A stretch of 64,000 bases of DNA, taken from assembly GCF_900105725.1 (NCBI RefSeq), contig NZ_FNLM01000036.1, positions 682,001 through 746,000 on the forward strand, given 5' to 3'. The stretch's first letter is position 1, and every line of letters starts with the position of its first letter. The DNA comes from Gordonia westfalica. Lineage in GTDB: Bacteria > Actinomycetota > Actinomycetes > Mycobacteriales > Mycobacteriaceae. Position numbers and translations under genes: made by a program. The notes under the pieces are model-generated. The model ran no database searches. It saw only the letters and a list, made by a program, of their open reading frames with translations, and had not been told where the DNA came from. Below, in pieces: positions 1-64,000 of the stretch.

Positions 1-159
1 TGGACCGGACTGGTTTTCGCCGACGGCAAGCGCTGGCCGGTGGAGAAGAGCTGCTGGACCTCCGCGGCCGTCGTCCTGGCGGCCGACGCCGTGAGTCGCA
101 CCAGCGTCGCCAACGGCATCTTCCGCGACGTGCGGCAGCGGCTGGCCGTCGCGCCCTAG
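1..159 (+). CDS. C-terminal end of an unidentified protein (cut by window edge)
   Basis: An open frame runs in from the window edge to a TAG stop at 157-159 and gives the last 52 residues of a protein. The tail is Trp-rich (WTGLVFADGKRWPVEKSCW) with a helical stretch SAAVVLAADA after it, which could be the last helices of an alpha/alpha-barrel enzyme, but I cannot assign a family. The REP-like array starts 9 bases after the stop, so the gene ends its transcription unit here. Confidence 0.6.
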   Translation, partial: WTGLVFADGKRWPVEKSCWTSAAVVLAADAVSRTSVANGIFRDVRQRLAVAP

Positions 160-168
160 GCGGACCGT

Positions 169-359
169 CGCTCCCTGGAATGCGAGGAGCGCAAGCGTCC
201 CCGTCGCTCCCTGAGGTGCGAGGAGCGCAAGCGCCCGGGTCGCTCCCTGAGGTGCGAGGAGCGCAAGCGCCCGGGTCGCTCCCTGAGGTGCGAGGAGCGC
301 AAGCGTCCCCGTCGCTCCCTGAGGTGCGAGGAGCGCAAGCGTCCCCGTCGCTCCCTGAG
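169..359. repeat. 36-bp tandem REP-like array, interrupted by an IS110 element
   Basis: The motif CGCTCCCTG starts at 169, 205, 241, 277, 313 and 349, an exact 36-base period. Each unit reads CGCTCCCTGAGGTGCGAGGA, then GCGCAAGCG and a short variable linker. The sixth unit stops after CTGAG at 359, where the IS110 element begins, and the missing part resumes at 2066. Relatives occur at 24675-24912, 27916-28018, 31572-31638, 40132-40159 and 58476-58565, always between genes or at IS borders. There are no unique spacers, so this is not a CRISPR array. Open frames on both strands here arise only because 36 is a multiple of 3. Confidence 0.9.
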
Positions 360-630
360 CAGCCTATGAGGGTTGTGTCAATTGGGTCCTGTGGTGGGTG
401 TGGGCGTGGGGGTGTGTCCCGTCGGCCTGGGTGGCTGCGGGTGTGTGGCGGGGTTGAGGTTTGATCGGCCGGGGTCGATGCCGGGCGTGTGCTCTACCTA
501 GCGGGCAAACGGGTTGGTACCCAACAGCCTTCATTCGAGCTTGGTTCACGCCGGGCGGGGACTGCTCAGGCTCAGGGTCGGGTTTGTTCCCAAGGTGCGG
601 CGAGCTTGTCCCGGTCGCAAGGGGTGAGGG
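360..630 (-). ncRNA. candidate bridge/seek RNA region of the IS110 element
   Basis: This 270-base end has no convincing gene. In plus-strand coordinates CTCAGGG (571-577) is the reverse complement of the left target half plus core (CCCTG-AG). AGGTGCG (593-599) is identical to core plus right target half (AG-GTGCG). A hairpin GGG-TTTGTT-CCC (580-591) lies between them. This is the layout of a target-binding loop in IS110-family guide RNAs. GCTCTACCTAGCG (491-503) matches the predicted donor junction at 9 of 13 positions, and CAGCCT near 523 matches the other donor side. The segments are seen in the sequence; that an RNA is made is inferred, and its ends are unknown. Confidence 0.5.
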
Positions 631-1977
631 TCAGGCGGCGGTCCTTTCTGCGGGTCGGGTACGGCCGGCGGCGATGTCGGGGTTCCACGGGGTGGCGGTG
701 GTGATGACGACGAACAGTTGGCGGAGCAGTGCTGCGGCGATGGCTACCCGGGCTTGGTTGGGTTTGAGTGTGCTGGTTTCTCGGTTGGTCAGGTGTCGGT
801 AGCGGGTGGCGTAGACCTCGTTGTGGGTGAGTGCGGCGAACGCCGCTCGCCAGGCCGCGACTCGTAACAGTGGTCGGCCGCGGCCGCTGATGGTGGTGGT
901 GCCGCGGTAGGCGCCGGAGGAGTTTTCCCGGGGGCACAGGCCGGCGTGTTTGACTACCGCGCGTGCGGAATCGAAGCGGGCGAGGTTGCCTGTTTCGGCG
1001 AGGATCGCCGCGACCGACACTTTGGAGACGCCGGGGATGGAACCGGCCAACTCGTCCAGGCCGAGGTCGGTGAGGACGGCGAGCATGTGGGTTTCGGCGG
1101 TGTCGCATTGTGTGGCGGCGTGCTGGTAGTCGCCGAGGGCGTAGTGGGCCCGTTCCAGCGCCCCGGCCTCGATCGGTTGGTTACCAATGTCGAAGGCGGT
1201 GTCGATGATCGCGGTCAGGATGCGGTTGTTGATCCGGCGGGCACCCCAGTGGGGCAGTTCGGTGCGTACCCGTTCACGCAACTGGGTGGCGGCGTGGTCG
1301 CGGTCTCCCAGCGAGGTCACCGCGGTCGGGTCGCAGCCGCTCACGGCCATCGTGGCCAGCCAGGTCGCCGAGTCCAGCGGCCGGCGGGCGCAGTCGAGGG
1401 CGTGCGGCCAGGCACTGTCGAGCATGTCGCGGACTTGTTGGCGTGCTGCGCCTCGGCGGGTGAGTTGTTGAGCGCGGCGCACGCCGAGGTGACGGAGCCG
1501 GGTCCACTGTTCCTCGGCCGGCTCGGGCAGATAGATGTGGAGTTGAGTGGTCAATCGCGCGATCAGCAGAGCATCTTTGTCATCGGATTTGTCGTGGGTG
1601 AAGTCTTCGGTCTCACGAGCCCGCGCGACGGCGATCGGTTGGACACACACCACCGCCACGCCGACCGCAGCAGCAAGGTCGCGCACCGTTTTCCAGCGAT
1701 GCCCGGTCGGCTCACACGCGAGGACAATGCCGGCGAACCCGGCAGCGGTGGCATGGGTGCGGCTCCACTCGATCGCGGTGGCCAACTGCCGTGGCGCACA
1801 GTGAAAGGTTCTGCGTGCCACGATGCGGGAGTCGTGATCGGTGACAGCCACGACTTGTTTGTTCGCGGCCAGATCGATCGCGACGACCGCGTAGTCGCGC
1901 CGCACGATGCCACGGAATCGACTGATCCGATCGTTACGACGCTTGTCTCCTCGACTCAAACGACTAGCCTGAGACAT
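631..1977 (-). CDS. IS110-family DEDD transposase
   Basis: The 448-residue protein has the N-terminal RuvC-like DEDD domain (VVAIDLAANKQVVAV near the start, then CEPTGHRW and HDKSDDKDALLIARL) and the C-terminal transposase_20 domain (SIPGVSKVSVAAILAETG, HAGLCPRENSSG). It should recombine element ends with target DNA under guide-RNA control. Two ATGs are possible: one at 1983 lies directly on the Shine-Dalgarno AGGAGG, so the ATG at 1977, 6 bases after it, is preferred. The frame looks intact, so the element may be active. Confidence 0.9.
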   Translation of the reverse strand: MSQASRLSRGDKRRNDRISRFRGIVRRDYAVVAIDLAANKQVVAVTDHDSRIVARRTFHCAPRQLATAIEWSRTHATAAGFAGIVLACEPTGHRWKTVRDLAAAVGVAVVCVQPIAVARARETEDFTHDKSDDKDALLIARLTTQLHIYLPEPAEEQWTRLRHLGVRRAQQLTRRGAARQQVRDMLDSAWPHALDCARRPLDSATWLATMAVSGCDPTAVTSLGDRDHAATQLRERVRTELPHWGARRINNRILTAIIDTAFDIGNQPIEAGALERAHYALGDYQHAATQCDTAETHMLAVLTDLGLDELAGSIPGVSKVSVAAILAETGNLARFDSARAVVKHAGLCPRENSSGAYRGTTTISGRGRPLLRVAAWRAAFAALTHNEVYATRYRHLTNRETSTLKPNQARVAIAAALLRQLFVVITTATPWNPDIAAGRTRPAERTAA

Positions 1978-1978
1978 T

Positions 1979-2037
1979 GACATCCTCCTTTTGTGGTTGG
2001 GATAACCAAGCCCTTACGACCACAACAGGAGGATGTC
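1979..2037 (-). promoter_or_regulatory. hairpin enclosing the transposase ribosome binding site
   Basis: The arms 1979-1997 and 2019-2037 are 19 bases long and pair with one mismatch across a 21-base loop. The proximal arm contains the AGGAGG of the transposase. In a transcript entering from outside the element both arms would be present and the ribosome site would be masked. A promoter inside the loop or proximal arm would give an open message. This limits transposase made from read-through, as known for IS10 and IS50; its use here is inferred. Confidence 0.6.
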
Positions 2038-2065
2038 CCAGTTACCAGCCCTTCCAGCTATTACT

Positions 2066-2101
2066 AGGTGCGAGGAGCGCAAGCGACGAGCCTCGAAGGG
2101 C
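2066..2101. repeat. right-hand remainder of the REP-like unit split by IS110
   Basis: AGGTGCGAGGAGCGCAAGCG continues directly into ACGAGCCTCGAAGGGC. It completes the unit broken at 359 and adds the GAGCCTCGAAGGG tail that closes many copies of this family. Joined to 169-359 it restores a sixth unit. Confidence 0.85.
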
Positions 2102-2133
2102 AAACCCCTGGTCTCTGTGGCGCCCATCACCTA

Positions 2134-2148
2134 GACTGGTGTCCAGTC
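2134..2148. promoter_or_regulatory. short palindrome upstream of the LLM gene
   Basis: GACTGG-TGT-CCAGTC is a perfect 6-bp inverted repeat with a 3-base centre, 50 bases before the LLM start codon. It could be a regulator site in the promoter. No regulator gene is adjacent. Confidence 0.35.
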
Positions 2149-2198
2149 AACCGTCCGGTTCTGTCGAGGCGGTACGCAACGGCGCCCGGGGAGGCCTC

Positions 2199-3056
2199 AT
2201 GGATTTCGGAATCGTGCAGTTCACCAGCGATCGCGGCCTCAAGCCGCACATCCTGGCGCCGCTGATCGAGAATGCCGGCTTCGCGTCGTACTACGTTCCC
2301 GAGCACGGGCACATCCCCACCCGTCGCGACGCCGCGCACCCGCAGACCGGTGACGAGACCCTGCCCGACGACCGGTACATGCGCACCCTCGACCCGTGGA
2401 CGTCGCTCTCCGCCGCGGCCGCCGTCACCGAACGCATCCGCTTGGCGACCGCTGTGGCGCTGCCGGTGCAGTCCGACCCGATCACGCTGGCCAAGACCAT
2501 CGCCACCCTCGATCACATCTCCGACGGTCGGGTGACTCTCGGCGTCGGCTTCGGGTGGAACCTGGACGAGCTCTCCGATCACAACGTGCCGCCGAAGCGG
2601 CGTCGGACCATGCTGCGCGAATACCTCGAGGCGATGCGGGCCCTGTGGACGCAGGAAGAGGCCGAGTACAGCGGCGAGTTCGTGAACTTCGGACCGAGCT
2701 GGGCCTGGCCCAAGTCGACGCAGGCGCACATCCCCGTGCAGGTCGGTGCGGCCGGCAACGAGAAGAACTTCAAGTGGATCGCCCGCAGCGCCGACGGCTG
2801 GATCACCACGCCGGGCGAAGAGGACATCGAGGGCTCCGTCGCACTGCTCAAGCAGATCTGGTCCGACGCCGGTCGCGAAGGTCAGCCCGACATCGTCGTC
2901 CTCGACTTCAAGCCGGTCGCGGAGAAGCTGGAGAAGTGGCGCGAGCTCGGTGTCACCACCGTGCTGTACGGCCTTCCCGACGACTCCGTGGAACGTGCCA
3001 CCGGGTACCTCGCCAAGCTGTCCGGGAAGCTGGGTCTCGTCCCGGCGGCAGTTTAG
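2199..3056 (+). CDS. LLM-class F420-dependent oxidoreductase
   Basis: A 285-residue TIM-barrel protein of the luciferase-like monooxygenase superfamily, probably using coenzyme F420. It starts MDFGIVQFTSDRG, has the family core RVTLGVGFGWNLDEL and the cofactor-side HIPVQVGAAGNE. The ATG at 2199 follows GGGGAGG at a good distance; the open frame upstream belongs to the IS border and has no ribosome site. The gene stands alone between the IS110 element and a strong terminator. The substrate cannot be told from sequence. Confidence 0.85.
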   Translation: MDFGIVQFTSDRGLKPHILAPLIENAGFASYYVPEHGHIPTRRDAAHPQTGDETLPDDRYMRTLDPWTSLSAAAAVTERIRLATAVALPVQSDPITLAKTIATLDHISDGRVTLGVGFGWNLDELSDHNVPPKRRRTMLREYLEAMRALWTQEEAEYSGEFVNFGPSWAWPKSTQAHIPVQVGAAGNEKNFKWIARSADGWITTPGEEDIEGSVALLKQIWSDAGREGQPDIVVLDFKPVAEKLEKWRELGVTTVLYGLPDDSVERATGYLAKLSGKLGLVPAAV

Positions 3057-3268
3057 CTGTTTCGACCCGCCAGGTCGGGTACGGGGTAGCGCGGAAGTTC
3101 GCTGGTGCGGAGTCGGGGTCGGGTCAACAGCGTGCGCCGGCCCGGCATGAGTGTTCCGCGGAACACTCGTCACACGTTGAGCTGCGGAATCGTCGGTGGC
3201 GCCGCGTTCCTCGAAGGCCTGATCACCGAACCATTCGGCAGGTGGCTGCGGCCTGACGTCCGGCACAT

Positions 3269-3328
3269 CCACCCTTTTTCGGCGAACCCACCACCTTCGG
3301 GGGTGGTGGGTTTGCCGAAAAAGGGTGG
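3269..3328. terminator. strong bidirectional hairpin terminator
   Basis: Arms 3269-3295 and 3302-3328 form a 27-bp stem with one G-T type mismatch and a 6-base loop TTCGGG. A TTTTTC run in one arm and GAAAAAG in the other let it work in both directions. It lies between the LLM gene and the convergent TetR gene. The rest of 3057-3482 shows no gene. Confidence 0.8.
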
Positions 3329-3482
3329 GGCTGTGGCTATTTGGCTGTCAGCTCGATGATCGGGAGCTGCCGGTCGGTCTTTGTCGGTAGCCACCGAACC
3401 GTGGATCGGCGCCGATCTGTTTCCACGCGGACTCGCCGACGGCGGCCCCAACGTCCCGGGGTCAGTAGATCTAGAGGCCCCT

Positions 3483-3605
3483 GCTGGTTGAGTGAGTAGG
3501 CGAGGAGCCTGCGACGAGTCGTATCGAAACCAGTCGCCGTACAGTTCGGTGGTGCGGGTTTCGATACGGTCCTCGGTCCGCCGTCTCGGACCTATTCAAC
3601 CAGCG
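3483..3605. repeat. second REP-like family, inverted pair
   Basis: The left arm starts GCTGGTTGAGTGAGTAGGCG and ends GTATCGAAACC. The right arm is its inverted relative, starting GGTTTCGATACGG (3557) and ending TATTCAACCAGC (3605). This is a different family from the CTCCCTGAGGTGCGAGG repeats. It overlaps the stop and last few codons of the TetR gene, whose C-terminus therefore ends in repeat-derived residues. Confidence 0.7.
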
Positions 3606-4228
3606 GTTGATGTGCCGGTTTCGATTCCGCTGGCGGGGTCGGTGCGCAGGCCGGGCATCACGAACCGGTCGAGGTGGCGCCGGACCTGCGTGGCGTCGTC
3701 GATGTCGATGGTCTCGCCCGGTGACGTGCCGAGGCTGATCAGCACGCGCGCAACCCATTCCGCGGCCTCGTGGAGGTCGTGTCCGGGATGGATCTCGCCG
3801 CGTCGGGCGGCTGCCTCGACGTAGGGGTACCAGAAACCGGCGAGGTCGGGGACGAGCTTCACGACGCCGACGCCGGCGCATTCGGCGAACTCCGTCGGCT
3901 CCTCGGTGCGCAGCCGCATCAGGAGGGTTCCGGGGTCGTCGTAGGCGCCGCGCCCGATCCGCACGCCGGCGGTGAGCTGGCCGGCGAGGTCGTCGAGGTC
4001 GTCGAGCGCCGCCCGGGCGTCTCGCCAGAACGATTCGGTGAGCCGGACGATGGTCGCCCCGACCATGGACGGTTTGTCCGGATAGTGCCGGTAGAGCCAT
4101 GCGCGCGACACCCCTGCCGACTCGGCGACCTGCTGCATCGTGGTCGCGCGAATGCCCTTCTCGGCCAGCAGTTTCTCGGTGGCGTCGAGCAACCGGTCGT
4201 GGACCGACGGGGTGGTTGTCTCGGTCAC
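3596..4228 (-). CDS. TetR-family regulator of the adjacent monooxygenase operon
   Basis: A 210-residue one-component repressor. The N-terminal helix-turn-helix is clear (LLAEKGIRATTMQQVAESAG then VSRAWLYRHYPDKPSM, about residues 20-60), followed by a helical ligand domain. I take the GTG at 4228 (VTETTTPSVHDRLL), with AGGAGA five to six bases before it, instead of an upstream start that would add 41 unlikely residues. It is transcribed away from the flavin monooxygenase operon, and the 185-base gap holds two matching inverted repeats that are its likely operators. Confidence 0.88.
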   Translation of the reverse strand: MTETTTPSVHDRLLDATEKLLAEKGIRATTMQQVAESAGVSRAWLYRHYPDKPSMVGATIVRLTESFWRDARAALDDLDDLAGQLTAGVRIGRGAYDDPGTLLMRLRTEEPTEFAECAGVGVVKLVPDLAGFWYPYVEAAARRGEIHPGHDLHEAAEWVARVLISLGTSPGETIDIDDATQVRRHLDRFVMPGLRTDPASGIETGTSTAG

Positions 4229-4299
4229 GGGTTCTCCTGCGTCGCTCGTCGTCTGGGGTGCCTGTCTGTCATGCGTGCTCCGGCGAAGACTAACAAGAC

Positions 4300-4329
4300 C
4301 GTAGACAGTTCGCGGAATCTGTGTACACG
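4300..4329. promoter_or_regulatory. operator-like inverted repeat 1 (TetR site)
   Basis: CGTAGACAG, a 10-base spacer and CTGTGTACACG form an imperfect inverted repeat of the same type and spacing as the perfect one at 4341-4372. The two sit 11 bases apart in the divergent promoter region. Confidence 0.6.
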
Positions 4330-4340
4330 GCCCCGGCCAT

Positions 4341-4372
4341 CGTGTAGACACTAACCAGATTGTGTCTACACG
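4341..4372. promoter_or_regulatory. operator-like inverted repeat 2 (TetR site)
   Basis: CGTGTAGACAC and GTGTCTACACG are perfect 11-bp arms with a 10-base spacer. The site lies 42 bases before the monooxygenase start and 113 bases before the TetR start, well placed to repress both directions. Confidence 0.75.
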
Positions 4373-4413
4373 CGATGTTTGATCATCACTGAGGTTTGTC
4401 CAGAGGGGGCAGC

Positions 4414-5799
4414 GTGCGTTTACCGACCACCGCGATCATCGGCGCCGGGATCAGCGGTCTGACCGCAGGCAAGATGCTCACCGACTACGGCGTCCCGTAC
4501 ACCTGCTTCGAGAGCTCCGACCGCATCGGCGGCAACTGGGCGTTCGGCAATCCGAACGGTCACAGCAGCGCGTACCGGTCGCTGCACATCGACACCTCGA
4601 AACACCAGTTGTCGTTCCGGGACTTCCCGATGCCCGACGACTACCCCGACTTTCCCCATCACACGCAGATCAAGGCGTACCTCGACGCCTACGCGGAGGC
4701 CTTCGATCTCACCTCGTCGATCGAGTTCACCAACGGCGTGGAGCATGCACGACGACTCGACGGCGGTGGCTGGGAGCTGGAGACCCAGCACGGCGAACAA
4801 CGCCGCTTCGATCTCCTCGTCGTCGCCAACGGTCATCACTGGGATCCGCGTTTCCCGAACTTCCCGGGCGAGTTCGACGGTATCGAGATGCATGCGCACC
4901 ACTACATCGATCCGCGCACGCCACATGACTTCTCGGGTAAGCGCATTCTCGTCGTCGGTCTGGGGAACAGTGCGGCCGACATCGCCGTCGAGTTGTCGTC
5001 GAAGGCTCTCGACAACAAGCTGACGCTGTCGACGCGTTCCGGTGCCTGGATCGTGCCGAAGTACTTCGGCGGGAAGCCCGCGGACAAGTACTACAAGACC
5101 TCACCCCACATCCCGATGTCGTGGCAGCGGAAGTTCGTCCAGATCATGCAGCCGGTCACGGCCGGCCGTCCCGAGGACTACGGTCTGCCGACGCCGAATC
5201 ACAAGTTCTTCGAGGCACATCCGACGCAGTCGGTGGAACTGCCGTTGCGACTCGGCTCCGGCGATGTCATCGCGAAACCGAACGTCAGCCGACTCGACGG
5301 TTCGACGGTCCACTTCGACGACGGCAGCTCCGACGACTTCGACATCATCATCTACGCAACGGGATACAACATCACCTTCCCGTTCTTCGATCCCGACTTC
5401 ATCAGCGCGCCGGACAACCGCATCGACCTGTACAAGCGGATGTTCTACCCGGGCATCGACGATCTCGTGTTCGCCGGCTTCGCACAGGCGGTCCCGACGT
5501 TGTTCCCGTTCGTCGAATGCCAGGCCCGCCTGATCGGTGCGTACGCCACCGGTCATTACCGGCCGCCATCGATCGCGGAGATGCGGGACACGATCGCTGC
5601 GGACACGCAGTTCTTCACCGGTCACATGGTGCAGAGCGCGCGGCACACGCAGCAGCTCGACCACTACCTCTACGAACACAACATGCGTACCAAGGAGATT
5701 CCCGACGGCCGGCGCCGTGCGCAGGCGCAGGGGCCGATGACCTGGCCGGGCGTGGCAGAGACAGTCCCGGCCGCAACCACCTCGGAGGCCACCGCATGA
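4414..5799 (+). CDS. FAD/NADPH flavin-containing monooxygenase (FMO/BVMO type)
   Basis: A 461-residue class B flavoprotein monooxygenase. It has the FAD dinucleotide fold (IIGAGISGL, residues 9-16), the signature stretch FPGEFDGIEMHAHHY, the NADPH fold VGLGNSAADIA and the late FMO motif YATGYN. It should insert oxygen into a ketone or hydroxylate a heteroatom. GTG at 4414 after AGAGGGGG is preferred to a TTG 18 bases upstream. The downstream hydrolase and SDR overlap, so the operon looks made for alcohol-to-ketone oxidation, ester formation and ester hydrolysis. Confidence 0.88.
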   Translation: MRLPTTAIIGAGISGLTAGKMLTDYGVPYTCFESSDRIGGNWAFGNPNGHSSAYRSLHIDTSKHQLSFRDFPMPDDYPDFPHHTQIKAYLDAYAEAFDLTSSIEFTNGVEHARRLDGGGWELETQHGEQRRFDLLVVANGHHWDPRFPNFPGEFDGIEMHAHHYIDPRTPHDFSGKRILVVGLGNSAADIAVELSSKALDNKLTLSTRSGAWIVPKYFGGKPADKYYKTSPHIPMSWQRKFVQIMQPVTAGRPEDYGLPTPNHKFFEAHPTQSVELPLRLGSGDVIAKPNVSRLDGSTVHFDDGSSDDFDIIIYATGYNITFPFFDPDFISAPDNRIDLYKRMFYPGIDDLVFAGFAQAVPTLFPFVECQARLIGAYATGHYRPPSIAEMRDTIAADTQFFTGHMVQSARHTQQLDHYLYEHNMRTKEIPDGRRRAQAQGPMTWPGVAETVPAATTSEATA

Positions 5800-6737
5800 C
5801 CACACCGTCCGGAGCGCAGACCGTCCGTTTCCCGTCGGCGGGCACCGAATGCGACGCCTGGTTCTTCGCCGGTTCGTCGAGCTCGCCTTTCGAGATCGAC
5901 GGCAAACGCCCCGTCGTCGTGATGGCGCACGGATTCGCGGGCACCAAGGATTCGGGTCTCGCACCGTTCGCGCAGCGATTCTCGGAGGCGGGTCTCGCGG
6001 TCTTCGCCTTCGACTACCGCGGTTTCGGACTCTCTGGTGGGCAACCGCGACAGCAGATCTCGCTGGAGCGCCAGGCCGACGACTACCGGGCGGCGATCGT
6101 GGCCGCCAAGCAGCAACCCGGCGTCGATCCGGATCGGGTGATCCTCTGGGGCGTTTCGCAATCGGGCGGCCACGCGCTGACGGTCGCGGGCGGCCGTACC
6201 GACATCGCGGCGGTGATCTCGGTGATCCCACTCGTCAACGGGCTGGCGGCCGGTCGCGTCGCCTACAACCAGGTCGGGGGTGCGGCCATCGCGCGTTCCA
6301 CCGCGTCGGCGGTGGCGAGTGCGGTGTCGTCGAAGCTGGGGCGCGGCCCGAAGATGATGCGGGTCGTCGGCAAGCCCGGGGACCGTGATGCGGCACTGAC
6401 CGCTCCCGGGTTCCTGGAGAGCTACCTGGCGATCGCCGGACCATCGTGGCGCAACGAGGTCGATGCGTCGGTGGGTCTGGAGATCGGCGGGTTCCGGGCA
6501 GACAAACATGTCCACGAGCTCGACGCCCCGGTGCTCGTCCAGATCGCCGACTACGACTCGGCCGCACCTCCTCACGCCGCGGCGAAGGCGGCGTTCAAGG
6601 CACGCGCCGAGGTGCGGCACTACCCGTGCGATCACTTCGACGTCTTCGAGGGCAACGATTGGTTCGAACCGTGTGTGGGCCATGCGATCTCGTTCCTCAA
6701 CCGCAAGCTCGCCGCCGAGGCGGTGAGCGCTCGGTGA
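5796..6737 (+). CDS. alpha/beta hydrolase
   Basis: A 313-residue alpha/beta hydrolase, overlapping the monooxygenase stop by ATGA. The oxyanion-side HGFAGTKDS lies near residue 45. The nucleophile elbow is GVSQSGG around residues 119-125, so the usual GxSxG is GxSxS. An acid (IADYDSAAP) and a histidine (CDHFDVFEG) follow. Its place after a possible Baeyer-Villiger enzyme suggests ester or lactone hydrolysis, but the substrate is inferred from context only. Confidence 0.82.
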   Translation: MTTPSGAQTVRFPSAGTECDAWFFAGSSSSPFEIDGKRPVVVMAHGFAGTKDSGLAPFAQRFSEAGLAVFAFDYRGFGLSGGQPRQQISLERQADDYRAAIVAAKQQPGVDPDRVILWGVSQSGGHALTVAGGRTDIAAVISVIPLVNGLAAGRVAYNQVGGAAIARSTASAVASAVSSKLGRGPKMMRVVGKPGDRDAALTAPGFLESYLAIAGPSWRNEVDASVGLEIGGFRADKHVHELDAPVLVQIADYDSAAPPHAAAKAAFKARAEVRHYPCDHFDVFEGNDWFEPCVGHAISFLNRKLAAEAVSAR

Positions 6738-7501
6738 AGCGCGCGATCGTCATCGGCGGGGCGTCGGGAATCGGGCTCGCGACGGTCGACGCGCTGTCGG
6801 CCGAAGGAGTGGAGGTCGTCGTCGCCGATGTCGACGTCGACCGTGCCGAGAAGGTCGCGGCCGAGCGGGGTGACACGGTCCGCGCATTGCGGGTCGATGT
6901 CACCGACGAGGAGTCGGTGATCGCGGCGTTCGACGCGGTGGGGGAATTCGACACCGTGGTGAACTGTGCCGGACTGTCCGATCCGGGCGCCCTGACCGAA
7001 CTCGAGTTGAGCGCCTGGCGTCACACCGTCGACGTCTGCCTCACCGGTACGTTCCTGGTGATCAAACACGCCGGCCGTCGGATCGCCGACGGTGGTTCGA
7101 TCACTTGCATCGCATCACTCAACGGGCGGCAACCGGGCGCCGGGATGGGTTCGTACTGCGCGTCGAAGGCGGGTGTGCTGATGCTCGTCGAGGTCGCCGC
7201 GATGGAGTTGGCGGAGCGCAGGATTCGGGTCAATGCGGTGTCGCCGGGCCTGGTCGAGACCCCGCTGACCGAGGGCATCGGATTCGTTCCGGGTCTCACC
7301 GACGAGTACATCGAGAACACCCCGCTCGGACGCAGCGGCGAACCCGCCGAGATCGCCGATACCATCGTCTTTCTCGCTTCCGACAAGGCGCGGTGGATCA
7401 CCGGCGCGGCCTTCGACGTGAACGGTGGCGCCCACCTCAAGCGATATCCCGACGTCCTCGGAAAAGCGCGGGCGATGCTGGACGCTGCGCTCCCTGATTA
7501 G
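6734..7501 (+). CDS. short-chain dehydrogenase/reductase
   Basis: A 255-residue classical SDR. The cofactor loop is GGASGIG (about residues 8-14), an acidic DVDVD end of beta-2 favours NAD(H), NCAG lies near residue 77, and the active site YCASK is present. The GTG start overlaps the hydrolase stop (GTGA), so the three genes form one coupled operon. It probably oxidises an alcohol before, or a product after, the monooxygenase step. Confidence 0.87.
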   Translation: MKRAIVIGGASGIGLATVDALSAEGVEVVVADVDVDRAEKVAAERGDTVRALRVDVTDEESVIAAFDAVGEFDTVVNCAGLSDPGALTELELSAWRHTVDVCLTGTFLVIKHAGRRIADGGSITCIASLNGRQPGAGMGSYCASKAGVLMLVEVAAMELAERRIRVNAVSPGLVETPLTEGIGFVPGLTDEYIENTPLGRSGEPAEIADTIVFLASDKARWITGAAFDVNGGAHLKRYPDVLGKARAMLDAALPD

Positions 7502-7535
7502 CGAGCTCAGCCTCCACCCACCCATGTGCTCCGCT

Positions 7536-8440
7536 TCAGAAGGGAGGTGGGTTGGCTGTGTCCCATTCGTCGAGTTGTCGACGGTGAGTTGTGGTGCGGG
7601 CGGTGCGCTCGTCGGCGAGGCGTTGCCGGGCGGGGTGATCGGGTGGTTGTGTTCTCAGCGAGTTGAACAGGTCTCGTCCGGTGAACGGGTTGCCCAGGTA
7701 GGTGTGTCCGGTGGGGGCTTCGAACCACACGGCGAGGTAGTCGTCCTGGTGGTCGCGCCAGTTTCCGAAGGTTTTGATGCGGTGGTGGAACCGGCACAAC
7801 GGTTTGAGGTTGCGCTCGCTGGTCTTTCCGCCGCGGTCGGGGTTGCGGTGGTCGTACGGGTGGGTGTGGTCGAGGTCGACGGCCCATACCGGTTGGTTGC
7901 AGCCGGGGAAGGTGCAGCACAGTTCCCCGGCCCGTACCAGGGATTGGAGTTTGCGGCTGGGGACGTACCGGGTCGCGGCTGCAGCGGCCTGGGCGTCGGC
8001 GTCGCTGGGTTCGTCGCGGATGCCGGTGGTGACGACGATGCGGTGGGCCTCGGCGAGCAGGCGGCGCATGGTGTCGGCGTCGACGAGTCCGTGGCCGTCG
8101 AGCATGCCGGGATCGTTGTCGAGACCCATCAGCGTGGTCAGATTGCCGATGATGTGAAAAGTCGGGCAGGGCGCACCGCAACCGGTACAGCTGCACGAGC
8201 ATTCGGCATCCGGTTCGGGAGCGGCATCCGGTTCGGTGGCGGTGTCGGAGTCGATTGCGGCGGTGGCCGTTTCGGCCGGCGTGGGTGTGGGTTCGTTGTG
8301 ATCGGTGGGCTCGTCGTCGGGTGTAGGGGTGTCGAGGTCGTGCTCGGCGGGTGCGGGTGTGCAGTCGGGGCACTGGCAGATCAGGGTTCGTGTGCCGTGG
8401 GCCAGGGCGAGGAGGGCATCGGCGCGGCGTTGAGCGATGG
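7536..8440 (-). pseudogene. 3' half of a DUF222/HNH endonuclease gene broken by IS3
   Basis: This half holds the HNH domain of a 13E12-type protein: CTFPGC, DLDHTHPYDH and LCRFHHRIKT. The reading frame joins the 5' half at 9799-10593 exactly: if the IS and one copy of its 3-bp duplication are removed, the coding sequence reads DGRTIAQRRADALLALAHG without a break. Such proteins are multicopy in Gordonia and mycobacteria and resemble intein or intron endonucleases; their role is unclear. The C-terminal half has its own ATG (MGLDNDPGMLDG) and could be made as a fragment. Confidence 0.85.
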
Positions 8441-8444
8441 TGAA

Positions 8445-9437
8445 TCACCCTAGGTTTTGTGCCGCCTCCAATGTGGGCTGGTCCTCGGGGCCGAGGCCAG
8501 CGTAGTGGAGCGTTTCGAACTCGGTCGGGGGAATCTGGCCAATACTCGAGTGCAACCTGCTGTTGTTGTACCAGTCGACCCAACCAGCGGTCGCGAACTC
8601 GACGTCGGAGATCGTCCGGTACGGGCCGGAGTGGAAGATCGTGGTCCGGATGCACTCGGTCTTGTACAAGCCGTTCACCGACTCGGCCAGCGCGTTGTCG
8701 TAGGCGTCCCCGACCGATCCGATCGACGCTGCGATGTCTTCGAGTCGCAGACGCTCAGTCAGTGTAACCGATGTGTACTGACTTCCGGCATCCGAATGAT
8801 GAATAAGCTCAGCAGCTTTCACCGGATGCCCTTCCCGATTGCGCTGCCACAGTGCCATCCGAAGCGGGACTGTCACCAACTCCACCGACTTCGATGTCGA
8901 GGCATGCCATGCCACGATTCGACGGGAGAACACGTCGATGATGAACACCACATACACCCACCCAGCCCAGGTCCGGCAGTAGGTGAAATCGGTCACCCAA
9001 ACCCGGTTCGGTTCGGCAGCACTGAACTGTCGGTTCAACAGATCCTCCGCGCGGACACCATCAGCGGATCTGACGGTCGTTCGGACTCCCTTCGACCGTC
9101 GAATTCCTTGGTGGCCTAACACTTTCATCGCTCGATCAACGGCGCCATAGGACACCCCAGGCAGAGTTGTGCGATGCAGATGGGCGCGCATCTTCACCCG
9201 CCCGTAGAGGCCCTCGGGAGTCATCTTCCGCCGGCCGTCGTCACCGGTGCGCCAGACGACAGTGCGCACCGCATCGACGACGTGGGCATCAGAGACCGTC
9301 CGTGCGGCAGGCGTGCGTGATCGCCATGCCCGGTAGGTTCGTGCGGCAATCTGGCAGCCCTGCCCACGCAGGACCCGGCAGATCGACTCGACCGCAAACC
9401 CGTTGGCGCGCATTTGATCTATGAACGCCACGATCAT
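8445..9437 (-). CDS. IS3-family transposase OrfB (copy A)
   Basis: A 330-residue DDE integrase-fold transposase. The catalytic acids lie in VTDFTYCRTWAG, HHSDAGSQYTS and NALAESVNGLYKTE. It lies in the -1 frame relative to OrfA; its ATG overlaps the OrfA stop (ATGA at 9437-9434), so it can be made by re-initiation or frameshifting. A stem GCGGGGG/CCCCCGC (9443-9463) lies at the junction. The stop falls inside the terminal inverted repeat. Confidence 0.92.
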   Translation of the reverse strand: MIVAFIDQMRANGFAVESICRVLRGQGCQIAARTYRAWRSRTPAARTVSDAHVVDAVRTVVWRTGDDGRRKMTPEGLYGRVKMRAHLHRTTLPGVSYGAVDRAMKVLGHQGIRRSKGVRTTVRSADGVRAEDLLNRQFSAAEPNRVWVTDFTYCRTWAGWVYVVFIIDVFSRRIVAWHASTSKSVELVTVPLRMALWQRNREGHPVKAAELIHHSDAGSQYTSVTLTERLRLEDIAASIGSVGDAYDNALAESVNGLYKTECIRTTIFHSGPYRTISDVEFATAGWVDWYNNSRLHSSIGQIPPTEFETLHYAGLGPEDQPTLEAAQNLG

Positions 9438-9745
9438 CGGTTGCGGGGGTCGAGTTCCCCCGCGAAGAAAGTTGTCGCTGCTTTCAGAATGGCAACGTCT
9501 TCTCGTAACTGCTTGTTCTCGGCCTTGAGGCGCTTGATCTCGGCGGACTCCTTCGTAGTGGTCCCGGAGCGGGCGCCGGCATCGATCTGGGCTTGTACGG
9601 CCCATCGACGTACCGTCTCCCCGCCGACACCGACCTGCTTGGCGATCGCTTCGGCCGCGGCAGTCAACGACGTGTACTCGCCGCCGTGGGTCTCCAGCAA
9701 CCGCAAGGCCCTCGAACGGACCTCCGGGTCGATTTTCTTAGGCAT
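9434..9745 (-). CDS. IS3-family OrfA, DNA-binding subunit (copy A)
   Basis: A 103-residue protein with a helix-turn-helix (TSLTAAAEAIAKQVGVGGET then VRRWAVQAQ) and a C-terminal leucine-zipper-like helix (IKRLKAENKQLREDVAILKA). It binds the element ends and dimerises with the OrfAB product. The start MPKKIDPEVRSRALRL is typical of the family. Confidence 0.92.
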   Translation of the reverse strand: MPKKIDPEVRSRALRLLETHGGEYTSLTAAAEAIAKQVGVGGETVRRWAVQAQIDAGARSGTTTKESAEIKRLKAENKQLREDVAILKAATTFFAGELDPRNR

Positions 9746-9798
9746 GTGCTCATCCTTCCTGACTCAGAAGGAAGCGGTATCAAACCTGGGGTGATTCA

Positions 9799-10593
9799 TG
9801 GTGCGTCCATCTCGGGGGTGGACGCTGTTGGCGATGGCGGTCAGTTGTGCGTTGAGTGCGGCGGCGTCGGTGTGGGGTAGGTGGCCGGCGAGGCGGGACT
9901 GGCCGGGTTGGAACCGGTCTGGTCGGATGGTGACTCCGCGGTCGCGGGTGGCGTGGTCGTTGCGTCGGCGGACCGCGTCGGGAGCATGTTTGTGCACGAT
10001 CTGATCGACCAGTGCGGTGAATCGTGTGGTCGACATCGGTTCACGGGCCAGGATCGCTTCGGCCAGGTGTGCGTCGACGATTGGCATGGTGGCATCATCG
10101 ACGAAGTCGGTGCGCTTGAGTGCGATGAGGAATCGGCCCAGGTCGATTCGTCCGCAGGCCAGTGCGGTGCCGGTCAGCGGGAGTCGGTAGCGCATCGCGT
10201 CGCCGGTGCGGATGAGGTCGCGCGCTTCGGCGGCGGTGACGTTCAGTGCGGCACCGAGTTCGGCGGTGGCCTGTTCGAATCCGTTGGGTCCGTATTCCGT
10301 ATACGGGTCACCACCGGCCAAGGCGTCGGCCGTCGTATCGAGTAGGTCGTTGATCGAGTTCGCTCGGCCGGAGTGCAGTTCGCTGCGCCGGTGTAGGTAG
10401 TCCTCTTCGCGTTGTTCGTGGAGCAGGCTGGCCGCCATCAGGGTGCGGCAGGTGTTGGCCGCGTTCATCGATGCCGAGTAGGCGGCGGTGCTGACGAGTG
10501 CCTCGGCCGACAATCCGGCCAGCGGGCCGAACACGTCGACACCGGTGTCAGGGAATCCCCGACGGGGTCGATGGTGTCGAACTCGAAAGCCAT
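9799..10593 (-). pseudogene. 5' half of the DUF222/HNH gene, with an uncertain or shifted start
   Basis: DUF222 sequence is clear from GVDVFGPLAGLSAEALVS onward to RDGRT, where IS3 copy A cuts it. The natural-looking start ATG at 10593 (MAFEFDTIDPVG) is in another frame; a one-base shift near 10550 is needed to enter the DUF222 frame. A GTG at 10534 just before FGPLAGL is an in-frame alternative. The gene is therefore broken at least once and perhaps twice. Confidence 0.75.
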
Positions 10594-10766
10594 GCCAACA
10601 CCATACGATCGGGCACCGACAATTCCGTCCGACGCACAATCGCGCAGATCCTGGTGCTGGCAACGGCGTTCGGTAGTAGACGTTCCCGCTTATCGGTTTC
10701 CTTCCCGCCAATTGAGCACAATAAGCGGAAAGGAAACAGTCCAGCGGGAATACCTGGCCCGCCGAG
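10594..10766. other. intergenic stretch with nested inverted repeats
   Basis: No gene is seen. TTCCCGCT (10683-10690) pairs with AGCGGGAA (10743-10750), and GTTTCCTT (10696-10703) with AAGGAAAC (10730-10737). The nested arms could fold as a terminator for the methyltransferase gene, which ends at 10767 on the minus strand. Confidence 0.4.
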
Positions 10767-12489
<1,723 letters not shown>

Positions 12490-12546
12490 GGACATCGGCC
12501 CGGCCGGCGACGACCGCAGGAGACCCCACCTGCGAAGGGAACCGCC

Positions 12547-12816
12547 ATGTGCCGCAACATCACCGAACTCCGCGGACTTGAACCGCCCGCCACGGCCGAC
12601 GAGGTCGAGGCGGCCGCGCGGCAGTATGTCCGCAAGGTGAGCGGCGTGCGGCACCCGTCGCCGGCCAACGCCGAGGCCTTCGAGGCCGCGGTGGTCGCCG
12701 TCACCGCAGCGACCCGCACCCTGCTCGACGCCCTGCCCGAGCGTCGTCAACCGCCGAAGACGGTTCCCCCGCTCCGACGCCCCGAGGTCCAGGCGCGGAT
12801 CGCTGCGCGGGGCTGA
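12547..12816 (+). CDS. DUF2277 small protein
   Basis: An 89-residue protein starting MCRNITELRGLEPPATADEV, then AARQYVRKVSGVRHPS, the typical N-terminus of DUF2277. The function is unknown. AAGGG precedes the ATG. A 57-base gap to the MDR gene allows co-transcription, and a hairpin terminator follows. Confidence 0.85.
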   Translation: MCRNITELRGLEPPATADEVEAAARQYVRKVSGVRHPSPANAEAFEAAVVAVTAATRTLLDALPERRQPPKTVPPLRRPEVQARIAARG

Positions 12817-12827
12817 GACCAGATGTA

Positions 12828-12858
12828 GCGATTCGTATCGCCCAACGATACGAATCGC
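12828..12858. terminator. hairpin after the DUF2277 gene
   Basis: GCGATTCGTATCG and CGATACGAATCGC form a perfect 13-bp stem with loop CCCAA. There is no T-tract, common for actinobacterial terminators. Confidence 0.65.
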
Positions 12859-12946
12859 CACACCTGCGTACGCGGACTGGTCTCGCCAGCCCTCAGTGAG
12901 GCCGGCCGTACCGATCCGTGTCACCTGCCCCGGCGGCTCGGAGATA

Positions 12947-12983
12947 TAACCCCAGTTCAGTGGGGTTACGCTCACCGGTGAGC
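12947..12983. promoter_or_regulatory. two adjacent palindromes upstream of the amino-acid ABC operon
   Basis: TAACCCCA/TGGGGTTA (12947-12968, 6-base loop) is followed by the perfect 14-base palindrome GCTCACCGGTGAGC (12970-12983). They lie 42-78 bases before the start of the transporter gene and may bind a regulator such as a nitrogen-control protein. No match to a named site is claimed. Confidence 0.4.
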
Positions 12984-13024
12984 AAAAATTTGGGACGTGA
13001 CCGCGGGGTCGGGCTAGGGTCCGA

Positions 13025-14851
13025 GTGGTGTCCAACCACCGATCTCCTCGCGCTCATCGAGCCGCTCCGCGCGTGGTTCGAATCCTCGCGCTGGCGCTGA
13101 CGGCCGCCATCGTCGGGATGCTGACCATCCTCGGCGGACCAGCGCCGGCGCACGCCGCCCCCGAAGACAGCTGCGCCCCGGCGGGGCTCGCGTCCGCATC
13201 GGCGGCGCCGGTCAACCTGGCTGCCGCGGAACAGGGCGGTGAGGACAAATACACCACCCCGAACACGACGCCGATCGACCAGATCGACATCGGTGCGCTC
13301 GAACTGCTGGCGCCGGGCAAGATCTCCGTCGGCACGCTGTCCGACGCCGGGCCCAGCATCTGTGTGAACAGCGCAGGCAACTTCACCGGCTTCGACAACG
13401 AACTCATGAAGGCCATCGCCGCGAAGCTGGGTCTGCAGATCGAGTTCAACGGCACCGAGTTCGCCGGTCTGCTCTCGCAGGTCGCGAACAACCGGTTCGA
13501 CGTCGGGTCGTCGTCGATCACCACCACCGACGACCGTCGCAAGACCGTGGACTTCACCAATGGCTACGACTTCGGCTACTTCTCTCTCGTCGCCCCCACG
13601 AACGGTTCCATAAAGGGATTCGGGGACCTCTCCGATTCGACCCGCATCGCCGTCGTCCAGGGCACGGTCCAGGACGACTACGTCGTCAACACCCTCGGAC
13701 TCGACCCGGTCAAGTTCCCCGATTACGCAACCGCTTACGCCAACCTCAAGAGCGGCCAGGTCGACGCGTGGGTCGCGCCGTCGCAACAGGCGGAAGGCGC
13801 CGTCCGCGAGGGCGACGGCACCGCGATCGTCGAGAACACCTTCAGCGTCAACAACTTCGTCGCGTGGGCGGTCGGCAAGAACAAGCCGAAGCTCGTCGAG
13901 GCCCTGAACTCCGGGCTCGACGCCATAATCGCCGACGGCACCTACGCCGAGCTCTACGTCGACTGGGTGCCGCGCGAACTGCCCGAGGGCTGGAAGCCGG
14001 GCAGCAAGGCAGCTCCCGAACCCGAACTCCCCGACATCGCCGCGATCGCCGCCGAGAACGCCGAGAACGCCGGCCCCACCGAGGCCACCAAGCCCAAGTC
14101 CACGCTCCAGCAGCTCGGCGACACCTTCTTCAACTGGGACCTGTACGAGAAGTCCTTCCCGGAACTGATCAAGACCGGCCTGGTCAACACGCTCATCCTG
14201 TCGGTGGTGTCCGGCGTGCTCGGCACCATCCTGGGCATGATCCTGGCGCTGTGCGGCATCTCCCGCTCCCGCTGGTTGCGGTGGCCCGCACGGGTGTACA
14301 CCGACATCTTCCGCGGTCTGCCCGCGGTGGTCGTCATCCTGATCGTCGGCCTCGGCGTCGGGCCGGTGGTCAAGGGGATCACCGGCAACAACCCGTACTG
14401 GCTCGGCGCGGTCGCCCTGGCGCTCCTCGCGGCGGCCTACATCGGCGAGATCTTCCGATCGGGTATCCAGAGCGTCGACGAGGGCCAGCTCGAGGCGTCC
14501 CGCGCGATCGGGTTCAGCTATCGTCAGTCCATGCGGCTGGTCGTGGTGCCCCAGGGCGTGCGACGTGTGTTGCCGGCCTTGATGAACCAGTTCATCAGCC
14601 TCATCAAGGACAGCTCGCTGGTCTACTTCCTCGGACTGCTCGCCAGCCAGCGCGAACTGTTCGCCGTCGGCCGAGACCTCAACGCGCAGACCGGAAACCT
14701 GTCTCCGCTGGTCGCCGCGGGCATCATGTACCTCGTCCTGACCATCCCGCTGACGCACCTGGTCAACTACATCGACCGTCGCCTCCGTACCGGTAGGCCG
14801 GCCGATGTCCACGATGATCCGTTGCCCGTCACCGTCGTCGAGAAGGGATAG
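13025..14851 (+). CDS. amino-acid ABC transporter: binding protein fused to permease
   Basis: A 608-residue fusion. Residues about 18-45 form a signal peptide or anchor (ILALALTAAIVGMLTILGG then AHAAPED). A type-3 solute-binding domain follows (about 95-325; NFTGFDNELMKAIAAKLGLQ, DFTNGYDFGYFS), then an acidic linker. A HisM/GlnP-type permease fills about 375-600, with the EAA loop around EASRAIGFSYRQSMRLVVVP. The GTG at 13025 is the longest start. The ATPase gene begins 3 bases after the stop. Polar amino acids, for example Glu/Gln, are the likely substrate. Confidence 0.88.
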   Translation: MVSNHRSPRAHRAAPRVVRILALALTAAIVGMLTILGGPAPAHAAPEDSCAPAGLASASAAPVNLAAAEQGGEDKYTTPNTTPIDQIDIGALELLAPGKISVGTLSDAGPSICVNSAGNFTGFDNELMKAIAAKLGLQIEFNGTEFAGLLSQVANNRFDVGSSSITTTDDRRKTVDFTNGYDFGYFSLVAPTNGSIKGFGDLSDSTRIAVVQGTVQDDYVVNTLGLDPVKFPDYATAYANLKSGQVDAWVAPSQQAEGAVREGDGTAIVENTFSVNNFVAWAVGKNKPKLVEALNSGLDAIIADGTYAELYVDWVPRELPEGWKPGSKAAPEPELPDIAAIAAENAENAGPTEATKPKSTLQQLGDTFFNWDLYEKSFPELIKTGLVNTLILSVVSGVLGTILGMILALCGISRSRWLRWPARVYTDIFRGLPAVVVILIVGLGVGPVVKGITGNNPYWLGAVALALLAAAYIGEIFRSGIQSVDEGQLEASRAIGFSYRQSMRLVVVPQGVRRVLPALMNQFISLIKDSSLVYFLGLLASQRELFAVGRDLNAQTGNLSPLVAAGIMYLVLTIPLTHLVNYIDRRLRTGRPADVHDDPLPVTVVEKG

Positions 14852-14854
14852 GCA

Positions 14855-15601
14855 ATGCCTGCCACCACCACACGAAAAGCTGTGTCGCTGACCGGTACCG
14901 ACCTGCACCTGTCCTTCGCCGAACATCACGTGCTGCGCGGCGTCGACATCCAGGTCGACGCCGGTACGACGACCACCGTCATCGGTCCGTCGGGATCGGG
15001 CAAGTCGACGCTGCTGCGGGTGCTCAACCGCCTGCACGAGCCCGACAAGGGTGACATCCTGCTCGACGGCCGGTCGGTCCTCAAGGACAACCCGGACGAG
15101 CTGCGCCGCCGAATCGGCATGGTGTTCCAGCACTTCAACCTGTTCCCGCACAAGACGGTCGTGGAGAACGTCGCCCTCGGGCCCCGGAAACTCAAGGGGC
15201 TCAGCAAGGACGAGGCCCGCGAGGTCGCGCTGAAGCGGCTGGAGATCGTCGGACTGACCCAGAAGGCCGACGTACGGCCGGCACGCCTGTCCGGCGGTCA
15301 GCAGCAGCGCGTCGCCATCGCGCGGGCCCTCGCGATGACACCCGAGGTGATGTTCTTCGACGAGGCGACCTCGGCCCTCGACCCCGAACTCGTCAAGGGT
15401 GTGCTGGCGCTCATGGCCGATCTCGCGTCCGAGGGGATGACGATGGTCGTCGTCACCCACGAGATGGGCTTCGCGCGCAACGTGAGTGACAACGTGCTGT
15501 TCATGGACCACGGTGCCGTGGTGGAAACCGGTGACCCCGAACAGGTCTTCGACGACGCGAAGTCGGATCGCCTGCGCACCTTCCTGTCTCAGGTGCTGTA
15601 G
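14855..15601 (+). CDS. amino-acid ABC transporter ATPase (GlnQ type)
   Basis: A 248-residue ABC ATPase. Walker A is GPSGSGKST, the Q-loop [11 protein letters not shown] is typical of polar amino-acid importers, the signature is [15 protein letters not shown], Walker B is [13 protein letters not shown] and the switch histidine is in [11 protein letters not shown]. It starts 3 bases after the fused binding protein/permease, so the pair forms a complete importer. Confidence 0.92.
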
Positions 15602-15605
15602 TAGC

Positions 15606-16409
15606 TCACATCCACTGGACGAGCTCGTCGGACCGTTCCGGGTGGCGCTCCCGGAACCGTTCGACGACCTCGCTGATGTGGTCGTGCATCAGCGTCTCGG
15701 CCTTTCGCGGGCGGCCGGCGATGATCGCTTTGGCGATGTCGGCGTGGTCGTGGCTCATCGCGTCGTCCTCGGCGACGGTGTCGCGACCCGCGTCGAGGAC
15801 GTGCTCGACGACGATGTGGTCGATCGCCTGGGTGAGCAGTGTGAGTACCCGGTTCCCGGTGAGCTCGGCGATCACGCCGTGAAAATCGTTGAGATCACTG
15901 AAGATCTCGCTCGCCTCGTGTTCGTCGACGTCGTACTCCAGGAAGCGGGCGAAGGCGGCTTCCTTGAGCTTGCGGTCCTCGAGCCGGGCCACCTTGGCCG
16001 ACAGCGGCGGCTCGAGGATCTTCCAGGTGTCGAAGACCTCGTCGTAGGTCGCGCCGGCGAGGTGGAAGTACAGCGTGGCGGTGCGCGCCAGGTACGAGGC
16101 GTTGAGTGCGTTCACGAAGGGCCCGCCACCCGGGCCGCGCTTGAGAGTGATCAGCCCCTGGACCTCGAGGATGCGCAGCGCCTCACGCAGGGTCTCGCGG
16201 CTGACCGAGTAGTTGGCGAGCATGTCGCTCTCCGCCGGGAGCCGATCCCCTCGGCGCAGACCGAGACTGACGATGTCGGAGACGATTGCAGCCGCCGTCG
16301 TCTCCGACGCCTTCGGTGCACGCGTGGACTCGGCCGACCTCACCGAAGTGTGCATCTCTCCGGGGTTGTAGATGATCGGGAGACCCGTGCGGGTCAGTTC
16401 GCGTGTCAT
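15606..16409 (-). CDS. GntR-family regulator (FadR/FCD type)
   Basis: A 267-residue regulator. The winged helix-turn-helix is at about residues 40-105 (RLPAESDMLANYSVSRETLR then EALRILEVQGLI), followed by an all-helical FCD ligand domain (DFHGVIAELTGNRVL; metal-ligand-like Asp and His residues). It is convergent with the ABC operon and may control the minus-strand operon upstream of it (16714-19353). Confidence 0.87.
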   Translation of the reverse strand: MTRELTRTGLPIIYNPGEMHTSVRSAESTRAPKASETTAAAIVSDIVSLGLRRGDRLPAESDMLANYSVSRETLREALRILEVQGLITLKRGPGGGPFVNALNASYLARTATLYFHLAGATYDEVFDTWKILEPPLSAKVARLEDRKLKEAAFARFLEYDVDEHEASEIFSDLNDFHGVIAELTGNRVLTLLTQAIDHIVVEHVLDAGRDTVAEDDAMSHDHADIAKAIIAGRPRKAETLMHDHISEVVERFRERHPERSDELVQWM

Positions 16410-16548
16410 CGTCGACCTTTTCTCGTTCAGTGGAGGCGGTCAGCGAACCGCGGGCTGGATTCGCCGACGGATTGCACACTACGTGGTGATCAGAGCCCGG
16501 CTTCGGGATTTCGTACGTGTGAACGAAACCTACGCTCGACGGGGCGGA

Positions 16549-16704
16549 TCAGTACGGCGACGATCCACCGTCGACGTTGAGGGTGGTTTCGGTGATAGCG
16601 CCACTGTGCTCGCCCAGGAGGCTCAAGGCGGCGTGCGCGACCTCGTCCAGGGTCGCATGCCGGCCGGTCCTTCTCAGATCCTGTGGGTCGCGGGTCCCCC
16701 AGGT
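16549..16704 (-). pseudogene. remnant of a short-chain dehydrogenase C-terminus
   Basis: Read on the minus strand to a stop at 16551-16549, this stretch encodes GRHATLDEVAHAALSLLGEH followed by SGAITETTLNVDGGSSPY. That is the classic SDR ending (position-specific EVA helix and NVDGG tail). The N-terminal three quarters, with the cofactor loop and YxxxK, are missing; the intact amidohydrolase gene starts its stop codon 10 bases away. It is a deletion remnant of an SDR once in this operon. Confidence 0.6.
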
Positions 16705-16713
16705 CCCGGATCG

Positions 16714-17640
16714 TCACTCCCGCGTTTGACCGAGGCCGAACAGGCGAGCACCGTTGCGGTAGAACACATTGCGCAGCCAGTCGTCGCCCATGTCGAGGCC
16801 GGTGATGACCTCGAGCGCATGCGTGTAGCCGTAGGGGATGTTGGGGAAGTCGCTGCCGAACAGCACCTTGTCCCCGGCGTCGGCGAGGCGGGCGCGCAGC
16901 TCGGCGGAGGACGGGGCGAGCTCCTCGGCGAAGTCGGTGAACGCCATCGTGGTGTCGAGGTGCACGTTCGGGTATTCCTGCGCGAGATCGAGGAACGGCT
17001 CGTACTCGGGCATGCCCATGTGCGCGATGATCAGCGGCAGCGACGGGAACCTGTGCAGCAGAGCACGAATGGGCTCCGGTCCGGTGTACCGGCCGGGGGC
17101 CGGACCCGACCCGCAGTGGATGATGACCGGCACCTGGGAGTCGGCGATCTGCGACCACACGCCGTCGAGCAGCGAGTCCATGGGGGAGTAGTCGCCGACC
17201 TGGATGTGGCTCTTGAAGACCCGTGTCCCGGCCTGGATCGCACGAGAGACGTAGGCGGTGGCCGATTCCTCCGGGTAGAAGGTCGCGGTGTGCAGGCAGT
17301 CCTCGTGATTGGCGGCGAAGTCGTTCGCCCAGCCGTTCAGCCACTCCGCCATGTCGGGCTTGTGCGGGTAGACGAGCGACGAGTAGGCGCGGATCCCGAA
17401 TTCGCGCAGCGTCGACACGCGGACGTCCTCGTCGGCGCGATAGGTGATGGGCCACTCGCGTCCGACCAGCGGGCCCGCCGAGTCGAAGTACGCCCACACC
17501 TTGTCCATGACCGGACGCGGCATGAAGTGCGTGTGGACGTCGACGATGCCCGGCAGGTCGAGGTCCTGCCAGACCGCGCGGACGCGATCGGCCTCGTCGG
17601 AGCTGAACGGCACGGGAGCTTCCGGAACGGCTGTGTTCAC
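16714..17640 (-). CDS. metal-dependent amidohydrolase (amidohydro-rel family)
   Basis: A 308-residue TIM-barrel hydrolase or decarboxylase of the amidohydrolase_2 family. The metal motif is VDVHTHFMP, followed by PVIIHCGSG, LIIAHMGMPEYEPF and the late aspartate LFGSDFPNIPYG. The GTG at 17640 (VNTAVPEAP) avoids overlap with the upstream dehydrogenase, which ends 46 bases away. It is third in a minus-strand operon after thioesterase and zinc alcohol dehydrogenase. Confidence 0.83.
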   Translation of the reverse strand: MNTAVPEAPVPFSSDEADRVRAVWQDLDLPGIVDVHTHFMPRPVMDKVWAYFDSAGPLVGREWPITYRADEDVRVSTLREFGIRAYSSLVYPHKPDMAEWLNGWANDFAANHEDCLHTATFYPEESATAYVSRAIQAGTRVFKSHIQVGDYSPMDSLLDGVWSQIADSQVPVIIHCGSGPAPGRYTGPEPIRALLHRFPSLPLIIAHMGMPEYEPFLDLAQEYPNVHLDTTMAFTDFAEELAPSSAELRARLADAGDKVLFGSDFPNIPYGYTHALEVITGLDMGDDWLRNVFYRNGARLFGLGQTRE

Positions 17641-17686
17641 CCGTACGACGGTACGCCCGGCGGAGGACGCGGGACACGTCGGCCGG

Positions 17687-18706
17687 TCACCCGACGGTGG
17701 GCGAGATGAGCACCTTCCGCTGGTCATTGGGTCCCGACAGCTCGGTGAACACCCGGTTCACGGCGTCGAGTCCGACGATCTCGCTGACCAGGGTCGACGA
17801 ACCCACCGCGCCCCGGTCGAGCTCGGCGGCGGCGGTGCGGAACTCGGACTTCGTGTAGTAGGAGACGAAGTGCATCGACGTCTCCTTGACGATGCCGGCG
17901 ACGGGCATGAAACGGTCGTCACCCAGGCACACGCCGGCGACGACGATGCGGCCGTGCGTGCGCACCGCATCGAGCGCCGCCGCGATCATCCCGGGCTTGC
18001 CGACGCATTCGATCACGACGTCGAATCCGTCCCGGATCTGCTCGGTCAGCGATTCCGGTGTGTGGGCCGCGGATGCGCCGACGTCGAGGGCCGCTGCTCG
18101 ACGACCGGGCGACGGATCGGAGCAGACCACCTCGCCGGCGACGCCACGCGACAGCCAATGCAGCACAGCGGTTCCCGCCGGGCCTGCGCCCAGCACGAGG
18201 ACACGGTCCGCGGGTTCGATCCCCGCTCGCTGCACGGCGTGCAGGCCGACCGCGAGCGGTTCGACCAGGGCGCCGTCCACCGGGTCGGCGCCGTCCACCC
18301 GCACACTCTCGGCGGCACCGACGACGACGAACTCGGCGAGCGCCCCGGGCAGCACGCCCAAGCCCAGCGTGCGTGCCGCCGGACATCGGGCGATGTCGCC
18401 GGTCAGGCAGGCACGACATCTGTGGCAGCCCCTCACGGGCATCGACGCGACGTGATCTCCGACGCGAAATCCGGGCGCCTCGTCGGAGCCGGAGCCGGAG
18501 CCGGGGTCGGCCGGGCCGATGGCCACGACCTCGCCGGCGAACTCGTGACCCATCACCGTGCCGGGAGGCAGGAAAGGCGCGGTGGACAGGTCGGAACCGC
18601 AGACGCCGTTCGCGGCCACCCGGAGCACGAGTTCGCCGGGCCCGGGCGTCGGATCGGGGACCTCGACGATCTCGAACCCGTCGGTGGCGGTGACCGCGGC
18701 GCGCAT
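17687..18706 (-). CDS. zinc-dependent alcohol dehydrogenase (MDR)
   Basis: A 339-residue medium-chain dehydrogenase. Catalytic zinc ligands are in NGVCGSDLS and VMGHEFAGEV. The structural zinc lobe keeps four cysteines (CHRCRACLTGDIARC). The cofactor loop is VLVLGAGPAGTAVL. ATG at 18706 lies 5 bases after the thioesterase stop, so the two are coupled. It should oxidise a secondary or primary alcohol with NAD(P). Confidence 0.88.
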   Translation of the reverse strand: MRAAVTATDGFEIVEVPDPTPGPGELVLRVAANGVCGSDLSTAPFLPPGTVMGHEFAGEVVAIGPADPGSGSGSDEAPGFRVGDHVASMPVRGCHRCRACLTGDIARCPAARTLGLGVLPGALAEFVVVGAAESVRVDGADPVDGALVEPLAVGLHAVQRAGIEPADRVLVLGAGPAGTAVLHWLSRGVAGEVVCSDPSPGRRAAALDVGASAAHTPESLTEQIRDGFDVVIECVGKPGMIAAALDAVRTHGRIVVAGVCLGDDRFMPVAGIVKETSMHFVSYYTKSEFRTAAAELDRGAVGSSTLVSEIVGLDAVNRVFTELSGPNDQRKVLISPTVG

Positions 18707-18711
18707 CCGCG

Positions 18712-19353
18712 TCAGCCTGCCGACCAGCGCACCGCGGGGCCGCCGACCGCGGAGCGCGGGACGATGAAGACGCCCTCGGCCTCGCAGGTCACGCCCTCGG
18801 CGTCGGAGATGGTGCCGCGGGCGATGCGTTTGCGGCCGGTCTCCTCGGTGACCCACGCCCGCGCGGTCAGCGTTCCCAGCGGCGTCGGTCGCAGGTAGCG
18901 GAGGGTGATGGTGCCGGTGTAGCAGGCGCCCTCGTAGCTGGCGGCGTTGCCGAGGAGATGGTCGAGGAGCATCGCGCACACCCCGCCGTGGACCTGCCCC
19001 GGCGGTCCTTCGTAGGCGGCGCCCAGGGTGAACTCGCTGCGCACCCCGTCGTCGACGTGTTCGACGTCGAGCGGTGGAGCCAGCGCGTTGCGGACCCCGA
19101 TCACCGCGTTTCCCCACGCCATGCCGGTGTTCTCCCGGGTATGCCGGACGCCGTACGGCCCGTCCATCTGCTCCGAGCGCAGGTCGGCGACGATCGCGGC
19201 GATCCGCTGCCGGGCGTCGGCGAGTGCATCCTCGCCCACCTCGGTGCGGATCACGGCGTCGACGAGGTCGCGCACGGTGTCGGTCAGAGGTGTGTAGACG
19301 TCGCGTCGACGTGCGACTTCGTCTTCGGAAATGTCCTCGAGGATGAACTCCAT
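18712..19353 (-). CDS. hotdog-fold acyl-CoA thioesterase (PaaI/4HBT type)
   Basis: A 213-residue protein. The last 130 residues carry the hotdog fold with VHGGVCAMLLDHLLG, the motif of PaaI-type thioesterases. The N-terminal 80 residues are helical (DTVRDLVDAVIRTEVGEDA), as in mycobacterial relatives. It heads the minus-strand operon and its start lies 50 bases from a perfect KstR-type palindrome. Confidence 0.82.
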   Translation of the reverse strand: MEFILEDISEDEVARRRDVYTPLTDTVRDLVDAVIRTEVGEDALADARQRIAAIVADLRSEQMDGPYGVRHTRENTGMAWGNAVIGVRNALAPPLDVEHVDDGVRSEFTLGAAYEGPPGQVHGGVCAMLLDHLLGNAASYEGACYTGTITLRYLRPTPLGTLTARAWVTEETGRKRIARGTISDAEGVTCEAEGVFIVPRSAVGGPAVRWSAG

Positions 19354-19402
19354 GGGGTCTACCGATCAGTAGGTGTGGCATAGGTAACGAAGAGTGGAGG
19401 CC

Positions 19403-19426
19403 TGAATTAGAACGTGTTCTAATTCA
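19403..19426. promoter_or_regulatory. perfect KstR-type operator in a divergent promoter
   Basis: Arms TGAATTAGAAC and GTTCTAATTCA are perfect across a GT centre. The inner 14 bases TAGAACGTGTTCTA (19408-19421) fit the published KstR consensus TNNAACNNGTTNNA at every fixed position. The site lies between the thioesterase operon (minus) and the PlsC operon (plus), so both may belong to the steroid-catabolism regulon. Confidence 0.8.
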
Positions 19427-19431
19427 AACAC

Positions 19432-19445
19432 TAGAACGTGTTCTC
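19432..19445. promoter_or_regulatory. second, imperfect KstR-like site
   Basis: TAGAACGTGTTCTC shares 13 of 14 bases with the perfect site 24 bases upstream; only the last fixed base (A to C) deviates from the consensus. Paired sites suggest strong or cooperative repression of the plus-strand operon. Confidence 0.6.
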
Positions 19446-19547
19446 GTTTCCGGTTTCGGGTGACATCGACCACCAGGTGATCCAACCCGTGGGTGCCACC
19501 GGCGGTGATCCCTCGAGCCGGGGACACAACCACAGGAGATGCTCCCG

Positions 19548-20345
19548 ATGAGTGCCGATACCTTCGACCTCACCGCACGCGACGAGACCTGGGTCAAGCG
19601 GGTGCTGCCCGTCCTCAAGCTCGTGGCCAAGACGTACTTCCGCTCCGAGGTCCGGGGCATGGACAAGGTTCCCGACGGGGGCGCCCTGCTCGTCTCCAAC
19701 CATTCCGGCGGGCTGATGGCCTTCGACGTCCCGGTGATCAGCGTCGCGTTCGCCGACGAGTTCGGACCCGACCGTCCGCTCTACACCCTCGCCCACGACC
19801 TCATCTTCACGGGCGCGGGCAAACAGATCTTCGGCAAGGTCGGCTTCCTCCCGGCGCACCCCAAGAACGCCGTCGCCGCTCTCCGGGCGGGTGCGGCGAC
19901 CATCGTGTTCCCCGGCGGCGAATGGGAGGCGCTCCGTCCGACCAGCCAGTCCGCGACGATCGACTTCCACGGACGCACCGGCTACATCCGCACCGCCCTC
20001 GAGGCGGGCGTCCCGATCGTCCCCATCGTCACCATCGGCGGCCAGGAGACACAGCTCTTCCTGAACCGCGGCGACAGCCTCGCCAAGCTGCTCGGACTGC
20101 AGAAGCTGCTCCGGGTCGACAGCGCGCCGTTCGCCTTCGGCTTCCCGTTCGGGCTCACCGCCCACTTCCCGCCGAACGTGCCCCTGCCGTCGAAGCTGGT
20201 CACCCAGGTGCTCGACCCCATCGACATCACCGCCGAGTTCGGGACGGATCCCGACCACGCCGAGGTCGACCAGATGATCCGCAAACACATGCAGCACGCC
20301 CTCGACGGACTCGCCCGCGAGCGCCGGTTCCCCGTCCTCGGTTGA
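19548..20345 (+). CDS. PlsC-like 1-acylglycerol-3-phosphate acyltransferase
   Basis: A 265-residue acyltransferase-fold protein. VSNHSGGLMAFD replaces the usual NHX4D motif, with FPGGEWEALRP as the later glycerol-phosphate-binding stretch. ATG at 19548 is nine bases from AGGAG; another ATG overlaps the ribosome site. It heads an operon with acyl-CoA synthetase, WS/DGAT and hydrolase, so it probably acylates a lipid intermediate for storage or remodelling. Confidence 0.82.
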   Translation: MSADTFDLTARDETWVKRVLPVLKLVAKTYFRSEVRGMDKVPDGGALLVSNHSGGLMAFDVPVISVAFADEFGPDRPLYTLAHDLIFTGAGKQIFGKVGFLPAHPKNAVAALRAGAATIVFPGGEWEALRPTSQSATIDFHGRTGYIRTALEAGVPIVPIVTIGGQETQLFLNRGDSLAKLLGLQKLLRVDSAPFAFGFPFGLTAHFPPNVPLPSKLVTQVLDPIDITAEFGTDPDHAEVDQMIRKHMQHALDGLARERRFPVLG

Positions 20346-20363
20346 CCACGAAGGAGATCGACG

Positions 20364-22013
20364 ATGATCACGCAACTCCGCGATCGCGTCACGACCTACG
20401 CGTGGCTCGTTCGCACCCTCGTCCGCAGTGGCTTCCTCGGCACGCTGCGTCTCGATCGCTACATCCGGATGGGCCTCAACCTCCGTCGCCACGGCGGCGC
20501 GTCGCCGGTCAGCGGCATCGGTCTGGCGGCGGCTCGCGCCCCGCAGGGGCTGGCACTCGTCGACGAGGCCGGCGAGCTCACCTGGGGTGAGCTCGATGCG
20601 CGCTGCGACGCCCTGGCCGTCGGCCTGCGCGACCTCCCCGGCGCTCCGGTCGCCACCGTCGCCATCCTCTGCCGCAACCACCGCGGCCTGATCGAGGCGC
20701 TCGCCGCGTCGTCGCGGCTCGGGGCGGACGCCGTGTTGCTCAACACCGGCTTCGCCGGGCCGCAGCTCGCCGACGTCCTCGAGCGCGAGGGAGCCGACGT
20801 GCTGATCGCCGACGACGAGTTCGACGCGGTCATCGCGCCTGCCGCACAACGGCTTCCGGGACTGCGTCGCATCACCGCGTGGACCGAGACCGGGTCGGTC
20901 GCGGGGCACACGACGGACTCGCTCATCAACCCGAACCTCGGCCGTCGTCCCGCACGTCCCGGGCGTGCCGGGCGCATCGTGCTGCTGACCTCGGGCACCA
21001 CCGGCACGCCGAAGGGCGCCCGTCGGGGTGGCAGTACCGACATCGCCTCGCTTGCCGCGATGCTCGACCGCATCCCCTGGCGTGCAGGCGAATCCACGGT
21101 CATCGCGGCCCCGGTCTTCCACGCCTGGGGATTCGGGCAGGTGGCCATCTCGGCGACGATGACGTGCACGATGATCATGCGTCGACGCTTCGACCCGGTG
21201 GCCACCCTCGACCTCGTCCGCGAGCACGACGCGACCGGACTCGCCGTCGTGCCGGTGATGCTCGAACGCATCGTCGACCTGCCCGACGAGGTGCTCGACG
21301 CCCATCCGATGCCGAGCCTGAGGTTCGCGACCGCGAGCGGTTCGCGCATGCGGACCGACGCACTGATCGCGTTCCTCGACCGCTTCGGCGACGTCGTCTA
21401 CAACAGCTACAACGCCACCGAGGCCGGACTGATCAGCACGGCCACCCCGGAAGACCTGCGGGTCGCCCCGGACACCGCCGGCCGCCCGCTGACCGGTACC
21501 AGCGTCCGCATCCTCGACGACGACGACCGCGAACTCCCGGTCGGCGAGATCGGTCGCATCGTGGTCGCCAACAACTCCGGCTTCGACGGGTACACCACCG
21601 CCGACACCAAGGCGTTCAGCGCCGGGCACATGGTGTCCGGCGACGTCGGGCGCATCGACGAGAACGGCCGGCTGTTCGTGGTCGGACGCGACGACGAGAT
21701 GATCGTGTCCGGCGGCGAGAACGTCTATCCGCTCGAGGTGGAGCAGGTCATCGGTGCCCTCGACGAGGTGCACGAGGTCGCGGTGATCGGCGTCGACGAC
21801 GAGAAGTTCGGTCAGCGCCTGTCCGCCTACGTGGTGCGGGCCCCGCAGACACTCATCGGCGCCGACCAGATCCGGCAGTACGTCAAGGAACAGCTCGCCG
21901 GGTTCAAGGTGCCCCGCGACGTCCACTTCCTCGACGAACTGCCCCGTAACGCCACCGGCAAGATCCTCAAGCGCGACCTCGAGTCGGCCGGTCCGGAACG
22001 GAAGGTGAGCTGA
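20364..22013 (+). CDS. acyl-CoA synthetase (FadD-like AMP-binding enzyme)
   Basis: A 549-residue ANL-superfamily ligase. The phosphate loop is LLTSGTTGTPKGARRGG, the adenine-side motif is YNSYNATEAGL, the hinge region VSGDVGRIDENG and the catalytic lysine lies in RNATGKILKRDL. The first 40 residues are an amphipathic extension. It activates fatty or other carboxylic acids to CoA thioesters, probably feeding the acyltransferases next to it. The WS/DGAT gene follows after 3 bases. Confidence 0.9.
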   Translation: MITQLRDRVTTYAWLVRTLVRSGFLGTLRLDRYIRMGLNLRRHGGASPVSGIGLAAARAPQGLALVDEAGELTWGELDARCDALAVGLRDLPGAPVATVAILCRNHRGLIEALAASSRLGADAVLLNTGFAGPQLADVLEREGADVLIADDEFDAVIAPAAQRLPGLRRITAWTETGSVAGHTTDSLINPNLGRRPARPGRAGRIVLLTSGTTGTPKGARRGGSTDIASLAAMLDRIPWRAGESTVIAAPVFHAWGFGQVAISATMTCTMIMRRRFDPVATLDLVREHDATGLAVVPVMLERIVDLPDEVLDAHPMPSLRFATASGSRMRTDALIAFLDRFGDVVYNSYNATEAGLISTATPEDLRVAPDTAGRPLTGTSVRILDDDDRELPVGEIGRIVVANNSGFDGYTTADTKAFSAGHMVSGDVGRIDENGRLFVVGRDDEMIVSGGENVYPLEVEQVIGALDEVHEVAVIGVDDEKFGQRLSAYVVRAPQTLIGADQIRQYVKEQLAGFKVPRDVHFLDELPRNATGKILKRDLESAGPERKVS

Positions 22014-22016
22014 ACG

Positions 22017-23465
22017 ATGAACGCACGCAACACACCTGAAGTCGCCGAGCTGTTCGCCGGCGTCGACGCCGCTCCGCGCGGCGCCGAGCGCATGACCGGG
22101 CCCGACGCGCTAATGCTCAACATGGAGACCCCGTCGAACCCGATGCACACGCTGAAGGTCGCGGTGCTCGACACGACCCGGCGCGGGCGTCCGCTCACGC
22201 TCGACGAGATCGCCGACGTCGTCCCGCGTTTCCTCGGGATGTTCCCCCGCGCGACGCAGCGGGTGCAATGGGCGCCGGGGTGCTCGGCACGCCCGTTCTG
22301 GGTGCAGGACAACGCCTTCGACGTCACCCACCACCTCGACGAGATGGATGTCGCCGCTCCCGGTGGGCGTGCCGACCTCGACGCGGTGCTCTCCGAACTC
22401 TCGGTCCGGCAACTCGATCGACACCGGCCGCTGTGGGCTCTCACGCTGGTCCACGGCCTGGAGGGCGACCGTCAGGCAGTGGTCGTCCGCGTCCATCACG
22501 CAGTCGCCGACGGACTCGCGGCGCTCAACACCTTCATGGCCGCCACCGCCGAGCAGGGGGAGCGAATCCACCCCGCGCCCGTCGTCGAGGCTCTCGCCCA
22601 GGACACACGCACACTCACGAAGGCGGCGCGCGCCGAGTCGTGGCGGCTGGTCCGGGGCCTACCCTCGGTGGGCCGTGCCGCCCGCCGCGCGGTGACCGCG
22701 CGCCGTCGGGCGGCCAACGGAGACCTCATCCCCAAACCGCTGACGGTGCGTCGTACCAGCTTCAACGCCCGGAGCGGCGCCGACCGGGTCTGTGCGTCGG
22801 CCGACATCTCGCTGGCCGACGTCCAGCGGATCGCCCTCGCCGCCGGCACCACGGTGAACGGTGCCCTGCACGGCGTGATCGCCGGCGCGATCCGGGACGA
22901 GCTCACCGCCAGAGGCGAGGAGCCGGGTACCTCGGTGACCATCTTCGGGGTCTGCAAGGACCTCGCGTCGAACCGGGTGCACGGCAACGAGATCGCCACC
23001 GCGATGGCGTACCTGCGGTCGGATCTGGCCGATCCCGTGGAACGGATCGTCGCGACCGGCGAGAGTTGCGGGGCCACCGTGGCGTGCCGTCGGGACGTCG
23101 GCTTCGAACTGACCGAGAAGCTGGCGACCTACACCGGCCGGCTCGGTCCGTTCTTCCGCGGAATCGCCGCCAACCGGGCGCCGCTGGTGATGAACAACAT
23201 CACCACCGCCAACATGCCCGGCCCGCGGACGACGCGCTGGATCGGCGACATCGAGGTGGTCGACTGGATCTCCTTCGCGCTGGCGATCGCGCCCGCCGAC
23301 GTCAACCTGACGACCTACAGTTACGCCGGACGGCTCAGCATGGGACTGATCGCGACGCCGGAGTCGATGCCGGACCCGGCCGGGTTCCTACGCCGGGTCG
23401 CGCAGGCCGTCGACGAGGCGACCGATGCACTCGGCATCGGCGCGATGGCACGGGAGGCCAGTTGA
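22017..23465 (+). CDS. wax ester synthase/diacylglycerol acyltransferase (WS/DGAT)
   Basis: A 482-residue bifunctional acyltransferase. The active-site motif HHAVADG lies near residue 160, and the C-terminal half carries the conserved NMPGP-type stretch (ANMPGPRTTRW) and INVTTYSY-like sequence. It makes triacylglycerol or wax esters from acyl-CoA. Gene order after PlsC-like and FadD-like genes implies neutral-lipid storage, perhaps of acyl chains released from steroids. Confidence 0.9.
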   Translation: MNARNTPEVAELFAGVDAAPRGAERMTGPDALMLNMETPSNPMHTLKVAVLDTTRRGRPLTLDEIADVVPRFLGMFPRATQRVQWAPGCSARPFWVQDNAFDVTHHLDEMDVAAPGGRADLDAVLSELSVRQLDRHRPLWALTLVHGLEGDRQAVVVRVHHAVADGLAALNTFMAATAEQGERIHPAPVVEALAQDTRTLTKAARAESWRLVRGLPSVGRAARRAVTARRRAANGDLIPKPLTVRRTSFNARSGADRVCASADISLADVQRIALAAGTTVNGALHGVIAGAIRDELTARGEEPGTSVTIFGVCKDLASNRVHGNEIATAMAYLRSDLADPVERIVATGESCGATVACRRDVGFELTEKLATYTGRLGPFFRGIAANRAPLVMNNITTANMPGPRTTRWIGDIEVVDWISFALAIAPADVNLTTYSYAGRLSMGLIATPESMPDPAGFLRRVAQAVDEATDALGIGAMAREAS

Positions 23466-24634
23466 TCGACTGGGAGACCGAACGAGCACGGCTGGGACTG
23501 TTCGCGGGCGTACTGCCCCGCGCGATCGGCAGCTCGCTGGCCGCACGACGAGGGAACCCGGAGACGGGTATCCCACCGGCCGGATGCGGACCGCGCCAGG
23601 TCGGCGAGACCGCGATCGACGAGCTGTTCATCGCCGTCAACTCGGTGATCCGGGACATCCCGCCTCTCGAGTCGGTCGAGGGCATGGTCGCGCGATGCGC
23701 GGACGTGGCCGACGAGTTCGTGCGGCTGGGACCCGCGGGAGTCCATCGCGATCCCGATGCGCCCCACCTCCTGTCGCGCGACCGCAAGATCTTCGGCACC
23801 ACGGCGTTCGACCACATCGACTTCTCCGTCGACGCCACACTGCCGGCTTCGGTCGCGTCGCTGGACCCGTACGCCGACGGCATCTCGTCGGTCCGGGTGA
23901 TGACGAAGCGCAAGACCGGTGCCCGCTGGCTGATCTGGGTGCACGGCGCGGCACAGGGGCGGCCGGACGATCTCTACGCGTTCCGCGCGGCGCACCTGCA
24001 CAAGAAGCTCGGCTACGACGTCGCCTTCCCGGTGCTGCCGGCGCACGGCGCCCGACGGGTGACGAAGGTGGCCTACCCGGGCTTCGACCCGCTCGTGAAC
24101 ACCCTCATCACCATCCGGGCCGTTGCCGAGATCCGGTCGCTGATCACCTGGATCGAATCCCACGACCCCGCCGAGATCTCCATCGCCGGAACATCTCTGG
24201 GCGGGCCGATCGCGGCGCTGGTCGCCTCGATGGACCCGCGGGTCGCCGCGGTCCTCGCGGTGGTGCCCATGCTGGACATGCACGCGACGCTCGCCCACCA
24301 CATGTCCCGCGGCGGACCCAAGGGTGAGCACCTCGCATCGTTGATGCGCGACGACTCGGTGCGCCGGGTCGCGAGCGTCATCAGCCCGCTGTCGGTACAG
24401 CCGATCGCGCCGCCCGACCGCCGGATGGTGGTCGCGGCGCTCAACGACCGCGTGACCTGGGTATCCGCTGCGCAGCAACTCCACGAGCACTGGGGTGGGC
24501 GTATCCACTGGTACCCCGGAAGCCATGTGGGGCACGCCATCTCGACCGGAATCCGGCACGCGACGGACGGCTTCCTCAGTGAACCGATACGACCCGCGGG
24601 CCCGGCGGAAGAAGACAAGCGCGCCGTGTTCTGA
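23462..24634 (+). CDS. alpha/beta hydrolase of the lipid operon
   Basis: A 390-residue protein starting at TTG 23462, overlapping the WS/DGAT stop (TTGA). The nucleophile elbow is IAGTSLGGPIAAL, with oxyanion stretch WVHGAAQG and a C-terminal histidine in GSHVGHAIS. It may hydrolyse or transfer acyl esters made by the operon. The sequence ends just before the large REP-like array. Confidence 0.82.
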   Translation: MIDWETERARLGLFAGVLPRAIGSSLAARRGNPETGIPPAGCGPRQVGETAIDELFIAVNSVIRDIPPLESVEGMVARCADVADEFVRLGPAGVHRDPDAPHLLSRDRKIFGTTAFDHIDFSVDATLPASVASLDPYADGISSVRVMTKRKTGARWLIWVHGAAQGRPDDLYAFRAAHLHKKLGYDVAFPVLPAHGARRVTKVAYPGFDPLVNTLITIRAVAEIRSLITWIESHDPAEISIAGTSLGGPIAALVASMDPRVAAVLAVVPMLDMHATLAHHMSRGGPKGEHLASLMRDDSVRRVASVISPLSVQPIAPPDRRMVVAALNDRVTWVSAAQQLHEHWGGRIHWYPGSHVGHAISTGIRHATDGFLSEPIRPAGPAEEDKRAVF

Positions 24635-24674
24635 GTTCAGCTCGCCTCTTATCCGAATGAAGCGACGCCACACT

Positions 24675-24912
24675 CGCTCCCTGAGGTGTGAGGAGCGTTA
24701 GCGCCGCCACCCTTGCTCCCTGAGGTGTGAGGAGCGTTAGCGCCGCCACTCTCGCTCCCTGAGGTGTGAGGAGCGTTAGCGACGAGCCACGAAGGGCTGG
24801 TGAGCCGACCTCGCCGGCCCTTCGTGGCTCGCTTCGCTCGCACCTCAGGGAGCGGGTGGGTTGCTGCGCTCGCACCTCAGGGAGCTGGTGGGTTGCTGCG
24901 CTCGCACCTCAG
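24675..24912. repeat. REP-like array B, left part, with large inverted pair
   Basis: Three direct 39-bp units begin at 24675, 24714 and 24753 (CGCTCCCTGAGGTGTGAGGA then GCGTTAGCG). The third unit plus its GAGCCACGAAGGG tail forms a hairpin with an inverted copy ending at 24854. Inverted units then follow at a 32-base period (CACCTCAG at 24841, 24873 and 24905). The array is cut at CTCAG (24908-24912) by the IS1380 element and resumes at 27916. Confidence 0.88.
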
Positions 24913-24918
24913 CCTGAA

Positions 24919-25911
24919 TCACCCTAGGTTTTGTGCCGCCTCCAATGTGGGCTGGTCCTCGGGGCCGAGGCCAGCGTAGTGGAGCGTTTCGAACTCGGTC
25001 GGGGGAATCTGGCCAATACTCGAGTGCAACCTGCTGTTGTTGTACCAGTCGACCCAACCAGCGGTCGCGAACTCGACGTCGGAGATCGTCCGGTACGGGC
25101 CGGAGTGGAAGATCGTGGTCCGGATGCACTCGGTCTTGTACAAGCCGTTCACCGACTCGGCCAGCGCGTTGTCGTAGGCGTCCCCGACCGATCCGATCGA
25201 CGCTGCGATGTCTTCGAGTCGCAGACGCTCAGTCAGTGTAACCGATGTGTACTGACTTCCGGCATCCGAATGATGAATAAGCTCAGCAGCTTTCACCGGA
25301 TGCCCTTCCCGATTGCGCTGCCACAGTGCCATCCGAAGCGGGACTGTCACCAACTCCACCGACTTCGATGTCGAGGCATGCCATGCCACGATTCGACGGG
25401 AGAACACGTCGATGATGAACACCACATACACCCACCCAGCCCAGGTCCGGCAGTAGGTGAAATCGGTCACCCAAACCCGGTTCGGTTCGGCAGCACTGAA
25501 CTGTCGGTTCAACAGATCCTCCGCGCGGACACCATCAGCGGATCTGACGGTCGTTCGGACTCCCTTCGACCGTCGAATTCCTTGGTGGCCTAACACTTTC
25601 ATCGCTCGATCAACGGCGCCATAGGACACCCCAGGCAGAGTTGTGCGATGCAGATGGGCGCGCATCTTCACCCGCCCGTAGAGGCCCTCGGGAGTCATCT
25701 TCCGCCGGCCGTCGTCACCGGTGCGCCAGACGACAGTGCGCACCGCATCGACGACGTGGGCATCAGAGACCGTCCGTGCGGCAGGCGTGCGTGATCGCCA
25801 TGCCCGGTAGGTTCGTGCGGCAATCTGGCAGCCCTGCCCACGCAGGACCCGGCAGATCGACTCGACCGCAAACCCGTTGGCGCGCATTTGATCTATGAAC
25901 GCCACGATCAT
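24919..25911 (-). CDS. IS3-family transposase OrfB (copy B)
   Basis: Identical in translation to the OrfB of copy A (DDE motifs VTDFTYCRTWAG, HHSDAGSQYTS, NALAESVNGLYKTE). Start ATG overlaps the OrfA stop as ATGA. Confidence 0.92.
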   Translation of the reverse strand: MIVAFIDQMRANGFAVESICRVLRGQGCQIAARTYRAWRSRTPAARTVSDAHVVDAVRTVVWRTGDDGRRKMTPEGLYGRVKMRAHLHRTTLPGVSYGAVDRAMKVLGHQGIRRSKGVRTTVRSADGVRAEDLLNRQFSAAEPNRVWVTDFTYCRTWAGWVYVVFIIDVFSRRIVAWHASTSKSVELVTVPLRMALWQRNREGHPVKAAELIHHSDAGSQYTSVTLTERLRLEDIAASIGSVGDAYDNALAESVNGLYKTECIRTTIFHSGPYRTISDVEFATAGWVDWYNNSRLHSSIGQIPPTEFETLHYAGLGPEDQPTLEAAQNLG

Positions 25912-26219
25912 CGGTTGCGGGGGTCGAGTTCCCCCGCGAAGAAAGTTGTCGCTGCTTTCAGAATGGCAACGTCTTCTCGTAACTGCTTGTTCTCGGCCTT
26001 GAGGCGCTTGATCTCGGCGGACTCCTTCGTAGTGGTCCCGGAGCGGGCGCCGGCATCGATCTGGGCTTGTACGGCCCATCGACGTACCGTCTCCCCGCCG
26101 ACACCGACCTGCTTGGCGATCGCTTCGGCCGCGGCAGTCAACGACGTGTACTCGCCGCCGTGGGTCTCCAGCAACCGCAAGGCCCTCGAACGGACCTCCG
26201 GGTCGATTTTCTTAGGCAT
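25908..26219 (-). CDS. IS3-family OrfA (copy B)
   Basis: Identical in translation to the OrfA of copy A: 103 residues, helix-turn-helix then leucine-zipper-like helix. Confidence 0.92.
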   Translation of the reverse strand: MPKKIDPEVRSRALRLLETHGGEYTSLTAAAEAIAKQVGVGGETVRRWAVQAQIDAGARSGTTTKESAEIKRLKAENKQLREDVAILKAATTFFAGELDPRNR

Positions 26220-26417
26220 GTGCTCATCCTTCCTGACTCAGAAGGAAGCGGTATCAAACCTGGGGTGATTCAGCCTGGATCCGTGGACGGTTGTCGGGAG
26301 GTGTAGTTTGGGCTGCTTCTGTGGTTGATCAGGTTGTGGGCGTGGGGTATTCGCTGATCTTTGTCAGCTTTTTCACTGGGGTTCCTGGTGGTGGGTGGAT
26401 GTGTTGGGGTGTTGGGG

Positions 26418-27806
26418 TCAGGGGGTGTTCACCGCGGTCCACAGGGTGGTGAATGCGTGGTGCCAGGGCCAGTGTCGGGGTAGGTGCAGGATGGGTGTTC
26501 GTGCTGGTCGGGCCAGTCGGGCGGGTACGGCGACCAGGGTGCGTCGTAGTGTCGCTCCGCGCGCGGCGCGCAGTCTGGCCGAGCTGGTGAGCGCGGCGAG
26601 GGTGCGCATGAGGTTGTGGCTGATGGTGGTCAGGGCCAGCCAGGCGGCGTTGGCGCCGAAGACGCCGGAGGGTAGATGGGCCAGTGGTCCGTCGATGAGG
26701 TCGGCGAACACGGTCTCGATGACGGCGTGGGCGCGGTGATTGATGTCGGCGGTGATGGTGTCGTCGGTGGTGTTGGTGAAAAACGAGTGATACCGCCATG
26801 CCGGCATCAGGGTGTCGGTGTCGGCAGGGTGGTGTGCTTTGACTCGCCGCACGATGAGTCGGGCGGTGATCGGGTGTGGCGAGAGTGGTGTGACCGTGTA
26901 GGTGGTTTCGGCGATTTCGGCATCAGAGATCAACGCGCCGGTGTCGGGGTCGGTGACCGCCCCGGGATAGACCACTGGGGTCCAGGCATCCTCGCCGATG
27001 GCTGAGATCGCGCGGGTGATCGCGGTGTTGGTCCGTAGGACCAGCGAGAACGTGGCTCCCAGGCGTTGGCAGGTAGCCATCACCTCAGCTGATCCGTAGG
27101 CCGCATCAGCGCGCACGGTGATCTCACCGGCGGCCCCGCAACGCCGGGCGGTGGCGATGGTTTGCGCGATCATCGTTGCGGCCCCGGCACCGGAGGCGGC
27201 GCGGCCGGCGCGCAGCCAGGCGTTAGCGATCACCGGTGGGTACTCGGGTGCGCTGAGGGTGGCGATCAGCGGCGACAGACCCCGACGCAGCAGTTCACGT
27301 CCGGCGATCTTGGCGTGTCCGTAGGAGGCGCCGGTCTTCTGATAGCCATAGACCGGACGCAGCAGGGAATCGATATCGACGAACACTCGGGCACCGTTAG
27401 TGGGCAACAACCCTGCCCGGGCGCACATCGCCGGCAGGGAGCGGGTCATCACGGCGTTGAGTTGTCGGGCATGCCCGGGAGTGAACTCACGCAGGGTTTG
27501 TCCGATCGTGGCCGGGGCGTACACGCGGTCGAACAAGCGTCGGTGCCCGCCGCTGCGGACGATGCCGAGGTCGTCGATACTGTCCGCGCCGCAACATAAC
27601 CCGGCGATCACGGTCAGCAGTTTCGCTTCCAAGTTGGCTCCGGCTGAGGCGACCCGGGTGGTGCCCAGATCGACCCGTTTGGCCAGCAGCGCGGCCACCC
27701 CGGTCGAGCGCGCCAATTCCATCACCGGTACCAGCCCGGCATGCGACACGAGATTGTCGTCGTCAAAGAGTGCGGACGTGGCCGAGAAGCTGTGTGATAC
27801 TTTCAC
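26418..27806 (-). CDS. IS1380-family DDE transposase
   Basis: A 462-residue transposase of the IS1380 type (DDE_Tnp_1 fold). Conserved parts include RVFVDIDSLLRPVYGYQKTG, SYGHAKIAGRELL, ITVRADAAYGSAEVM and ALTTISHNLMRTLAAL. I choose the GTG at 27806 (VKVSHSFSATSALFD), eight bases after GAAGG; the longer frame from 27857 would start inside the upstream hairpin. The frame is intact. Confidence 0.85.
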   Translation of the reverse strand: MKVSHSFSATSALFDDDNLVSHAGLVPVMELARSTGVAALLAKRVDLGTTRVASAGANLEAKLLTVIAGLCCGADSIDDLGIVRSGGHRRLFDRVYAPATIGQTLREFTPGHARQLNAVMTRSLPAMCARAGLLPTNGARVFVDIDSLLRPVYGYQKTGASYGHAKIAGRELLRRGLSPLIATLSAPEYPPVIANAWLRAGRAASGAGAATMIAQTIATARRCGAAGEITVRADAAYGSAEVMATCQRLGATFSLVLRTNTAITRAISAIGEDAWTPVVYPGAVTDPDTGALISDAEIAETTYTVTPLSPHPITARLIVRRVKAHHPADTDTLMPAWRYHSFFTNTTDDTITADINHRAHAVIETVFADLIDGPLAHLPSGVFGANAAWLALTTISHNLMRTLAALTSSARLRAARGATLRRTLVAVPARLARPARTPILHLPRHWPWHHAFTTLWTAVNTP

Positions 27807-27808
27807 TG

Positions 27809-27877
27809 AAAGTGCCTTCTGAGCTGGGATGTTTTGTGTCTCAACACCACCAATCATCCCAGCTCAGAGGGCACTTT
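27809..27877 (-). promoter_or_regulatory. hairpin masking the IS1380 transposase start region
   Basis: Arms 27809-27831 and 27855-27877 are 23 bases long and pair with one wobble-type mismatch around a 23-base loop. The proximal arm contains the GAAGG ribosome site. As with the IS110 hairpin at 1979-2037, read-through RNA from outside would be folded shut. Confidence 0.6.
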
Positions 27878-27915
27878 TATGTCACCGACACCCCACACCC
27901 CTCCACGGATCCAGG

Positions 27916-28018
27916 CTCAGGGAGCGGGTGGGTTGCTGCGCTCGCACCTCAGGGAGCGGGTGGGTTGGTGCGCTCGCACCTCAGGGAGCGGGTGGGTTGG
28001 TGCGCTCGCACCTCACGG
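27916..28018. repeat. REP-like array B, right part
   Basis: Three inverted units CTCAGGGAGCGGGTGGGTTG then (C/G)TGCGCTCGCAC follow at 32 bases each and end 10 bases before the stop of the hydrolase gene at 28028. They continue the array broken by IS1380 at 24912. Confidence 0.85.
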
Positions 28019-28027
28019 GCGGGAGAT

Positions 28028-29380
28028 CTACTCGGGCACCAACTCCGGGTTCGCGTCGGCGATCAACTCGTCCCGGTCCTCGATCAGGACGAACCCCGCG
28101 GCGATGGCTGAATCGGCCGCGTCCCGGTAGTGCTTCTCGTACTCCTCGCGCGTGCCGTAACGCTCGGCGAGCAGATGCTCCGGAACCGGGTGGGTCGACC
28201 CGAACAGCAAGCAGATCCGGGAGATCGGTTCGGGGACGACGCCACTCAACACCTGCGTCGGTGCGTCGACGCAGGGCGTGCGGACACCGCCGAGGACGTT
28301 GCCGATGTCGTCGACCTCGAACTCGGGTACCGCCGTCGACACTCCCCGGAGACGCAGCGGATCGGCGACCGGCGGCGGGTCCCCGCCGTCGGCCCAGGCG
28401 CGGAGGTGGCGCAGCCCGGCGCGCAGCACGAACCGCTGCTGGCCGCGGTTCACCGGGTCGGGGCAGCCGAGGAACTCCTCGAATTCGCCGATCTGATGGA
28501 GGTCGGCGTGCGAGGTCCCGGCGATCTCCCACACCCGCAGTCGGTCGGTGTCCGGCTGTCGCACGAGGTGATAGCGGAAGTTGGTCAACACGTCGGTCTC
28601 GGTCTGCACGACGAGCACCGGGGCGTCGAGGTCGGTGCGGAGCCTGGTGGGTTCACCGCTGAACACCGTCGTCACATCGATGCCGGTGCCCACCTCGCCC
28701 GGGGGCAGTCCGGCCGCGGCGCGGCTGTGGATGAGGAACCCGTCGAAGTCATCGTCGGTGGCCACGGCATTGACGTAGGTGGTCAGCGCCATCGCCGACT
28801 GTGATTCGCCGACGGCGAGCACCGAGCGGACGGTGAGTCCGGCGAGCGGGTGGTCCGGGGTCGGTGTCTCACCAGAGTGGTCACCGCGTATCGCCCGTCC
28901 GATCGAGCGGAAGATGTCGTAGCAGTAGGCGTCACCGGGATGGTGCAGACCCGCGTAACGGTCGGGGTCCTTGGCGGCCAGGCCCTGGGGCTCGCCGGTG
29001 GCGACGCCCACCGAGCCGGTCCCGCCCTCGACGCCGACGTACTGCGCCGACACCCCCACCCACGCGTAACCCGCACGTACCAGCTCGGCGGCGAGATAGG
29101 AGTACTCCGGTCCGGCATCGCTGCCGCTGCTCACGTTCAGCCATTCGACGACGGCGCTCCCGTTGAACGCCGCCGGGTCGGCGGGGCGTCGCACGACGAG
29201 GCGCGTCGTGAACTCGGCCGGCGGTGTGTCCCCGTCGCCGACGAGCCGTTCGGCCACCCCCGACGCGGCGTACTCGGTGTCGGTGTAGCCGGCGGCGGCG
29301 AGGTCGGGTAGGGGCGAGGCGCTCAGCAACGAGGAGCCCCTGCCTTCGGTCAGCGGACGAAACGTGATGTGCTGGTTCAC
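28028..29380 (-). CDS. alpha/beta hydrolase domain protein (Abhydrolase_10-like)
   Basis: A 450-residue protein resembling the large alpha/beta-hydrolase-domain family: VVEWLNVSSGSDAGPEYSYL, nucleophile region VLAVGESQSAMALT and a late histidine AGTSHADLHQ. The GTG start at 29380 overlaps the stop of the CMD gene (GTGA). It is the last gene of the minus-strand operon divergent from the CYP51 operon. The substrate is unknown; ester or lactone cleavage is plausible. Confidence 0.8.
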   Translation of the reverse strand: MNQHITFRPLTEGRGSSLLSASPLPDLAAAGYTDTEYAASGVAERLVGDGDTPPAEFTTRLVVRRPADPAAFNGSAVVEWLNVSSGSDAGPEYSYLAAELVRAGYAWVGVSAQYVGVEGGTGSVGVATGEPQGLAAKDPDRYAGLHHPGDAYCYDIFRSIGRAIRGDHSGETPTPDHPLAGLTVRSVLAVGESQSAMALTTYVNAVATDDDFDGFLIHSRAAAGLPPGEVGTGIDVTTVFSGEPTRLRTDLDAPVLVVQTETDVLTNFRYHLVRQPDTDRLRVWEIAGTSHADLHQIGEFEEFLGCPDPVNRGQQRFVLRAGLRHLRAWADGGDPPPVADPLRLRGVSTAVPEFEVDDIGNVLGGVRTPCVDAPTQVLSGVVPEPISRICLLFGSTHPVPEHLLAERYGTREEYEKHYRDAADSAIAAGFVLIEDRDELIADANPELVPE

Positions 29381-29766
29381 TTCTGCTTCCGGTGCTTCTC
29401 GATGACCTCGCCGAACATGAAGTGCATCTTGGTGCCCTGGGGCCAGCCGATGTAGTAGCACAGGAACAGGCTGATCTCCTCGAGCTGCTCGGGAGTCAGC
29501 TCGCCGTTGCCCAGTGCGGCTCCGGCCTGGATCTCGGCGACGTCGATGTTGTTGCTCGCCGCGAGTGCGCCGAGCAGGATGAGACGCCGATCCCGGTCGG
29601 AGAGGCCCTCGCGCGCCCACACGTTGCCGAACACCTGGTCGGCGGTGTGCGCGAAGAAGTCACCGGGACCGTCGCTCATCTCCCAGCCGTAGACCTCGGA
29701 CATCCGCTTGAGGCCGCGTTTGCGCACTTCGCCGGGCGCTTCGTCGGAGATGTTGGATCGGGTCAT
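29377..29766 (-). CDS. carboxymuconolactone decarboxylase family protein
   Basis: A 129-residue CMD-family protein (GLSDRDRRLILLGALAASNN, then IQAGAALGNGELTPEQLEE). The redox CxxC of AhpD is absent, so it belongs to the decarboxylase-like branch. It overlaps the preceding 6PGDH-like gene by ATGA. The position matches Rv0771 of the M. tuberculosis cyp51 region (established gene order, from memory). Confidence 0.86.
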   Translation of the reverse strand: MTRSNISDEAPGEVRKRGLKRMSEVYGWEMSDGPGDFFAHTADQVFGNVWAREGLSDRDRRLILLGALAASNNIDVAEIQAGAALGNGELTPEQLEEISLFLCYYIGWPQGTKMHFMFGEVIEKHRKQK

Positions 29767-30644
29767 GCGGATTCTCCTTCGAGATGGGGGACACCGAGTC
29801 CGGGGGCCAGCTCGCGGAGTGCGATCCGGCCGAGGGGCAGGTCGACGTCGAGGTCGTCGGCGAGTGCGAGCGCCAGCGACAGGTCCTTCTCGCCCAGTGT
29901 ACGAACGCCGGTGAAGATGCCGTACCACGGATCGTCGGCGTCGAGCGTCGCCGTGGACTCCCGCAACATGATGGCCCCGGCGCCGCCGGTGATCGCGTCC
30001 GTGTGCCGAACGACCTTGCCCAGCTTGGCGATGTCGAGCCCGGCGGCCTCGGCGAGGCGCGCCGCCTCGGTGGTGGCGGTGAACGAGATGAAGTGCAGGA
30101 GGTTCCGGGCGAGCTTCATCTTGGTGCCCGCGCCCACCTCGGGGCCCGCATGTACGAGCATGTCGGCGGTGAGCCGGAAGGGTTCCTTCAGCTTCTCGTA
30201 GGCGTCGCGCGGGCCGCCGACCATGATCGCCAGCCGACCCGACGCCGCACCCATCGCGCCGCCGGAGATCGGGGCGTCGAGCAGGACCACGTCGCGTTCC
30301 GCGCACTGTGCGGCGAGGTCGACGGCGGTGTCCGGTCCGATCGTGGAGTGGACGGTGATGACGGTGCCGGGACGGGCCGTCGACAGCAGCCCGTCGGGGC
30401 CGGTGACCACGGAACGGACCTGCTCGTCGTTCAGGACGCAGATACCGATGATGTCGGTGCCGGAGGCGAGTTCGGCGAGCGAACCGGCCGCCTTCGCGCC
30501 CTTGTCGACAACGCTCGCGATCGCCTCGTCGGATAGGTCGAACACCGTCAGACCGCCGGGCCAGGCGGCCAGGCTGCCGGCCATCGGGCCACCGATGTTG
30601 CCGAGCCCGACGTACCCCAGCCGGATCGGGGTCTCCTCACTCAT
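29763..30644 (-). CDS. NAD(P)-dependent 3-hydroxyisobutyrate-type dehydrogenase
   Basis: A 293-residue beta-hydroxyacid dehydrogenase: Rossmann motif GYVGLGNIGGPMA near residue 9, substrate signature DAPISGGAMGAASG and catalytic-lysine region GAGTKMKLARNLLH. It starts in ATGA overlap with the SDR stop. It matches Rv0770 in the M. tuberculosis gene order. Confidence 0.87.
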   Translation of the reverse strand: MSEETPIRLGYVGLGNIGGPMAGSLAAWPGGLTVFDLSDEAIASVVDKGAKAAGSLAELASGTDIIGICVLNDEQVRSVVTGPDGLLSTARPGTVITVHSTIGPDTAVDLAAQCAERDVVLLDAPISGGAMGAASGRLAIMVGGPRDAYEKLKEPFRLTADMLVHAGPEVGAGTKMKLARNLLHFISFTATTEAARLAEAAGLDIAKLGKVVRHTDAITGGAGAIMLRESTATLDADDPWYGIFTGVRTLGEKDLSLALALADDLDVDLPLGRIALRELAPGLGVPHLEGESA

Positions 30645-31381
30645 GACCGGATGACCTGCCCGCCGTCGACGTTGAAGATCTGCCCGGTGATCCAGCCAGC
30701 CTCGTCGGACAGCAGGAAAAGGCACATCCCGACGAGATCCTCCGGCGTGCCGAACCGCTTGAGCGGCAGCCGGTTCACGATGTCGGCAACCATCTCCTTC
30801 GGGGTGGTCGTGCGGGTCGCCTCGGTGTCGATGGGGCCGGGGGCGATCGCGTTGACGCGGATGTTCTGTCCGCCGAGCTCGGTGGCGAGCTGTTGGGTGA
30901 GGCCGTTGACGCCGACCTTCGCGAGACCGTAGAAGCCGCTGTACAGCCATGCCGCGGTGGAGGACTGGTTGACGATCGCGCCGCCGCCGTTGGTCATGTG
31001 CGGGTAGACCGCGCGGGTCACGTTCAGCGCGCCGTCGAGGTTCACGGACATGAACTTCTTGTAGTAGTCCCACGGCACGGTGATGAGGAAGTCGAGCTTC
31101 ATGCCGCCGTAGATCGCGGCGTTGTTCACCAGGCCGTCGATGGAACCGTAGGCGTCGACGGTTGCCTGGGCGAGTGCCTTCGCGGACTCCTCGTCGGCGA
31201 CATCGGTGCTGACGTACAGGCCGCCGATGTCGGCGGCGACCTGCTTGCCCTTCTCGTCGGCGAGGTCGGCGACCACGACGTTGGCGCCCTCGGCGGCCAG
31301 CGCCCGCGCGTAGGCCTCTCCGATGCCCCCGGCCGCCCCGGTCACGATGATGGTCTTGTTCTCGAAACGCTTGGAACTCAT
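30641..31381 (-). CDS. short-chain dehydrogenase/reductase of the CYP51 region
   Basis: A 246-residue classical SDR. TGAAGGIGEAY is the cofactor loop, VVVADLAD points to NAD(H), VNNAAIYGG follows and the active site is YGLAK. It is the first gene of the four-gene coupled minus-strand operon and corresponds in position to Rv0769. Confidence 0.88.
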   Translation of the reverse strand: MSSKRFENKTIIVTGAAGGIGEAYARALAAEGANVVVADLADEKGKQVAADIGGLYVSTDVADEESAKALAQATVDAYGSIDGLVNNAAIYGGMKLDFLITVPWDYYKKFMSVNLDGALNVTRAVYPHMTNGGGAIVNQSSTAAWLYSGFYGLAKVGVNGLTQQLATELGGQNIRVNAIAPGPIDTEATRTTTPKEMVADIVNRLPLKRFGTPEDLVGMCLFLLSDEAGWITGQIFNVDGGQVIRS

Positions 31382-31446
31382 TGTCCTGCTTTCTGTGTGA
31401 GTGGTGTGGTGGACTCTGGGGCGGGCCGCTGTGGGGCTTCGACGCG

Positions 31447-31569
31447 GTGCCTCGCTGCGCTCGGTACCGGCTCAGCCGGCGGATGGGGTGCCTCGCTGCG
31501 CTCGGTACCGGCTCAGCCGGCGGATGGGGTGCCTCGCTGCGCTCGGTACCGGCTCAGCCGGCGATCAGC
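31447..31569. repeat. three tandem 41-bp repeats
   Basis: GTGCCTCGCTGCGCTCGGTA starts at 31447, 31488 and 31529; each unit ends CCGGCTCAGCCGGCGGATGG or a close variant. The embedded CCGGCTCAGCCGG is a hairpin. The repeats separate the SDR operon from the aldehyde dehydrogenase gene. Confidence 0.85.
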
Positions 31570-31571
31570 CG

Positions 31572-31638
31572 CTTCCTGAGGTGCGAGCTCGCGAGCGCTC
31601 TTCGCGCCCTGAGGTGCGAGCTTGCGAGCCTCGAAGGG
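31572..31638. repeat. REP-like array C
   Basis: Two variant units (CCTGAGGTGCGAGCTCGCGAG and CCTGAGGTGCGAGCTTGCGA), the second with the GCCTCGAAGGG tail, end at the stop codon of the aldehyde dehydrogenase gene. Confidence 0.8.
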
Positions 31639-33120
31639 TCAAGCGGGCCGTGCCACGGCCTTGGTCTCCAGGTATTCCTCGAATCCGGCGACGCCCATTT
31701 CGCGACCGATGCCGGACTGTTTGTAACCGCCGAACGGGACGTCGGCGGAGTACCAGATGCCGCCGTTGACGCCCATGGTCCCGGTGCGGACACCGTTGAC
31801 CACCTTGTTGATGCGGTCCTCGTCGGTGCCGTAGACCATGCCCGACAGTCCGTAAGGGGAGTCGTTGGCGATGCGGATGGCGTCGTCGTCGCCGTCGTGG
31901 GCGATGATCACCAGGACCGGGCCGAAGATCTCCTCCTGCGCGACGCGAGCGGAGTTGTCGAGTCCGGAGATCAGCGTCGGCTCGACGAAGAAGCCCCTGG
32001 GTTTGTCGGCCGGACGGCCGCCGCCGATCTCGATGGTGCCGCCCTCCTGCTCGGCGATCTCGATGTAGGACAGGACACGCTGTCGCTGGCGTTCGGAGAT
32101 CAGCGGCCCGCAGATGGTGCCCGAACTCGTGGGGTCTCCGGCCGGGAGTCCGGCCAGGGCATCGCGGGTCGCGGTGATCGCCTCGTCGAGCTTGGTTCGC
32201 GGCACGACCAGACGTGTCGTGATCGCACAGCCCTGGCCCGCATGGGTGACGACGTTGAAAGCGGCCATCGCACAGGCGGAACCGAGGTCGGCGTCGTCGA
32301 GCACGATGAACGCGGACTTGCCGCCGAGCTCGAGGAAGACCTTCTTCAGCGATTCCGACGCCGCGGCCATCACCTTCTTGCCGGTCGCGGTGGAACCGGT
32401 GAAGGAGACGAGGTCGACGCGGGGATCGGTGCTGAGCTGTTCGCCGAGACGGTGATCTGTCGAGGTGACGATGTTCAGGACGCCGGGCGGGAAATCGGTC
32501 TCCTCGGCCACGACCTTCCCGACGAGCGCCGCGCACCACGGGGTGTCCGGTGCTGGCTTCAGGACGACGGTGCAGCCGGCGGCGAGGGCAGGGCCGATCT
32601 TGGCGAAGTTGATCTGGTGGGGGAAGTTCCACGGGGTGATCGCGCCGACGACGCCGACCGCTTCCGAGCGCAGCTCGCGATGGTTCTTGATCCCCATCGG
32701 CTCGGCCTCGCCGAGGTCGCGGGTCCACTCGTAGCTCTCGGCGAGGTCGGCGAAGTAGCCGAGGTCGGTCACCGGGCCCTCGAACTGCGGGCCGTGGGTG
32801 AGGAACGACGGGCAGCCGACCTCGGCGATCGTCAGCTCGCGGAACTCGTCGGCGTGGGCGAGGAGGGCGTCGCGGAGCTGACGCAGGCAGCGGGCGCGGA
32901 AGGCGTGATCCCGCGACCAGTCGGTGGTGTCGAAGGCGGTGCGGGCAGCGGCGATCGCGGCATCCATGTCGTCGGAGGTGGCCTCGGCGGCCTGCCCGAT
33001 GACTTCCTCGGTCGCGGGGTTGACGACGTCGAAGACACCGCCGCCACCTGGGGTGAGTTTGCCGTCGATCAACAGATCCGACGCGGATTCGGGACGTAGG
33101 GGCATCAGCTGGAACTCCAT
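31639..33120 (-). CDS. aldA: aldehyde dehydrogenase (AldA-like, CYP51 region)
   Basis: A 493-residue NAD(P)-dependent aldehyde dehydrogenase. TPWNFPHQINFAKIGPALAA is the cofactor side, LELGGKSAFIV carries the catalytic Glu, and HAGQGCAITTR the catalytic Cys near residue 300. It is transcribed divergently from the TetR/CYP operon, 49 bases away, exactly where aldA (Rv0768) sits in M. tuberculosis. The symbol rests on that synteny. It probably oxidises an aldehyde made by one of the P450s. Confidence 0.9.
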   Translation of the reverse strand: MEFQLMPLRPESASDLLIDGKLTPGGGGVFDVVNPATEEVIGQAAEATSDDMDAAIAAARTAFDTTDWSRDHAFRARCLRQLRDALLAHADEFRELTIAEVGCPSFLTHGPQFEGPVTDLGYFADLAESYEWTRDLGEAEPMGIKNHRELRSEAVGVVGAITPWNFPHQINFAKIGPALAAGCTVVLKPAPDTPWCAALVGKVVAEETDFPPGVLNIVTSTDHRLGEQLSTDPRVDLVSFTGSTATGKKVMAAASESLKKVFLELGGKSAFIVLDDADLGSACAMAAFNVVTHAGQGCAITTRLVVPRTKLDEAITATRDALAGLPAGDPTSSGTICGPLISERQRQRVLSYIEIAEQEGGTIEIGGGRPADKPRGFFVEPTLISGLDNSARVAQEEIFGPVLVIIAHDGDDDAIRIANDSPYGLSGMVYGTDEDRINKVVNGVRTGTMGVNGGIWYSADVPFGGYKQSGIGREMGVAGFEEYLETKAVARPA

Positions 33121-33169
33121 CTGGACAGGTGTCTGGACTCGCGTTCAAACCTAGTGTAGCGTGGCTCAC

Positions 33170-33751
33170 ATGTCCAGCCCCGTGTCCCAGGAATCCACTC
33201 GTCGCCGCCTCACGCAGCAGCAGGCGGAGACGGTCTCGCGGCTGACCGACGCCGCGGTCGACGTGCTGAACGCCGAGGGTTTCGACGGGCTCACCGTCCG
33301 GTCGGTGGCCAAGATCGCGGGGGTCGCGCCGGCTACGGCGTACACGTACTTCTCGTCGAAGAGTCACCTGGTGGCCGAGGTCTTCTGGCGTCGGCTGTCC
33401 GCGGGCGTCCACGAGCCCGATCCCGCGGGGACACCGGCTGAGCGGGTCGCCCAGGTGCTCCGCGAGGTCGCGCTCGTCGTGGCGGGAGAGGGCCAACTCG
33501 GTGGCGCGGTCACCGTTGCGCTGCTCGGCGCCGATCCCGACGTCGAACACCTGCGTGTCCGCATCGGTGCGTTCATCCGACGGCGCCTGGCGGCCGCGCT
33601 CGAGGAGGACCCGGAGAATCCCGGGCCGCTGCTCGACGCCCTGGAGATGATCTACTCCGGCGGCCTCGTCTACGCCGGCATGGGCCACATGACCTACGAA
33701 CAGACCTCCGAACGACTTGTCGCCGCAGCGCATCTACTGATGGAGAAGTGA
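33170..33751 (+). CDS. TetR-family regulator heading the CYP51 operon
   Basis: A 193-residue regulator with helix-turn-helix GFDGLTVRSVAKIAGVAPAT then AYTYFSSKSHLV. ATG at 33170 is taken; a GTG nine bases earlier is possible. Its stop overlaps the first P450 start (TGATG), so it is co-transcribed with the genes it may control. The position equals Rv0767c. The 49-base gap to aldA must hold both promoters. Confidence 0.86.
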   Translation: MSSPVSQESTRRRLTQQQAETVSRLTDAAVDVLNAEGFDGLTVRSVAKIAGVAPATAYTYFSSKSHLVAEVFWRRLSAGVHEPDPAGTPAERVAQVLREVALVVAGEGQLGGAVTVALLGADPDVEHLRVRIGAFIRRRLAAALEEDPENPGPLLDALEMIYSGGLVYAGMGHMTYEQTSERLVAAAHLLMEK

Positions 33752-34995
33752 TGACCGAAACGACCTCGGTGCCGGGGATGGAGCGGGCGCTCCCCTTCGA
33801 CCCGTATGCCTATGATTTTCACGAGGATCCGTACCCCACCTACGCGCGGCTCCGCCGGGAGTCGCCGGTCTACTACAACGCCGAGATGAACTTCTGGGCC
33901 CTCGCCGGCCATGCCGACGTCCGCGCGGGATTCCGTGATGTACAACGGTTCTCGAACAGCTGGGGAGTGTCGATGGACCCCTCGGCGTACGGTCCCGACG
34001 CCCACAAGTCGATGTCCTTCCTCGCGATGGACGACCCCAAACACATGCGCATCCGCAAGCTGGTCTCCAAGGGGTTCACGCCGCGCCGGGTCAACGACCT
34101 CACCGGTCGCATCACCGCACTGACCCACCAGCACTGGAGCAAGTGCCTCGACATGGGTGAGTTCGACTACGTCCACGACTTCGCCGCGCTCCTGCCGATG
34201 GACGTGGTCTCCGAGCTGCTCGGCGTCCCCGAGGCCGACCGCACACATCTGCGGCATCAGTCCGATCTCCTGTTGCATCGCGAGGACGGCGTACTCGACA
34301 TCCCCGAGGCCGCGATCTACGCGTACATCGAGCTGCACAAGTACTATTCGGAACTCATCGCCGACCGGCGGAAGAATCCCGGTGAGGACCTTGTCTCGGC
34401 GCTGATCGAGGCCGAGATCGACGACGACGAGACCGGCGAGAAGATCAAGCTCACCGAGGACGAGATCGTCGGCTTCATGGTGCTGATGGTGGTCGCGGGC
34501 AACGAGACGACCACCAAACTGCTTGCCAATGCCCTGTATTGGGGCTGGCGCAACCCCGACGAGCTCGGCAAGGTGTTCGCCGACCCCGAGCTCGCGGTAC
34601 CGCAGTGGACCGAGGAGACGCTTCGCTACGACAACTCGACCCAGATCGTCGTTCGTCGCGTGATCGAGGACGCTCCCTACGGCGACCTGGTGATTCCCGC
34701 CGGCGACCGCGTTCTGCTCCTCGTCGGTTCGGCGAACCGCGACGAAGAGGTCTTCGGGCCGGACGCCGACAAGTACGACATCGGCCGGGACAACGGGCAA
34801 GCACTGATGAGTTTCGGCCTCGGTGCGCACTTCTGTCTCGGTGCACATCTCGCCCGGCTGGAGGCCAACATCGGTCTCGGCGAGGTGATCCGGTCGATCC
34901 GAGCGGTCGACATCGACATCGACAAGGCGGTGCGGGTGCACTCGGTCAACGTGCGCGGCTTCGCCGAACTCCCGGTGAAAGTGACGGTGCGCTGA
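33751..34995 (+). CDS. cytochrome P450, CYP123-like by position
   Basis: A 414-residue soluble P450. The I-helix oxygen motif is VVAGNETTTK, the K-helix ExxR is EETLRYD, and the heme loop FGLGAHFCLGAHLARLE holds the cysteine ligand. It lies directly upstream of an SDR and CYP51, as cyp123 (Rv0766c) does in M. tuberculosis. The assignment to CYP123 is by synteny; the substrate is unknown. The ferredoxin at 37198 is the likely electron donor. Confidence 0.88.
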   Translation: MTETTSVPGMERALPFDPYAYDFHEDPYPTYARLRRESPVYYNAEMNFWALAGHADVRAGFRDVQRFSNSWGVSMDPSAYGPDAHKSMSFLAMDDPKHMRIRKLVSKGFTPRRVNDLTGRITALTHQHWSKCLDMGEFDYVHDFAALLPMDVVSELLGVPEADRTHLRHQSDLLLHREDGVLDIPEAAIYAYIELHKYYSELIADRRKNPGEDLVSALIEAEIDDDETGEKIKLTEDEIVGFMVLMVVAGNETTTKLLANALYWGWRNPDELGKVFADPELAVPQWTEETLRYDNSTQIVVRRVIEDAPYGDLVIPAGDRVLLLVGSANRDEEVFGPDADKYDIGRDNGQALMSFGLGAHFCLGAHLARLEANIGLGEVIRSIRAVDIDIDKAVRVHSVNVRGFAELPVKVTVR

Positions 34996-35834
34996 TGGCT
35001 TTTCGTCCACATCCCGAACGTCGGCCGGTCCTCGTCGCCGGTGCGTCGTCGGGCATCGGTGCGGCCACCGCCGAACACCTCGCCGCGGCAGGCCATCCGG
35101 TGGCCCTGGCCGCCCGCCGCGTCGAGAAGCTGCAGGAGCTGGCCGACAAGATCATCGCCGCGGGCGGCGAGGCGGTCGCCGTGCCTCTCGACGTGACCGA
35201 CGAACAATCCGTGATCGACTGCGTCGCCAAGGCGGAGGCGGCACTCGGCGAACTCGAGATCGTGGTCGCCGGTGCCGGCGACCTCGCGGTCGGCCTCTCC
35301 TACCAGACCGGTCCGGAGCATTTCGCCGACCAGGTCAACATCCATCTCACCGGCGCCTACCGCATCTACCGGGCGGTCATTGGCGGCATGATCGACCGTG
35401 CGCGTGGCGATTTCGTGTTCATCGGCTCCGACGTCGCACTGCATCCCCGGCCCTGGTCGTCGGCATATGTCGCCGCGAAGTCGGGCATCGACGGCTTGGT
35501 GGCGACGATCCAGCTCGAACTCGAGGGCACCGGCGTGCGTGCGGGTGTGGTCCGCCCGGGACAGACCCTGACCGGCATGGGCATGAACCTCGACCCGAAG
35601 ACCACCGAGGACATGCTCAACGACTGGATCAAGCACGGTTTGGCGCGGCACGGCAATTTCCTCGAACCCGGACACATCGCGCTGGCGGTCGCCGCCATGG
35701 TGACGATGCCGCGGGGCTCGCACATGCGCGCGGTCGAGGTGGAGGCCGAAGGCGCCGTCTCCCGTGACCGCGACAGGTCCGGCAAGACACAGACAGACCC
35801 ACAGGCAACGAAGGACAAGGGGACCGATCAATGA
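34995..35834 (+). CDS. short-chain dehydrogenase between the two P450 genes
   Basis: A 279-residue SDR. VAGASSGIGAAT is the cofactor loop, AARR after beta-2 favours NADP(H), and YVAAK is the active site. TGATG couples it to the P450 upstream and its stop overlaps the CYP51 start (ATGA). It corresponds to Rv0765c. The last 25 residues are polar and look disordered. Confidence 0.88.
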   Translation: MAFRPHPERRPVLVAGASSGIGAATAEHLAAAGHPVALAARRVEKLQELADKIIAAGGEAVAVPLDVTDEQSVIDCVAKAEAALGELEIVVAGAGDLAVGLSYQTGPEHFADQVNIHLTGAYRIYRAVIGGMIDRARGDFVFIGSDVALHPRPWSSAYVAAKSGIDGLVATIQLELEGTGVRAGVVRPGQTLTGMGMNLDPKTTEDMLNDWIKHGLARHGNFLEPGHIALAVAAMVTMPRGSHMRAVEVEAEGAVSRDRDRSGKTQTDPQATKDKGTDQ

Positions 35835-37198
35835 CCGCGATCACCGAATCAGGCCTGAAGAAGCCGAATCGCGTTTCCGGCGGCGAAGGCGAACACGGCC
35901 ACCTCGACGAACTCGCCACCGACCCGCTGTCACTGTTCTGGCGCGTCCGCGAGGAGTGCGGCGACGTCGGCATGTTCCAGCTCGCCGACCGCGAGGTGGT
36001 GCTGGTGTCCGGGGCCGTGGCCAGCGAGGAGTTCTTCCGCGCTCCCGAGGAAGACCTCGACCAGGCGGCCGCCTACCCGTTCATGACACCGGTGTTCGGC
36101 GAGGGCGTCGTCTTCGACGCCAGCCCCGAGGAACGGTCCAAGGCGATTCACAACTCGGCCCTCAAGGGCGCCCACATGAAGCAGCATGCGGTGACGATCC
36201 CCAACGAGGTGGAACGCATCATCGCCCGGTGGGGCGACGAGGGTGAGATCGACCTGCTCGACTTCTTCTCCGAACTCACGCTGTACACCTCGTCGTCGTG
36301 CCTCATCGGACGCAAGTTCCGCGAGCGTCTGAACGCCCACATCGCCCACCTCTTCCACGACCTGGAGAAGGGCACCGACCCGATCGCGTACGTCGACTAC
36401 AAAGCCGACATCGAGAGTTTCCGCAAGCGCGACGAGGCGCGTGCCGAGCTGGTCGAGTTCATCCAGGGCGTGATGGACGAGCGCATGGCGAATCCGACTC
36501 AGGACAAAGAGGATCGCGACCTGATGGACGTGCTCGTCCAGGTCGGCTTCGACGCCAACACGGTCACCGGCATGTTCATCTCGATGATGTTCGCCGGCCA
36601 CCACACGACGTCGGGGACCGCCGCGTGGACGCTGATCGAGTTGCTGCGCAACCCGGACTACATGGCGCGCGTCTACGACGAACTCGACGAGATCTACGGC
36701 GACACCCCGGACGGTGAGCGCCCCGAGTACACCTTCGCCCACACCCGGCAGATGCCGCAGCTCGAGAACGCCCTCAAGGAAGCACTCCGCCTCCACCCGC
36801 CGCTGATCATCCTGATGCGCGTGGTGCAGAAGGACTTCCACGTCGAGGACTACGAGATCTCCGCCGGCCAGTCGATCGCGGTGTCGCCGGCGATCTCGAA
36901 CCGCCTGCCCGAGGATTTCCCGGATGCGGACACCTTCGACCCCGACCGGTACGACAAGCCGCGCCAGGAGGATCTTGTCAACCGCTGGACCTGGATTCCG
37001 TTCGGCGCGGGCCGGCATCGTTGCGTCGGTGCGCAGTTCGCGATCATGCAGCTCAAGGCGATCTTCTCGGTGCTGTTCCAGAACTACGAGTTCGAGATGT
37101 TGCAGCCCCCCGAGAGCTACCAGAACGACCACTCGAAGATGGTCGTTCAGCTGCAACAACCGTGCCGCGTTGCCTACCGTAAGCGTCAGGACCGCTGA
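35831..37198 (+). CDS. cyp51: CYP51, sterol 14-alpha-demethylase
   Basis: A 455-residue P450 that matches bacterial CYP51 throughout: RVSGGEGEHGHLDEL, ECGDVGMFQLADREVVLVSG, AYPFMTPVFGEGVVFDASPE, I-helix MMFAGHHTTSGTA, HPPLIILMRV and heme loop FGAGRHRCVGAQFAIMQ. It removes the 14-alpha methyl of sterols in three oxidations. It sits in ATGA overlap with the SDR and TGATG overlap with the ferredoxin, as in M. tuberculosis Rv0763c-Rv0766c. Confidence 0.96.
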   Translation: MTAITESGLKKPNRVSGGEGEHGHLDELATDPLSLFWRVREECGDVGMFQLADREVVLVSGAVASEEFFRAPEEDLDQAAAYPFMTPVFGEGVVFDASPEERSKAIHNSALKGAHMKQHAVTIPNEVERIIARWGDEGEIDLLDFFSELTLYTSSSCLIGRKFRERLNAHIAHLFHDLEKGTDPIAYVDYKADIESFRKRDEARAELVEFIQGVMDERMANPTQDKEDRDLMDVLVQVGFDANTVTGMFISMMFAGHHTTSGTAAWTLIELLRNPDYMARVYDELDEIYGDTPDGERPEYTFAHTRQMPQLENALKEALRLHPPLIILMRVVQKDFHVEDYEISAGQSIAVSPAISNRLPEDFPDADTFDPDRYDKPRQEDLVNRWTWIPFGAGRHRCVGAQFAIMQLKAIFSVLFQNYEFEMLQPPESYQNDHSKMVVQLQQPCRVAYRKRQDR

Positions 37199-37395
37199 TG
37201 CGTGTCGAGGTCGATCTGGATCTGTGCCAGGGGCACGGAATGTGCGAGCTGGAGGCCCCGGAGGTCTTCGCTGCGAAGACCGACCATGTCGAGATCCTCG
37301 ACGAGAATCCCGACGAATCCCGGCGCGCCGAGGTCGAGGCGGCCGTGCAGTACTGCCCGACGCAAGCGTTGCGTCTCATCGAAGATGACGAGTGA
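37198..37395 (+). CDS. [3Fe-4S] ferredoxin partner of CYP51
   Basis: A 65-residue ferredoxin with three cluster cysteines: LCQGHGMCE supplies two (His replaces the second Cys of a 4Fe motif) and QYCPTQAL the third. Such ferredoxins pass electrons to actinobacterial P450s. It overlaps the CYP51 stop. It corresponds to Rv0763c. Confidence 0.94.
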   Translation: MRVEVDLDLCQGHGMCELEAPEVFAAKTDHVEILDENPDESRRAEVEAAVQYCPTQALRLIEDDE

Positions 37396-37406
37396 AGGTG
37401 GAACAC

Positions 37407-37952
37407 ATGTCTTTTGATCGTGCCGAACTGGAAGAGATGAAGGAGCGGTGGCTCGCCGCCAACATCGAGGCAGAGAAGGCGGGGGACTGGAAGCCCCTCG
37501 CCGAGTTCTACACCGAGGACGCCACCTACGGCTGGAACTACGGCCCCAAGAAGGACTTCATGGCCGTCGGTCGCGACGAGATCCGCGATCTCGCGCTCGG
37601 CCAGGAGATGGAGGGCCTCGAGGGCTGGGAGTACCCGTATCAGTCGTGGGTGATCGACGAGACGACCGGCGACATGATCGGCCTCTGGAAGCAGGTCAAC
37701 GAGGGTACCCGCGACGACGGCAGTCACTATGCGCTCGAGGGCATTCAGGGCAGCTGGTTCAAGTACGGCGGCAACTTCCAGTTCTCCTGGCAGCGGGACT
37801 TCTTCGACTACGGCAACGTCTCCGCCCTGTTCATCGAGATGATGAAGAACAACGCGATGAGCGACGGGATGCTCAAGCGGGTCGAGAAGGCGGCGCCGGG
37901 AAATCTGCCGGGGTGGTACGACTTCGGTAAGGCCCCCGTGGCGATCTGGTGA
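37407..37952 (+). CDS. SnoaL/NTF2-like protein of the CYP51 operon
   Basis: A 181-residue alpha+beta cone-fold protein (WLAANIEAEKAGDWKPLAEF, YTEDATYGWNYGPK). The family includes steroid-binding isomerase-like proteins. ATG at 37407 is preceded by AAGGTGG; a GTG at 37392 overlaps the ferredoxin stop and would add 5 residues. It occupies the place of a small conserved gene near the ferredoxin in M. tuberculosis. Steroid binding is an inference from context. Confidence 0.75.
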   Translation: MSFDRAELEEMKERWLAANIEAEKAGDWKPLAEFYTEDATYGWNYGPKKDFMAVGRDEIRDLALGQEMEGLEGWEYPYQSWVIDETTGDMIGLWKQVNEGTRDDGSHYALEGIQGSWFKYGGNFQFSWQRDFFDYGNVSALFIEMMKNNAMSDGMLKRVEKAAPGNLPGWYDFGKAPVAIW

Positions 37953-37958
37953 TCTGAC

Positions 37959-39227
37959 ATGACTCCCACAGCCCCGGCCTATCAAGGTCTGAGTCAACAA
38001 CAGCTCGCCGTCCTGGTACCCGAACTCCTGCTGTCCGGCCAGATGATCGACCGGAGCGGGATGGCCCATCTCATCGGCGCCTTCGGGCGAGAGGTGATGG
38101 GCAAGATCGCCATCGAGGAATGGATGGCCGCGAGTCCGGTCTACACACACCGGATCCGGACCGCGCTCGGAGTCGACGGTGACGGCGTCGAGGACATGTT
38201 CAAATGCCTTCAACTCGACATCGGCGCACCGCCACAGTTCATGGACTTCCGGTTCCGGGTCGACGACAGGTATCACGGGTCGTTCGTCCTCGATCATTGC
38301 GGCGCACTTCTCGACGTCGAACCACTCGGTGACGACTACGTCACCACGATGTGCCACGACATCGAGGACCCGACCTTCGACGCCACGGCCATCGCGACCA
38401 ACCGCCGGGCGCGTATCCGGCCGGTGCATCGTCCGCCTCGACGCCCCGTCGACCGGACCCCGCACTGCGAGTGGACGGTCACCATCGAAGCCGATCGGGA
38501 CGAGCTACCCCTGCCGCCCGACGCCGAGGAGATGTTCGGCACCCGGGCGGGACAGATTGCTCTGTCCGCGATCGATGCCTCGGCAACCGATGGCTGGGTC
38601 GACTATCGCGGTCCCCTCGTCGAGGATCTGCAGTTCGCCGAGTGGTCCCTTTCGACGCTGGTACGGATCGCCGAAGAGGTTGCGCTGCAACATCAGCTGC
38701 TGTCCCTCGGCTTCCTGATCAGTCTGCGCAGGTATGCGGAAACCGACGAGCAGGTGGTCGAGATCTTCCGCAAGCAGCTGATCGGGATCGCGGGATTGGC
38801 GGCGGATCGCATTCGCGCAGCCCTCGACCTCCCTGCCGACGCCGAAGGTCTCGCCCGCGTGCTGGCCCTGCATCCGTGCTTCGGTCCGGCGCAGTACACC
38901 GGCCTGACCGCGACCGCCGACGGCGACACCGTCGTCATCAGGCTGCCGCGGGACTCCGACGCGGTGACCGACGGTGGCTGGATGTCGATCATCACCCCTG
39001 ATCATCTCGAACCGCTGCAGGCGGCTGCGACGGCCGTGAGTTCCTACCTGAACGTCGAGGGCGCCATCGAGACCGACGATGCGCTCGAGATCCGGATCGC
39101 CACGTCGGACACGGCACAGAAGGAGAGCGGCGAGGTGGCGATCGCCCGATTCAGCGGCGGCGCGAGTTTCGAGTTCGTCGACCGCGGCCGTTCGATCCCG
39201 ATCACCCCGGTGGGTAGTTCGACGTGA
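37959..39227 (+). CDS. conserved hypothetical protein in the CYP51 operon
   Basis: A 422-residue soluble protein without signal peptide or membrane segment that I cannot assign. The N-terminal half has HLIGAFGREVMGKIAIEEWM and a Cys/His/Asp-rich stretch (DHCGALLDVEP, TMCHDIEDPTFD) that looks metal-binding or like a hydrolase fold. The C-terminal half is mixed helix/sheet ending DRGRSIPITPV. It begins 6 bases after the NTF2-like gene and overlaps the next SDR (GTGA), so it is firmly in the operon. Confidence 0.7.
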   Translation: MTPTAPAYQGLSQQQLAVLVPELLLSGQMIDRSGMAHLIGAFGREVMGKIAIEEWMAASPVYTHRIRTALGVDGDGVEDMFKCLQLDIGAPPQFMDFRFRVDDRYHGSFVLDHCGALLDVEPLGDDYVTTMCHDIEDPTFDATAIATNRRARIRPVHRPPRRPVDRTPHCEWTVTIEADRDELPLPPDAEEMFGTRAGQIALSAIDASATDGWVDYRGPLVEDLQFAEWSLSTLVRIAEEVALQHQLLSLGFLISLRRYAETDEQVVEIFRKQLIGIAGLAADRIRAALDLPADAEGLARVLALHPCFGPAQYTGLTATADGDTVVIRLPRDSDAVTDGGWMSIITPDHLEPLQAAATAVSSYLNVEGAIETDDALEIRIATSDTAQKESGEVAIARFSGGASFEFVDRGRSIPITPVGSST

Positions 39228-40117
39228 TCGGTGACGCGGGCTGGTCGCCGGGTGCCGCAGGGCTCGGCGGCCGGGTTGCAGTGGTCGCCGGAGCGACCCG
39301 TGGCATCGGCCTCGCGGTGACGTACGCCCTCGCCGGGCAAGGGGTTTCGGTCGTCGTGAACGGCCGCGACGAGAGCGCGCTGGAGGAGACCGTCGCGGAG
39401 ATCCGCGGCGGGGGAGGCCAAGCCGTCGGCGTCCGCGGCTCGGCCGGTGACGACGGCGTCGCCCAGAAGATGGTCGATGTCGCGCTCGCCGAATTCGGTG
39501 CGCTGGACATCGCCATCAACTGTGCCGGAATCGCCGAACCCCCGGGTTCGACGGTGCTGACGATCGCTCCCGACGAGTTCCGGGCCCAGGTGGACGCCCA
39601 CCTCATGAGTGCCTTTCATCTCCTCCAGGCCGCGGGACGCGTGTTCGTCGAGCAGGGATCGGGGGCGATCGTCCTCACCGGGTCGGCCGCATCCCTCGGA
39701 ATGTTCGGCGGCAGCGGCTATCCCGCGGCGAAAGGCGGCGTAAATGCGCTGGCCCTCGCCGCGGCGGCGGACCTCGCCGACCACCATGTGCGCGTCAACG
39801 TCGTGATGCCCGGCGCCAAATCGCGGTTGTCGACCGGTGACGACTACATCGCCCACATCGAGGGTCTGCATCGTCGGGGGATTCTCGATGACCTGACCCG
39901 CGACGCGGCACTGGACCCGGCCCCGCCGGAGTACGTGGCGCCCCTGTACGTCTTCCTCGCCAGCGACGCCGCCGAGCACATCACCGGCAACATCTTCAGC
40001 GCCGCAGGTGGTTTCATCGGCCGGTTCGAGGCACAGCAGGCGAGTTTCGTCGCCTACCGCGACCACAAGGACACCTCGCCGTACAGCCTCGAGGAACTGG
40101 CCGAGCTACTCGGGTGA
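39224..40117 (+). CDS. short-chain dehydrogenase closing the CYP51 operon
   Basis: A 297-residue SDR. VAGATRGIGLAV is the cofactor loop, VVVNGRDESA the beta-2 end, NCAGIAEP and the active site YPAAK follow. GTG start overlaps the preceding stop. A 25-residue C-terminal extension after GGFIGRFEAQQ is unusual for classical SDRs and resembles that of steroid-type members. Confidence 0.86.
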   Translation: MIGDAGWSPGAAGLGGRVAVVAGATRGIGLAVTYALAGQGVSVVVNGRDESALEETVAEIRGGGGQAVGVRGSAGDDGVAQKMVDVALAEFGALDIAINCAGIAEPPGSTVLTIAPDEFRAQVDAHLMSAFHLLQAAGRVFVEQGSGAIVLTGSAASLGMFGGSGYPAAKGGVNALALAAAADLADHHVRVNVVMPGAKSRLSTGDDYIAHIEGLHRRGILDDLTRDAALDPAPPEYVAPLYVFLASDAAEHITGNIFSAAGGFIGRFEAQQASFVAYRDHKDTSPYSLEELAELLG

Positions 40118-40131
40118 GTGTCGCTCCCTGA

Positions 40132-40159
40132 GGTGTGAGCGGAGCGAGCCACGAAGGGT
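40132..40159. repeat. REP-like single unit D
   Basis: CGCTCCCTGAGGTGTGAGCG continues into GAGCGAGCCACGAAGGG. It ends the CYP51 operon and borders the left half of the split IS110 element. Confidence 0.75.
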
Positions 40160-40455
40160 TGCCGACGTCGACTCGCCAGGCCTAATGGGGGTGGGTCGGT
40201 GGTCTTTTCCCGTGGTGGAGGGGATGCTGGTCGTGTGAGCCTGCCCGGTCGGTGACCACTCGCTGGGCCTGAAACGGTTGGCGGATTTCTACTCGAAGAC
40301 CGTGCCCGGCCGGGCGGGATCACCTCGCAGAACGCTACTGGGATGTCGTGCCCCCGCACCTGTGGGTGAGCACTGATCCATTAGGCCGCGTGAGAGGGGA
40401 TCCTCGGGCTCACATCGCAACTACTCGCTAGGAGGAGACGAGGTGAGCGTTCGAC
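40160..40455 (+). other. non-coding left end of a second IS110 element (guide RNA candidate)
   Basis: No gene is seen in these 296 bases before the IS110 transposase remnant. In IS110-group elements the guide RNA is encoded upstream of the transposase, so this is where it would lie. The outer end of the element cannot be fixed. AGGAGGAGACGAGG lies shortly before the ATG at 40456. Confidence 0.4.
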
Positions 40456-40947
40456 ATGATCTTTGTGGGCAACGACTGGGCATCTGATCACCACGATGTG
40501 TGCGTGATGGATGAGACCGGCAGGGTCCTGGCCACTCGCCGATGTGCTGAGTCGGCGGCTGGTATGACCGCGTTACATGACTGCTCGCCCGGTTCGCCGA
40601 GGAACCCGAGCAGGTGGTGGTGGGTATCGAAACCGAACACGGCATGTGGGTGACCGCGCTGGTCGCTGCCGGCTACCAGGTGTATGCGATCAACCCCCGC
40701 TCGGTCTCCCGCTATCGCGATCGCCATCATGTCAGTGGCACCAAATCCGATAAGGCCGATGCGAAAATGCTGGCCGATCTGGTGCGTGCCGACCGCCACA
40801 ACCATCTACTCATCGCCGACGACAGTATTGAAGCCGATGCGATCCGGGTGATGGCGCGCACCCACCAGAATCTGGTCTGGGCCCGCTCGGCCCACCAAAA
40901 CGTGCTGCACGCCCAACTCCACGCCTACTACCCGGCCGCACTCGAGG
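40456..40947 (+). pseudogene. 5' part of an IS110-family transposase, frameshifted and truncated
   Basis: The start MIFVGNDWASDHHDVCVMDE is the IS110 RuvC-like N-terminus. A one-base deletion near 40580 moves the frame; it continues as LLARFAEEPEQVVVGIETEH and TKSDKADAKMLADLVR, a DEDD core motif. The gene is cut at 40947 by the IS3 element. The matching 3' part lies 17.2 kb away at 58167-58449, and about 140 middle residues are missing. Confidence 0.85.
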
Positions 40948-40999
40948 TGAACCGCCCCGGGTTTGTCGGAGGCTCTCGAACCTGTGATGGATGGAGAGT

Positions 41000-41317
41000 A
41001 TGGCAGCACCACGGAAGTACAGCGTTGAGCTGAAGGAGCGGGCGACGCGGATGGCGGTGGAAGCTCGCAAGGACCCGGCCACGCGGCCGGGGGCGCTCAA
41101 ACGGATCGGCGATCAACTCGGTGTGCACCCGGAGGCGCTGCGCACCTGGGTCAAGCAGGCCGAGATCGATGGCGGCGTTCGACCGGGTACCACGACCAGC
41201 GAGGCTGAACGGATCGCGCAGCTGGAACGCGAGAACCGTGAGCTGCGGCGGGCGAACGCGATCTTGAAGCAGGCCTCGGCTTTCTTTGCGGCGGAGATCG
41301 ACCGCCCACAGCGCTGA
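41000..41317 (+). CDS. IS3-family OrfA (copy C1)
   Basis: A 105-residue protein with helix-turn-helix RIGDQLGVHPEALRTWVKQA and a leucine-zipper-like C-terminus. ATG at 41000 follows GGAGAG; an upstream ATG at 40991 has no ribosome site. Confidence 0.85.
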   Translation: MAAPRKYSVELKERATRMAVEARKDPATRPGALKRIGDQLGVHPEALRTWVKQAEIDGGVRPGTTTSEAERIAQLERENRELRRANAILKQASAFFAAEIDRPQR

Positions 41318-41341
41318 TCGTGGAGTTCGTCGCCACTCATC

Positions 41342-42186
41342 GTGGCGAACACGCCAGTCGATCCGATCTGCGCGGCCTTGCGCGATACGGCCGCCCAGAT
41401 CGCTCCGTCCACGGTGCGAGCCCATCTGAGTTCTCGACGAGTCGAGGCGCCACGGGTGGTCGGTGACCGCGAGTTACTCGGCGAGATCCGCACCGTGCAT
41501 GCCGACAATCTCGGCGTCTACGGCGCCCGCAAAGTTCATGCCGAACTACGCAGGAAGGGTATCGGCGTGGCCCGATGCACCGTCGAACGATTGATGAAAG
41601 CTGATGGGCTGCAGGGGATAACGAGGCTGAAGACACGGAAGACCACGCACAGCGAGGGGGCCGAAACTCCGCAGCCGGCAGATCGTGTCGAGCGGCAGTT
41701 CACCGCGGCGGCACCCAACGCGCTGTGGGTGGCCGACCTGACCTACATCCGCACCCACTCGGGGTGGGTGTATGCCGCGTTCATCCTTGATGTCTTCTCG
41801 AGGATGGTCGTGGGCTGGCGGGTCTCGACCACCATGCACACCGACCTCGCACTCGACGCCCTGGACATGGGGTTGTGGGCTCGCTCGCGTGCCGGCCAGG
41901 ACGTGGCCGGGCTGATTCACCACTCCGACCGCGGAGTGCAGTATCGAGCGATCCGTTACACCGAACGCCTCGCCGAAGCCGACGCGGTGACTTCTGTTGG
42001 CTCTAAGGGCGATTCGTACGACAATGCGATGGCCGAGGCGTTCAACTCGCTGTTCAAGGCCGAATGCATCCGCAACCCAATCATGCGCCCTCGAGGTGGT
42101 TGGGGTGGTGTCGGTGAGGTCGAGATCGCCGTCGCCGAGTACATCGATTGGTTCAATCACCGCCGCCTGCACGGCGAGATCGGACA
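41342..42186 (+). pseudogene. IS3-family OrfB (copy C1), 3'-truncated
   Basis: The DDE core is present (LWVADLTYIRTHSGWVYAAF, HHSDRGVQYRA, NAMAEAFNSLFKAE) but the last 20 residues are replaced by read-through into island DNA. OrfB lies in the same frame as OrfA after its stop, not in the usual -1 frame, and must start at GTG 41342. The -1 frame carries LIVEFVATHRGEH and then loses the homology, so a one-base shift near 41355 is likely; both copies share it. Confidence 0.82.
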
Positions 42187-42221
42187 GGCAATCTACCTTA
42201 TGACGTATTTGCCGTTGCGGG

Positions 42222-42410
42222 TCAGCCCATCAGCTTCCCGCCATGCCCCCACTGCGCACGTGCCACGCCATGCAGCACAACCGTTGTGTCCGAGCCGATC
42301 TCGTCTCCGAGGACCTCCGACACCGCCTTCGTCAGTTCCGCCACCATGTCGGCGGCGAACTGCCGGTCGGTGAACCTGTCCTCGAAAAAGCTCGCTTCGA
42401 TGTATGGCAT
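42222..42410 (-). CDS. 4-oxalocrotonate tautomerase family protein
   Basis: A 62-residue protein beginning MPYIEASFFEDRFTDRQFAA. The proline exposed after Met removal is the catalytic base of the 4-OT family, and 62 residues is the normal length. It tautomerises dienol or keto-acid intermediates of ring-cleavage pathways. It lies at the left border of the island, 36 bases from the IS3 truncation point and 68 bases downstream of the amidohydrolase gene, in the same operon. Confidence 0.85.
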   Translation of the reverse strand: MPYIEASFFEDRFTDRQFAADMVAELTKAVSEVLGDEIGSDTTVVLHGVARAQWGHGGKLMG

Positions 42411-42478
42411 TTTCGCTATCTCCGTCTCGTTGCGTTCGTTGTATCACGCGCAACCGGGATTGGTTGTCGCGTTTAGAT

Positions 42479-43744
42479 CTACCTGGAATCCAGCTGGAGC
42501 ATTTGCGCCGATTCCGACAGATAGTCGGTGACATCCTGCCCGGCCCGCACCACGTTCTTGATCCCGGTCCGCAGCCGGGTGATGTCGCCGAGCACCTTCT
42601 CGTCGACGACCAGCGCATCGCCCATCGCACCGATGCGCAGCGTGCCCAGATCTCTTCGGTCGAGTAGGTCGGATGCAGTGGCGGTTGCGGTGGTGAGCGC
42701 CTCCGACACCGACATGCCGTGCTGCACGTACAGTTCCAGCTCGCGATGGTGTGCCCCGAACGGGCACAGCGTCCCGGACGAGTCGGTCCCCATCGCGATC
42801 TTGACCCCGGCTGCCCGTGCGATCGCGAAAGCCTCGATCGTCCGGTCATGGGCGTCCCGGAGACGTTCGACGCCTGCGGCGGACAGGCCCCGTGTGGTGC
42901 CCTCACGCTGGCACCAGTCGTTGAAGGCCATGGTGGGCACCAGGAACGTGCCGTGGCGCGCCATGTGGGCAGCACACTCCTCGTCGAGGTAGGAGCCGTG
43001 CTCGATGCTGTCGACTCCGGCTTCGAGGCTGCGTCGGATTCCCTCCAGCGACACAGCGTGCGCGGCCACTCGCAGGTCCATGTCATGTGCTTCGTCGACG
43101 ATGGCAGTGAGTTCGGCGACGCTGTAGTTGGGCCAGTGCGGCTGTTCTCCTTTTGACATCCCGCCGCTGGCCATGACCTTGATGAAGTCGGCGCCGCTAC
43201 GTGCCTGCAAGCGGACCATCTGTCGGCATGCATCGACGCCGTCAGCCGTATCCCATTCGCGCCGTTGCGTATACGGCGGGTAGAACAGGTCGCCGTGTCC
43301 GTTGGTCATGGTGATCCACCACGGGGCGACGACCAGGTTGGGGCCTACCATCAGCCCCCGGTCGACCATGTCGCGTAGCTCCACCTCGCCGACCCCGCGA
43401 TGCCCCATGCAGCGCAAGCTCGTGAAGCCGGCCCGCAGCGCCCGGAGTGAGTTGCGGTAGCCGTGGAGCAACTTCTCCGGGCCGGTCTTCTGGCCGCGGA
43501 AGACGTCGCTCGCCAGCACTCGGTCGGTGACCGAGTTGGTCGTCAGATGAACATGGCAGTCGACCAACCCGGGCAGTACCGCGTGACCTGTCGCATCGAG
43601 CCGCGGGGTACCGGGCGGAACGACGTCGGGCCGATGCTCTCCGACGTAGTCCACCCTGCCGCCCCTGATGTACAGCAGTCCGGACGCGTACCGCTCGTCT
43701 GCTCCCAGCCACACCAGGCCGTTCTCGATCGCAATGTCGTTCAT
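42479..43744 (-). CDS. metal-dependent amidohydrolase (imidazolonepropionase/prolidase type)
   Basis: A 421-residue amidohydrolase-superfamily enzyme. The first metal motif is GLVDCHVHLTT (about residue 65). A carboxylated-lysine candidate lies in ADFIKVMASGGMSKG, histidines in RVAAHAVSLEG and DSIEHGSYL, and the late Asp in AMGTDSSGTL. It hydrolyses C-N bonds of cyclic or linear amides. ATG at 43744 is preferred over a GTG two codons earlier. In the island it may cleave a formamide or amide made by ring opening. Confidence 0.87.
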   Translation of the reverse strand: MNDIAIENGLVWLGADERYASGLLYIRGGRVDYVGEHRPDVVPPGTPRLDATGHAVLPGLVDCHVHLTTNSVTDRVLASDVFRGQKTGPEKLLHGYRNSLRALRAGFTSLRCMGHRGVGEVELRDMVDRGLMVGPNLVVAPWWITMTNGHGDLFYPPYTQRREWDTADGVDACRQMVRLQARSGADFIKVMASGGMSKGEQPHWPNYSVAELTAIVDEAHDMDLRVAAHAVSLEGIRRSLEAGVDSIEHGSYLDEECAAHMARHGTFLVPTMAFNDWCQREGTTRGLSAAGVERLRDAHDRTIEAFAIARAAGVKIAMGTDSSGTLCPFGAHHRELELYVQHGMSVSEALTTATATASDLLDRRDLGTLRIGAMGDALVVDEKVLGDITRLRTGIKNVVRAGQDVTDYLSESAQMLQLDSR

Positions 43745-43817
43745 TTCCACTCACTCACTGTGCAGCACTGTCCGACAGGTGCTTTCCGTTCCGCCGGGAT
43801 TCAGGGTCACACAGATC

Positions 43818-45290
43818 TCACGTCGGCGGCGCGTCCAGGACGACGGTCTTGTTCTCCAGGTAGGCCTGCAGCCCCGCCACGCCGCCCTCCCGTCCGATCC
43901 CGGATCTCTTGAAACCGCCGAAGCCGATGCCGAAGTCGGCCCGATTGCCGTTCTGTCCGACGGTGCCGGAGTGGAGCCGGCGGGCGATCGCCAGGACCCG
44001 TGCGGAATCGTGGGTGAACACAGCGGCGTTCAGGCCGAACTCGGTGGCGTTCGCGATCCGGATCGCGTCATCGAGATCCCGGGCGGGCTGGACCGCCAGC
44101 ACCGGACCGAAGATCTCCTCCTGACCGAGTCGCGACTCCACGGCCACCCTCCCGAAGACCGTCGGCTCGACGAACCAGCCGCTGTCGAGGTGAGCCGGAC
44201 GGCCGCCGCCGTAGGCCAGTTCGGCTCCCTCCTGCCGTCCGATCTCGATGTAGTCCTGGACGCGCGCGCGCTGGCGCGCCGTCGCCACGGGCCCCAGCCT
44301 CGTCGTCGGATCGTACGGATCCCCGATCGTGACCCTGCTGAACTCCTCGGCGAGCGCCGCGACCATCGCGTCGTGCCGCTCCTCGGGAACGATGACCCTC
44401 GTCAGCGATGCGCAGATCTGCCCCGACAGGAAACATTCTGCTGCCGCGATGATCCGAGCTGCGTCCGCGACGTCGAAGTCGTCGAGTACAATCGCCGGCG
44501 ACTTGCCCCCGAGTTCCAACGAGGACCGTGCGATCCGACCGCCGAGGATGCCGCCGATCCGCTTGCCCGCCTCGGTCGATCCCGTGAACGCGATCTTGTC
44601 GACGCGCGGATCCCTCACCAGGGCTTCCGAAGCCTCTCGCTCGGCGGTCACCACATTGAGGACACCCGGTGGCAGGCCGATCGTGTCCGCGATCTCGGCC
44701 ATGATGTACCCGGCACCGGGTGCCTCCGGCGAACACTTCACGACCACCGTGCAACCCGCGAGCAGGGCGGGCGCGACCTTCCAGGCGAGGAGCCCCATCG
44801 GGGAGTTCCACGGGATGATCGCACCCACGACGCCGACGGGCTCCTTCACGATCATCCCGAAAGCGGCTCCGTTAGTGGGTGCGACCTCCTCCGCGAACGC
44901 GAAGTCGGTCGCCAGTCCCGCGTAGTACCGGTAGGTCTCGATCACCTCCTGCATGACGACGCCCACCGAGGACGCGAGGATCCCGGTCTCCCGCGGCCAG
45001 ATCTCGACCACGTCGTCGATGCGCTGCTCGACCGCTTCGGCGATGGTGAGTAGCACCTCGGCGCGCTCGGCGTGCGACAACCGCGGCCACGGCCCTTCGT
45101 CGAACGCCTTGCGGGCGGCCGCGATCGCGCGATCGATGTCGTCGACGTCGGCGTCGGGGACCGAGTAGAACACCTGCTCGGTCGTCGAGTCGATCACGTC
45201 GATCGTCGCGGTCGAGTGCGGTTCGACCCAGGCCCCGTCGATGTAGAGACTTCCGGTCGACGACAGGGGAACTCGGGGGAGCGTTTTCAT
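43818..45290 (-). CDS. aldehyde dehydrogenase 1 of the island
   Basis: A 490-residue NAD(P)-dependent aldehyde dehydrogenase. IIPWNSPMGLLAWKVAPALL is the cofactor side, LELGGKSPAIV the catalytic Glu and LSGQICASLTR the catalytic Cys. It is second in the minus-strand operon after the phosphoribosyltransferase (35-base gap). The substrate is probably a semialdehyde of the pathway. Confidence 0.9.
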   Translation of the reverse strand: MKTLPRVPLSSTGSLYIDGAWVEPHSTATIDVIDSTTEQVFYSVPDADVDDIDRAIAAARKAFDEGPWPRLSHAERAEVLLTIAEAVEQRIDDVVEIWPRETGILASSVGVVMQEVIETYRYYAGLATDFAFAEEVAPTNGAAFGMIVKEPVGVVGAIIPWNSPMGLLAWKVAPALLAGCTVVVKCSPEAPGAGYIMAEIADTIGLPPGVLNVVTAEREASEALVRDPRVDKIAFTGSTEAGKRIGGILGGRIARSSLELGGKSPAIVLDDFDVADAARIIAAAECFLSGQICASLTRVIVPEERHDAMVAALAEEFSRVTIGDPYDPTTRLGPVATARQRARVQDYIEIGRQEGAELAYGGGRPAHLDSGWFVEPTVFGRVAVESRLGQEEIFGPVLAVQPARDLDDAIRIANATEFGLNAAVFTHDSARVLAIARRLHSGTVGQNGNRADFGIGFGGFKRSGIGREGGVAGLQAYLENKTVVLDAPPT

Positions 45291-45325
45291 ACGGGATTCC
45301 TCTTCTGCGGGCGAGCGTCTCGAGA

Positions 45326-46786
45326 TCAGGCGACCCTGGAGTCGTCATCCTGCTCGCGCATCTGCTTGATCACGTCGTAGTAGTAGTACTCGGGGACCTC
45401 GGCCTCGCTGCGTGCGATCAGTTCGGTGAAGTCCCACTTCGTGAGCAGGTGCCCGTCGCGGTACACCGGCTGGAGCAGGTTCTCCTCCGGCGAGATCGAA
45501 TCGCGGCGGACGGTGACGAATTCCCCGTCGCGCTTGGTCAGTGCGAGGCGGCCGGCCTTCGATACCTTGAAGGTGGCTCCGGTGGGCTGCTTCGCGACAT
45601 CCCGCCACTCGCCGTCCACGCAGACCGCATTGCACTTCTGACCGAAGTTCAGGGAGTCGCGGTTGTAGTGCTGGAGCAGACCTCCACCCATGCCGAAGAT
45701 GGCGTTCTCCGCCGACATGCCACGTCGTTCGAGTTCCAGGTAGATCTGCGGCAGGCTGGCGAAGGTGACCCCGTCGCCCTGCACGACGCGCAGGTAGGGC
45801 GGCAGGACCTTGAAGCCCTTCGAGTTCACCTCGTAACCGAAAGCGTCCATGAGCCACTCCGCAGTGTCCGCCGTGACCTGGACCGGGTCACCAGAGTCCG
45901 GGCGCGCTCCGACCAGCCCCGGAAAGTTCTGGATCTCCTCCTTGAGTTCCTTGCCCAGGATGTTCTTCACCGCGTTCTCGTGATCGTACGAATCCGTCAG
46001 CAGCAGTACAAAACCCGCGTCCCGGTAGGTGTGCAACATGTTGCGCAGCGCGTCGACCTCGTGATCACGTCCCCACGCGGTGAAGCCCGCGTGCTCGCTG
46101 TTGGGGCCCGAGTTGGCCGGCGACACAGCATTGTAGTACTTCATCGCGGCCAGAATGCCCGGCACGGTGTCGCTCTGTTCGAAGTTCACCAGGTGCGCAA
46201 GACCGCCCAACGCCGCGGATTCCTGGGAGCTGACCCCGCGAGCACCGTAGTCGTGCAGCTGCAGTCGCAGCAGCTCGGGGTGGTCGGAGGTGCGCGCGAA
46301 GGCTTCCCGGATGATCTGCTTGCTCATCCAGCTGACGGTGCCGATGGTGGTCGGGTACCAGACCGCACGCAGCAGTGCGGTCTCGAAGAAACTGGTCACC
46401 CAGGCGTACTTCGGATCGGTGTTGATGATCTGCACGAGCACGTTCCGCGTGGGCAGGACGGTTCCCTCCGGCACGGCCTCGATCTCCACGGGCAGGTACC
46501 CGCCGTGGTCGTTGAGGATCCCCAGCCAGTTCTCGCGGCTGAACGGCATGCCCTGTGCCCGGGTGACCGCTTCGGCCTCGTCGATGTCGTCCAGGGTGAT
46601 CGGACGCAGGAGGTGCTCGCGGATATACGCCTGCAGGCCGACGAACATCGTGGCCGGGAAGATGCCACCGCGCGACTCGATGTAGCTCGAGACGTACTCC
46701 GTGCCCTTCGGGTACAGCGAGTGGTGACAGTGCTTGTAGGTGTCGGTGTTCAGGATGATGTTGTCGAGTGCCGAGACAGATGACAT
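45326..46786 (-). CDS. nadV: nicotinamide phosphoribosyltransferase (NAMPT/NadV)
   Basis: A 486-residue type II phosphoribosyltransferase that joins PRPP to nicotinamide or a similar pyridine to give the mononucleotide. Key residues of human NAMPT are present: Tyr17 (TDTYKHCHH), Tyr180 in HDYGARGVSSQES (Phe193 in human), Asp206 in EQSDTVPG (Asp219, amide selection), His232 in SEHAGFTAWG (His247, phospho-His) and Arg295/Asp297 in GARPDSGDP. ATG at 46786 follows GAGG. A LacI-type operator lies 28 bases upstream. NAMPT is unusual in actinobacteria, which normally use the deamidating route. Confidence 0.92.
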   Translation of the reverse strand: MSSVSALDNIILNTDTYKHCHHSLYPKGTEYVSSYIESRGGIFPATMFVGLQAYIREHLLRPITLDDIDEAEAVTRAQGMPFSRENWLGILNDHGGYLPVEIEAVPEGTVLPTRNVLVQIINTDPKYAWVTSFFETALLRAVWYPTTIGTVSWMSKQIIREAFARTSDHPELLRLQLHDYGARGVSSQESAALGGLAHLVNFEQSDTVPGILAAMKYYNAVSPANSGPNSEHAGFTAWGRDHEVDALRNMLHTYRDAGFVLLLTDSYDHENAVKNILGKELKEEIQNFPGLVGARPDSGDPVQVTADTAEWLMDAFGYEVNSKGFKVLPPYLRVVQGDGVTFASLPQIYLELERRGMSAENAIFGMGGGLLQHYNRDSLNFGQKCNAVCVDGEWRDVAKQPTGATFKVSKAGRLALTKRDGEFVTVRRDSISPEENLLQPVYRDGHLLTKWDFTELIARSEAEVPEYYYYDVIKQMREQDDDSRVA

Positions 46787-46813
46787 GGAATTCCTCACTC
46801 ACTTTTTCGGGAT

Positions 46814-46829
46814 GTAGAAACGTTTCTAC
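46814..46829. promoter_or_regulatory. LacI-type operator 1 (nadV operon)
   Basis: GTAGAAACGTTTCTAC is a perfect 16-base palindrome with the central CG typical of LacI-family sites. It lies 28 bases before the nadV start. The same core recurs at 47219 and 51971. Confidence 0.85.
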
Positions 46830-47218
46830 TCTGGTCAAAGAACTGGGGTCGCCCCGTTTGCATCGATGACGTTGCACGGAGATCCCCGCGTGCTGCGACT
46901 CTCAGTGCTCCGTAGTCATAGTGGGGAAAGGTACCACCGACGGTCAAGCGATGCGGCGTAAACAAGATGTTTCATTCGCGTTTCGCGATCGCGGTGCGGA
47001 TCACAAAGAAGGACAACAGTTTTCGATGACCGCCGGTCGGTCGTCCCGATCGCCGGTCGAGCGAGGTCAGGTGGCGTCGGTGGTGATGGGCCACCGGGGC
47101 AGGGTGCCTGGCTCGGGCACTCCGGACGCCAGATGTGCCCGCGGGCACGAACGTGCAGGTCCTCGCATGTGGCGGTTCCTGCGAATGCCCACCGCTTGCG
47201 TTGACGGCCATCGATGCA

Positions 47219-47234
47219 TAGAATCGTTTCTATC
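47219..47234. promoter_or_regulatory. LacI-type operator 2 (LLM operon)
   Basis: ATAGAATCGTTTCTAT differs from a perfect palindrome at one position pair and shares TAGAA-N-CGTTTCTA with the other two sites. It lies 124 bases before the LLM start. Confidence 0.75.
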
Positions 47235-47357
47235 GCCCGGGTCGGAAGTCGTCGGCCCGATCGGAGAGGATCTGAAGACTCCCGTGCTCGGAGCATCCTC
47301 GAGCGGCGCTCCATGCCAGGCGACACGAGAATCGTTCACAGTCAGAGGGGCAGTTTC

Positions 47358-48449
47358 ATGAAGATCTGGGTAACTACGCCGTTCTTTTACCGCGACATGA
47401 GCCGCCCGTGGTCGGAGCTGCTCGACGATATGCTTCGTATCGTCGACGCTGCCGAGGACCTCGGTTTCGAAGGTGTGACCGTCAACGAGAACCACTTCCA
47501 GAACTACGTCAGCAATCCGTCGTCGGTGATGTTCAGTGCACTGGCCGCGGCGCGCACTGAGCGACTGCGGATCATGCCTGGAATTGTGGTGCTGCCCTAC
47601 TACAACCCGCTGCTCATCGCCTCGGAGATGAGTTTCCTCGATCACATGGCCCCGGGCCGGATCGGGATCGGGGTCGCTCGGGGCGGAAGCCGCTATCCGC
47701 TTGATCGCATCGGTGTCGATCCCAAGGATGCGCGTGAGATCTACGAGGAATCCCTGGAGATCATCAAGCGCGTGTGGGTCGAGGACGACGTGGAGTACGA
47801 CGGCAAGTACTTCTCGTTCCCGCCGACCACGATCGTGCCCAAGCCGGCTTCCGATCCGCACCCCGAGCTCTGGGCCGCGTCGCAGAGCATCGCCGGTGTC
47901 CGACGGGTGGCCCAGCAGGGGAACAATCTGATCACCGCGCCCAACTACGGCAACTTCGAGCCCTACGGAGACCTCGAAGCGCTCCTCGAGGCGTACAACG
48001 ACGAGATCGAGCAGACCGGGATGCCGCGTGGCCAGGTGATGGCGCTCCGCCACACTTGGCTGGGCAACACCGAGGAACAAGCTACTGAGTATTTCGACGA
48101 TGTGCTGAGCGAATACAACTACTACCTCACGCTCGTCCATGCCAGCAGGACCGCGAACCAGACCAAGGAAGAGCGTTTGTCTGCCCGTGCCGACGGCGAG
48201 AAGGACGACTCGGTCGTCAAGGGCGGTGCGATGAAGCCGGCCGAGGAGACCTTCTCCAAGGAAGGGCTCTCCGAGAAGTACGCGGATCCGATCCTCACGA
48301 CCCCTGATCGGATGATCGAACGGTTCAAGGCCTACGAGGCGCTCGGCGTCGACCACATGGCGTGCCTGATCGCGGTCGGGCAGCCCATCGAGGCGGTCGT
48401 GGCGAACATGGAGTTCATGGCGAAGGAAGTGCTCCCCGAGTTCTCCTGA
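47358..48449 (+). CDS. LLM-class flavin-dependent monooxygenase of the island
   Basis: A 363-residue luciferase-like monooxygenase (MKIWVTTPFFYRDMSRPW, VTVNENHFQNYV, GRIGIGVARGGSRYPLDRIG). Members with a separate flavin reductase use FMNH2 and O2; a reductase gene lies at 53020 in the same regulon. It may open or hydroxylate an N-heterocycle, as in the two-component pyridine monooxygenases of Arthrobacter (family knowledge; substrate inferred). ATG at 47358 follows AGGGGC. Confidence 0.87.
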   Translation: MKIWVTTPFFYRDMSRPWSELLDDMLRIVDAAEDLGFEGVTVNENHFQNYVSNPSSVMFSALAAARTERLRIMPGIVVLPYYNPLLIASEMSFLDHMAPGRIGIGVARGGSRYPLDRIGVDPKDAREIYEESLEIIKRVWVEDDVEYDGKYFSFPPTTIVPKPASDPHPELWAASQSIAGVRRVAQQGNNLITAPNYGNFEPYGDLEALLEAYNDEIEQTGMPRGQVMALRHTWLGNTEEQATEYFDDVLSEYNYYLTLVHASRTANQTKEERLSARADGEKDDSVVKGGAMKPAEETFSKEGLSEKYADPILTTPDRMIERFKAYEALGVDHMACLIAVGQPIEAVVANMEFMAKEVLPEFS

Positions 48450-48486
48450 GACCACCTCGACGTCCGACACGAGAGAAAGCCAGGTC

Positions 48487-49128
48487 ATGACCAGCCGACT
48501 TCATGTTTTCGACATGGACGGCACCCTTCTCAAAGGTGCAGCCGCCCTTCATCTGTCACGATACTTCGGCAAGCTGGATGAGGGTCTCGACATCGAGAAC
48601 CGCTGGGCGGCAGGGCAGATCACCGACACCGAGTTCTGGTCGACGCTGCTCGCCATCTGCGACGGCGCCACCGAGACCGAGCTCGACGCGGCGTTCGAGC
48701 AGGCGGAGTGGCTCGACGGGGTCGTCGCCACCTTCGAGGACATCCGCCGACGAGGCGAGACGGTTATCGTCATCTCGCAATCGCCGGCGTTCTTCGTCGA
48801 CAGGTTGAGACAGTGGGGCGCGCACGAGACCTACGGGTCCGACGTCGTGATCGGCGAACCGCTCTCGGAGGACGCGACCCTGTCTCCGCAGGAGAAGGTG
48901 AAGATTACTGAGGCGGCGCTGGCCCGGTTGGCGTTGTCGCCGGAAGACTGTGTGGCTTACGGCGATTCGTCGTCGGACATCGAGCTGTTCGGTTGGCTCC
49001 GGAACACCGTGGCTGTCAACGCGAGCCCGGTCGTCGCCGAACTCGCGTCAGTCGAGTATCAGGGCGACGACCTGCGCGCCGCCTACGAACTGGGGCGAGG
49101 GCTGTTCGGCGCCCGGAGCCGGATCTGA
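48487..49128 (+). CDS. HAD-superfamily phosphatase (SerB-like, class IB)
   Basis: A 213-residue HAD phosphatase. Motif I is FDMDGTLLKGAA, motif II VIVISQSPAFF, the lysine lies in SPQEKVKIT and motif III is AYGDSSSDIELF. It dephosphorylates a small phosphoester. In this operon a 5'-mononucleotide made with nadV and PRPP is a possible substrate. A 37-base gap to the LLM gene with GAGAAAG supports co-transcription. Confidence 0.86.
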   Translation: MTSRLHVFDMDGTLLKGAAALHLSRYFGKLDEGLDIENRWAAGQITDTEFWSTLLAICDGATETELDAAFEQAEWLDGVVATFEDIRRRGETVIVISQSPAFFVDRLRQWGAHETYGSDVVIGEPLSEDATLSPQEKVKITEAALARLALSPEDCVAYGDSSSDIELFGWLRNTVAVNASPVVAELASVEYQGDDLRAAYELGRGLFGARSRI

Positions 49129-49207
49129 GCATCCGGCGACTCACCCTTCCCGATCAGGTCCCGCACGGACTTCCCAGCACCGTTTCGAAGACAGTAGGAG
49201 AAACACA

Positions 49208-49963
49208 ATGACACCTCTCACGATCCTCGTCGCCGGCGAATCGTGGATCAAGCACACGATCCACATGAAGGGCTTCGACCAGTTCCACAACACCGAATAC
49301 GAGGAAGGCGCGACGGTCTTCCTCGACAACCTCGCGGCGGAGGGTCACGAGGTCACCTACGTTCGCGGGCATGAGATCTCGTCACGATTCCCCAAGACCG
49401 CGCAGGAGATCGACCACTACGACGTCGTCGTCATATCCGACATCGGCTCCAACTCGTTCCAACTCCCCGACGAAACCTTCCTGCGTTCGGAGATGTCGCC
49501 GAACCGGCTCGGCGTCGTGGCCGACTATGTCCGCCGGGGCGGCGGCCTCGTGATGGTCGGCGGCTATCTCTCGTTCACCGGCATCGACGCCAAGGCCCGA
49601 TTCGGCATGACCCCCCTTGCCGATGTCCTCCCGGTGACCATGCTGACCTACGACGACCGGATCGAAGTGCCCGAGGGATGCAAGGTCGAGGTCCGGTTGC
49701 CCGGGCACCCGGTCCTCGGCGACACGCCCAACGAATGGCCTCCACTCCTGGGGTACAACCGCGTCATCCCGCGTGACGACGCGGAGGTGGTCGCCCGCAG
49801 CGGTGACGATCCGATCCTCGTGACGGGCACGTTCGGAAGCGGTCGCGCCGTCGCCTTCACCTCCGACCTCGCCCCGCACTGGGCACCCCCAGAATTCGTC
49901 GAGTGGACGAGCTACGCACACTTGTGGTCGTCGATACTGTCGTGGGCAGGCGGACGCTCATGA
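49208..49963 (+). CDS. GATase1-like / ThuA-like protein
   Basis: A 251-residue protein of the class I glutamine-amidotransferase-like fold (LTILVAGESWIKHTIHMKGF, DHYDVVVISDIGSNSFQLP, YVRRGGGLVMVGGYLSFTG). No catalytic Cys is seen at the nucleophile position after the GGY strand, so it is probably not an amidotransferase. Relatives occur next to sugar or heterocycle catabolic genes. ATG at 49208 follows AGGAG. Confidence 0.72.
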   Translation: MTPLTILVAGESWIKHTIHMKGFDQFHNTEYEEGATVFLDNLAAEGHEVTYVRGHEISSRFPKTAQEIDHYDVVVISDIGSNSFQLPDETFLRSEMSPNRLGVVADYVRRGGGLVMVGGYLSFTGIDAKARFGMTPLADVLPVTMLTYDDRIEVPEGCKVEVRLPGHPVLGDTPNEWPPLLGYNRVIPRDDAEVVARSGDDPILVTGTFGSGRAVAFTSDLAPHWAPPEFVEWTSYAHLWSSILSWAGGRS

Positions 49964-49981
49964 CCAGGGGAAAGGATCGCG

Positions 49982-51010
49982 GTGACGTCTGAGAGCAAAC
50001 CCAAACGAGCAACCATCAAGGACGTGGCCGAACACGCCGGGGTCTCGGTGAGCACCGTCAGCTACGTCCTCAACGACTCCGGCCCAGTAGCGCCCGAACG
50101 GCGCAACCGAGTCCTCAACGCGGCCCGTGTGCTGCAGTACTCACCAAATGAATCGGCGCGCAACCTCAAGCGGCGCACTGCCTCTCGAATCGGGATGGTG
50201 ATCCCCGATCTGACGAACCAGTTCTTCGCGATGATCGCCGAAGGCGTCCACCAGGCAGCATCAGCGCATGACGTGCTGGTGGTGCTGGTGGTCCCCGGCA
50301 GCGCCGAGCAGTCCGAGGAGGAGCAGACCCGGCTCCTGCGCAGCCAGCGTGTCGACGGGGTCGTCTACCTGTCGAGCACCGGATCGATGCCCGCGGCCAG
50401 CTACGAGCTCGCCCGCTCCGGACCGGTGGTCCTCGTCGACGAGCAGATCCCCGGCGTCGACCTGCCCGCCGTCGTGTCCGACTCGCGCAAGGGTGCCCGC
50501 GAAGTCGCCCAGCATGTCATCGACAACGGGCATCGTCGAATCGCGGTGATCGGCGGCCCGGAGAGTCTCTGGACCGCGCAACAGCGTCTCGCCGGCTATC
50601 GGGAAGCCTTCGCGGGCGCCGGTATCGACCCCGATTCGGTTCCGGTCCTCGTCGGTGACTACCGCCAGGACGCCGGCTACGAACTCGCCTCGCGCGCACT
50701 GGCTGCCGACATCGAACCCACTGCGTTGATCTGCGCGAACGACCTGATGGCGGTCGGCGCGATGGAGTACTGCCGGAACTCGGGCCGACGCATGCCGAAC
50801 GACGTGAGCATCGTCGGCTTCGACGACCTGCCGCTGTCGTCGCTGCTGACCCCACGTCTGACCAGCGTCCGTCAGCCCGCGCACGACATGGGCTACCGGG
50901 CGACGACAGTCCTGTTCGACCTCATCGAAAATCGGACACCGGCGCCGATGAGCCTGCTACCGACGACCGTGCAGGTGCGATCGTCGGTGTGCGACATCAA
51001 CGGAGCGTGA
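49982..51010 (+). CDS. LacI-family regulator of the island
   Basis: A 342-residue LacI-type repressor. The N-terminal helix-turn-helix is ATIKDVAEHAGVSVSTVSYV with hinge helix SPNESARNLKRRTASRIG; the rest is a periplasmic-binding-protein-like ligand domain ending VGFDDLPLSSLLTPRLTSVR. Hinge-helix family members bind palindromes with a central CG, as in the three sites at 46814, 47219 and 51971. GTG at 49982 follows AAAGG. The ligand may be ribose, a ribonucleoside or a pathway intermediate. Confidence 0.9.
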   Translation: MTSESKPKRATIKDVAEHAGVSVSTVSYVLNDSGPVAPERRNRVLNAARVLQYSPNESARNLKRRTASRIGMVIPDLTNQFFAMIAEGVHQAASAHDVLVVLVVPGSAEQSEEEQTRLLRSQRVDGVVYLSSTGSMPAASYELARSGPVVLVDEQIPGVDLPAVVSDSRKGAREVAQHVIDNGHRRIAVIGGPESLWTAQQRLAGYREAFAGAGIDPDSVPVLVGDYRQDAGYELASRALAADIEPTALICANDLMAVGAMEYCRNSGRRMPNDVSIVGFDDLPLSSLLTPRLTSVRQPAHDMGYRATTVLFDLIENRTPAPMSLLPTTVQVRSSVCDINGA

Positions 51011-51015
51011 ATGGC

Positions 51016-51939
51016 ATGAGTAACGGAGTACTGGTGATCGGCGCCATCAACGTCGATCTCGTGGTGGGCGCCGATCGACTCCCCGCGCCGGGTGAGACGG
51101 TGGTGGGCCCGCGTCTCGACAGATTCGGGGGTGGCAAGGGCGCCAACGCCGCTGTCGCGGCCGCACGGATGGACGCGGGCGTTCGCTACTGCGGCGGGGT
51201 GGGGACCGACGACCTGGGACGCGAGGCGCTCGCCGAGCTGACGTCTCTCGGCATCGATGTGTCCGATGTCGCCGAGATCGATGACATCCCCACCGGGGCA
51301 GCACTGATCGTCGTGGACAGGGCGGGCGAGAACCAGATCGCGGTCGCAGCCGGCGCCAACTCGCACGTCGACCCGGCGGGTGTCCGGGCCGCCGTGGAAC
51401 GGTCGGTCGGGTGGGCGGGCTGCGTGCTGGTAAGCACGGAGATATCCACGGCCGCGGTCCGCAGCGCGGTCGCGGCCGCGCGCGAACACGGGCTGCCCTG
51501 TGTACTCAACCCGGCACCTCTGCACGAGGATCTCGTCTCCGCGGTGCGCGCCGCGACGGTCCTGACGCCCAACGCCTCGGAACTCCGAGACCTGTGCGAT
51601 GCGCTCTCGATTCCCCACATGGACGTCGACGACGCCGCCGCCCGGGTCGCCGACACAACCGGGGCGTGCGTCGCGGTCACGCGCGGTGCAGAGGGTGCGC
51701 TCATCGCTCGCCCGGACGGTGGGATCGAACGGATCCCGGCGCTCGCGGCGCCAGAGGTACGCGACACCACGGGCGCCGGCGACACGTTCAACGGTGTGCT
51801 CGCGGCGTCCCTGGCAGCAGGGAACACGCTCGACGAGGCATGTCGCCGCGCCGTCATCGCCGCTTCGCTGTCCGTGCGTCAGGTGGGAGCGCGGACTGGT
51901 ATGCCGTCAGCGGAAGAGGTAGCGATAGCGCGAGTGTGA
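51016..51939 (+). CDS. rbsK: ribokinase
   Basis: A 307-residue PfkB-family sugar kinase. The ribose site is INVDLVVGADRLPAPGETV then GGGKGANAAVAAARM, and the anion-hole/catalytic motif is DTTGAGDTFNGVLA. These are ribokinase-specific signatures. It converts ribose to ribose-5-phosphate, the substrate of the PRPP synthetase next to it. ATG at 51016 lies 5 bases after the LacI stop. Confidence 0.9.
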   Translation: MSNGVLVIGAINVDLVVGADRLPAPGETVVGPRLDRFGGGKGANAAVAAARMDAGVRYCGGVGTDDLGREALAELTSLGIDVSDVAEIDDIPTGAALIVVDRAGENQIAVAAGANSHVDPAGVRAAVERSVGWAGCVLVSTEISTAAVRSAVAAAREHGLPCVLNPAPLHEDLVSAVRAATVLTPNASELRDLCDALSIPHMDVDDAAARVADTTGACVAVTRGAEGALIARPDGGIERIPALAAPEVRDTTGAGDTFNGVLAASLAAGNTLDEACRRAVIAASLSVRQVGARTGMPSAEEVAIARV

Positions 51940-51970
51940 CCGGCGTTGAACCACGGAACCCGCATATCGC

Positions 51971-51990
51971 GGGTAGAAACGTTTCTACCC
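51971..51990. promoter_or_regulatory. LacI-type operator 3 (prs operon)
   Basis: GGGTAGAAACGTTTCTACCC is a perfect 20-base palindrome, 48 bases before the prs start. It is the strongest of the three related sites. Confidence 0.88.
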
Positions 51991-52037
51991 GTCCGCTGAC
52001 GAAATGGCCACTACGACAGAACATCTGGAAGGCATGC

Positions 52038-53030
52038 ATGACCACCTCACTCCCGCTCGGCTATCAGAAGCAATTGATGATGTTCGCCGGACGCGCGAAC
52101 CCCGCACTCGCGGCGTCGATCGCCGCCACGCTGCAGGTCGACCTGGGTCCGATCACCCTGAAGACCTTCTCCAATGGGGAGGTGTACTGCCGCTTCGACG
52201 AATCCGTCAGAGGTGCAGACGTATTCCTCATCCAACCGATGAGTGCCAATCCGGACGAAGGGCTCAACGCCAACGACGCGCTGCTGGAACTGCTGGTGAT
52301 GGTCGATGCCGCCATCGGCGCGAGCGCACACCGGGTCGTCGCGGTCACCCCATGGTTCGGCTATTCCCGGCAGGACAAGAAGTCCGCTCCGCGAGAACCG
52401 ATCTCGGCCCGTATGGTGGCTCGGATACTGGAGGCCGCCGGAGTGGACAGGGTGCTGACGATGGATCTCCATGCAGGTCAGCTCCAAGGCTTCTTCAGTG
52501 TTCCCGTCGACCACATGACTGCGCTGATGATGCTGGCCGATCACTTCGCCCGACTCGACGACGATCTCGTCGTGGTGGCGCCCGATGCGGGCCGAGTCAA
52601 GTTGAACAAGCAGTTTGCCACTCGCATCGGCGCGGGACTGGCCATCCTGGACAAAGAGCGCCCGCAGCAGCAGATCGCCCAGATATCCACTGTGATAGGC
52701 GATGTGCGCGGCAAGACAGCCATCGTCGTGGACGACATCATCGATACCGCCGGCACGCTGTGTGCTGCCGGCGAAGCCGTCGTCCGGGCCGGCAGCAATC
52801 GTGTGTTCGCCGCTGCCACCCATGGTGTGTTCAGCGGGCGCGCGTACGAGAATCTCGCCGACTCGCCGTTCGAGCGCGTCGTCGTCACCGACACCATCGC
52901 GTTGCGTCCCGATGCGCCGCCGGTGATCGACGTCATCTCGTGCGCACCGATGCTCGCCGACACGATTCGGCGCATCTTCGTCGATGACTCCGTCAGTGAG
53001 GTGTTCGGGGGCAAGAACCATGTGTTCTAA
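52038..53030 (+). CDS. prs: ribose-phosphate pyrophosphokinase (PRPP synthetase)
   Basis: A 330-residue class I PRPP synthetase. FSNGEVYCRFDESVRGADVF, the ATP loop YSRQDKKSAPREPISARM, DLHAGQLQGFF and the PRPP loop AIVVDDIIDTAGT are all present. It makes PRPP from ribose-5-phosphate. An accessory prs inside a catabolic island implies a PRPP-consuming step nearby, here nadV. ATG at 52038 follows GGAAGG. The flavin-reductase gene starts inside its 3' end. Confidence 0.93.
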   Translation: MTTSLPLGYQKQLMMFAGRANPALAASIAATLQVDLGPITLKTFSNGEVYCRFDESVRGADVFLIQPMSANPDEGLNANDALLELLVMVDAAIGASAHRVVAVTPWFGYSRQDKKSAPREPISARMVARILEAAGVDRVLTMDLHAGQLQGFFSVPVDHMTALMMLADHFARLDDDLVVVAPDAGRVKLNKQFATRIGAGLAILDKERPQQQIAQISTVIGDVRGKTAIVVDDIIDTAGTLCAAGEAVVRAGSNRVFAAATHGVFSGRAYENLADSPFERVVVTDTIALRPDAPPVIDVISCAPMLADTIRRIFVDDSVSEVFGGKNHVF

Positions 53031-53592
53031 GGCGGCACCGGAGAACCGGGCGGCCGCGTCCGGGTCCACTCATCTCACCGGCGTGCACGATGCCGCGGGT
53101 GTGGTCGACGTCTCCGCGCTGCGCACCACGTTCGGGAAGTTCCCCAGCGGGGTGACGGCGGTGTGTGCGATCGACGGTGCCGGGCAACCGACCGGCATGG
53201 CGGTCAGCGCTTTCGTGAACGTGTCCCTGGAACCACCCCTGGTCGGCGTGTTCGTCCAGACCTCCTCGACGACCTGGCCCAAGTTGCGGACGCGGCCGCG
53301 CATCGGACTGTCCGTCCTGAGCGCCGACCAGCACACCGCATGCCGGCAACTGGCGTCCCGCACCGGCAACCGGTTCGCGGATCTGAGCTGGGACACCGGC
53401 GTGGAGGGCGCGATCTTCCTGCACGGAGCCAGCGCGTGGTTCGACTGTGAGGTCGAGTCCGAGTCGGTCACCGGTGACCACACCTTGGCCCTGCTGCGCA
53501 TCATCGGCCACCGTGTGGCTGGACCCGAATCCCCACTGGTGTTCTACGAGAGCCGATTTCACGATCTCAGCGCGTCCGCGCGAGACAACTGA
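53020..53592 (+). CDS. flavin reductase (two-component monooxygenase partner)
   Basis: A 190-residue flavin-reductase-domain protein (DIM6/NTAB): FGKFPSGVTAVCAIDGAG, SAFVNVSLEPPLVGVFVQTS, TGVEGAIFLHGASAWFDCEV. It reduces FMN or FAD with NAD(P)H and passes it to a monooxygenase, here most likely the LLM enzyme at 47358. The ATG at 53020 overlaps prs by 11 bases, so the two are translationally coupled. Confidence 0.88.
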   Translation: MCSKAAPENRAAASGSTHLTGVHDAAGVVDVSALRTTFGKFPSGVTAVCAIDGAGQPTGMAVSAFVNVSLEPPLVGVFVQTSSTTWPKLRTRPRIGLSVLSADQHTACRQLASRTGNRFADLSWDTGVEGAIFLHGASAWFDCEVESESVTGDHTLALLRIIGHRVAGPESPLVFYESRFHDLSASARDN

Positions 53593-53606
53593 CCGAAAGG
53601 ACCCCC

Positions 53607-53936
53607 ATGATCGTCGAGATTCGCGAGTACGTAGCCGTTCCCGGCCGCCTGCCGGCGATCGTCGACCTGTTCTCCAACCACACTGCGCGGATGTTCGAGC
53701 GATACGGCGTCGAACTGATCAGCGCCGGGCACACCGTGATCGGAGAGAACTCGTTCGGGGAGTTGGTCTACAGCCTCCGATTCAACGACCTCGCCGAACT
53801 TGATCTCAAGTGGGGGCAGGTCACCTCCGATCCCGAGTGGCAGGACGCGTTCGCCGCTGCGGAGCAGGACGGTCCGTTGATCGGGACGATGCGACGCCGG
53901 GTCATCGATGACACCCCGTTCCAGGCCAGACGATGA
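53607..53936 (+). CDS. NIPSNAP family protein
   Basis: A 109-residue dimeric alpha+beta-barrel-like protein (MIVEIREYVAVPGRLPAIVD, MFERYGVELISAGHTVIGE). Bacterial NIPSNAPs accompany catabolic oxygenases; some are small isomerases or lyases, but the role here is unknown. GAAAGGA precedes the ATG. Its stop overlaps the next small gene (ATGA). Confidence 0.82.
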   Translation: MIVEIREYVAVPGRLPAIVDLFSNHTARMFERYGVELISAGHTVIGENSFGELVYSLRFNDLAELDLKWGQVTSDPEWQDAFAAAEQDGPLIGTMRRRVIDDTPFQARR

Positions 53937-54181
53937 TCGTCGAGATCAACGGCTGCCACGACGTCCAGCTGGTCTCCTCCGGGGACGGGGACGGGGACGG
54001 GGACGGGGCGGTGCAGATCGTCGCGCCCAAGACACTGCTGCCCTATCTTCCCGGGATAGTCGCGCTGAACGGTCTGGGGCGCGTCGCCGGCCACGTCGTC
54101 GAACTAGATGTCACCTGGACCGGATGGCCCGCAGGTGTCCCCACCCCGCCGACCGCGGTGATCACCACACGCTGCGACTGA
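53933..54181 (+). CDS. small hypothetical protein with a Gly-Asp hexanucleotide repeat
   Basis: An 82-residue frame starting in ATGA overlap with the NIPSNAP stop, so probably translated. Its start MIVEINGCHDVQ echoes the NIPSNAP start. Residues about 17-25 alternate Gly and Asp, encoded by four tandem GGGGAC units (53981-54004). The C-terminus VVELDVTWTGWPAGVP ends in TTRCD. I recognise no family. Confidence 0.5.
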   Translation: MIVEINGCHDVQLVSSGDGDGDGDGAVQIVAPKTLLPYLPGIVALNGLGRVAGHVVELDVTWTGWPAGVPTPPTAVITTRCD

Positions 54182-54240
54182 GCACCCTCGCCGCTCGACG
54201 AATCGACTATGGGTGGCACCGTCACCCGAAAGGACCTCTG

Positions 54241-55695
54241 ATGACCGACCCCGCGCTGCTGAGCGCCGTCCCCACCGGAATCTGGATAGGCGGCGCAGCC
54301 CGCGAGGCATCGAACGGCGGGCGGTTCGACGTCGTGAACCCGGCCACGGGCGACGTCCTGGCCACGGTCGCCGATGCGACCGTCGCCGACGCGACCGTCG
54401 CGCTCACCGCAGCCGTCGCGGTCCAGCCCTCCTGGGCGGTCACGCCACCGCGTGAGCGCGCCGAGATACTGCGCCGGGCGTGGGAGATCATCCGGGAACG
54501 GGCGGACGACTTCGCCGACCTCATCACCCTGGAGATGGGCAAGCCGTTGGCCGAGAGCCATGGCGAAGTCGCCTACGGCGGCGAGTTCCTGCGGTGGTTC
54601 GCCGAGGAGGCCGTCCGGATCGGCGGCCGGCTAACGGCCGCGCCGTCGGGGAACGGCCGCATCCTCGTCACCCGAGAACCCGTCGGACCGACGCTGGCGG
54701 TCACACCGTGGAACTTCCCGCTAGCCATGGGAACCCGCAAGATCGGTCCGGCCCTCGCCGCCGGTTGCACGATCATCGTGAAACCGGCGGAAGACACGCC
54801 TCTGACCATGTTGCTGCTCGCCCAGGTCTTCGCCGACGCCGGGCTCCCGGACGGGGTTCTGTCGGTGGTCCCGACCCGATCGGCGCCCGCGGTCGTCGGT
54901 GCGCTCATGACGGACCGGCGCCTCCGGAAGGTGTCCTTCACCGGATCGACCGCAGTGGGCAAGAAGCTCATCGCACAGTCTGCCGAGCAGGTGTTGCGGA
55001 CCTCAATGGAGCTCGGCGGCAACGCGCCGTTCATCGTCTTCGACGACGCCGACATCGGAGCCGCGGTCGAAGGTGCGGTCGCCGCGAAGATGCGCAACGG
55101 AGGACAGGCGTGTACGGCCGCGAACAGGATCCTGGTCGACAATCGAATCCGGGACGAGTTCACCACAGCGCTGTGCGCCCGGATCGATGCGATCACCGTG
55201 GGCCCTGGCCACGACGACGGGGTCTCGCTCGGCCCTCTGATCAACGCGAGGCAGCGCGACGCAGTCTCGACCCTCGTCGACGAAGCGGTCGCAGCGGGAG
55301 CCCGTGTCTACACCGGGGGAGCAGCTGTCGACAGGCCGGGCTTCTTCTACCAGCCGACCCTCCTCGACGAGGTCCCTGCCGGATCGTCCATCTTGGACGA
55401 GGAGATCTTCGGCCCGGTGGCGGTGATCACCGGGTTCGACACCGAGACCGAGGCAATCGAGGCGGCGAACGGAACCGACCACGGCTTGGCCGCCTACTTC
55501 TACACCCGAGATCTCGACCGGGCCAGCCGAGTAGCTGCCGCCATCGAAGCCGGCATGGTGGGCGTGAACCGCGGGATGATCTCCGACCCAGCAGCTCCCT
55601 TCGGTGGCGTCAAACACTCGGGTCTGGGGAGCGAGGGCGGGAGCGAGGGCATCGACGAGTACCTCAACATCAAGTACATCGCGCTCACCTCGTGA
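54241..55695 (+). CDS. aldehyde dehydrogenase 2 of the island (SSADH/GabD-like)
   Basis: A 484-residue enzyme. TPWNFPLAMGTRKIGPALAA, MELGGNAPFIV (catalytic Glu) and RNGGQACTAANR (catalytic Cys) follow the succinate-semialdehyde dehydrogenase pattern, as does the ending PFGGVKHSGLGSEGG. It would oxidise a C4 or C5 semialdehyde to the diacid for central metabolism. AAAGGA precedes the ATG at 54241. The early ATVADATVADATV stretch is a local in-frame repeat. Confidence 0.88.
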   Translation: MTDPALLSAVPTGIWIGGAAREASNGGRFDVVNPATGDVLATVADATVADATVALTAAVAVQPSWAVTPPRERAEILRRAWEIIRERADDFADLITLEMGKPLAESHGEVAYGGEFLRWFAEEAVRIGGRLTAAPSGNGRILVTREPVGPTLAVTPWNFPLAMGTRKIGPALAAGCTIIVKPAEDTPLTMLLLAQVFADAGLPDGVLSVVPTRSAPAVVGALMTDRRLRKVSFTGSTAVGKKLIAQSAEQVLRTSMELGGNAPFIVFDDADIGAAVEGAVAAKMRNGGQACTAANRILVDNRIRDEFTTALCARIDAITVGPGHDDGVSLGPLINARQRDAVSTLVDEAVAAGARVYTGGAAVDRPGFFYQPTLLDEVPAGSSILDEEIFGPVAVITGFDTETEAIEAANGTDHGLAAYFYTRDLDRASRVAAAIEAGMVGVNRGMISDPAAPFGGVKHSGLGSEGGSEGIDEYLNIKYIALTS

Positions 55696-55735
55696 TGCGG
55701 TCGAGACACGCTCAGATGGCCACGGAGGGGATAAA

Positions 55736-56683
55736 ATGATGTCCGACAGCGATTCCCGGGCCTTTTTCCTCGACTGCGACCCCGGTATCGACGATGCACT
55801 GGCCCTGGCGTACCTACTCGCGAGGCGTACTCCCATCGTCGGCGTGGGAAGCGTGGCGGGCAACGTTGACGCACGGCGGGGCGCCGCGAACGCTCGCCGG
55901 CTGCTGCGGTTGTTCGGCAGGCTCGACATCCCGGTATCTGTCGGACTTGAGGCGCCGGGCGACGACCACGCCGACGACGCCAACTCGTCATTTCACGGCC
56001 GCAACGGACTAGGGGGAGTGTCCCTACCCTCGGGTCCGGATGACGTCGGGGAGTCAACGACTCCCGACACGCTTCGTCGGCTGGCTCGCACCTACGGCGA
56101 CCGACTGCACATCATCGCGACCGGACCACTCACCAACCTCGCGCACGTCCTGGCGAAAGAGCCCGACTTTGGACGCCGCGTGGGCGGCATGACCGTGATG
56201 GGCGGTGCGTTCTCCGTCCCCGGCAACGTGACCCCGTGGGCGGAGGCGAACATCGCGTCTGATCCCGCGGCGGCTGCGCACGTCGTCCAGTCGGACTGGA
56301 GTCGGCTCACGTTCGTGCCGATCGATCTGACATACACCCATCTGCTCAATCGGGAAGACCAGGCGGCCGTACGCGATCTCGACCGTCCGGAACTCGAAAC
56401 CCTCTGTCGCATCGTCGACTTCTACTACGACGCCTACCAGGAGCGATTTCGCGGACAGCACATCCCACTCCACGACCCATTGGCCGCGGCTATCGCAGTC
56501 GAAGATGCACGTGTTGTTGCCGCCACAAGAGGAGAAGTGACCGTTCGCGTCGAGCACGGCGAACGCCGAGGGCAGACGACTGCGTCGCCCGACGCGGACG
56601 GGCGAGTCACAATCGTTTCAGCGGTGGACAGGCCGTGCGCGCAGATCCTAGTGGATACCTTCACAAGCTCCCGGCAACGTTGA
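55736..56683 (+). CDS. nucleoside hydrolase (inosine/uridine-preferring type)
   Basis: A 315-residue N-ribohydrolase. The calcium/ribose motif is FLDCDPGIDDALALAYLL at the N-terminus, with IIATGPLTNLAHVL and VMGGAFSVPGNVTPWAEANI, and the late HDPLAAAIAV. It releases ribose from nucleosides. It is the last gene of the island's plus-strand operon; the ribose would feed the ribokinase at 51016. AGGGG lies seven bases before the ATG at 55736. Confidence 0.92.
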   Translation: MMSDSDSRAFFLDCDPGIDDALALAYLLARRTPIVGVGSVAGNVDARRGAANARRLLRLFGRLDIPVSVGLEAPGDDHADDANSSFHGRNGLGGVSLPSGPDDVGESTTPDTLRRLARTYGDRLHIIATGPLTNLAHVLAKEPDFGRRVGGMTVMGGAFSVPGNVTPWAEANIASDPAAAAHVVQSDWSRLTFVPIDLTYTHLLNREDQAAVRDLDRPELETLCRIVDFYYDAYQERFRGQHIPLHDPLAAAIAVEDARVVAATRGEVTVRVEHGERRGQTTASPDADGRVTIVSAVDRPCAQILVDTFTSSRQR

Positions 56684-56798
56684 GGGAGGTTAATTGGGTT
56701 CGACACGCGATAGCGTGACCCAGCCGCTTGGCCGCCCCCTGTCGGATGATGCCGGTGCCGCTACCTTCTTCAGAAGACCTAAGCCCTGTGACACATTG
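56684..56798. other. island right border before IS3 copy C2
   Basis: 115 bases with no gene. Part of it (CACGC then GCGTG around 56707-56718) can form a short hairpin that may end the operon. No direct repeat flanks the IS3 copy: ATTG precedes it and CACC follows it. Confidence 0.5.
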
Positions 56799-56850
56799 TG
56801 AACCGCCCCGGGTTTGTCGGAGGCTCTCGAACCTGTGAAGGATGGAGAGT

Positions 56851-57168
56851 ATGGCAGCACCACGGAAGTACAGCGTTGAGCTGAAGGAGCGGGCGACGCG
56901 GATGGCGGTGGAAGCTCGCAAGGACCCGGCCACGCGGCCGGGGGCGCTCAAACGGATCGGCGATCAACTCGGTGTGCACCCGGAGGCGCTGCGCACCTGG
57001 GTCAAGCAGGCCGAGATCGATGGCGGCGTTCGACCGGGTACCACGACCAGCGAGGCTGAACGGATCGCGCAGCTAGAGCGCGAGAACCGTGAGCTGCGGC
57101 GGGCGAACGCGATCTTGAAGCAGGCCTCGGCTTTCTTTGCGGCGGAGATCGACCGCCCACAGCGCTGA
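56851..57168 (+). CDS. IS3-family OrfA (copy C2)
   Basis: 105 residues, the same protein as in copy C1, with helix-turn-helix and leucine-zipper-like helix. ATG at 56851 follows GGAGAG. Confidence 0.88.
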   Translation: MAAPRKYSVELKERATRMAVEARKDPATRPGALKRIGDQLGVHPEALRTWVKQAEIDGGVRPGTTTSEAERIAQLERENRELRRANAILKQASAFFAAEIDRPQR

Positions 57169-57192
57169 TCGTGGAGTTCGTCGCCACTCATC

Positions 57193-58101
57193 GTGGCGAA
57201 CACGCCAGTCGATCCGATCTGCGCGGCCTTGCGCGATACGGCCGCCCAGATCGCTCCGTCCACGGTGCGAGCCCATCTGAGTTCTCGACGAGTCGAGGCG
57301 CCACGGGTGGTCGGTGACCGCGAGTTACTCGGCGAGATCCGCACCGTGCATGCCGACAATCTCGGCGTCTACGGCGCCCGCAAAGTTCATGCCGAACTAC
57401 GCAGGAAGGGTATCGGCGTGGCCCGATGCACCGTCGAACGATTGATGAAAGCTGATGGGCTGCAGGGGATAACGAGGCTGAAGACACGGAAGACCACGCA
57501 CAGCGAGGGGGCCGAAACTCCGCAGCCGGCAGATCGTGTCGAGCGGCAGTTCACCGCGGCGGCACCCAACGCGCTGTGGGTGGCCGACCTGACCTACATC
57601 CGCACCCACTCGGGGTGGGTGTATGCCGCGTTCATCCTTGATGTCTTCTCGAGGATGGTCGTGGGCTGGCAGGTCTCGACCACCATGCACACCGACCTCG
57701 CACTCGACGCCCTGGACATGGGGTTGTGGGCTCGCTCGCGTGCCGGCCAGGACGTGGCCGGGCTGATTCACCACTCCGACCGCGGAGTGCAGTATCGAGC
57801 GATCCGTTACACCGAACGCCTCGCCGAAGCCGACGCGGTGACTTCTGTTGGCTCTAAGGGCGATTCGTACGACAATGCGATGGCCGAGGCGTTCAACTCG
57901 CTGTTCAAGGCCGAATGCATCCGCAACCCAATCATGCGCCCTCGAGGTGGTTGGGGTGGTGTCGGTGAGGTCGAGATCGCCGTCGCCGAGTACATCGATT
58001 GGTTCAATCACCGCCGCCTGCACGGCGAGATCGGACACATCCCACCCGTCGAGTACGAGACCGACCTACTGGTCGACCCACACAGTCACCAGCTACCGTG
58101 A
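57193..58101 (+). CDS. IS3-family transposase OrfB (copy C2)
   Basis: A 302-residue DDE transposase with all acids (LWVADLTYIRTHSG, HHSDRGVQYRA, NAMAEAFNSLFKAE) and an intact ending HLPP-like IGHIPPVEYETDLL. It starts at GTG 57193, in the OrfA frame after its stop. The -1 frame used by most IS3 elements is lost near 57206, as in C1. Activity is therefore doubtful unless re-initiation works. Confidence 0.82.
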   Translation: MANTPVDPICAALRDTAAQIAPSTVRAHLSSRRVEAPRVVGDRELLGEIRTVHADNLGVYGARKVHAELRRKGIGVARCTVERLMKADGLQGITRLKTRKTTHSEGAETPQPADRVERQFTAAAPNALWVADLTYIRTHSGWVYAAFILDVFSRMVVGWQVSTTMHTDLALDALDMGLWARSRAGQDVAGLIHHSDRGVQYRAIRYTERLAEADAVTSVGSKGDSYDNAMAEAFNSLFKAECIRNPIMRPRGGWGGVGEVEIAVAEYIDWFNHRRLHGEIGHIPPVEYETDLLVDPHSHQLP

Positions 58102-58166
58102 AAACCCCGGTCCCGGCAACCACTGGAACCAACTAACCGAGCCTCCAGCAAACCCGGGGCGATTCA

Positions 58167-58449
58167 CACCGCGAACCATCGCGTCGGGCAAAGGTCACGT
58201 CGTATTGGCCCGTCATATCCGCAACACCCGACTCAACGATGCTGCCATGGCGATGGCGCAAAGCGCGTGACCGGCAGTCCCGGCGCCCGCGCCTACTACG
58301 ACAACCTCAGAGCCCAGAAGAAGACCCACACCCAAGCCCAACGCGCGTTGGCCAACCGGCTCATCGGCATCCTTCACGGCTGCCTCACCCACCGCACTCT
58401 CTACGACGAACACACCGCCTGGGGCCACCGCATCAACCTCGCCGCTTGA
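58167..58449 (+). pseudogene. 3' part of the split IS110-family transposase
   Basis: RTIASGKGHVVLARHIRNTR then LNDAAM is the transposase_20 region of IS110 proteins. After a one-base shift near 58268 the frame continues TGSPGARAYYDNLRAQKKTH to HTAWGHRINLAA and a stop. This completes the element whose 5' part is at 40456-40947. The two parts have decayed by frameshifts. Confidence 0.85.
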
Positions 58450-58475
58450 CACCTTGCACCCTTGGGATGTCTTCG

Positions 58476-58565
58476 AGGCTCGTCGCTATCGCTCCTCGCA
58501 CCTCAGGCGGCGGAGGCGTCAGGCTCGTCGCTATCGCTCCTCGCACCTCAGGCGGCGGAGGGCGT
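58476..58565. repeat. REP-like array E
   Basis: Two 45-bp units starting AGGCTCGTCGCTATCGCTCC at 58476 and 58521, each ending CACCTCAGGCGGCGGAG. They lie between the split IS110 remnant and the SDR gene, in inverted orientation relative to unit D on the other side of the island. Confidence 0.82.
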
Positions 58566-59554
58566 CAGGGGCGGCGCGCGGCCCGACGCTCCACCCAGAA
58601 CCTCGCGCCTTCGGCGATGGCCTCGGTCACCGGGCGCGGCGTCCAGCCCAGGTCGCGTTCGGCCTTGCCGTGGTCCATCTCGGACATGAAGAACATGAGC
58701 TTCACCGACGGCACGGTCAGCTGGACGGGCTCGCGGGTGATCGTCGCGCGTGCTGAGCCGACCGCACCGACGGCATACAGCGCCGCGCGGTCGAGGGCGA
58801 GCCGCGGTGGTTGCCGTCCGGCCTCGCGGGCTGCTATCTCGGTGATCTCGCTCATGTCGATGGACCGGTCGGACACGATGTAGCGCTCGCCGGCCCGGCC
58901 GCGTTCCCCGGCCAGTATCAGGGCGCGGGCCGCGTCGTCGATGCCGACCGACTCGGCGCACCAGCCGCGGATGGTGAACGGCAACTTACCCAGCGCAGCA
59001 CCGGCGACGAAGGATCCATGCGGCGTCGGCTGCCAGTCACCGGGACCGTAGGTGTTGGCGACGCACATCGAGACGCCCGGCACCGAACCCTCGCGGGCAC
59101 GAGCCAGAAGGAGGTCCTCCGCCGCGACGCGACTCTTCACATAGTCGGGCGCGCCCGACCAGTTGAACGCGTCGTCCTCGGTGGCGCGACGATCCTTCAC
59201 CCGTCCGATGGTGGCGGCAGTGCTGGTGAACACGAACTTGCGCAACGGCTGACCGGCGGCGACGTCGAGCACCGCCCGCAATCCCTCGACGTTGGTGCGG
59301 TACAGCGGCGCCGGATCCCGCAGCCAGGCACGGGTGTCGACGGCGCAGTGGAACACGACGTCGCAGCCCTCCATCGCCGTACAGACCGAGCCGGCGTCGA
59401 AGAGATCGCCGATGGCATGGTCGAAGTCGAGGCCGGCCAGAGTGCGGAGGTCGCTGGTCGCACGGGTGAGGACGCGGACGTGCTCCCCGTTCTCGACGAG
59501 TTGGCGAACCAGTCGGGACCCAAGGAACCCGTTGCCGCCGATGACGAGCTTCAA
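58565..59554 (-). CDS. extended SDR / NAD-dependent epimerase (3-beta-HSD-like)
   Basis: A 329-residue extended SDR. The Rossmann motif GGNGFLGSRLVRQL is at the N-terminus, TSTAATIG carries the Ser/Thr and the active site is YVKSRVAAE (YxxxR in place of YxxxK). ANTYGPGDWQPTPHG follows. The TTG start at 59554 overlaps the phosphotransferase stop (TTGA) and follows GGGGGAC. It may oxidise a hydroxysteroid or a sugar-like alcohol; in this context a 3-beta-hydroxysteroid dehydrogenase role is possible. Confidence 0.8.
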   Translation of the reverse strand: MKLVIGGNGFLGSRLVRQLVENGEHVRVLTRATSDLRTLAGLDFDHAIGDLFDAGSVCTAMEGCDVVFHCAVDTRAWLRDPAPLYRTNVEGLRAVLDVAAGQPLRKFVFTSTAATIGRVKDRRATEDDAFNWSGAPDYVKSRVAAEDLLLARAREGSVPGVSMCVANTYGPGDWQPTPHGSFVAGAALGKLPFTIRGWCAESVGIDDAARALILAGERGRAGERYIVSDRSIDMSEITEIAAREAGRQPPRLALDRAALYAVGAVGSARATITREPVQLTVPSVKLMFFMSEMDHGKAERDLGWTPRPVTEAIAEGARFWVERRAARRP

Positions 59555-60606
59555 CGTCCCCCCAGCCCGCCCGGCACGAGGTCGTCGATCGCGGCCGCGC
59601 TGCGGGACAGCATCGCGTCGAACATGGCGGTGCCGCGCTCGGTCGGTTGTGCGGCGGCCGAACCGAAGACGATGATCAGCGGCGCCTGGATGAGGTTGGC
59701 GACGTAGTCGGTCCAGCATTCGTCGAGCGTGTAGCCGGTGACTCCCTCGGTGACCAGCGCACGGTGATAGGACGCGACGATGCCGCGCTCGTGCTTCCGC
59801 CGGTCCTCGGTGGTCAGGCTGGTGCTGAGCAGAAAAGCGATGTCGCGCAGGGGGTTGCCGGTGGTGATCGTCTGCCAGTCGATCACCGTCACGTCACCCG
59901 CGGGCCCGAACAGCACATTGTCCACGCGCAGATCGCCGTGGATCAGCGCGGCGTTGCGCAACGGGGCGACGAGCCAGTCACCGGCCTCCCGCACCAGCCA
60001 GTCGATCGCCGCGGAACTCGCCGTATCGGGGGAGAAACGGTCGCGATAGACGTCGGCCATCGGCGCGAGAATCGACTCCATCATCTCGCGTTCCGGGACC
60101 CCGGGCAGCGGCATCTCCTCGAGCAGAGCGGCGTCGTTCCACCGTGGTGCGTGCAGACCGGCGGCGGCCACCGCGACCGACTCCGCTTGCGCCGGAGTGC
60201 ATCCGGTGATCTGATCGCCCTGCACCGCCTCGCCCATGTCCTCGAGGAGCAGGACGAACTCGGTGCCGGCATCGGAGATGGTCGCGGCGAAGCATCGTGG
60301 CATCGGGACGGTGAAGCCGGCGGCCAGGTCGCGGTAGAAGCGCACCTCGTTGCGGAACACGCCGGAGCCGAACTCCCGTTGCTCGGGGCCGCCGGTGGCC
60401 AGCTTCGCGACCATGGTGGCCGGCAGGTCCGTCGGCGACCCGTGGTCGAGTGTCAGCCGGTACGACCCCGCCATCTGTCCCGTTCCCACGGCTTCCGCGG
60501 CGACCGACACGATCGACGTGTCGTGACCGTTCTCCCCGAGGAAGGCGGTCAGCCAGGCGGGCGTGAGTTGGTCCACGCTCGTGGGTATCTCGATGGTCTC
60601 TGTCAT
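59551..60606 (-). CDS. aminoglycoside-phosphotransferase-family kinase-like protein
   Basis: A 351-residue APH-fold protein. The catalytic loop is LIHGDLRVDNVLFGP and the metal motif VIDWQTITTGNP; VAKLATGGPEQRE supplies the nucleotide-site lysine. Many such proteins in steroid and lipid clusters of mycobacteria act on unknown small molecules. ATG at 60606 is chosen over an upstream frame without a ribosome site. It lies 13 bases after the LLM gene. Confidence 0.83.
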   Translation of the reverse strand: MTETIEIPTSVDQLTPAWLTAFLGENGHDTSIVSVAAEAVGTGQMAGSYRLTLDHGSPTDLPATMVAKLATGGPEQREFGSGVFRNEVRFYRDLAAGFTVPMPRCFAATISDAGTEFVLLLEDMGEAVQGDQITGCTPAQAESVAVAAAGLHAPRWNDAALLEEMPLPGVPEREMMESILAPMADVYRDRFSPDTASSAAIDWLVREAGDWLVAPLRNAALIHGDLRVDNVLFGPAGDVTVIDWQTITTGNPLRDIAFLLSTSLTTEDRRKHERGIVASYHRALVTEGVTGYTLDECWTDYVANLIQAPLIIVFGSAAAQPTERGTAMFDAMLSRSAAAIDDLVPGGLGGR

Positions 60607-60619
60607 GTGGACCTCACCG

Positions 60620-61702
60620 TCACGAGGGCATCCTTCCGGGATTGACCGGCAGCCCGGCCGCGCGGTCGGGGCGTATGTCGCGATACGCCTCGACAACCGG
60701 AGCGAGCTCGGTGGGCGTCGCTCCGTGCAGGATCACCGAGTCGACGCCCAGATCGAACTGCTCGGCGACGGTCTTCGCGCAGTCGGACGGTGAACCGGTG
60801 GCGGAGTCGGCGACCCAGGCCTCCGGGATGGTGTCGGCCAGCTCGCCGAGTTCGTCAGCGGTGGCGGTGGCGTCGATCGGGCCGCGGGCCCCGGTGAACG
60901 CCGCGGTGGCGCGGACTCGTTCGAGATCGGTGGGGTCCCACTGGTTGGCGCCCATGAGCTGATCCGGATAGCCCTGCAGGTAGGTCGCGAGGCGGCCGTA
61001 CAGCCTGCGCAGCCGGTCGGTGGGGTCCAGGTCGTCGGAGAGGGTGGCCACGACCGACCAGATCCGGATCGACGCGGGGTCGCGGCCCGCGCGCTCGGCC
61101 GCACTGCGCACGTGAGCGACCGCCCGCCGGGTGGCGTCGGCGCTGAAGTACGTGTGCAGGACGACCCCGTCGGCGATCTCACCGGCCAGTTCGAGCGTTC
61201 TGCGGCTCATCGTCACGAGCAGGATCGGTGGTGGGGGATCGAGCGTCACCCCGAGATTGAGCAACGGATAGGAACCGGCGGGCCCGTCGTGCCCGATGAC
61301 CATCTCACCCGCCCACAGCTTGCGGAGGAGGCCGGTGATGTCACGCAGGGCCGCGCCGGTGACGAGCGGGACGCCGAGGATCTGCCACTGAGGGGTGATC
61401 CCACGACCGAGTCCCAGAGCGAAACGGCCGCCGGAGACCTCGGCGAGGGTCGCCCCCATGGTCGCGGTGACGATGGGGTGCCGCGTGTTGTGGTTGGTTG
61501 CGGCCGTGGCGATCCCGAGGTTCTCCGTCGCACCGGCGAGAGCGCCGCACAGTGCGGCGGCGTCCTTGACGTTGAAGCGTTCCGAGACGAACGCCGTCCC
61601 GAGTCCGCTCTCGTCGGCGAACCGGGCCTCGGCGGCGAGTTCGCGTGGGGTGACCGGGTGCCGGGACAGCGCGTAGTAACCGAGTTCGGTGAGTTGATCC
61701 AT
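60620..61702 (-). CDS. LLM-class F420-dependent oxidoreductase
   Basis: A 360-residue luciferase-like oxidoreductase (ELGYYALSRHPVTPRELAAE, GIATAATNHNTRHPIVTA, GRFALGLGRGITPQWQILG). The NTRHP signature is typical of one F420-using subfamily. It follows the FadD17-like gene by 18 bases and shares its promoter region, hence probably the KstR-like site. Confidence 0.86.
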   Translation of the reverse strand: MDQLTELGYYALSRHPVTPRELAAEARFADESGLGTAFVSERFNVKDAAALCGALAGATENLGIATAATNHNTRHPIVTATMGATLAEVSGGRFALGLGRGITPQWQILGVPLVTGAALRDITGLLRKLWAGEMVIGHDGPAGSYPLLNLGVTLDPPPPILLVTMSRRTLELAGEIADGVVLHTYFSADATRRAVAHVRSAAERAGRDPASIRIWSVVATLSDDLDPTDRLRRLYGRLATYLQGYPDQLMGANQWDPTDLERVRATAAFTGARGPIDATATADELGELADTIPEAWVADSATGSPSDCAKTVAEQFDLGVDSVILHGATPTELAPVVEAYRDIRPDRAAGLPVNPGRMPS

Positions 61703-61720
61703 GGTCTCGTGCGTTCTCGC

Positions 61721-63319
61721 CTACGGGGAGCCGGTGCCCGCGCCGACGGCCTCGCCGTAGGTCTGCGACCGTGGCTCCCGTACCCACAGGGTTCCGTGGC
61801 CCGCGGTCGCGCCCTCCTGCTTCAGGGTGCGCTTGAGGATCTTGTTGGTGGCGGTCGTCGGCAGGTCGTCGGCGATCCGTACGTACCTCGGCCAGGCCTT
61901 CGGCGACAGATCCGCCTGGGCCGCAAGCTGTTCGGCGAACGACTCCGGCGTCAGCACCGCGTCGTCCTGAAGCACCGCGGCAGCCATCACGGCATCCCCG
62001 ACGTGCTCGTCGGGCACCGCGTACACGGCGACGCGGTTGATCTCGGGGATCCGCAGCAGGATGCGTTCGATGGGGCCGGCGGCGAGGTTCTCGCCATCGA
62101 CGCGCAACCAGTCGCCGGTGCGCCCGGCCAGGTAGATCCAGCCCTCGGAGTCCTTGTAGGCGAGGTCGCCCGACCAGTACATCCCGTGGCGCAGGCGCTC
62201 GTTGGTGGCGTCGGAGTCGTTGTAGTACCCCATGAACATTCCGCCGCCCTCGATGTTCACCAGTTCACCGATGGCCTCGTCGGAGTTGAGGAGCGCCCCG
62301 TTCTCGTCGAATTCGGCTGCGGGACATTCGCTGACGGTCGACGAGTTGTACACCGCGACGTTCGGGAAGCCCCGGCCGATGGAGCCGTGCGGGGTACCGG
62401 GTTCGCGGGTGATGATGATCGCGAGCTCGGTGGAACCGAAGCCGTCCCAGACCGTGCAGCCGAAGCGTCGTGAGAACTCGTCGATGTCGCGGTCGGTGGC
62501 CTCGTTGCCGAAGGCGACCCGCAGGGGATTGTCGGCGTCGTCGGGCTTCTCCTCGGTGGCGAGGATGTAGGCGAGCGGCTTGCCGACGTAGTTCATGTAC
62601 GTCGCCTTGTAGCGCCGGATGTCCTCGAGGAAGGTCGACGCGGAGAACTTCGCCGGGGCGATCGCGGCGCCACCGCACAGTGCGACACAGTACCCGCCCA
62701 TCAGTGCGGCACTGTGGAAAAGTGGCATCGAGAGGTAGCAGACGTCGCCGGGCCCGATGTCGTACTTGTCCACGAGGACCGGTCCGGCGAACGGGATCAT
62801 CAAGTGCGCGAACTGAACAGGCTTGGGGTTGCCGCTGGTGCCCGAGGTGAAGATCAGCATGAAGGTGTCCATGGCCCCCGGTACCGAATGCGGGGTCAGC
62901 TCGCCTGCGCCGGCGATGAGGTCGGCCCACTGCGTTGTCGAGGTGTCCAGGACGGTGACGCCACTCAGGTCCAGCCCCTCGAGGAGGGGGCGGTGTTCGG
63001 CGTCGGTGATCAGGATCTGGCAGTCCGCGCGCAGGATGTCGGCGGCCAGCCCCTCCCCGCGTCGGGTGTTGTTGATGCCGGCGGTGACATAGCCGCCGAG
63101 AGCCCCCGCGGCGAGGGCGATGAGCATGTCCGGGGTGTTCCCCAGCAGAGTGCCGATGTGCATCGGGCGGGTGGCGTCGGCCACCGATAGCACTGCGGCG
63201 GCGGTCTTCTCCGCGTCGCGGATGTACTCGCGCCACGTCCACCGGCTGCCCTCGTAGGTGATTGCCAGGTTGTCGTCGTCGGCGCGTTCCTGAAGGAGCT
63301 GGGTGACTGTCTCGGCCAT
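61721..63319 (-). CDS. acyl-CoA synthetase (FadD17-like)
   Basis: A 532-residue ANL ligase. The phosphate loop is LIFTSGTSGNPKPVQFAH, WDGFGSTELAIIITREPG is the adenine side, YWSGDLAYKDSEGWIYLAGR the hinge, and TTATNKILKRTL the catalytic-lysine end. It resembles the FadD17 group of steroid or side-chain acyl-CoA synthetases, known members of the KstR regulon. A KstR-like site begins 11 bases before the ATG. It heads the minus-strand operon of LLM, phosphotransferase and SDR. Confidence 0.85.
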   Translation of the reverse strand: MAETVTQLLQERADDDNLAITYEGSRWTWREYIRDAEKTAAAVLSVADATRPMHIGTLLGNTPDMLIALAAGALGGYVTAGINNTRRGEGLAADILRADCQILITDAEHRPLLEGLDLSGVTVLDTSTTQWADLIAGAGELTPHSVPGAMDTFMLIFTSGTSGNPKPVQFAHLMIPFAGPVLVDKYDIGPGDVCYLSMPLFHSAALMGGYCVALCGGAAIAPAKFSASTFLEDIRRYKATYMNYVGKPLAYILATEEKPDDADNPLRVAFGNEATDRDIDEFSRRFGCTVWDGFGSTELAIIITREPGTPHGSIGRGFPNVAVYNSSTVSECPAAEFDENGALLNSDEAIGELVNIEGGGMFMGYYNDSDATNERLRHGMYWSGDLAYKDSEGWIYLAGRTGDWLRVDGENLAAGPIERILLRIPEINRVAVYAVPDEHVGDAVMAAAVLQDDAVLTPESFAEQLAAQADLSPKAWPRYVRIADDLPTTATNKILKRTLKQEGATAGHGTLWVREPRSQTYGEAVGAGTGSP

Positions 63320-63330
63320 GCGGCCAAATC

Positions 63331-63344
63331 TAGAACGTGTTCAC
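63331..63344. promoter_or_regulatory. KstR-like site before the FadD17-like gene
   Basis: TAGAACGTGTTCAC matches the KstR consensus TNNAACNNGTTNNA except at the last fixed base and shares the first 12 bases with the perfect site at 19408. It sits 11 bases from the start codon, overlapping the likely transcription start. Confidence 0.65.
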
Positions 63345-63384
63345 CCGGTCCGTGTACAGATCTGAAATATTGTCTACTCGCATG

Positions 63385-63416
63385 CCTGTCGGGGGCGCCG
63401 AAGCGTCCCCGACAGG
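63385..63416 (-). terminator. hairpin terminator of the small secreted protein gene
   Basis: CCTGTCGGGG and CCCCGACAGG form a perfect 10-bp stem extended by a G-T and two GC pairs, 17 bases after the stop of the minus-strand gene ending at 63433. It shields the FadD17-like promoter. Confidence 0.75.
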
Positions 63417-63432
63417 GGTCGTGCGTGTGCTC

Positions 63433-63894
63433 CTAGCGGGTGAAAGAGCCGCTACCGGGCACGACGGTGAAGGTCTGGTCGTTCTTGCCGATGATCGTGG
63501 TGGTGAACTCGACGGACCCGGCGCCGGTGGCGATGGCGACGCCGTCCGACGGGCGGCCGTCGGTGCATGCGGCGAAGACGTCGCTGCCGGTGCTCCCGGT
63601 GGACTTGTTCGTCCAGGAGATGCCGACGCGCGCGTCCTTGAGATTCGTCGAGCAGGACTCCGTCGGGGTGGTGTTCAACGAGACCTGGGTGACCCCGGGT
63701 TCGGTCGCGGATGCGAGGATCGAGGCAACGAAACCTCCGGTGACACCGTTCGACCCGACGGTGATGCCGGCGTTCGGGATCTGTTCGACGTTCAGAGCCT
63801 GCTCACCCGGCGCGGCCTGCGCGGTCGCAGCGCCCAGGGTCAGTGCGCCGGCTGCTGCAGCGGCTCCGAGTCCGGCAATAATCTTGCGGCCCAT
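63433..63894 (-). CDS. small secreted protein
   Basis: A 153-residue exported protein. MGRKIIAGLGAAAAAGALTL is a clear signal peptide with a cleavage site near AQA-APGEQ. The mature part is rich in Thr, Ser, Gly and Val, has two cysteines (ESCSTN and AACTDG) that can form one disulphide, and looks like a beta-sandwich domain. No family is recognised. It has its own terminator. Confidence 0.78.
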   Translation of the reverse strand: MGRKIIAGLGAAAAAGALTLGAATAQAAPGEQALNVEQIPNAGITVGSNGVTGGFVASILASATEPGVTQVSLNTTPTESCSTNLKDARVGISWTNKSTGSTGSDVFAACTDGRPSDGVAIATGAGSVEFTTTIIGKNDQTFTVVPGSGSFTR

Positions 63895-64000
63895 GTGTAT
63901 CTCCCGTCACTTCGGACACTTTGGACACAGACTACGGGAGTGACGTTGGACTCCTCAAGGTGAGGTCGGCGGCACTCTGCTGATACAGAAGACACATGAG
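63895..64000 (-). other. upstream region of the secreted protein gene
   Basis: GGGAGATACAC lies just before the ATG on the minus strand and supplies the ribosome site. CTCCCGT (near 63902) and ACGGGAG (near 63936) can pair around it. No other gene begins before the window end. Confidence 0.45.

Follow-up and report, generated by a model that had tools for sequence, protein, structure and literature searches.

Targeting of REP sequences by the IS110 family has long been known (PMC1525189), and the closest described systems are its bridge-RNA and seekRNA elements. In the sections of the reports drawn on here, the IS621/IS110 bridge-RNA group (PMC11208160, PMC11208158) combines a DEDD/SG recombinase with an RNA whose target loop precedes its donor loop, a left target guide (LTG) pairing with the bottom strand and a right target guide (RTG) pairing with the top strand, a CT core, and insertion into dispersed repeats. 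The CT core was called highly conserved in IS621 and related orthologues (PMC11208158), and artificially introduced non-CT cores of IS621 generally proved less efficient (PMC11208160). The IS1111 group, with its seekRNA (ISEc11, ISPa11, and ISKpn4), is characterized in the corresponding part of PMC11187229 by a non-coding region downstream of the transposase gene, a subterminal inverted repeat (STIR; 7–17 bp according to PMC11208160), transposases of 330–350 amino acids, and a top-strand match situated 5′. In that same source, IS110 types have mostly an upstream non-coding region (downstream in some types), transposases of 315–455 amino acids and, in the one tested, a top-strand match situated 3′; natural redirection is described for ISMch6, a relative of ISEc21. 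ISPpu9 of Pseudomonas is fixed in REP sequences, where AG is directly repeated at its site, buries its ribosome-binding site in a 5′-UTR fold, and has the additional small RNAs Asr9 and Ssr9 (PMC8450116, as far as drawn on here). No publication on the element described below was found by title or abstract start (IS110 in actinobacteria or Gordonia, core dinucleotide, Gordonia REP), a search that left most subscription papers and bioRxiv outside its scope.

The element under study lies at positions 360–2067 of the window (the whole stretch of 64,000 nucleotides analyzed) and, as a whole, we are highly confident that it is best explained as a bridge-RNA (seekRNA) guided IS110-family element. Judged by comparative sequence, it is a member of that known class, and its non-coding end is very probably the source of a two-loop guide RNA directing the element into a dispersed host repeat. 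The sequences themselves display the recombinase domains, the precise insertion, the covariation between guides and flanks, the conserved two-loop structure and the covariation of the core in both loops. The features concerned are the following.

206–341, plus strand: four intact copies of the target repeat adjoining the element (206–233, 242–269, 278–305, and 314–341)
353–359, minus strand: right half of the interrupted target with the core, CTCAGGG on the transposase strand
360–2067 (equivalently 358–2065), minus strand: IS110-family element; joined flanks restore an intact repeat unit, and the ends agree with those of a second copy
360–630, minus strand: non-coding right end of 271 bp, lying downstream of the transposase gene
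376–381, minus strand: TTGACA near the right end, a presumed −35 box once the ends join in the circle
484–612, minus strand: predicted bridge/seek RNA body (target-binding loop 612–558, donor-binding loop 552–484)
498–502, minus strand: predicted right donor guide GCUAG, pairing with core CT and the first left-end bases (CTAGT, one G-T wobble)
525–530, minus strand: predicted left donor guide AGGCUG, equal to the terminal 6 nt of the right end
571–577, minus strand: predicted right target guide CCCUGAG, complementary to core and right target, top strand
580–591, minus strand: apical hairpin of the target loop, GGG AACAAA CCC
593–599, minus strand: predicted left target guide CGCACCU, same sense as the top strand of left target and core, pairing with the bottom strand
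631–1983, minus strand: recombinase/transposase reading frame, 450 amino acids from the first ATG (PF01548, PF02371, NF033542)
1979–2037, minus strand: inverted repeat whose pairing would bury the ribosome-binding site of the transposase gene (AGGAGG, 1984–1989)
2061–2066, minus strand: TAGTAA spanning core and left end, presumed −10-like half of a possible junction promoter
2066–2072, minus strand: left half of the interrupted target with the core, CGCACCT on the transposase strand

The element sits within the final unit of a short array of tandem repeats. Rejoining the flanks, with a single AG core retained, gave the same sequence as in the four intact neighbors, so that the position inside a repeat unit given by the initial annotation proved right and the insertion exact. 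The alternative bounds 358–2065 arise because the core AG stands at both ends; such a core dinucleotide at each end, together with site-specific insertion, is characteristic of the IS110 family. Non-coding lengths were 271 bp downstream and 82–88 bp upstream of the transposase gene.

A search of the own genome (6.4 Mb, 38 contigs) revealed a second copy (L002) in the same 12-mer, CGCACCTCAGGG, with the same ends and a 100% identical transposase, as well as a diverged copy (L003/L053; 77% DNA and 71% protein identity) and an 81-bp right-end fragment (L005, 88%). The case that the initial annotation had named against itself, the same guide segment at an unrelated site, was not encountered in the second copy, which carries that segment in the same 12-mer. 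These copies also bear on the reading that the element was once guided and is now inert, which is compatible with the explanation given above of how it worked and which we consider improbable: three single-base indels separate it from L002 (window positions 442, 454, and 477, all outside the guide region) and decayed relatives exist (L005, L058/L060, L105), but the reading frame is intact, the transposase is the same in two copies at two sites, no substitution distinguishes the two copies over 360–2067, and guides and promoter-like ends are intact. As a separate observation, the outer flank of the L005 fragment (1501–1581; G000:C34:2235658–2235738) is CTCAGGC, the target type of L053.

The reading frame 1983–631 matched PF01548 (1.5e-18) and PF02371, and reached 174.7 bits (cutoff 140) with NCBIfam NF033542, 'IS110 family RNA-guided transposase'; it thus displays the DEDD RuvC-like domain and the Tnp domain with SG that define the family. 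Putative catalytic residues (D37, E91, D134, D137, and S356-G357 in the 450-residue numbering) were invariant in 10 sequences, and a profile of these matched the solved structures of IS621 (8wt6; 1.2e-11) and ISCro4 (9t56; 1.5e-11), mainly in the C-terminal domain, the N-terminal stretch being weak (i-Evalue 10 vs. IS621). D37, E91, D134, D137, S356, and G357 aligned, with a constant offset of two, with D11, E60, D102, D105, S241, and G242 of IS621, the DEDD and SG positions named in PMC11208158. The ATG at 1977 (codon 3, 448 amino acids) is the likelier start, because the first ATG directly abuts AGGAGG.

Compared with the systems described above, the element shares with the IS621/IS110 bridge-RNA group all the features listed for it, but unlike IS621 it carries its predicted RNA in the right end, which follows the transposase gene, and has a transposase of 448–450 amino acids against 328 residues in the solved IS621 chain; in addition, its relatives use GT and AT cores, which sets them apart from what the cited part of PMC11208158 describes. 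The longer non-coding region downstream of the gene is common to the IS1111 elements with seekRNA, among which ISPa11 also targets REP sequences (PMC11187229, same part). In contrast with that group, no STIR of 7–17 bp was found in about 30 bp of each end, the longest exact one being 4 bp in the element and 4–6 bp in six relatives, no more than in shuffles; the transposase is longer (448–450 vs. 330–350 amino acids), and the guide order is reversed, with the LTG (bottom-strand match) 5′ in 13 of 13 aligned RNAs. The narrow IS110 group is matched by transposase length (315–455 amino acids), by the lack of a long STIR, and by a bottom-strand match 5′ of the top-strand one, but not by the position of the longer non-coding region, which in that group is upstream; the same holds for ISEc21, which has the guide order and the two-strand target recognition in common with the element and a non-coding region upstream of the gene (PMC11187229, same part). 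ISPpu9 resembles the element in its REP sites, its AG repeat and its buried ribosome-binding site, and differs in host and in its extra small RNAs. The downstream region, the absence of a long STIR, the 448–450 amino acids, and the 5′ bottom-strand match, taken together, make it look like an IS110-type recombinase with its RNA in the IS1111 position; the label 'IS110/IS1111' of the initial annotation needs refining, since features of both groups are mixed. Such a mixed architecture bears on the relation between the two groups.

By analogy with the mechanism of IS621, ISEc21, and the IS1111 group, from which transcription, circle formation, cleavage, and strand exchange are inferred, transcription of the right end, on the same strand as the transposase gene, would yield an RNA of about 130 nt that contains two internal loops. 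One of them would pair with both strands of the host repeat CGCAC-CT-CAGGG, CT core included, and the other with the junction formed by the two ends in the excised circle, predicted to read CATAGGCTG-CT-AGTAATAG, again including the CT core. The DEDD/Ser recombinase would then exchange strands at the core, which would lead to insertion at one fixed position of the repeat and leave the core dinucleotide at each end.

Comparative sequence displayed the traits of a bridge/seekRNA, namely two internal loops, guides for both target and donor strands, and a shared core. The motifs previously noticed were all in place (CTCAGGG at 571–577, AGGTGCG at 593–599, and the GGG-TTTGTT-CCC hairpin at 580–591 between them). 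Stems of the target and donor loops were conserved over 13 RNAs, with 24 pairs, nine of them changed on both sides; 97.4% of 312 cells were paired vs. 85.0% in shuffles, 37 cells vs. 13.5 were changed on both sides, and the covariation score was 0.331 vs. 0.116 (0/500 shuffles reached each of these values). The number of pairs changed on both sides (reached by 20/500 shuffles) and that of further pair types (209/500) were not clearly beyond the control. A slid-alignment control gave 29.8–53.3% paired, a comparison biased in favor of the structure because the latter was derived from the same alignment. Folded alone, the predicted RNA was no more stable than shuffles (z −0.05 and −0.83); with z-scores near zero, the two-loop structure rests on covariation, not on stability. 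The two conserved loops with compensatory changes were found among homologs, so that the lack of conserved RNA structure named as contrary evidence was not encountered. No Rfam match was obtained for positions 1–3000 of the window. A covariance model gave 11 matches over 29 further loci, with no RNA match at L097, and 10 matches in four of 59 genomes of the genus, which were assigned to elements or relics. As for the donor loop, the segment 491–503 previously called donor-like does hold the predicted right donor guide (498–502), but it had been scored for identity to the circle junction whereas the real relation is complementarity, a confusion hidden by the palindrome CTAG; the left donor guide (525–530) had been missed.

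Guides and flanks were compared in 15 related elements from 14 genomes, taking the guides at homologous RNA positions (7 nt each, the left one running up to and including the core, the right one up to the base opposite the first core base). The LTG matched its own flank at 6.16 of 7 positions and the flanks of other elements at 3.65, and the RTG at 6.83 vs. 3.39; with the core excluded, own vs. cross matches out of five were 4.29 vs. 2.34 for the LTG and 4.83 vs. 2.06 for the RTG, these values being reached in 0/20,000 permutations in each of the four cases, counts that overstate independence and are not probabilities because the elements share ancestry. In a reduced set of nine elements, picked by the analyst to drop close relatives, the core-excluded values were 4.33 vs. 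2.51 (LTG; 1/20,000) and 4.83 vs. 1.88 (RTG; 0/20,000). The proposed pair of target guides, one per strand and both covering the core, was supported by this covariation, which had also been suggested as a check. Not included in the test were L033 (a right end alone), the split relic L058/L060, L087 (a left end alone), the right flank of L075 (guide region interrupted), and the partial L083; L074 was represented by its left flank only.

The LTG fit was incomplete in several elements: L032 matched at 3/7 ungapped (by eye, a one-base bulge or shift would restore pairing), the G015 copies, G317, and G405 at 5–6/7 each, G048, L034, and G262 at 6/7, G139 at 6/7 in two of three sites, and G435 at 6/7 in two of four; for the RTG, G048 and G262 matched at 6/7, and G317 did so at one of two sites. 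L094–L096, L098, L100, L101, and L105 were found or examined later, L096 (contig ends) being left unscored. Among seven additional insertions or relics, to which one G1049 element contributed three copies, the RTG matched at 7/7 in six and at 6/7 in one, and the LTG at 6–7/7 in the five scored and 6/7 in the G008 relic; this scoring was not blind, flanks being visible before or with the guides, and the guide frame of L098 was chosen by eye.

Single-base retargeting was apparent within the own genome, where the element at 360–2067 has guide CCCUGAG and flank CTCAGGG, and L053 has guide GCCUGAG and flank CTCAGGC. In G015, four copies with the left guide GCUGCUCCU were located at GCTCCT (two) or GCTGCT (two), and a split relic with left guide GCUGCACCU at CGCACCT. 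The G048 element has guide GGCUGAG at flank CTCAGGC, with one mismatch, and a G008 relic, which shares its RNA from the left guide onward, has the right flank CTCAGCC, which fits its own guide in full. Recognition of the repeat by the recombinase protein itself, the target-like sequence in the end having been copied from an earlier flank, is very unlikely on this evidence. Sequence specificity alone would also give repeated insertion at the same site, and within the genus the four elements that target the repeat have most of their target in common; yet where targets differ between close relatives, the RNA differs correspondingly at fixed positions (L053 compared with the present element, and the main G015 copies with GCUCCU compared with the G015 relic with GCACCU), and the two guides, one in sense and one in antisense orientation, each extend over the core within conserved stems. 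A chance origin of the two short matches in a GC-rich end can be dismissed almost completely, since single 7-mers did occur in 4–5% of dinucleotide shuffles of 360–630 (879 and 1038 of 20,000) and the fold z-scores are near zero, but both 7-mers in this order within 40 nt occurred in just 10/20,000, and the cross-element test showed the same relation for elements whose targets are quite dissimilar.

The core was also compared among relatives. The 15 elements had CT (five), GT (seven), or AT (three) cores, the first core base being fitted by the right target guide in 15/15 and by the left one in 13/15 (not in G317 and G405). The right donor guide, CUAG, CUAC, or CUAU, was complementary to core plus AG in 17/17 elements with CT, GT, and AT cores, and the left donor guide was identical to the terminal 6 nt of the right end in 9/17 and was one base off in 8/17. 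The CT core reported as that of IS621 is thus present here but is not fixed in the lineage. We lean slightly toward the view that this lineage uncouples RNA position from guide order, two hallmarks by which the IS110 and IS1111 groups are told apart, and has naturally switched its core between CT, GT, and AT by concerted changes of the RTG, the right donor guide, and the ends; it would then be a naturally core-programmable family of RNA-guided recombinases following changing host repeats. The range of usable sites would be widened by recombinases that naturally employ GT or AT cores. One-base retargeting in one genome, guides tracking variants of the host repeat, and core switching are natural counterparts of laboratory experiments, and a well-documented actinobacterial lineage is added to the RNA-guided recombinases.

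The target repeat is dispersed, partly tandem, and of two subtypes. Its 12-mer CGCACCTCAGGG (CTCAGGG subtype) occurred 147 times in the genome (68 + 79) vs. two for the reversed control, and CGCACCTCAGGC (CTCAGGC subtype, the L053-type target) 31 times vs. three in the control. Examples in the window are found at 206–341, 24839, 24871, 27943, 27975, 31607, 58497, and 58542. Three single units folded no better than shuffles (z −0.75, −0.91, and −1.73); for this reason 'REP-like', as the target had been called, is only a label.

Joined ends would place TTGACA 17 nt before TAGTAA, a pair suggestive of a promoter across the junction of a double-stranded circle, the intermediate typical of the IS110 family; junction promoters are known for ISEc11 and ISEc21 (PMC11187229, same part). 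Ends of a similar TTGACA/TAGTAA type were present in relatives, although the recurrence of TTGAC is not an independent count because it served as the anchor in the search for right ends. The inverted repeat at 1979–2037 had a z of −4.42 (fold of 1966–2045) and was present in 15 aligned elements, including this one, with three of 14 pairs changed on both sides.

Strong protein matches (1e-60 or better) were obtained in three of 59 genomes of the genus (12/59 at 1e-3) and nine of 401 of the family, and the profile at 1e-90 matched in six of the 394 genomes sampled from the class and in 10 of the 397 from the order; the own genome is included in each count and the samples overlap. The protein search of genome contigs yielded four loci only, of which two Amycolatopsis genomes account for three and a Micromonosporaceae MAG for the fourth. 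At least 3,889 relatives at 1e-30 or better were present among 7,996 candidates scored, and several near relatives carry Gordonia names, the one hint at the Gordonia-type host proposed in the initial annotation. Two distant matches appeared in viral contigs; among plasmids nothing matched at 1e-60, and the 110 records matched at 1e-5 stayed below 60% identity even at their best place.

Two Amycolatopsis loci (L031 and L034) have a GT-core target in common and similar sequence outside the element on both sides, which suggests that this target lies in conserved, perhaps mobile, sequence. In L075 (G405:C1:4793477–4794802), an insertion-sequence-like stretch with reading frames of 97 and 279 amino acids lies apparently within the left target guide of one copy. 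A locus in G008, with an RNA match and no transposase match, was considered as a solo guide RNA and rejected, an IS3-type insertion (HTH_Tnp_1 and rve domains) having replaced the gene body. This relic, in another species of the genus (L105 and L112; G008:C1), keeps most of the RNA, the transposase body and the 5′ strand of the outer RNA stem being replaced by the IS3-type insertion.
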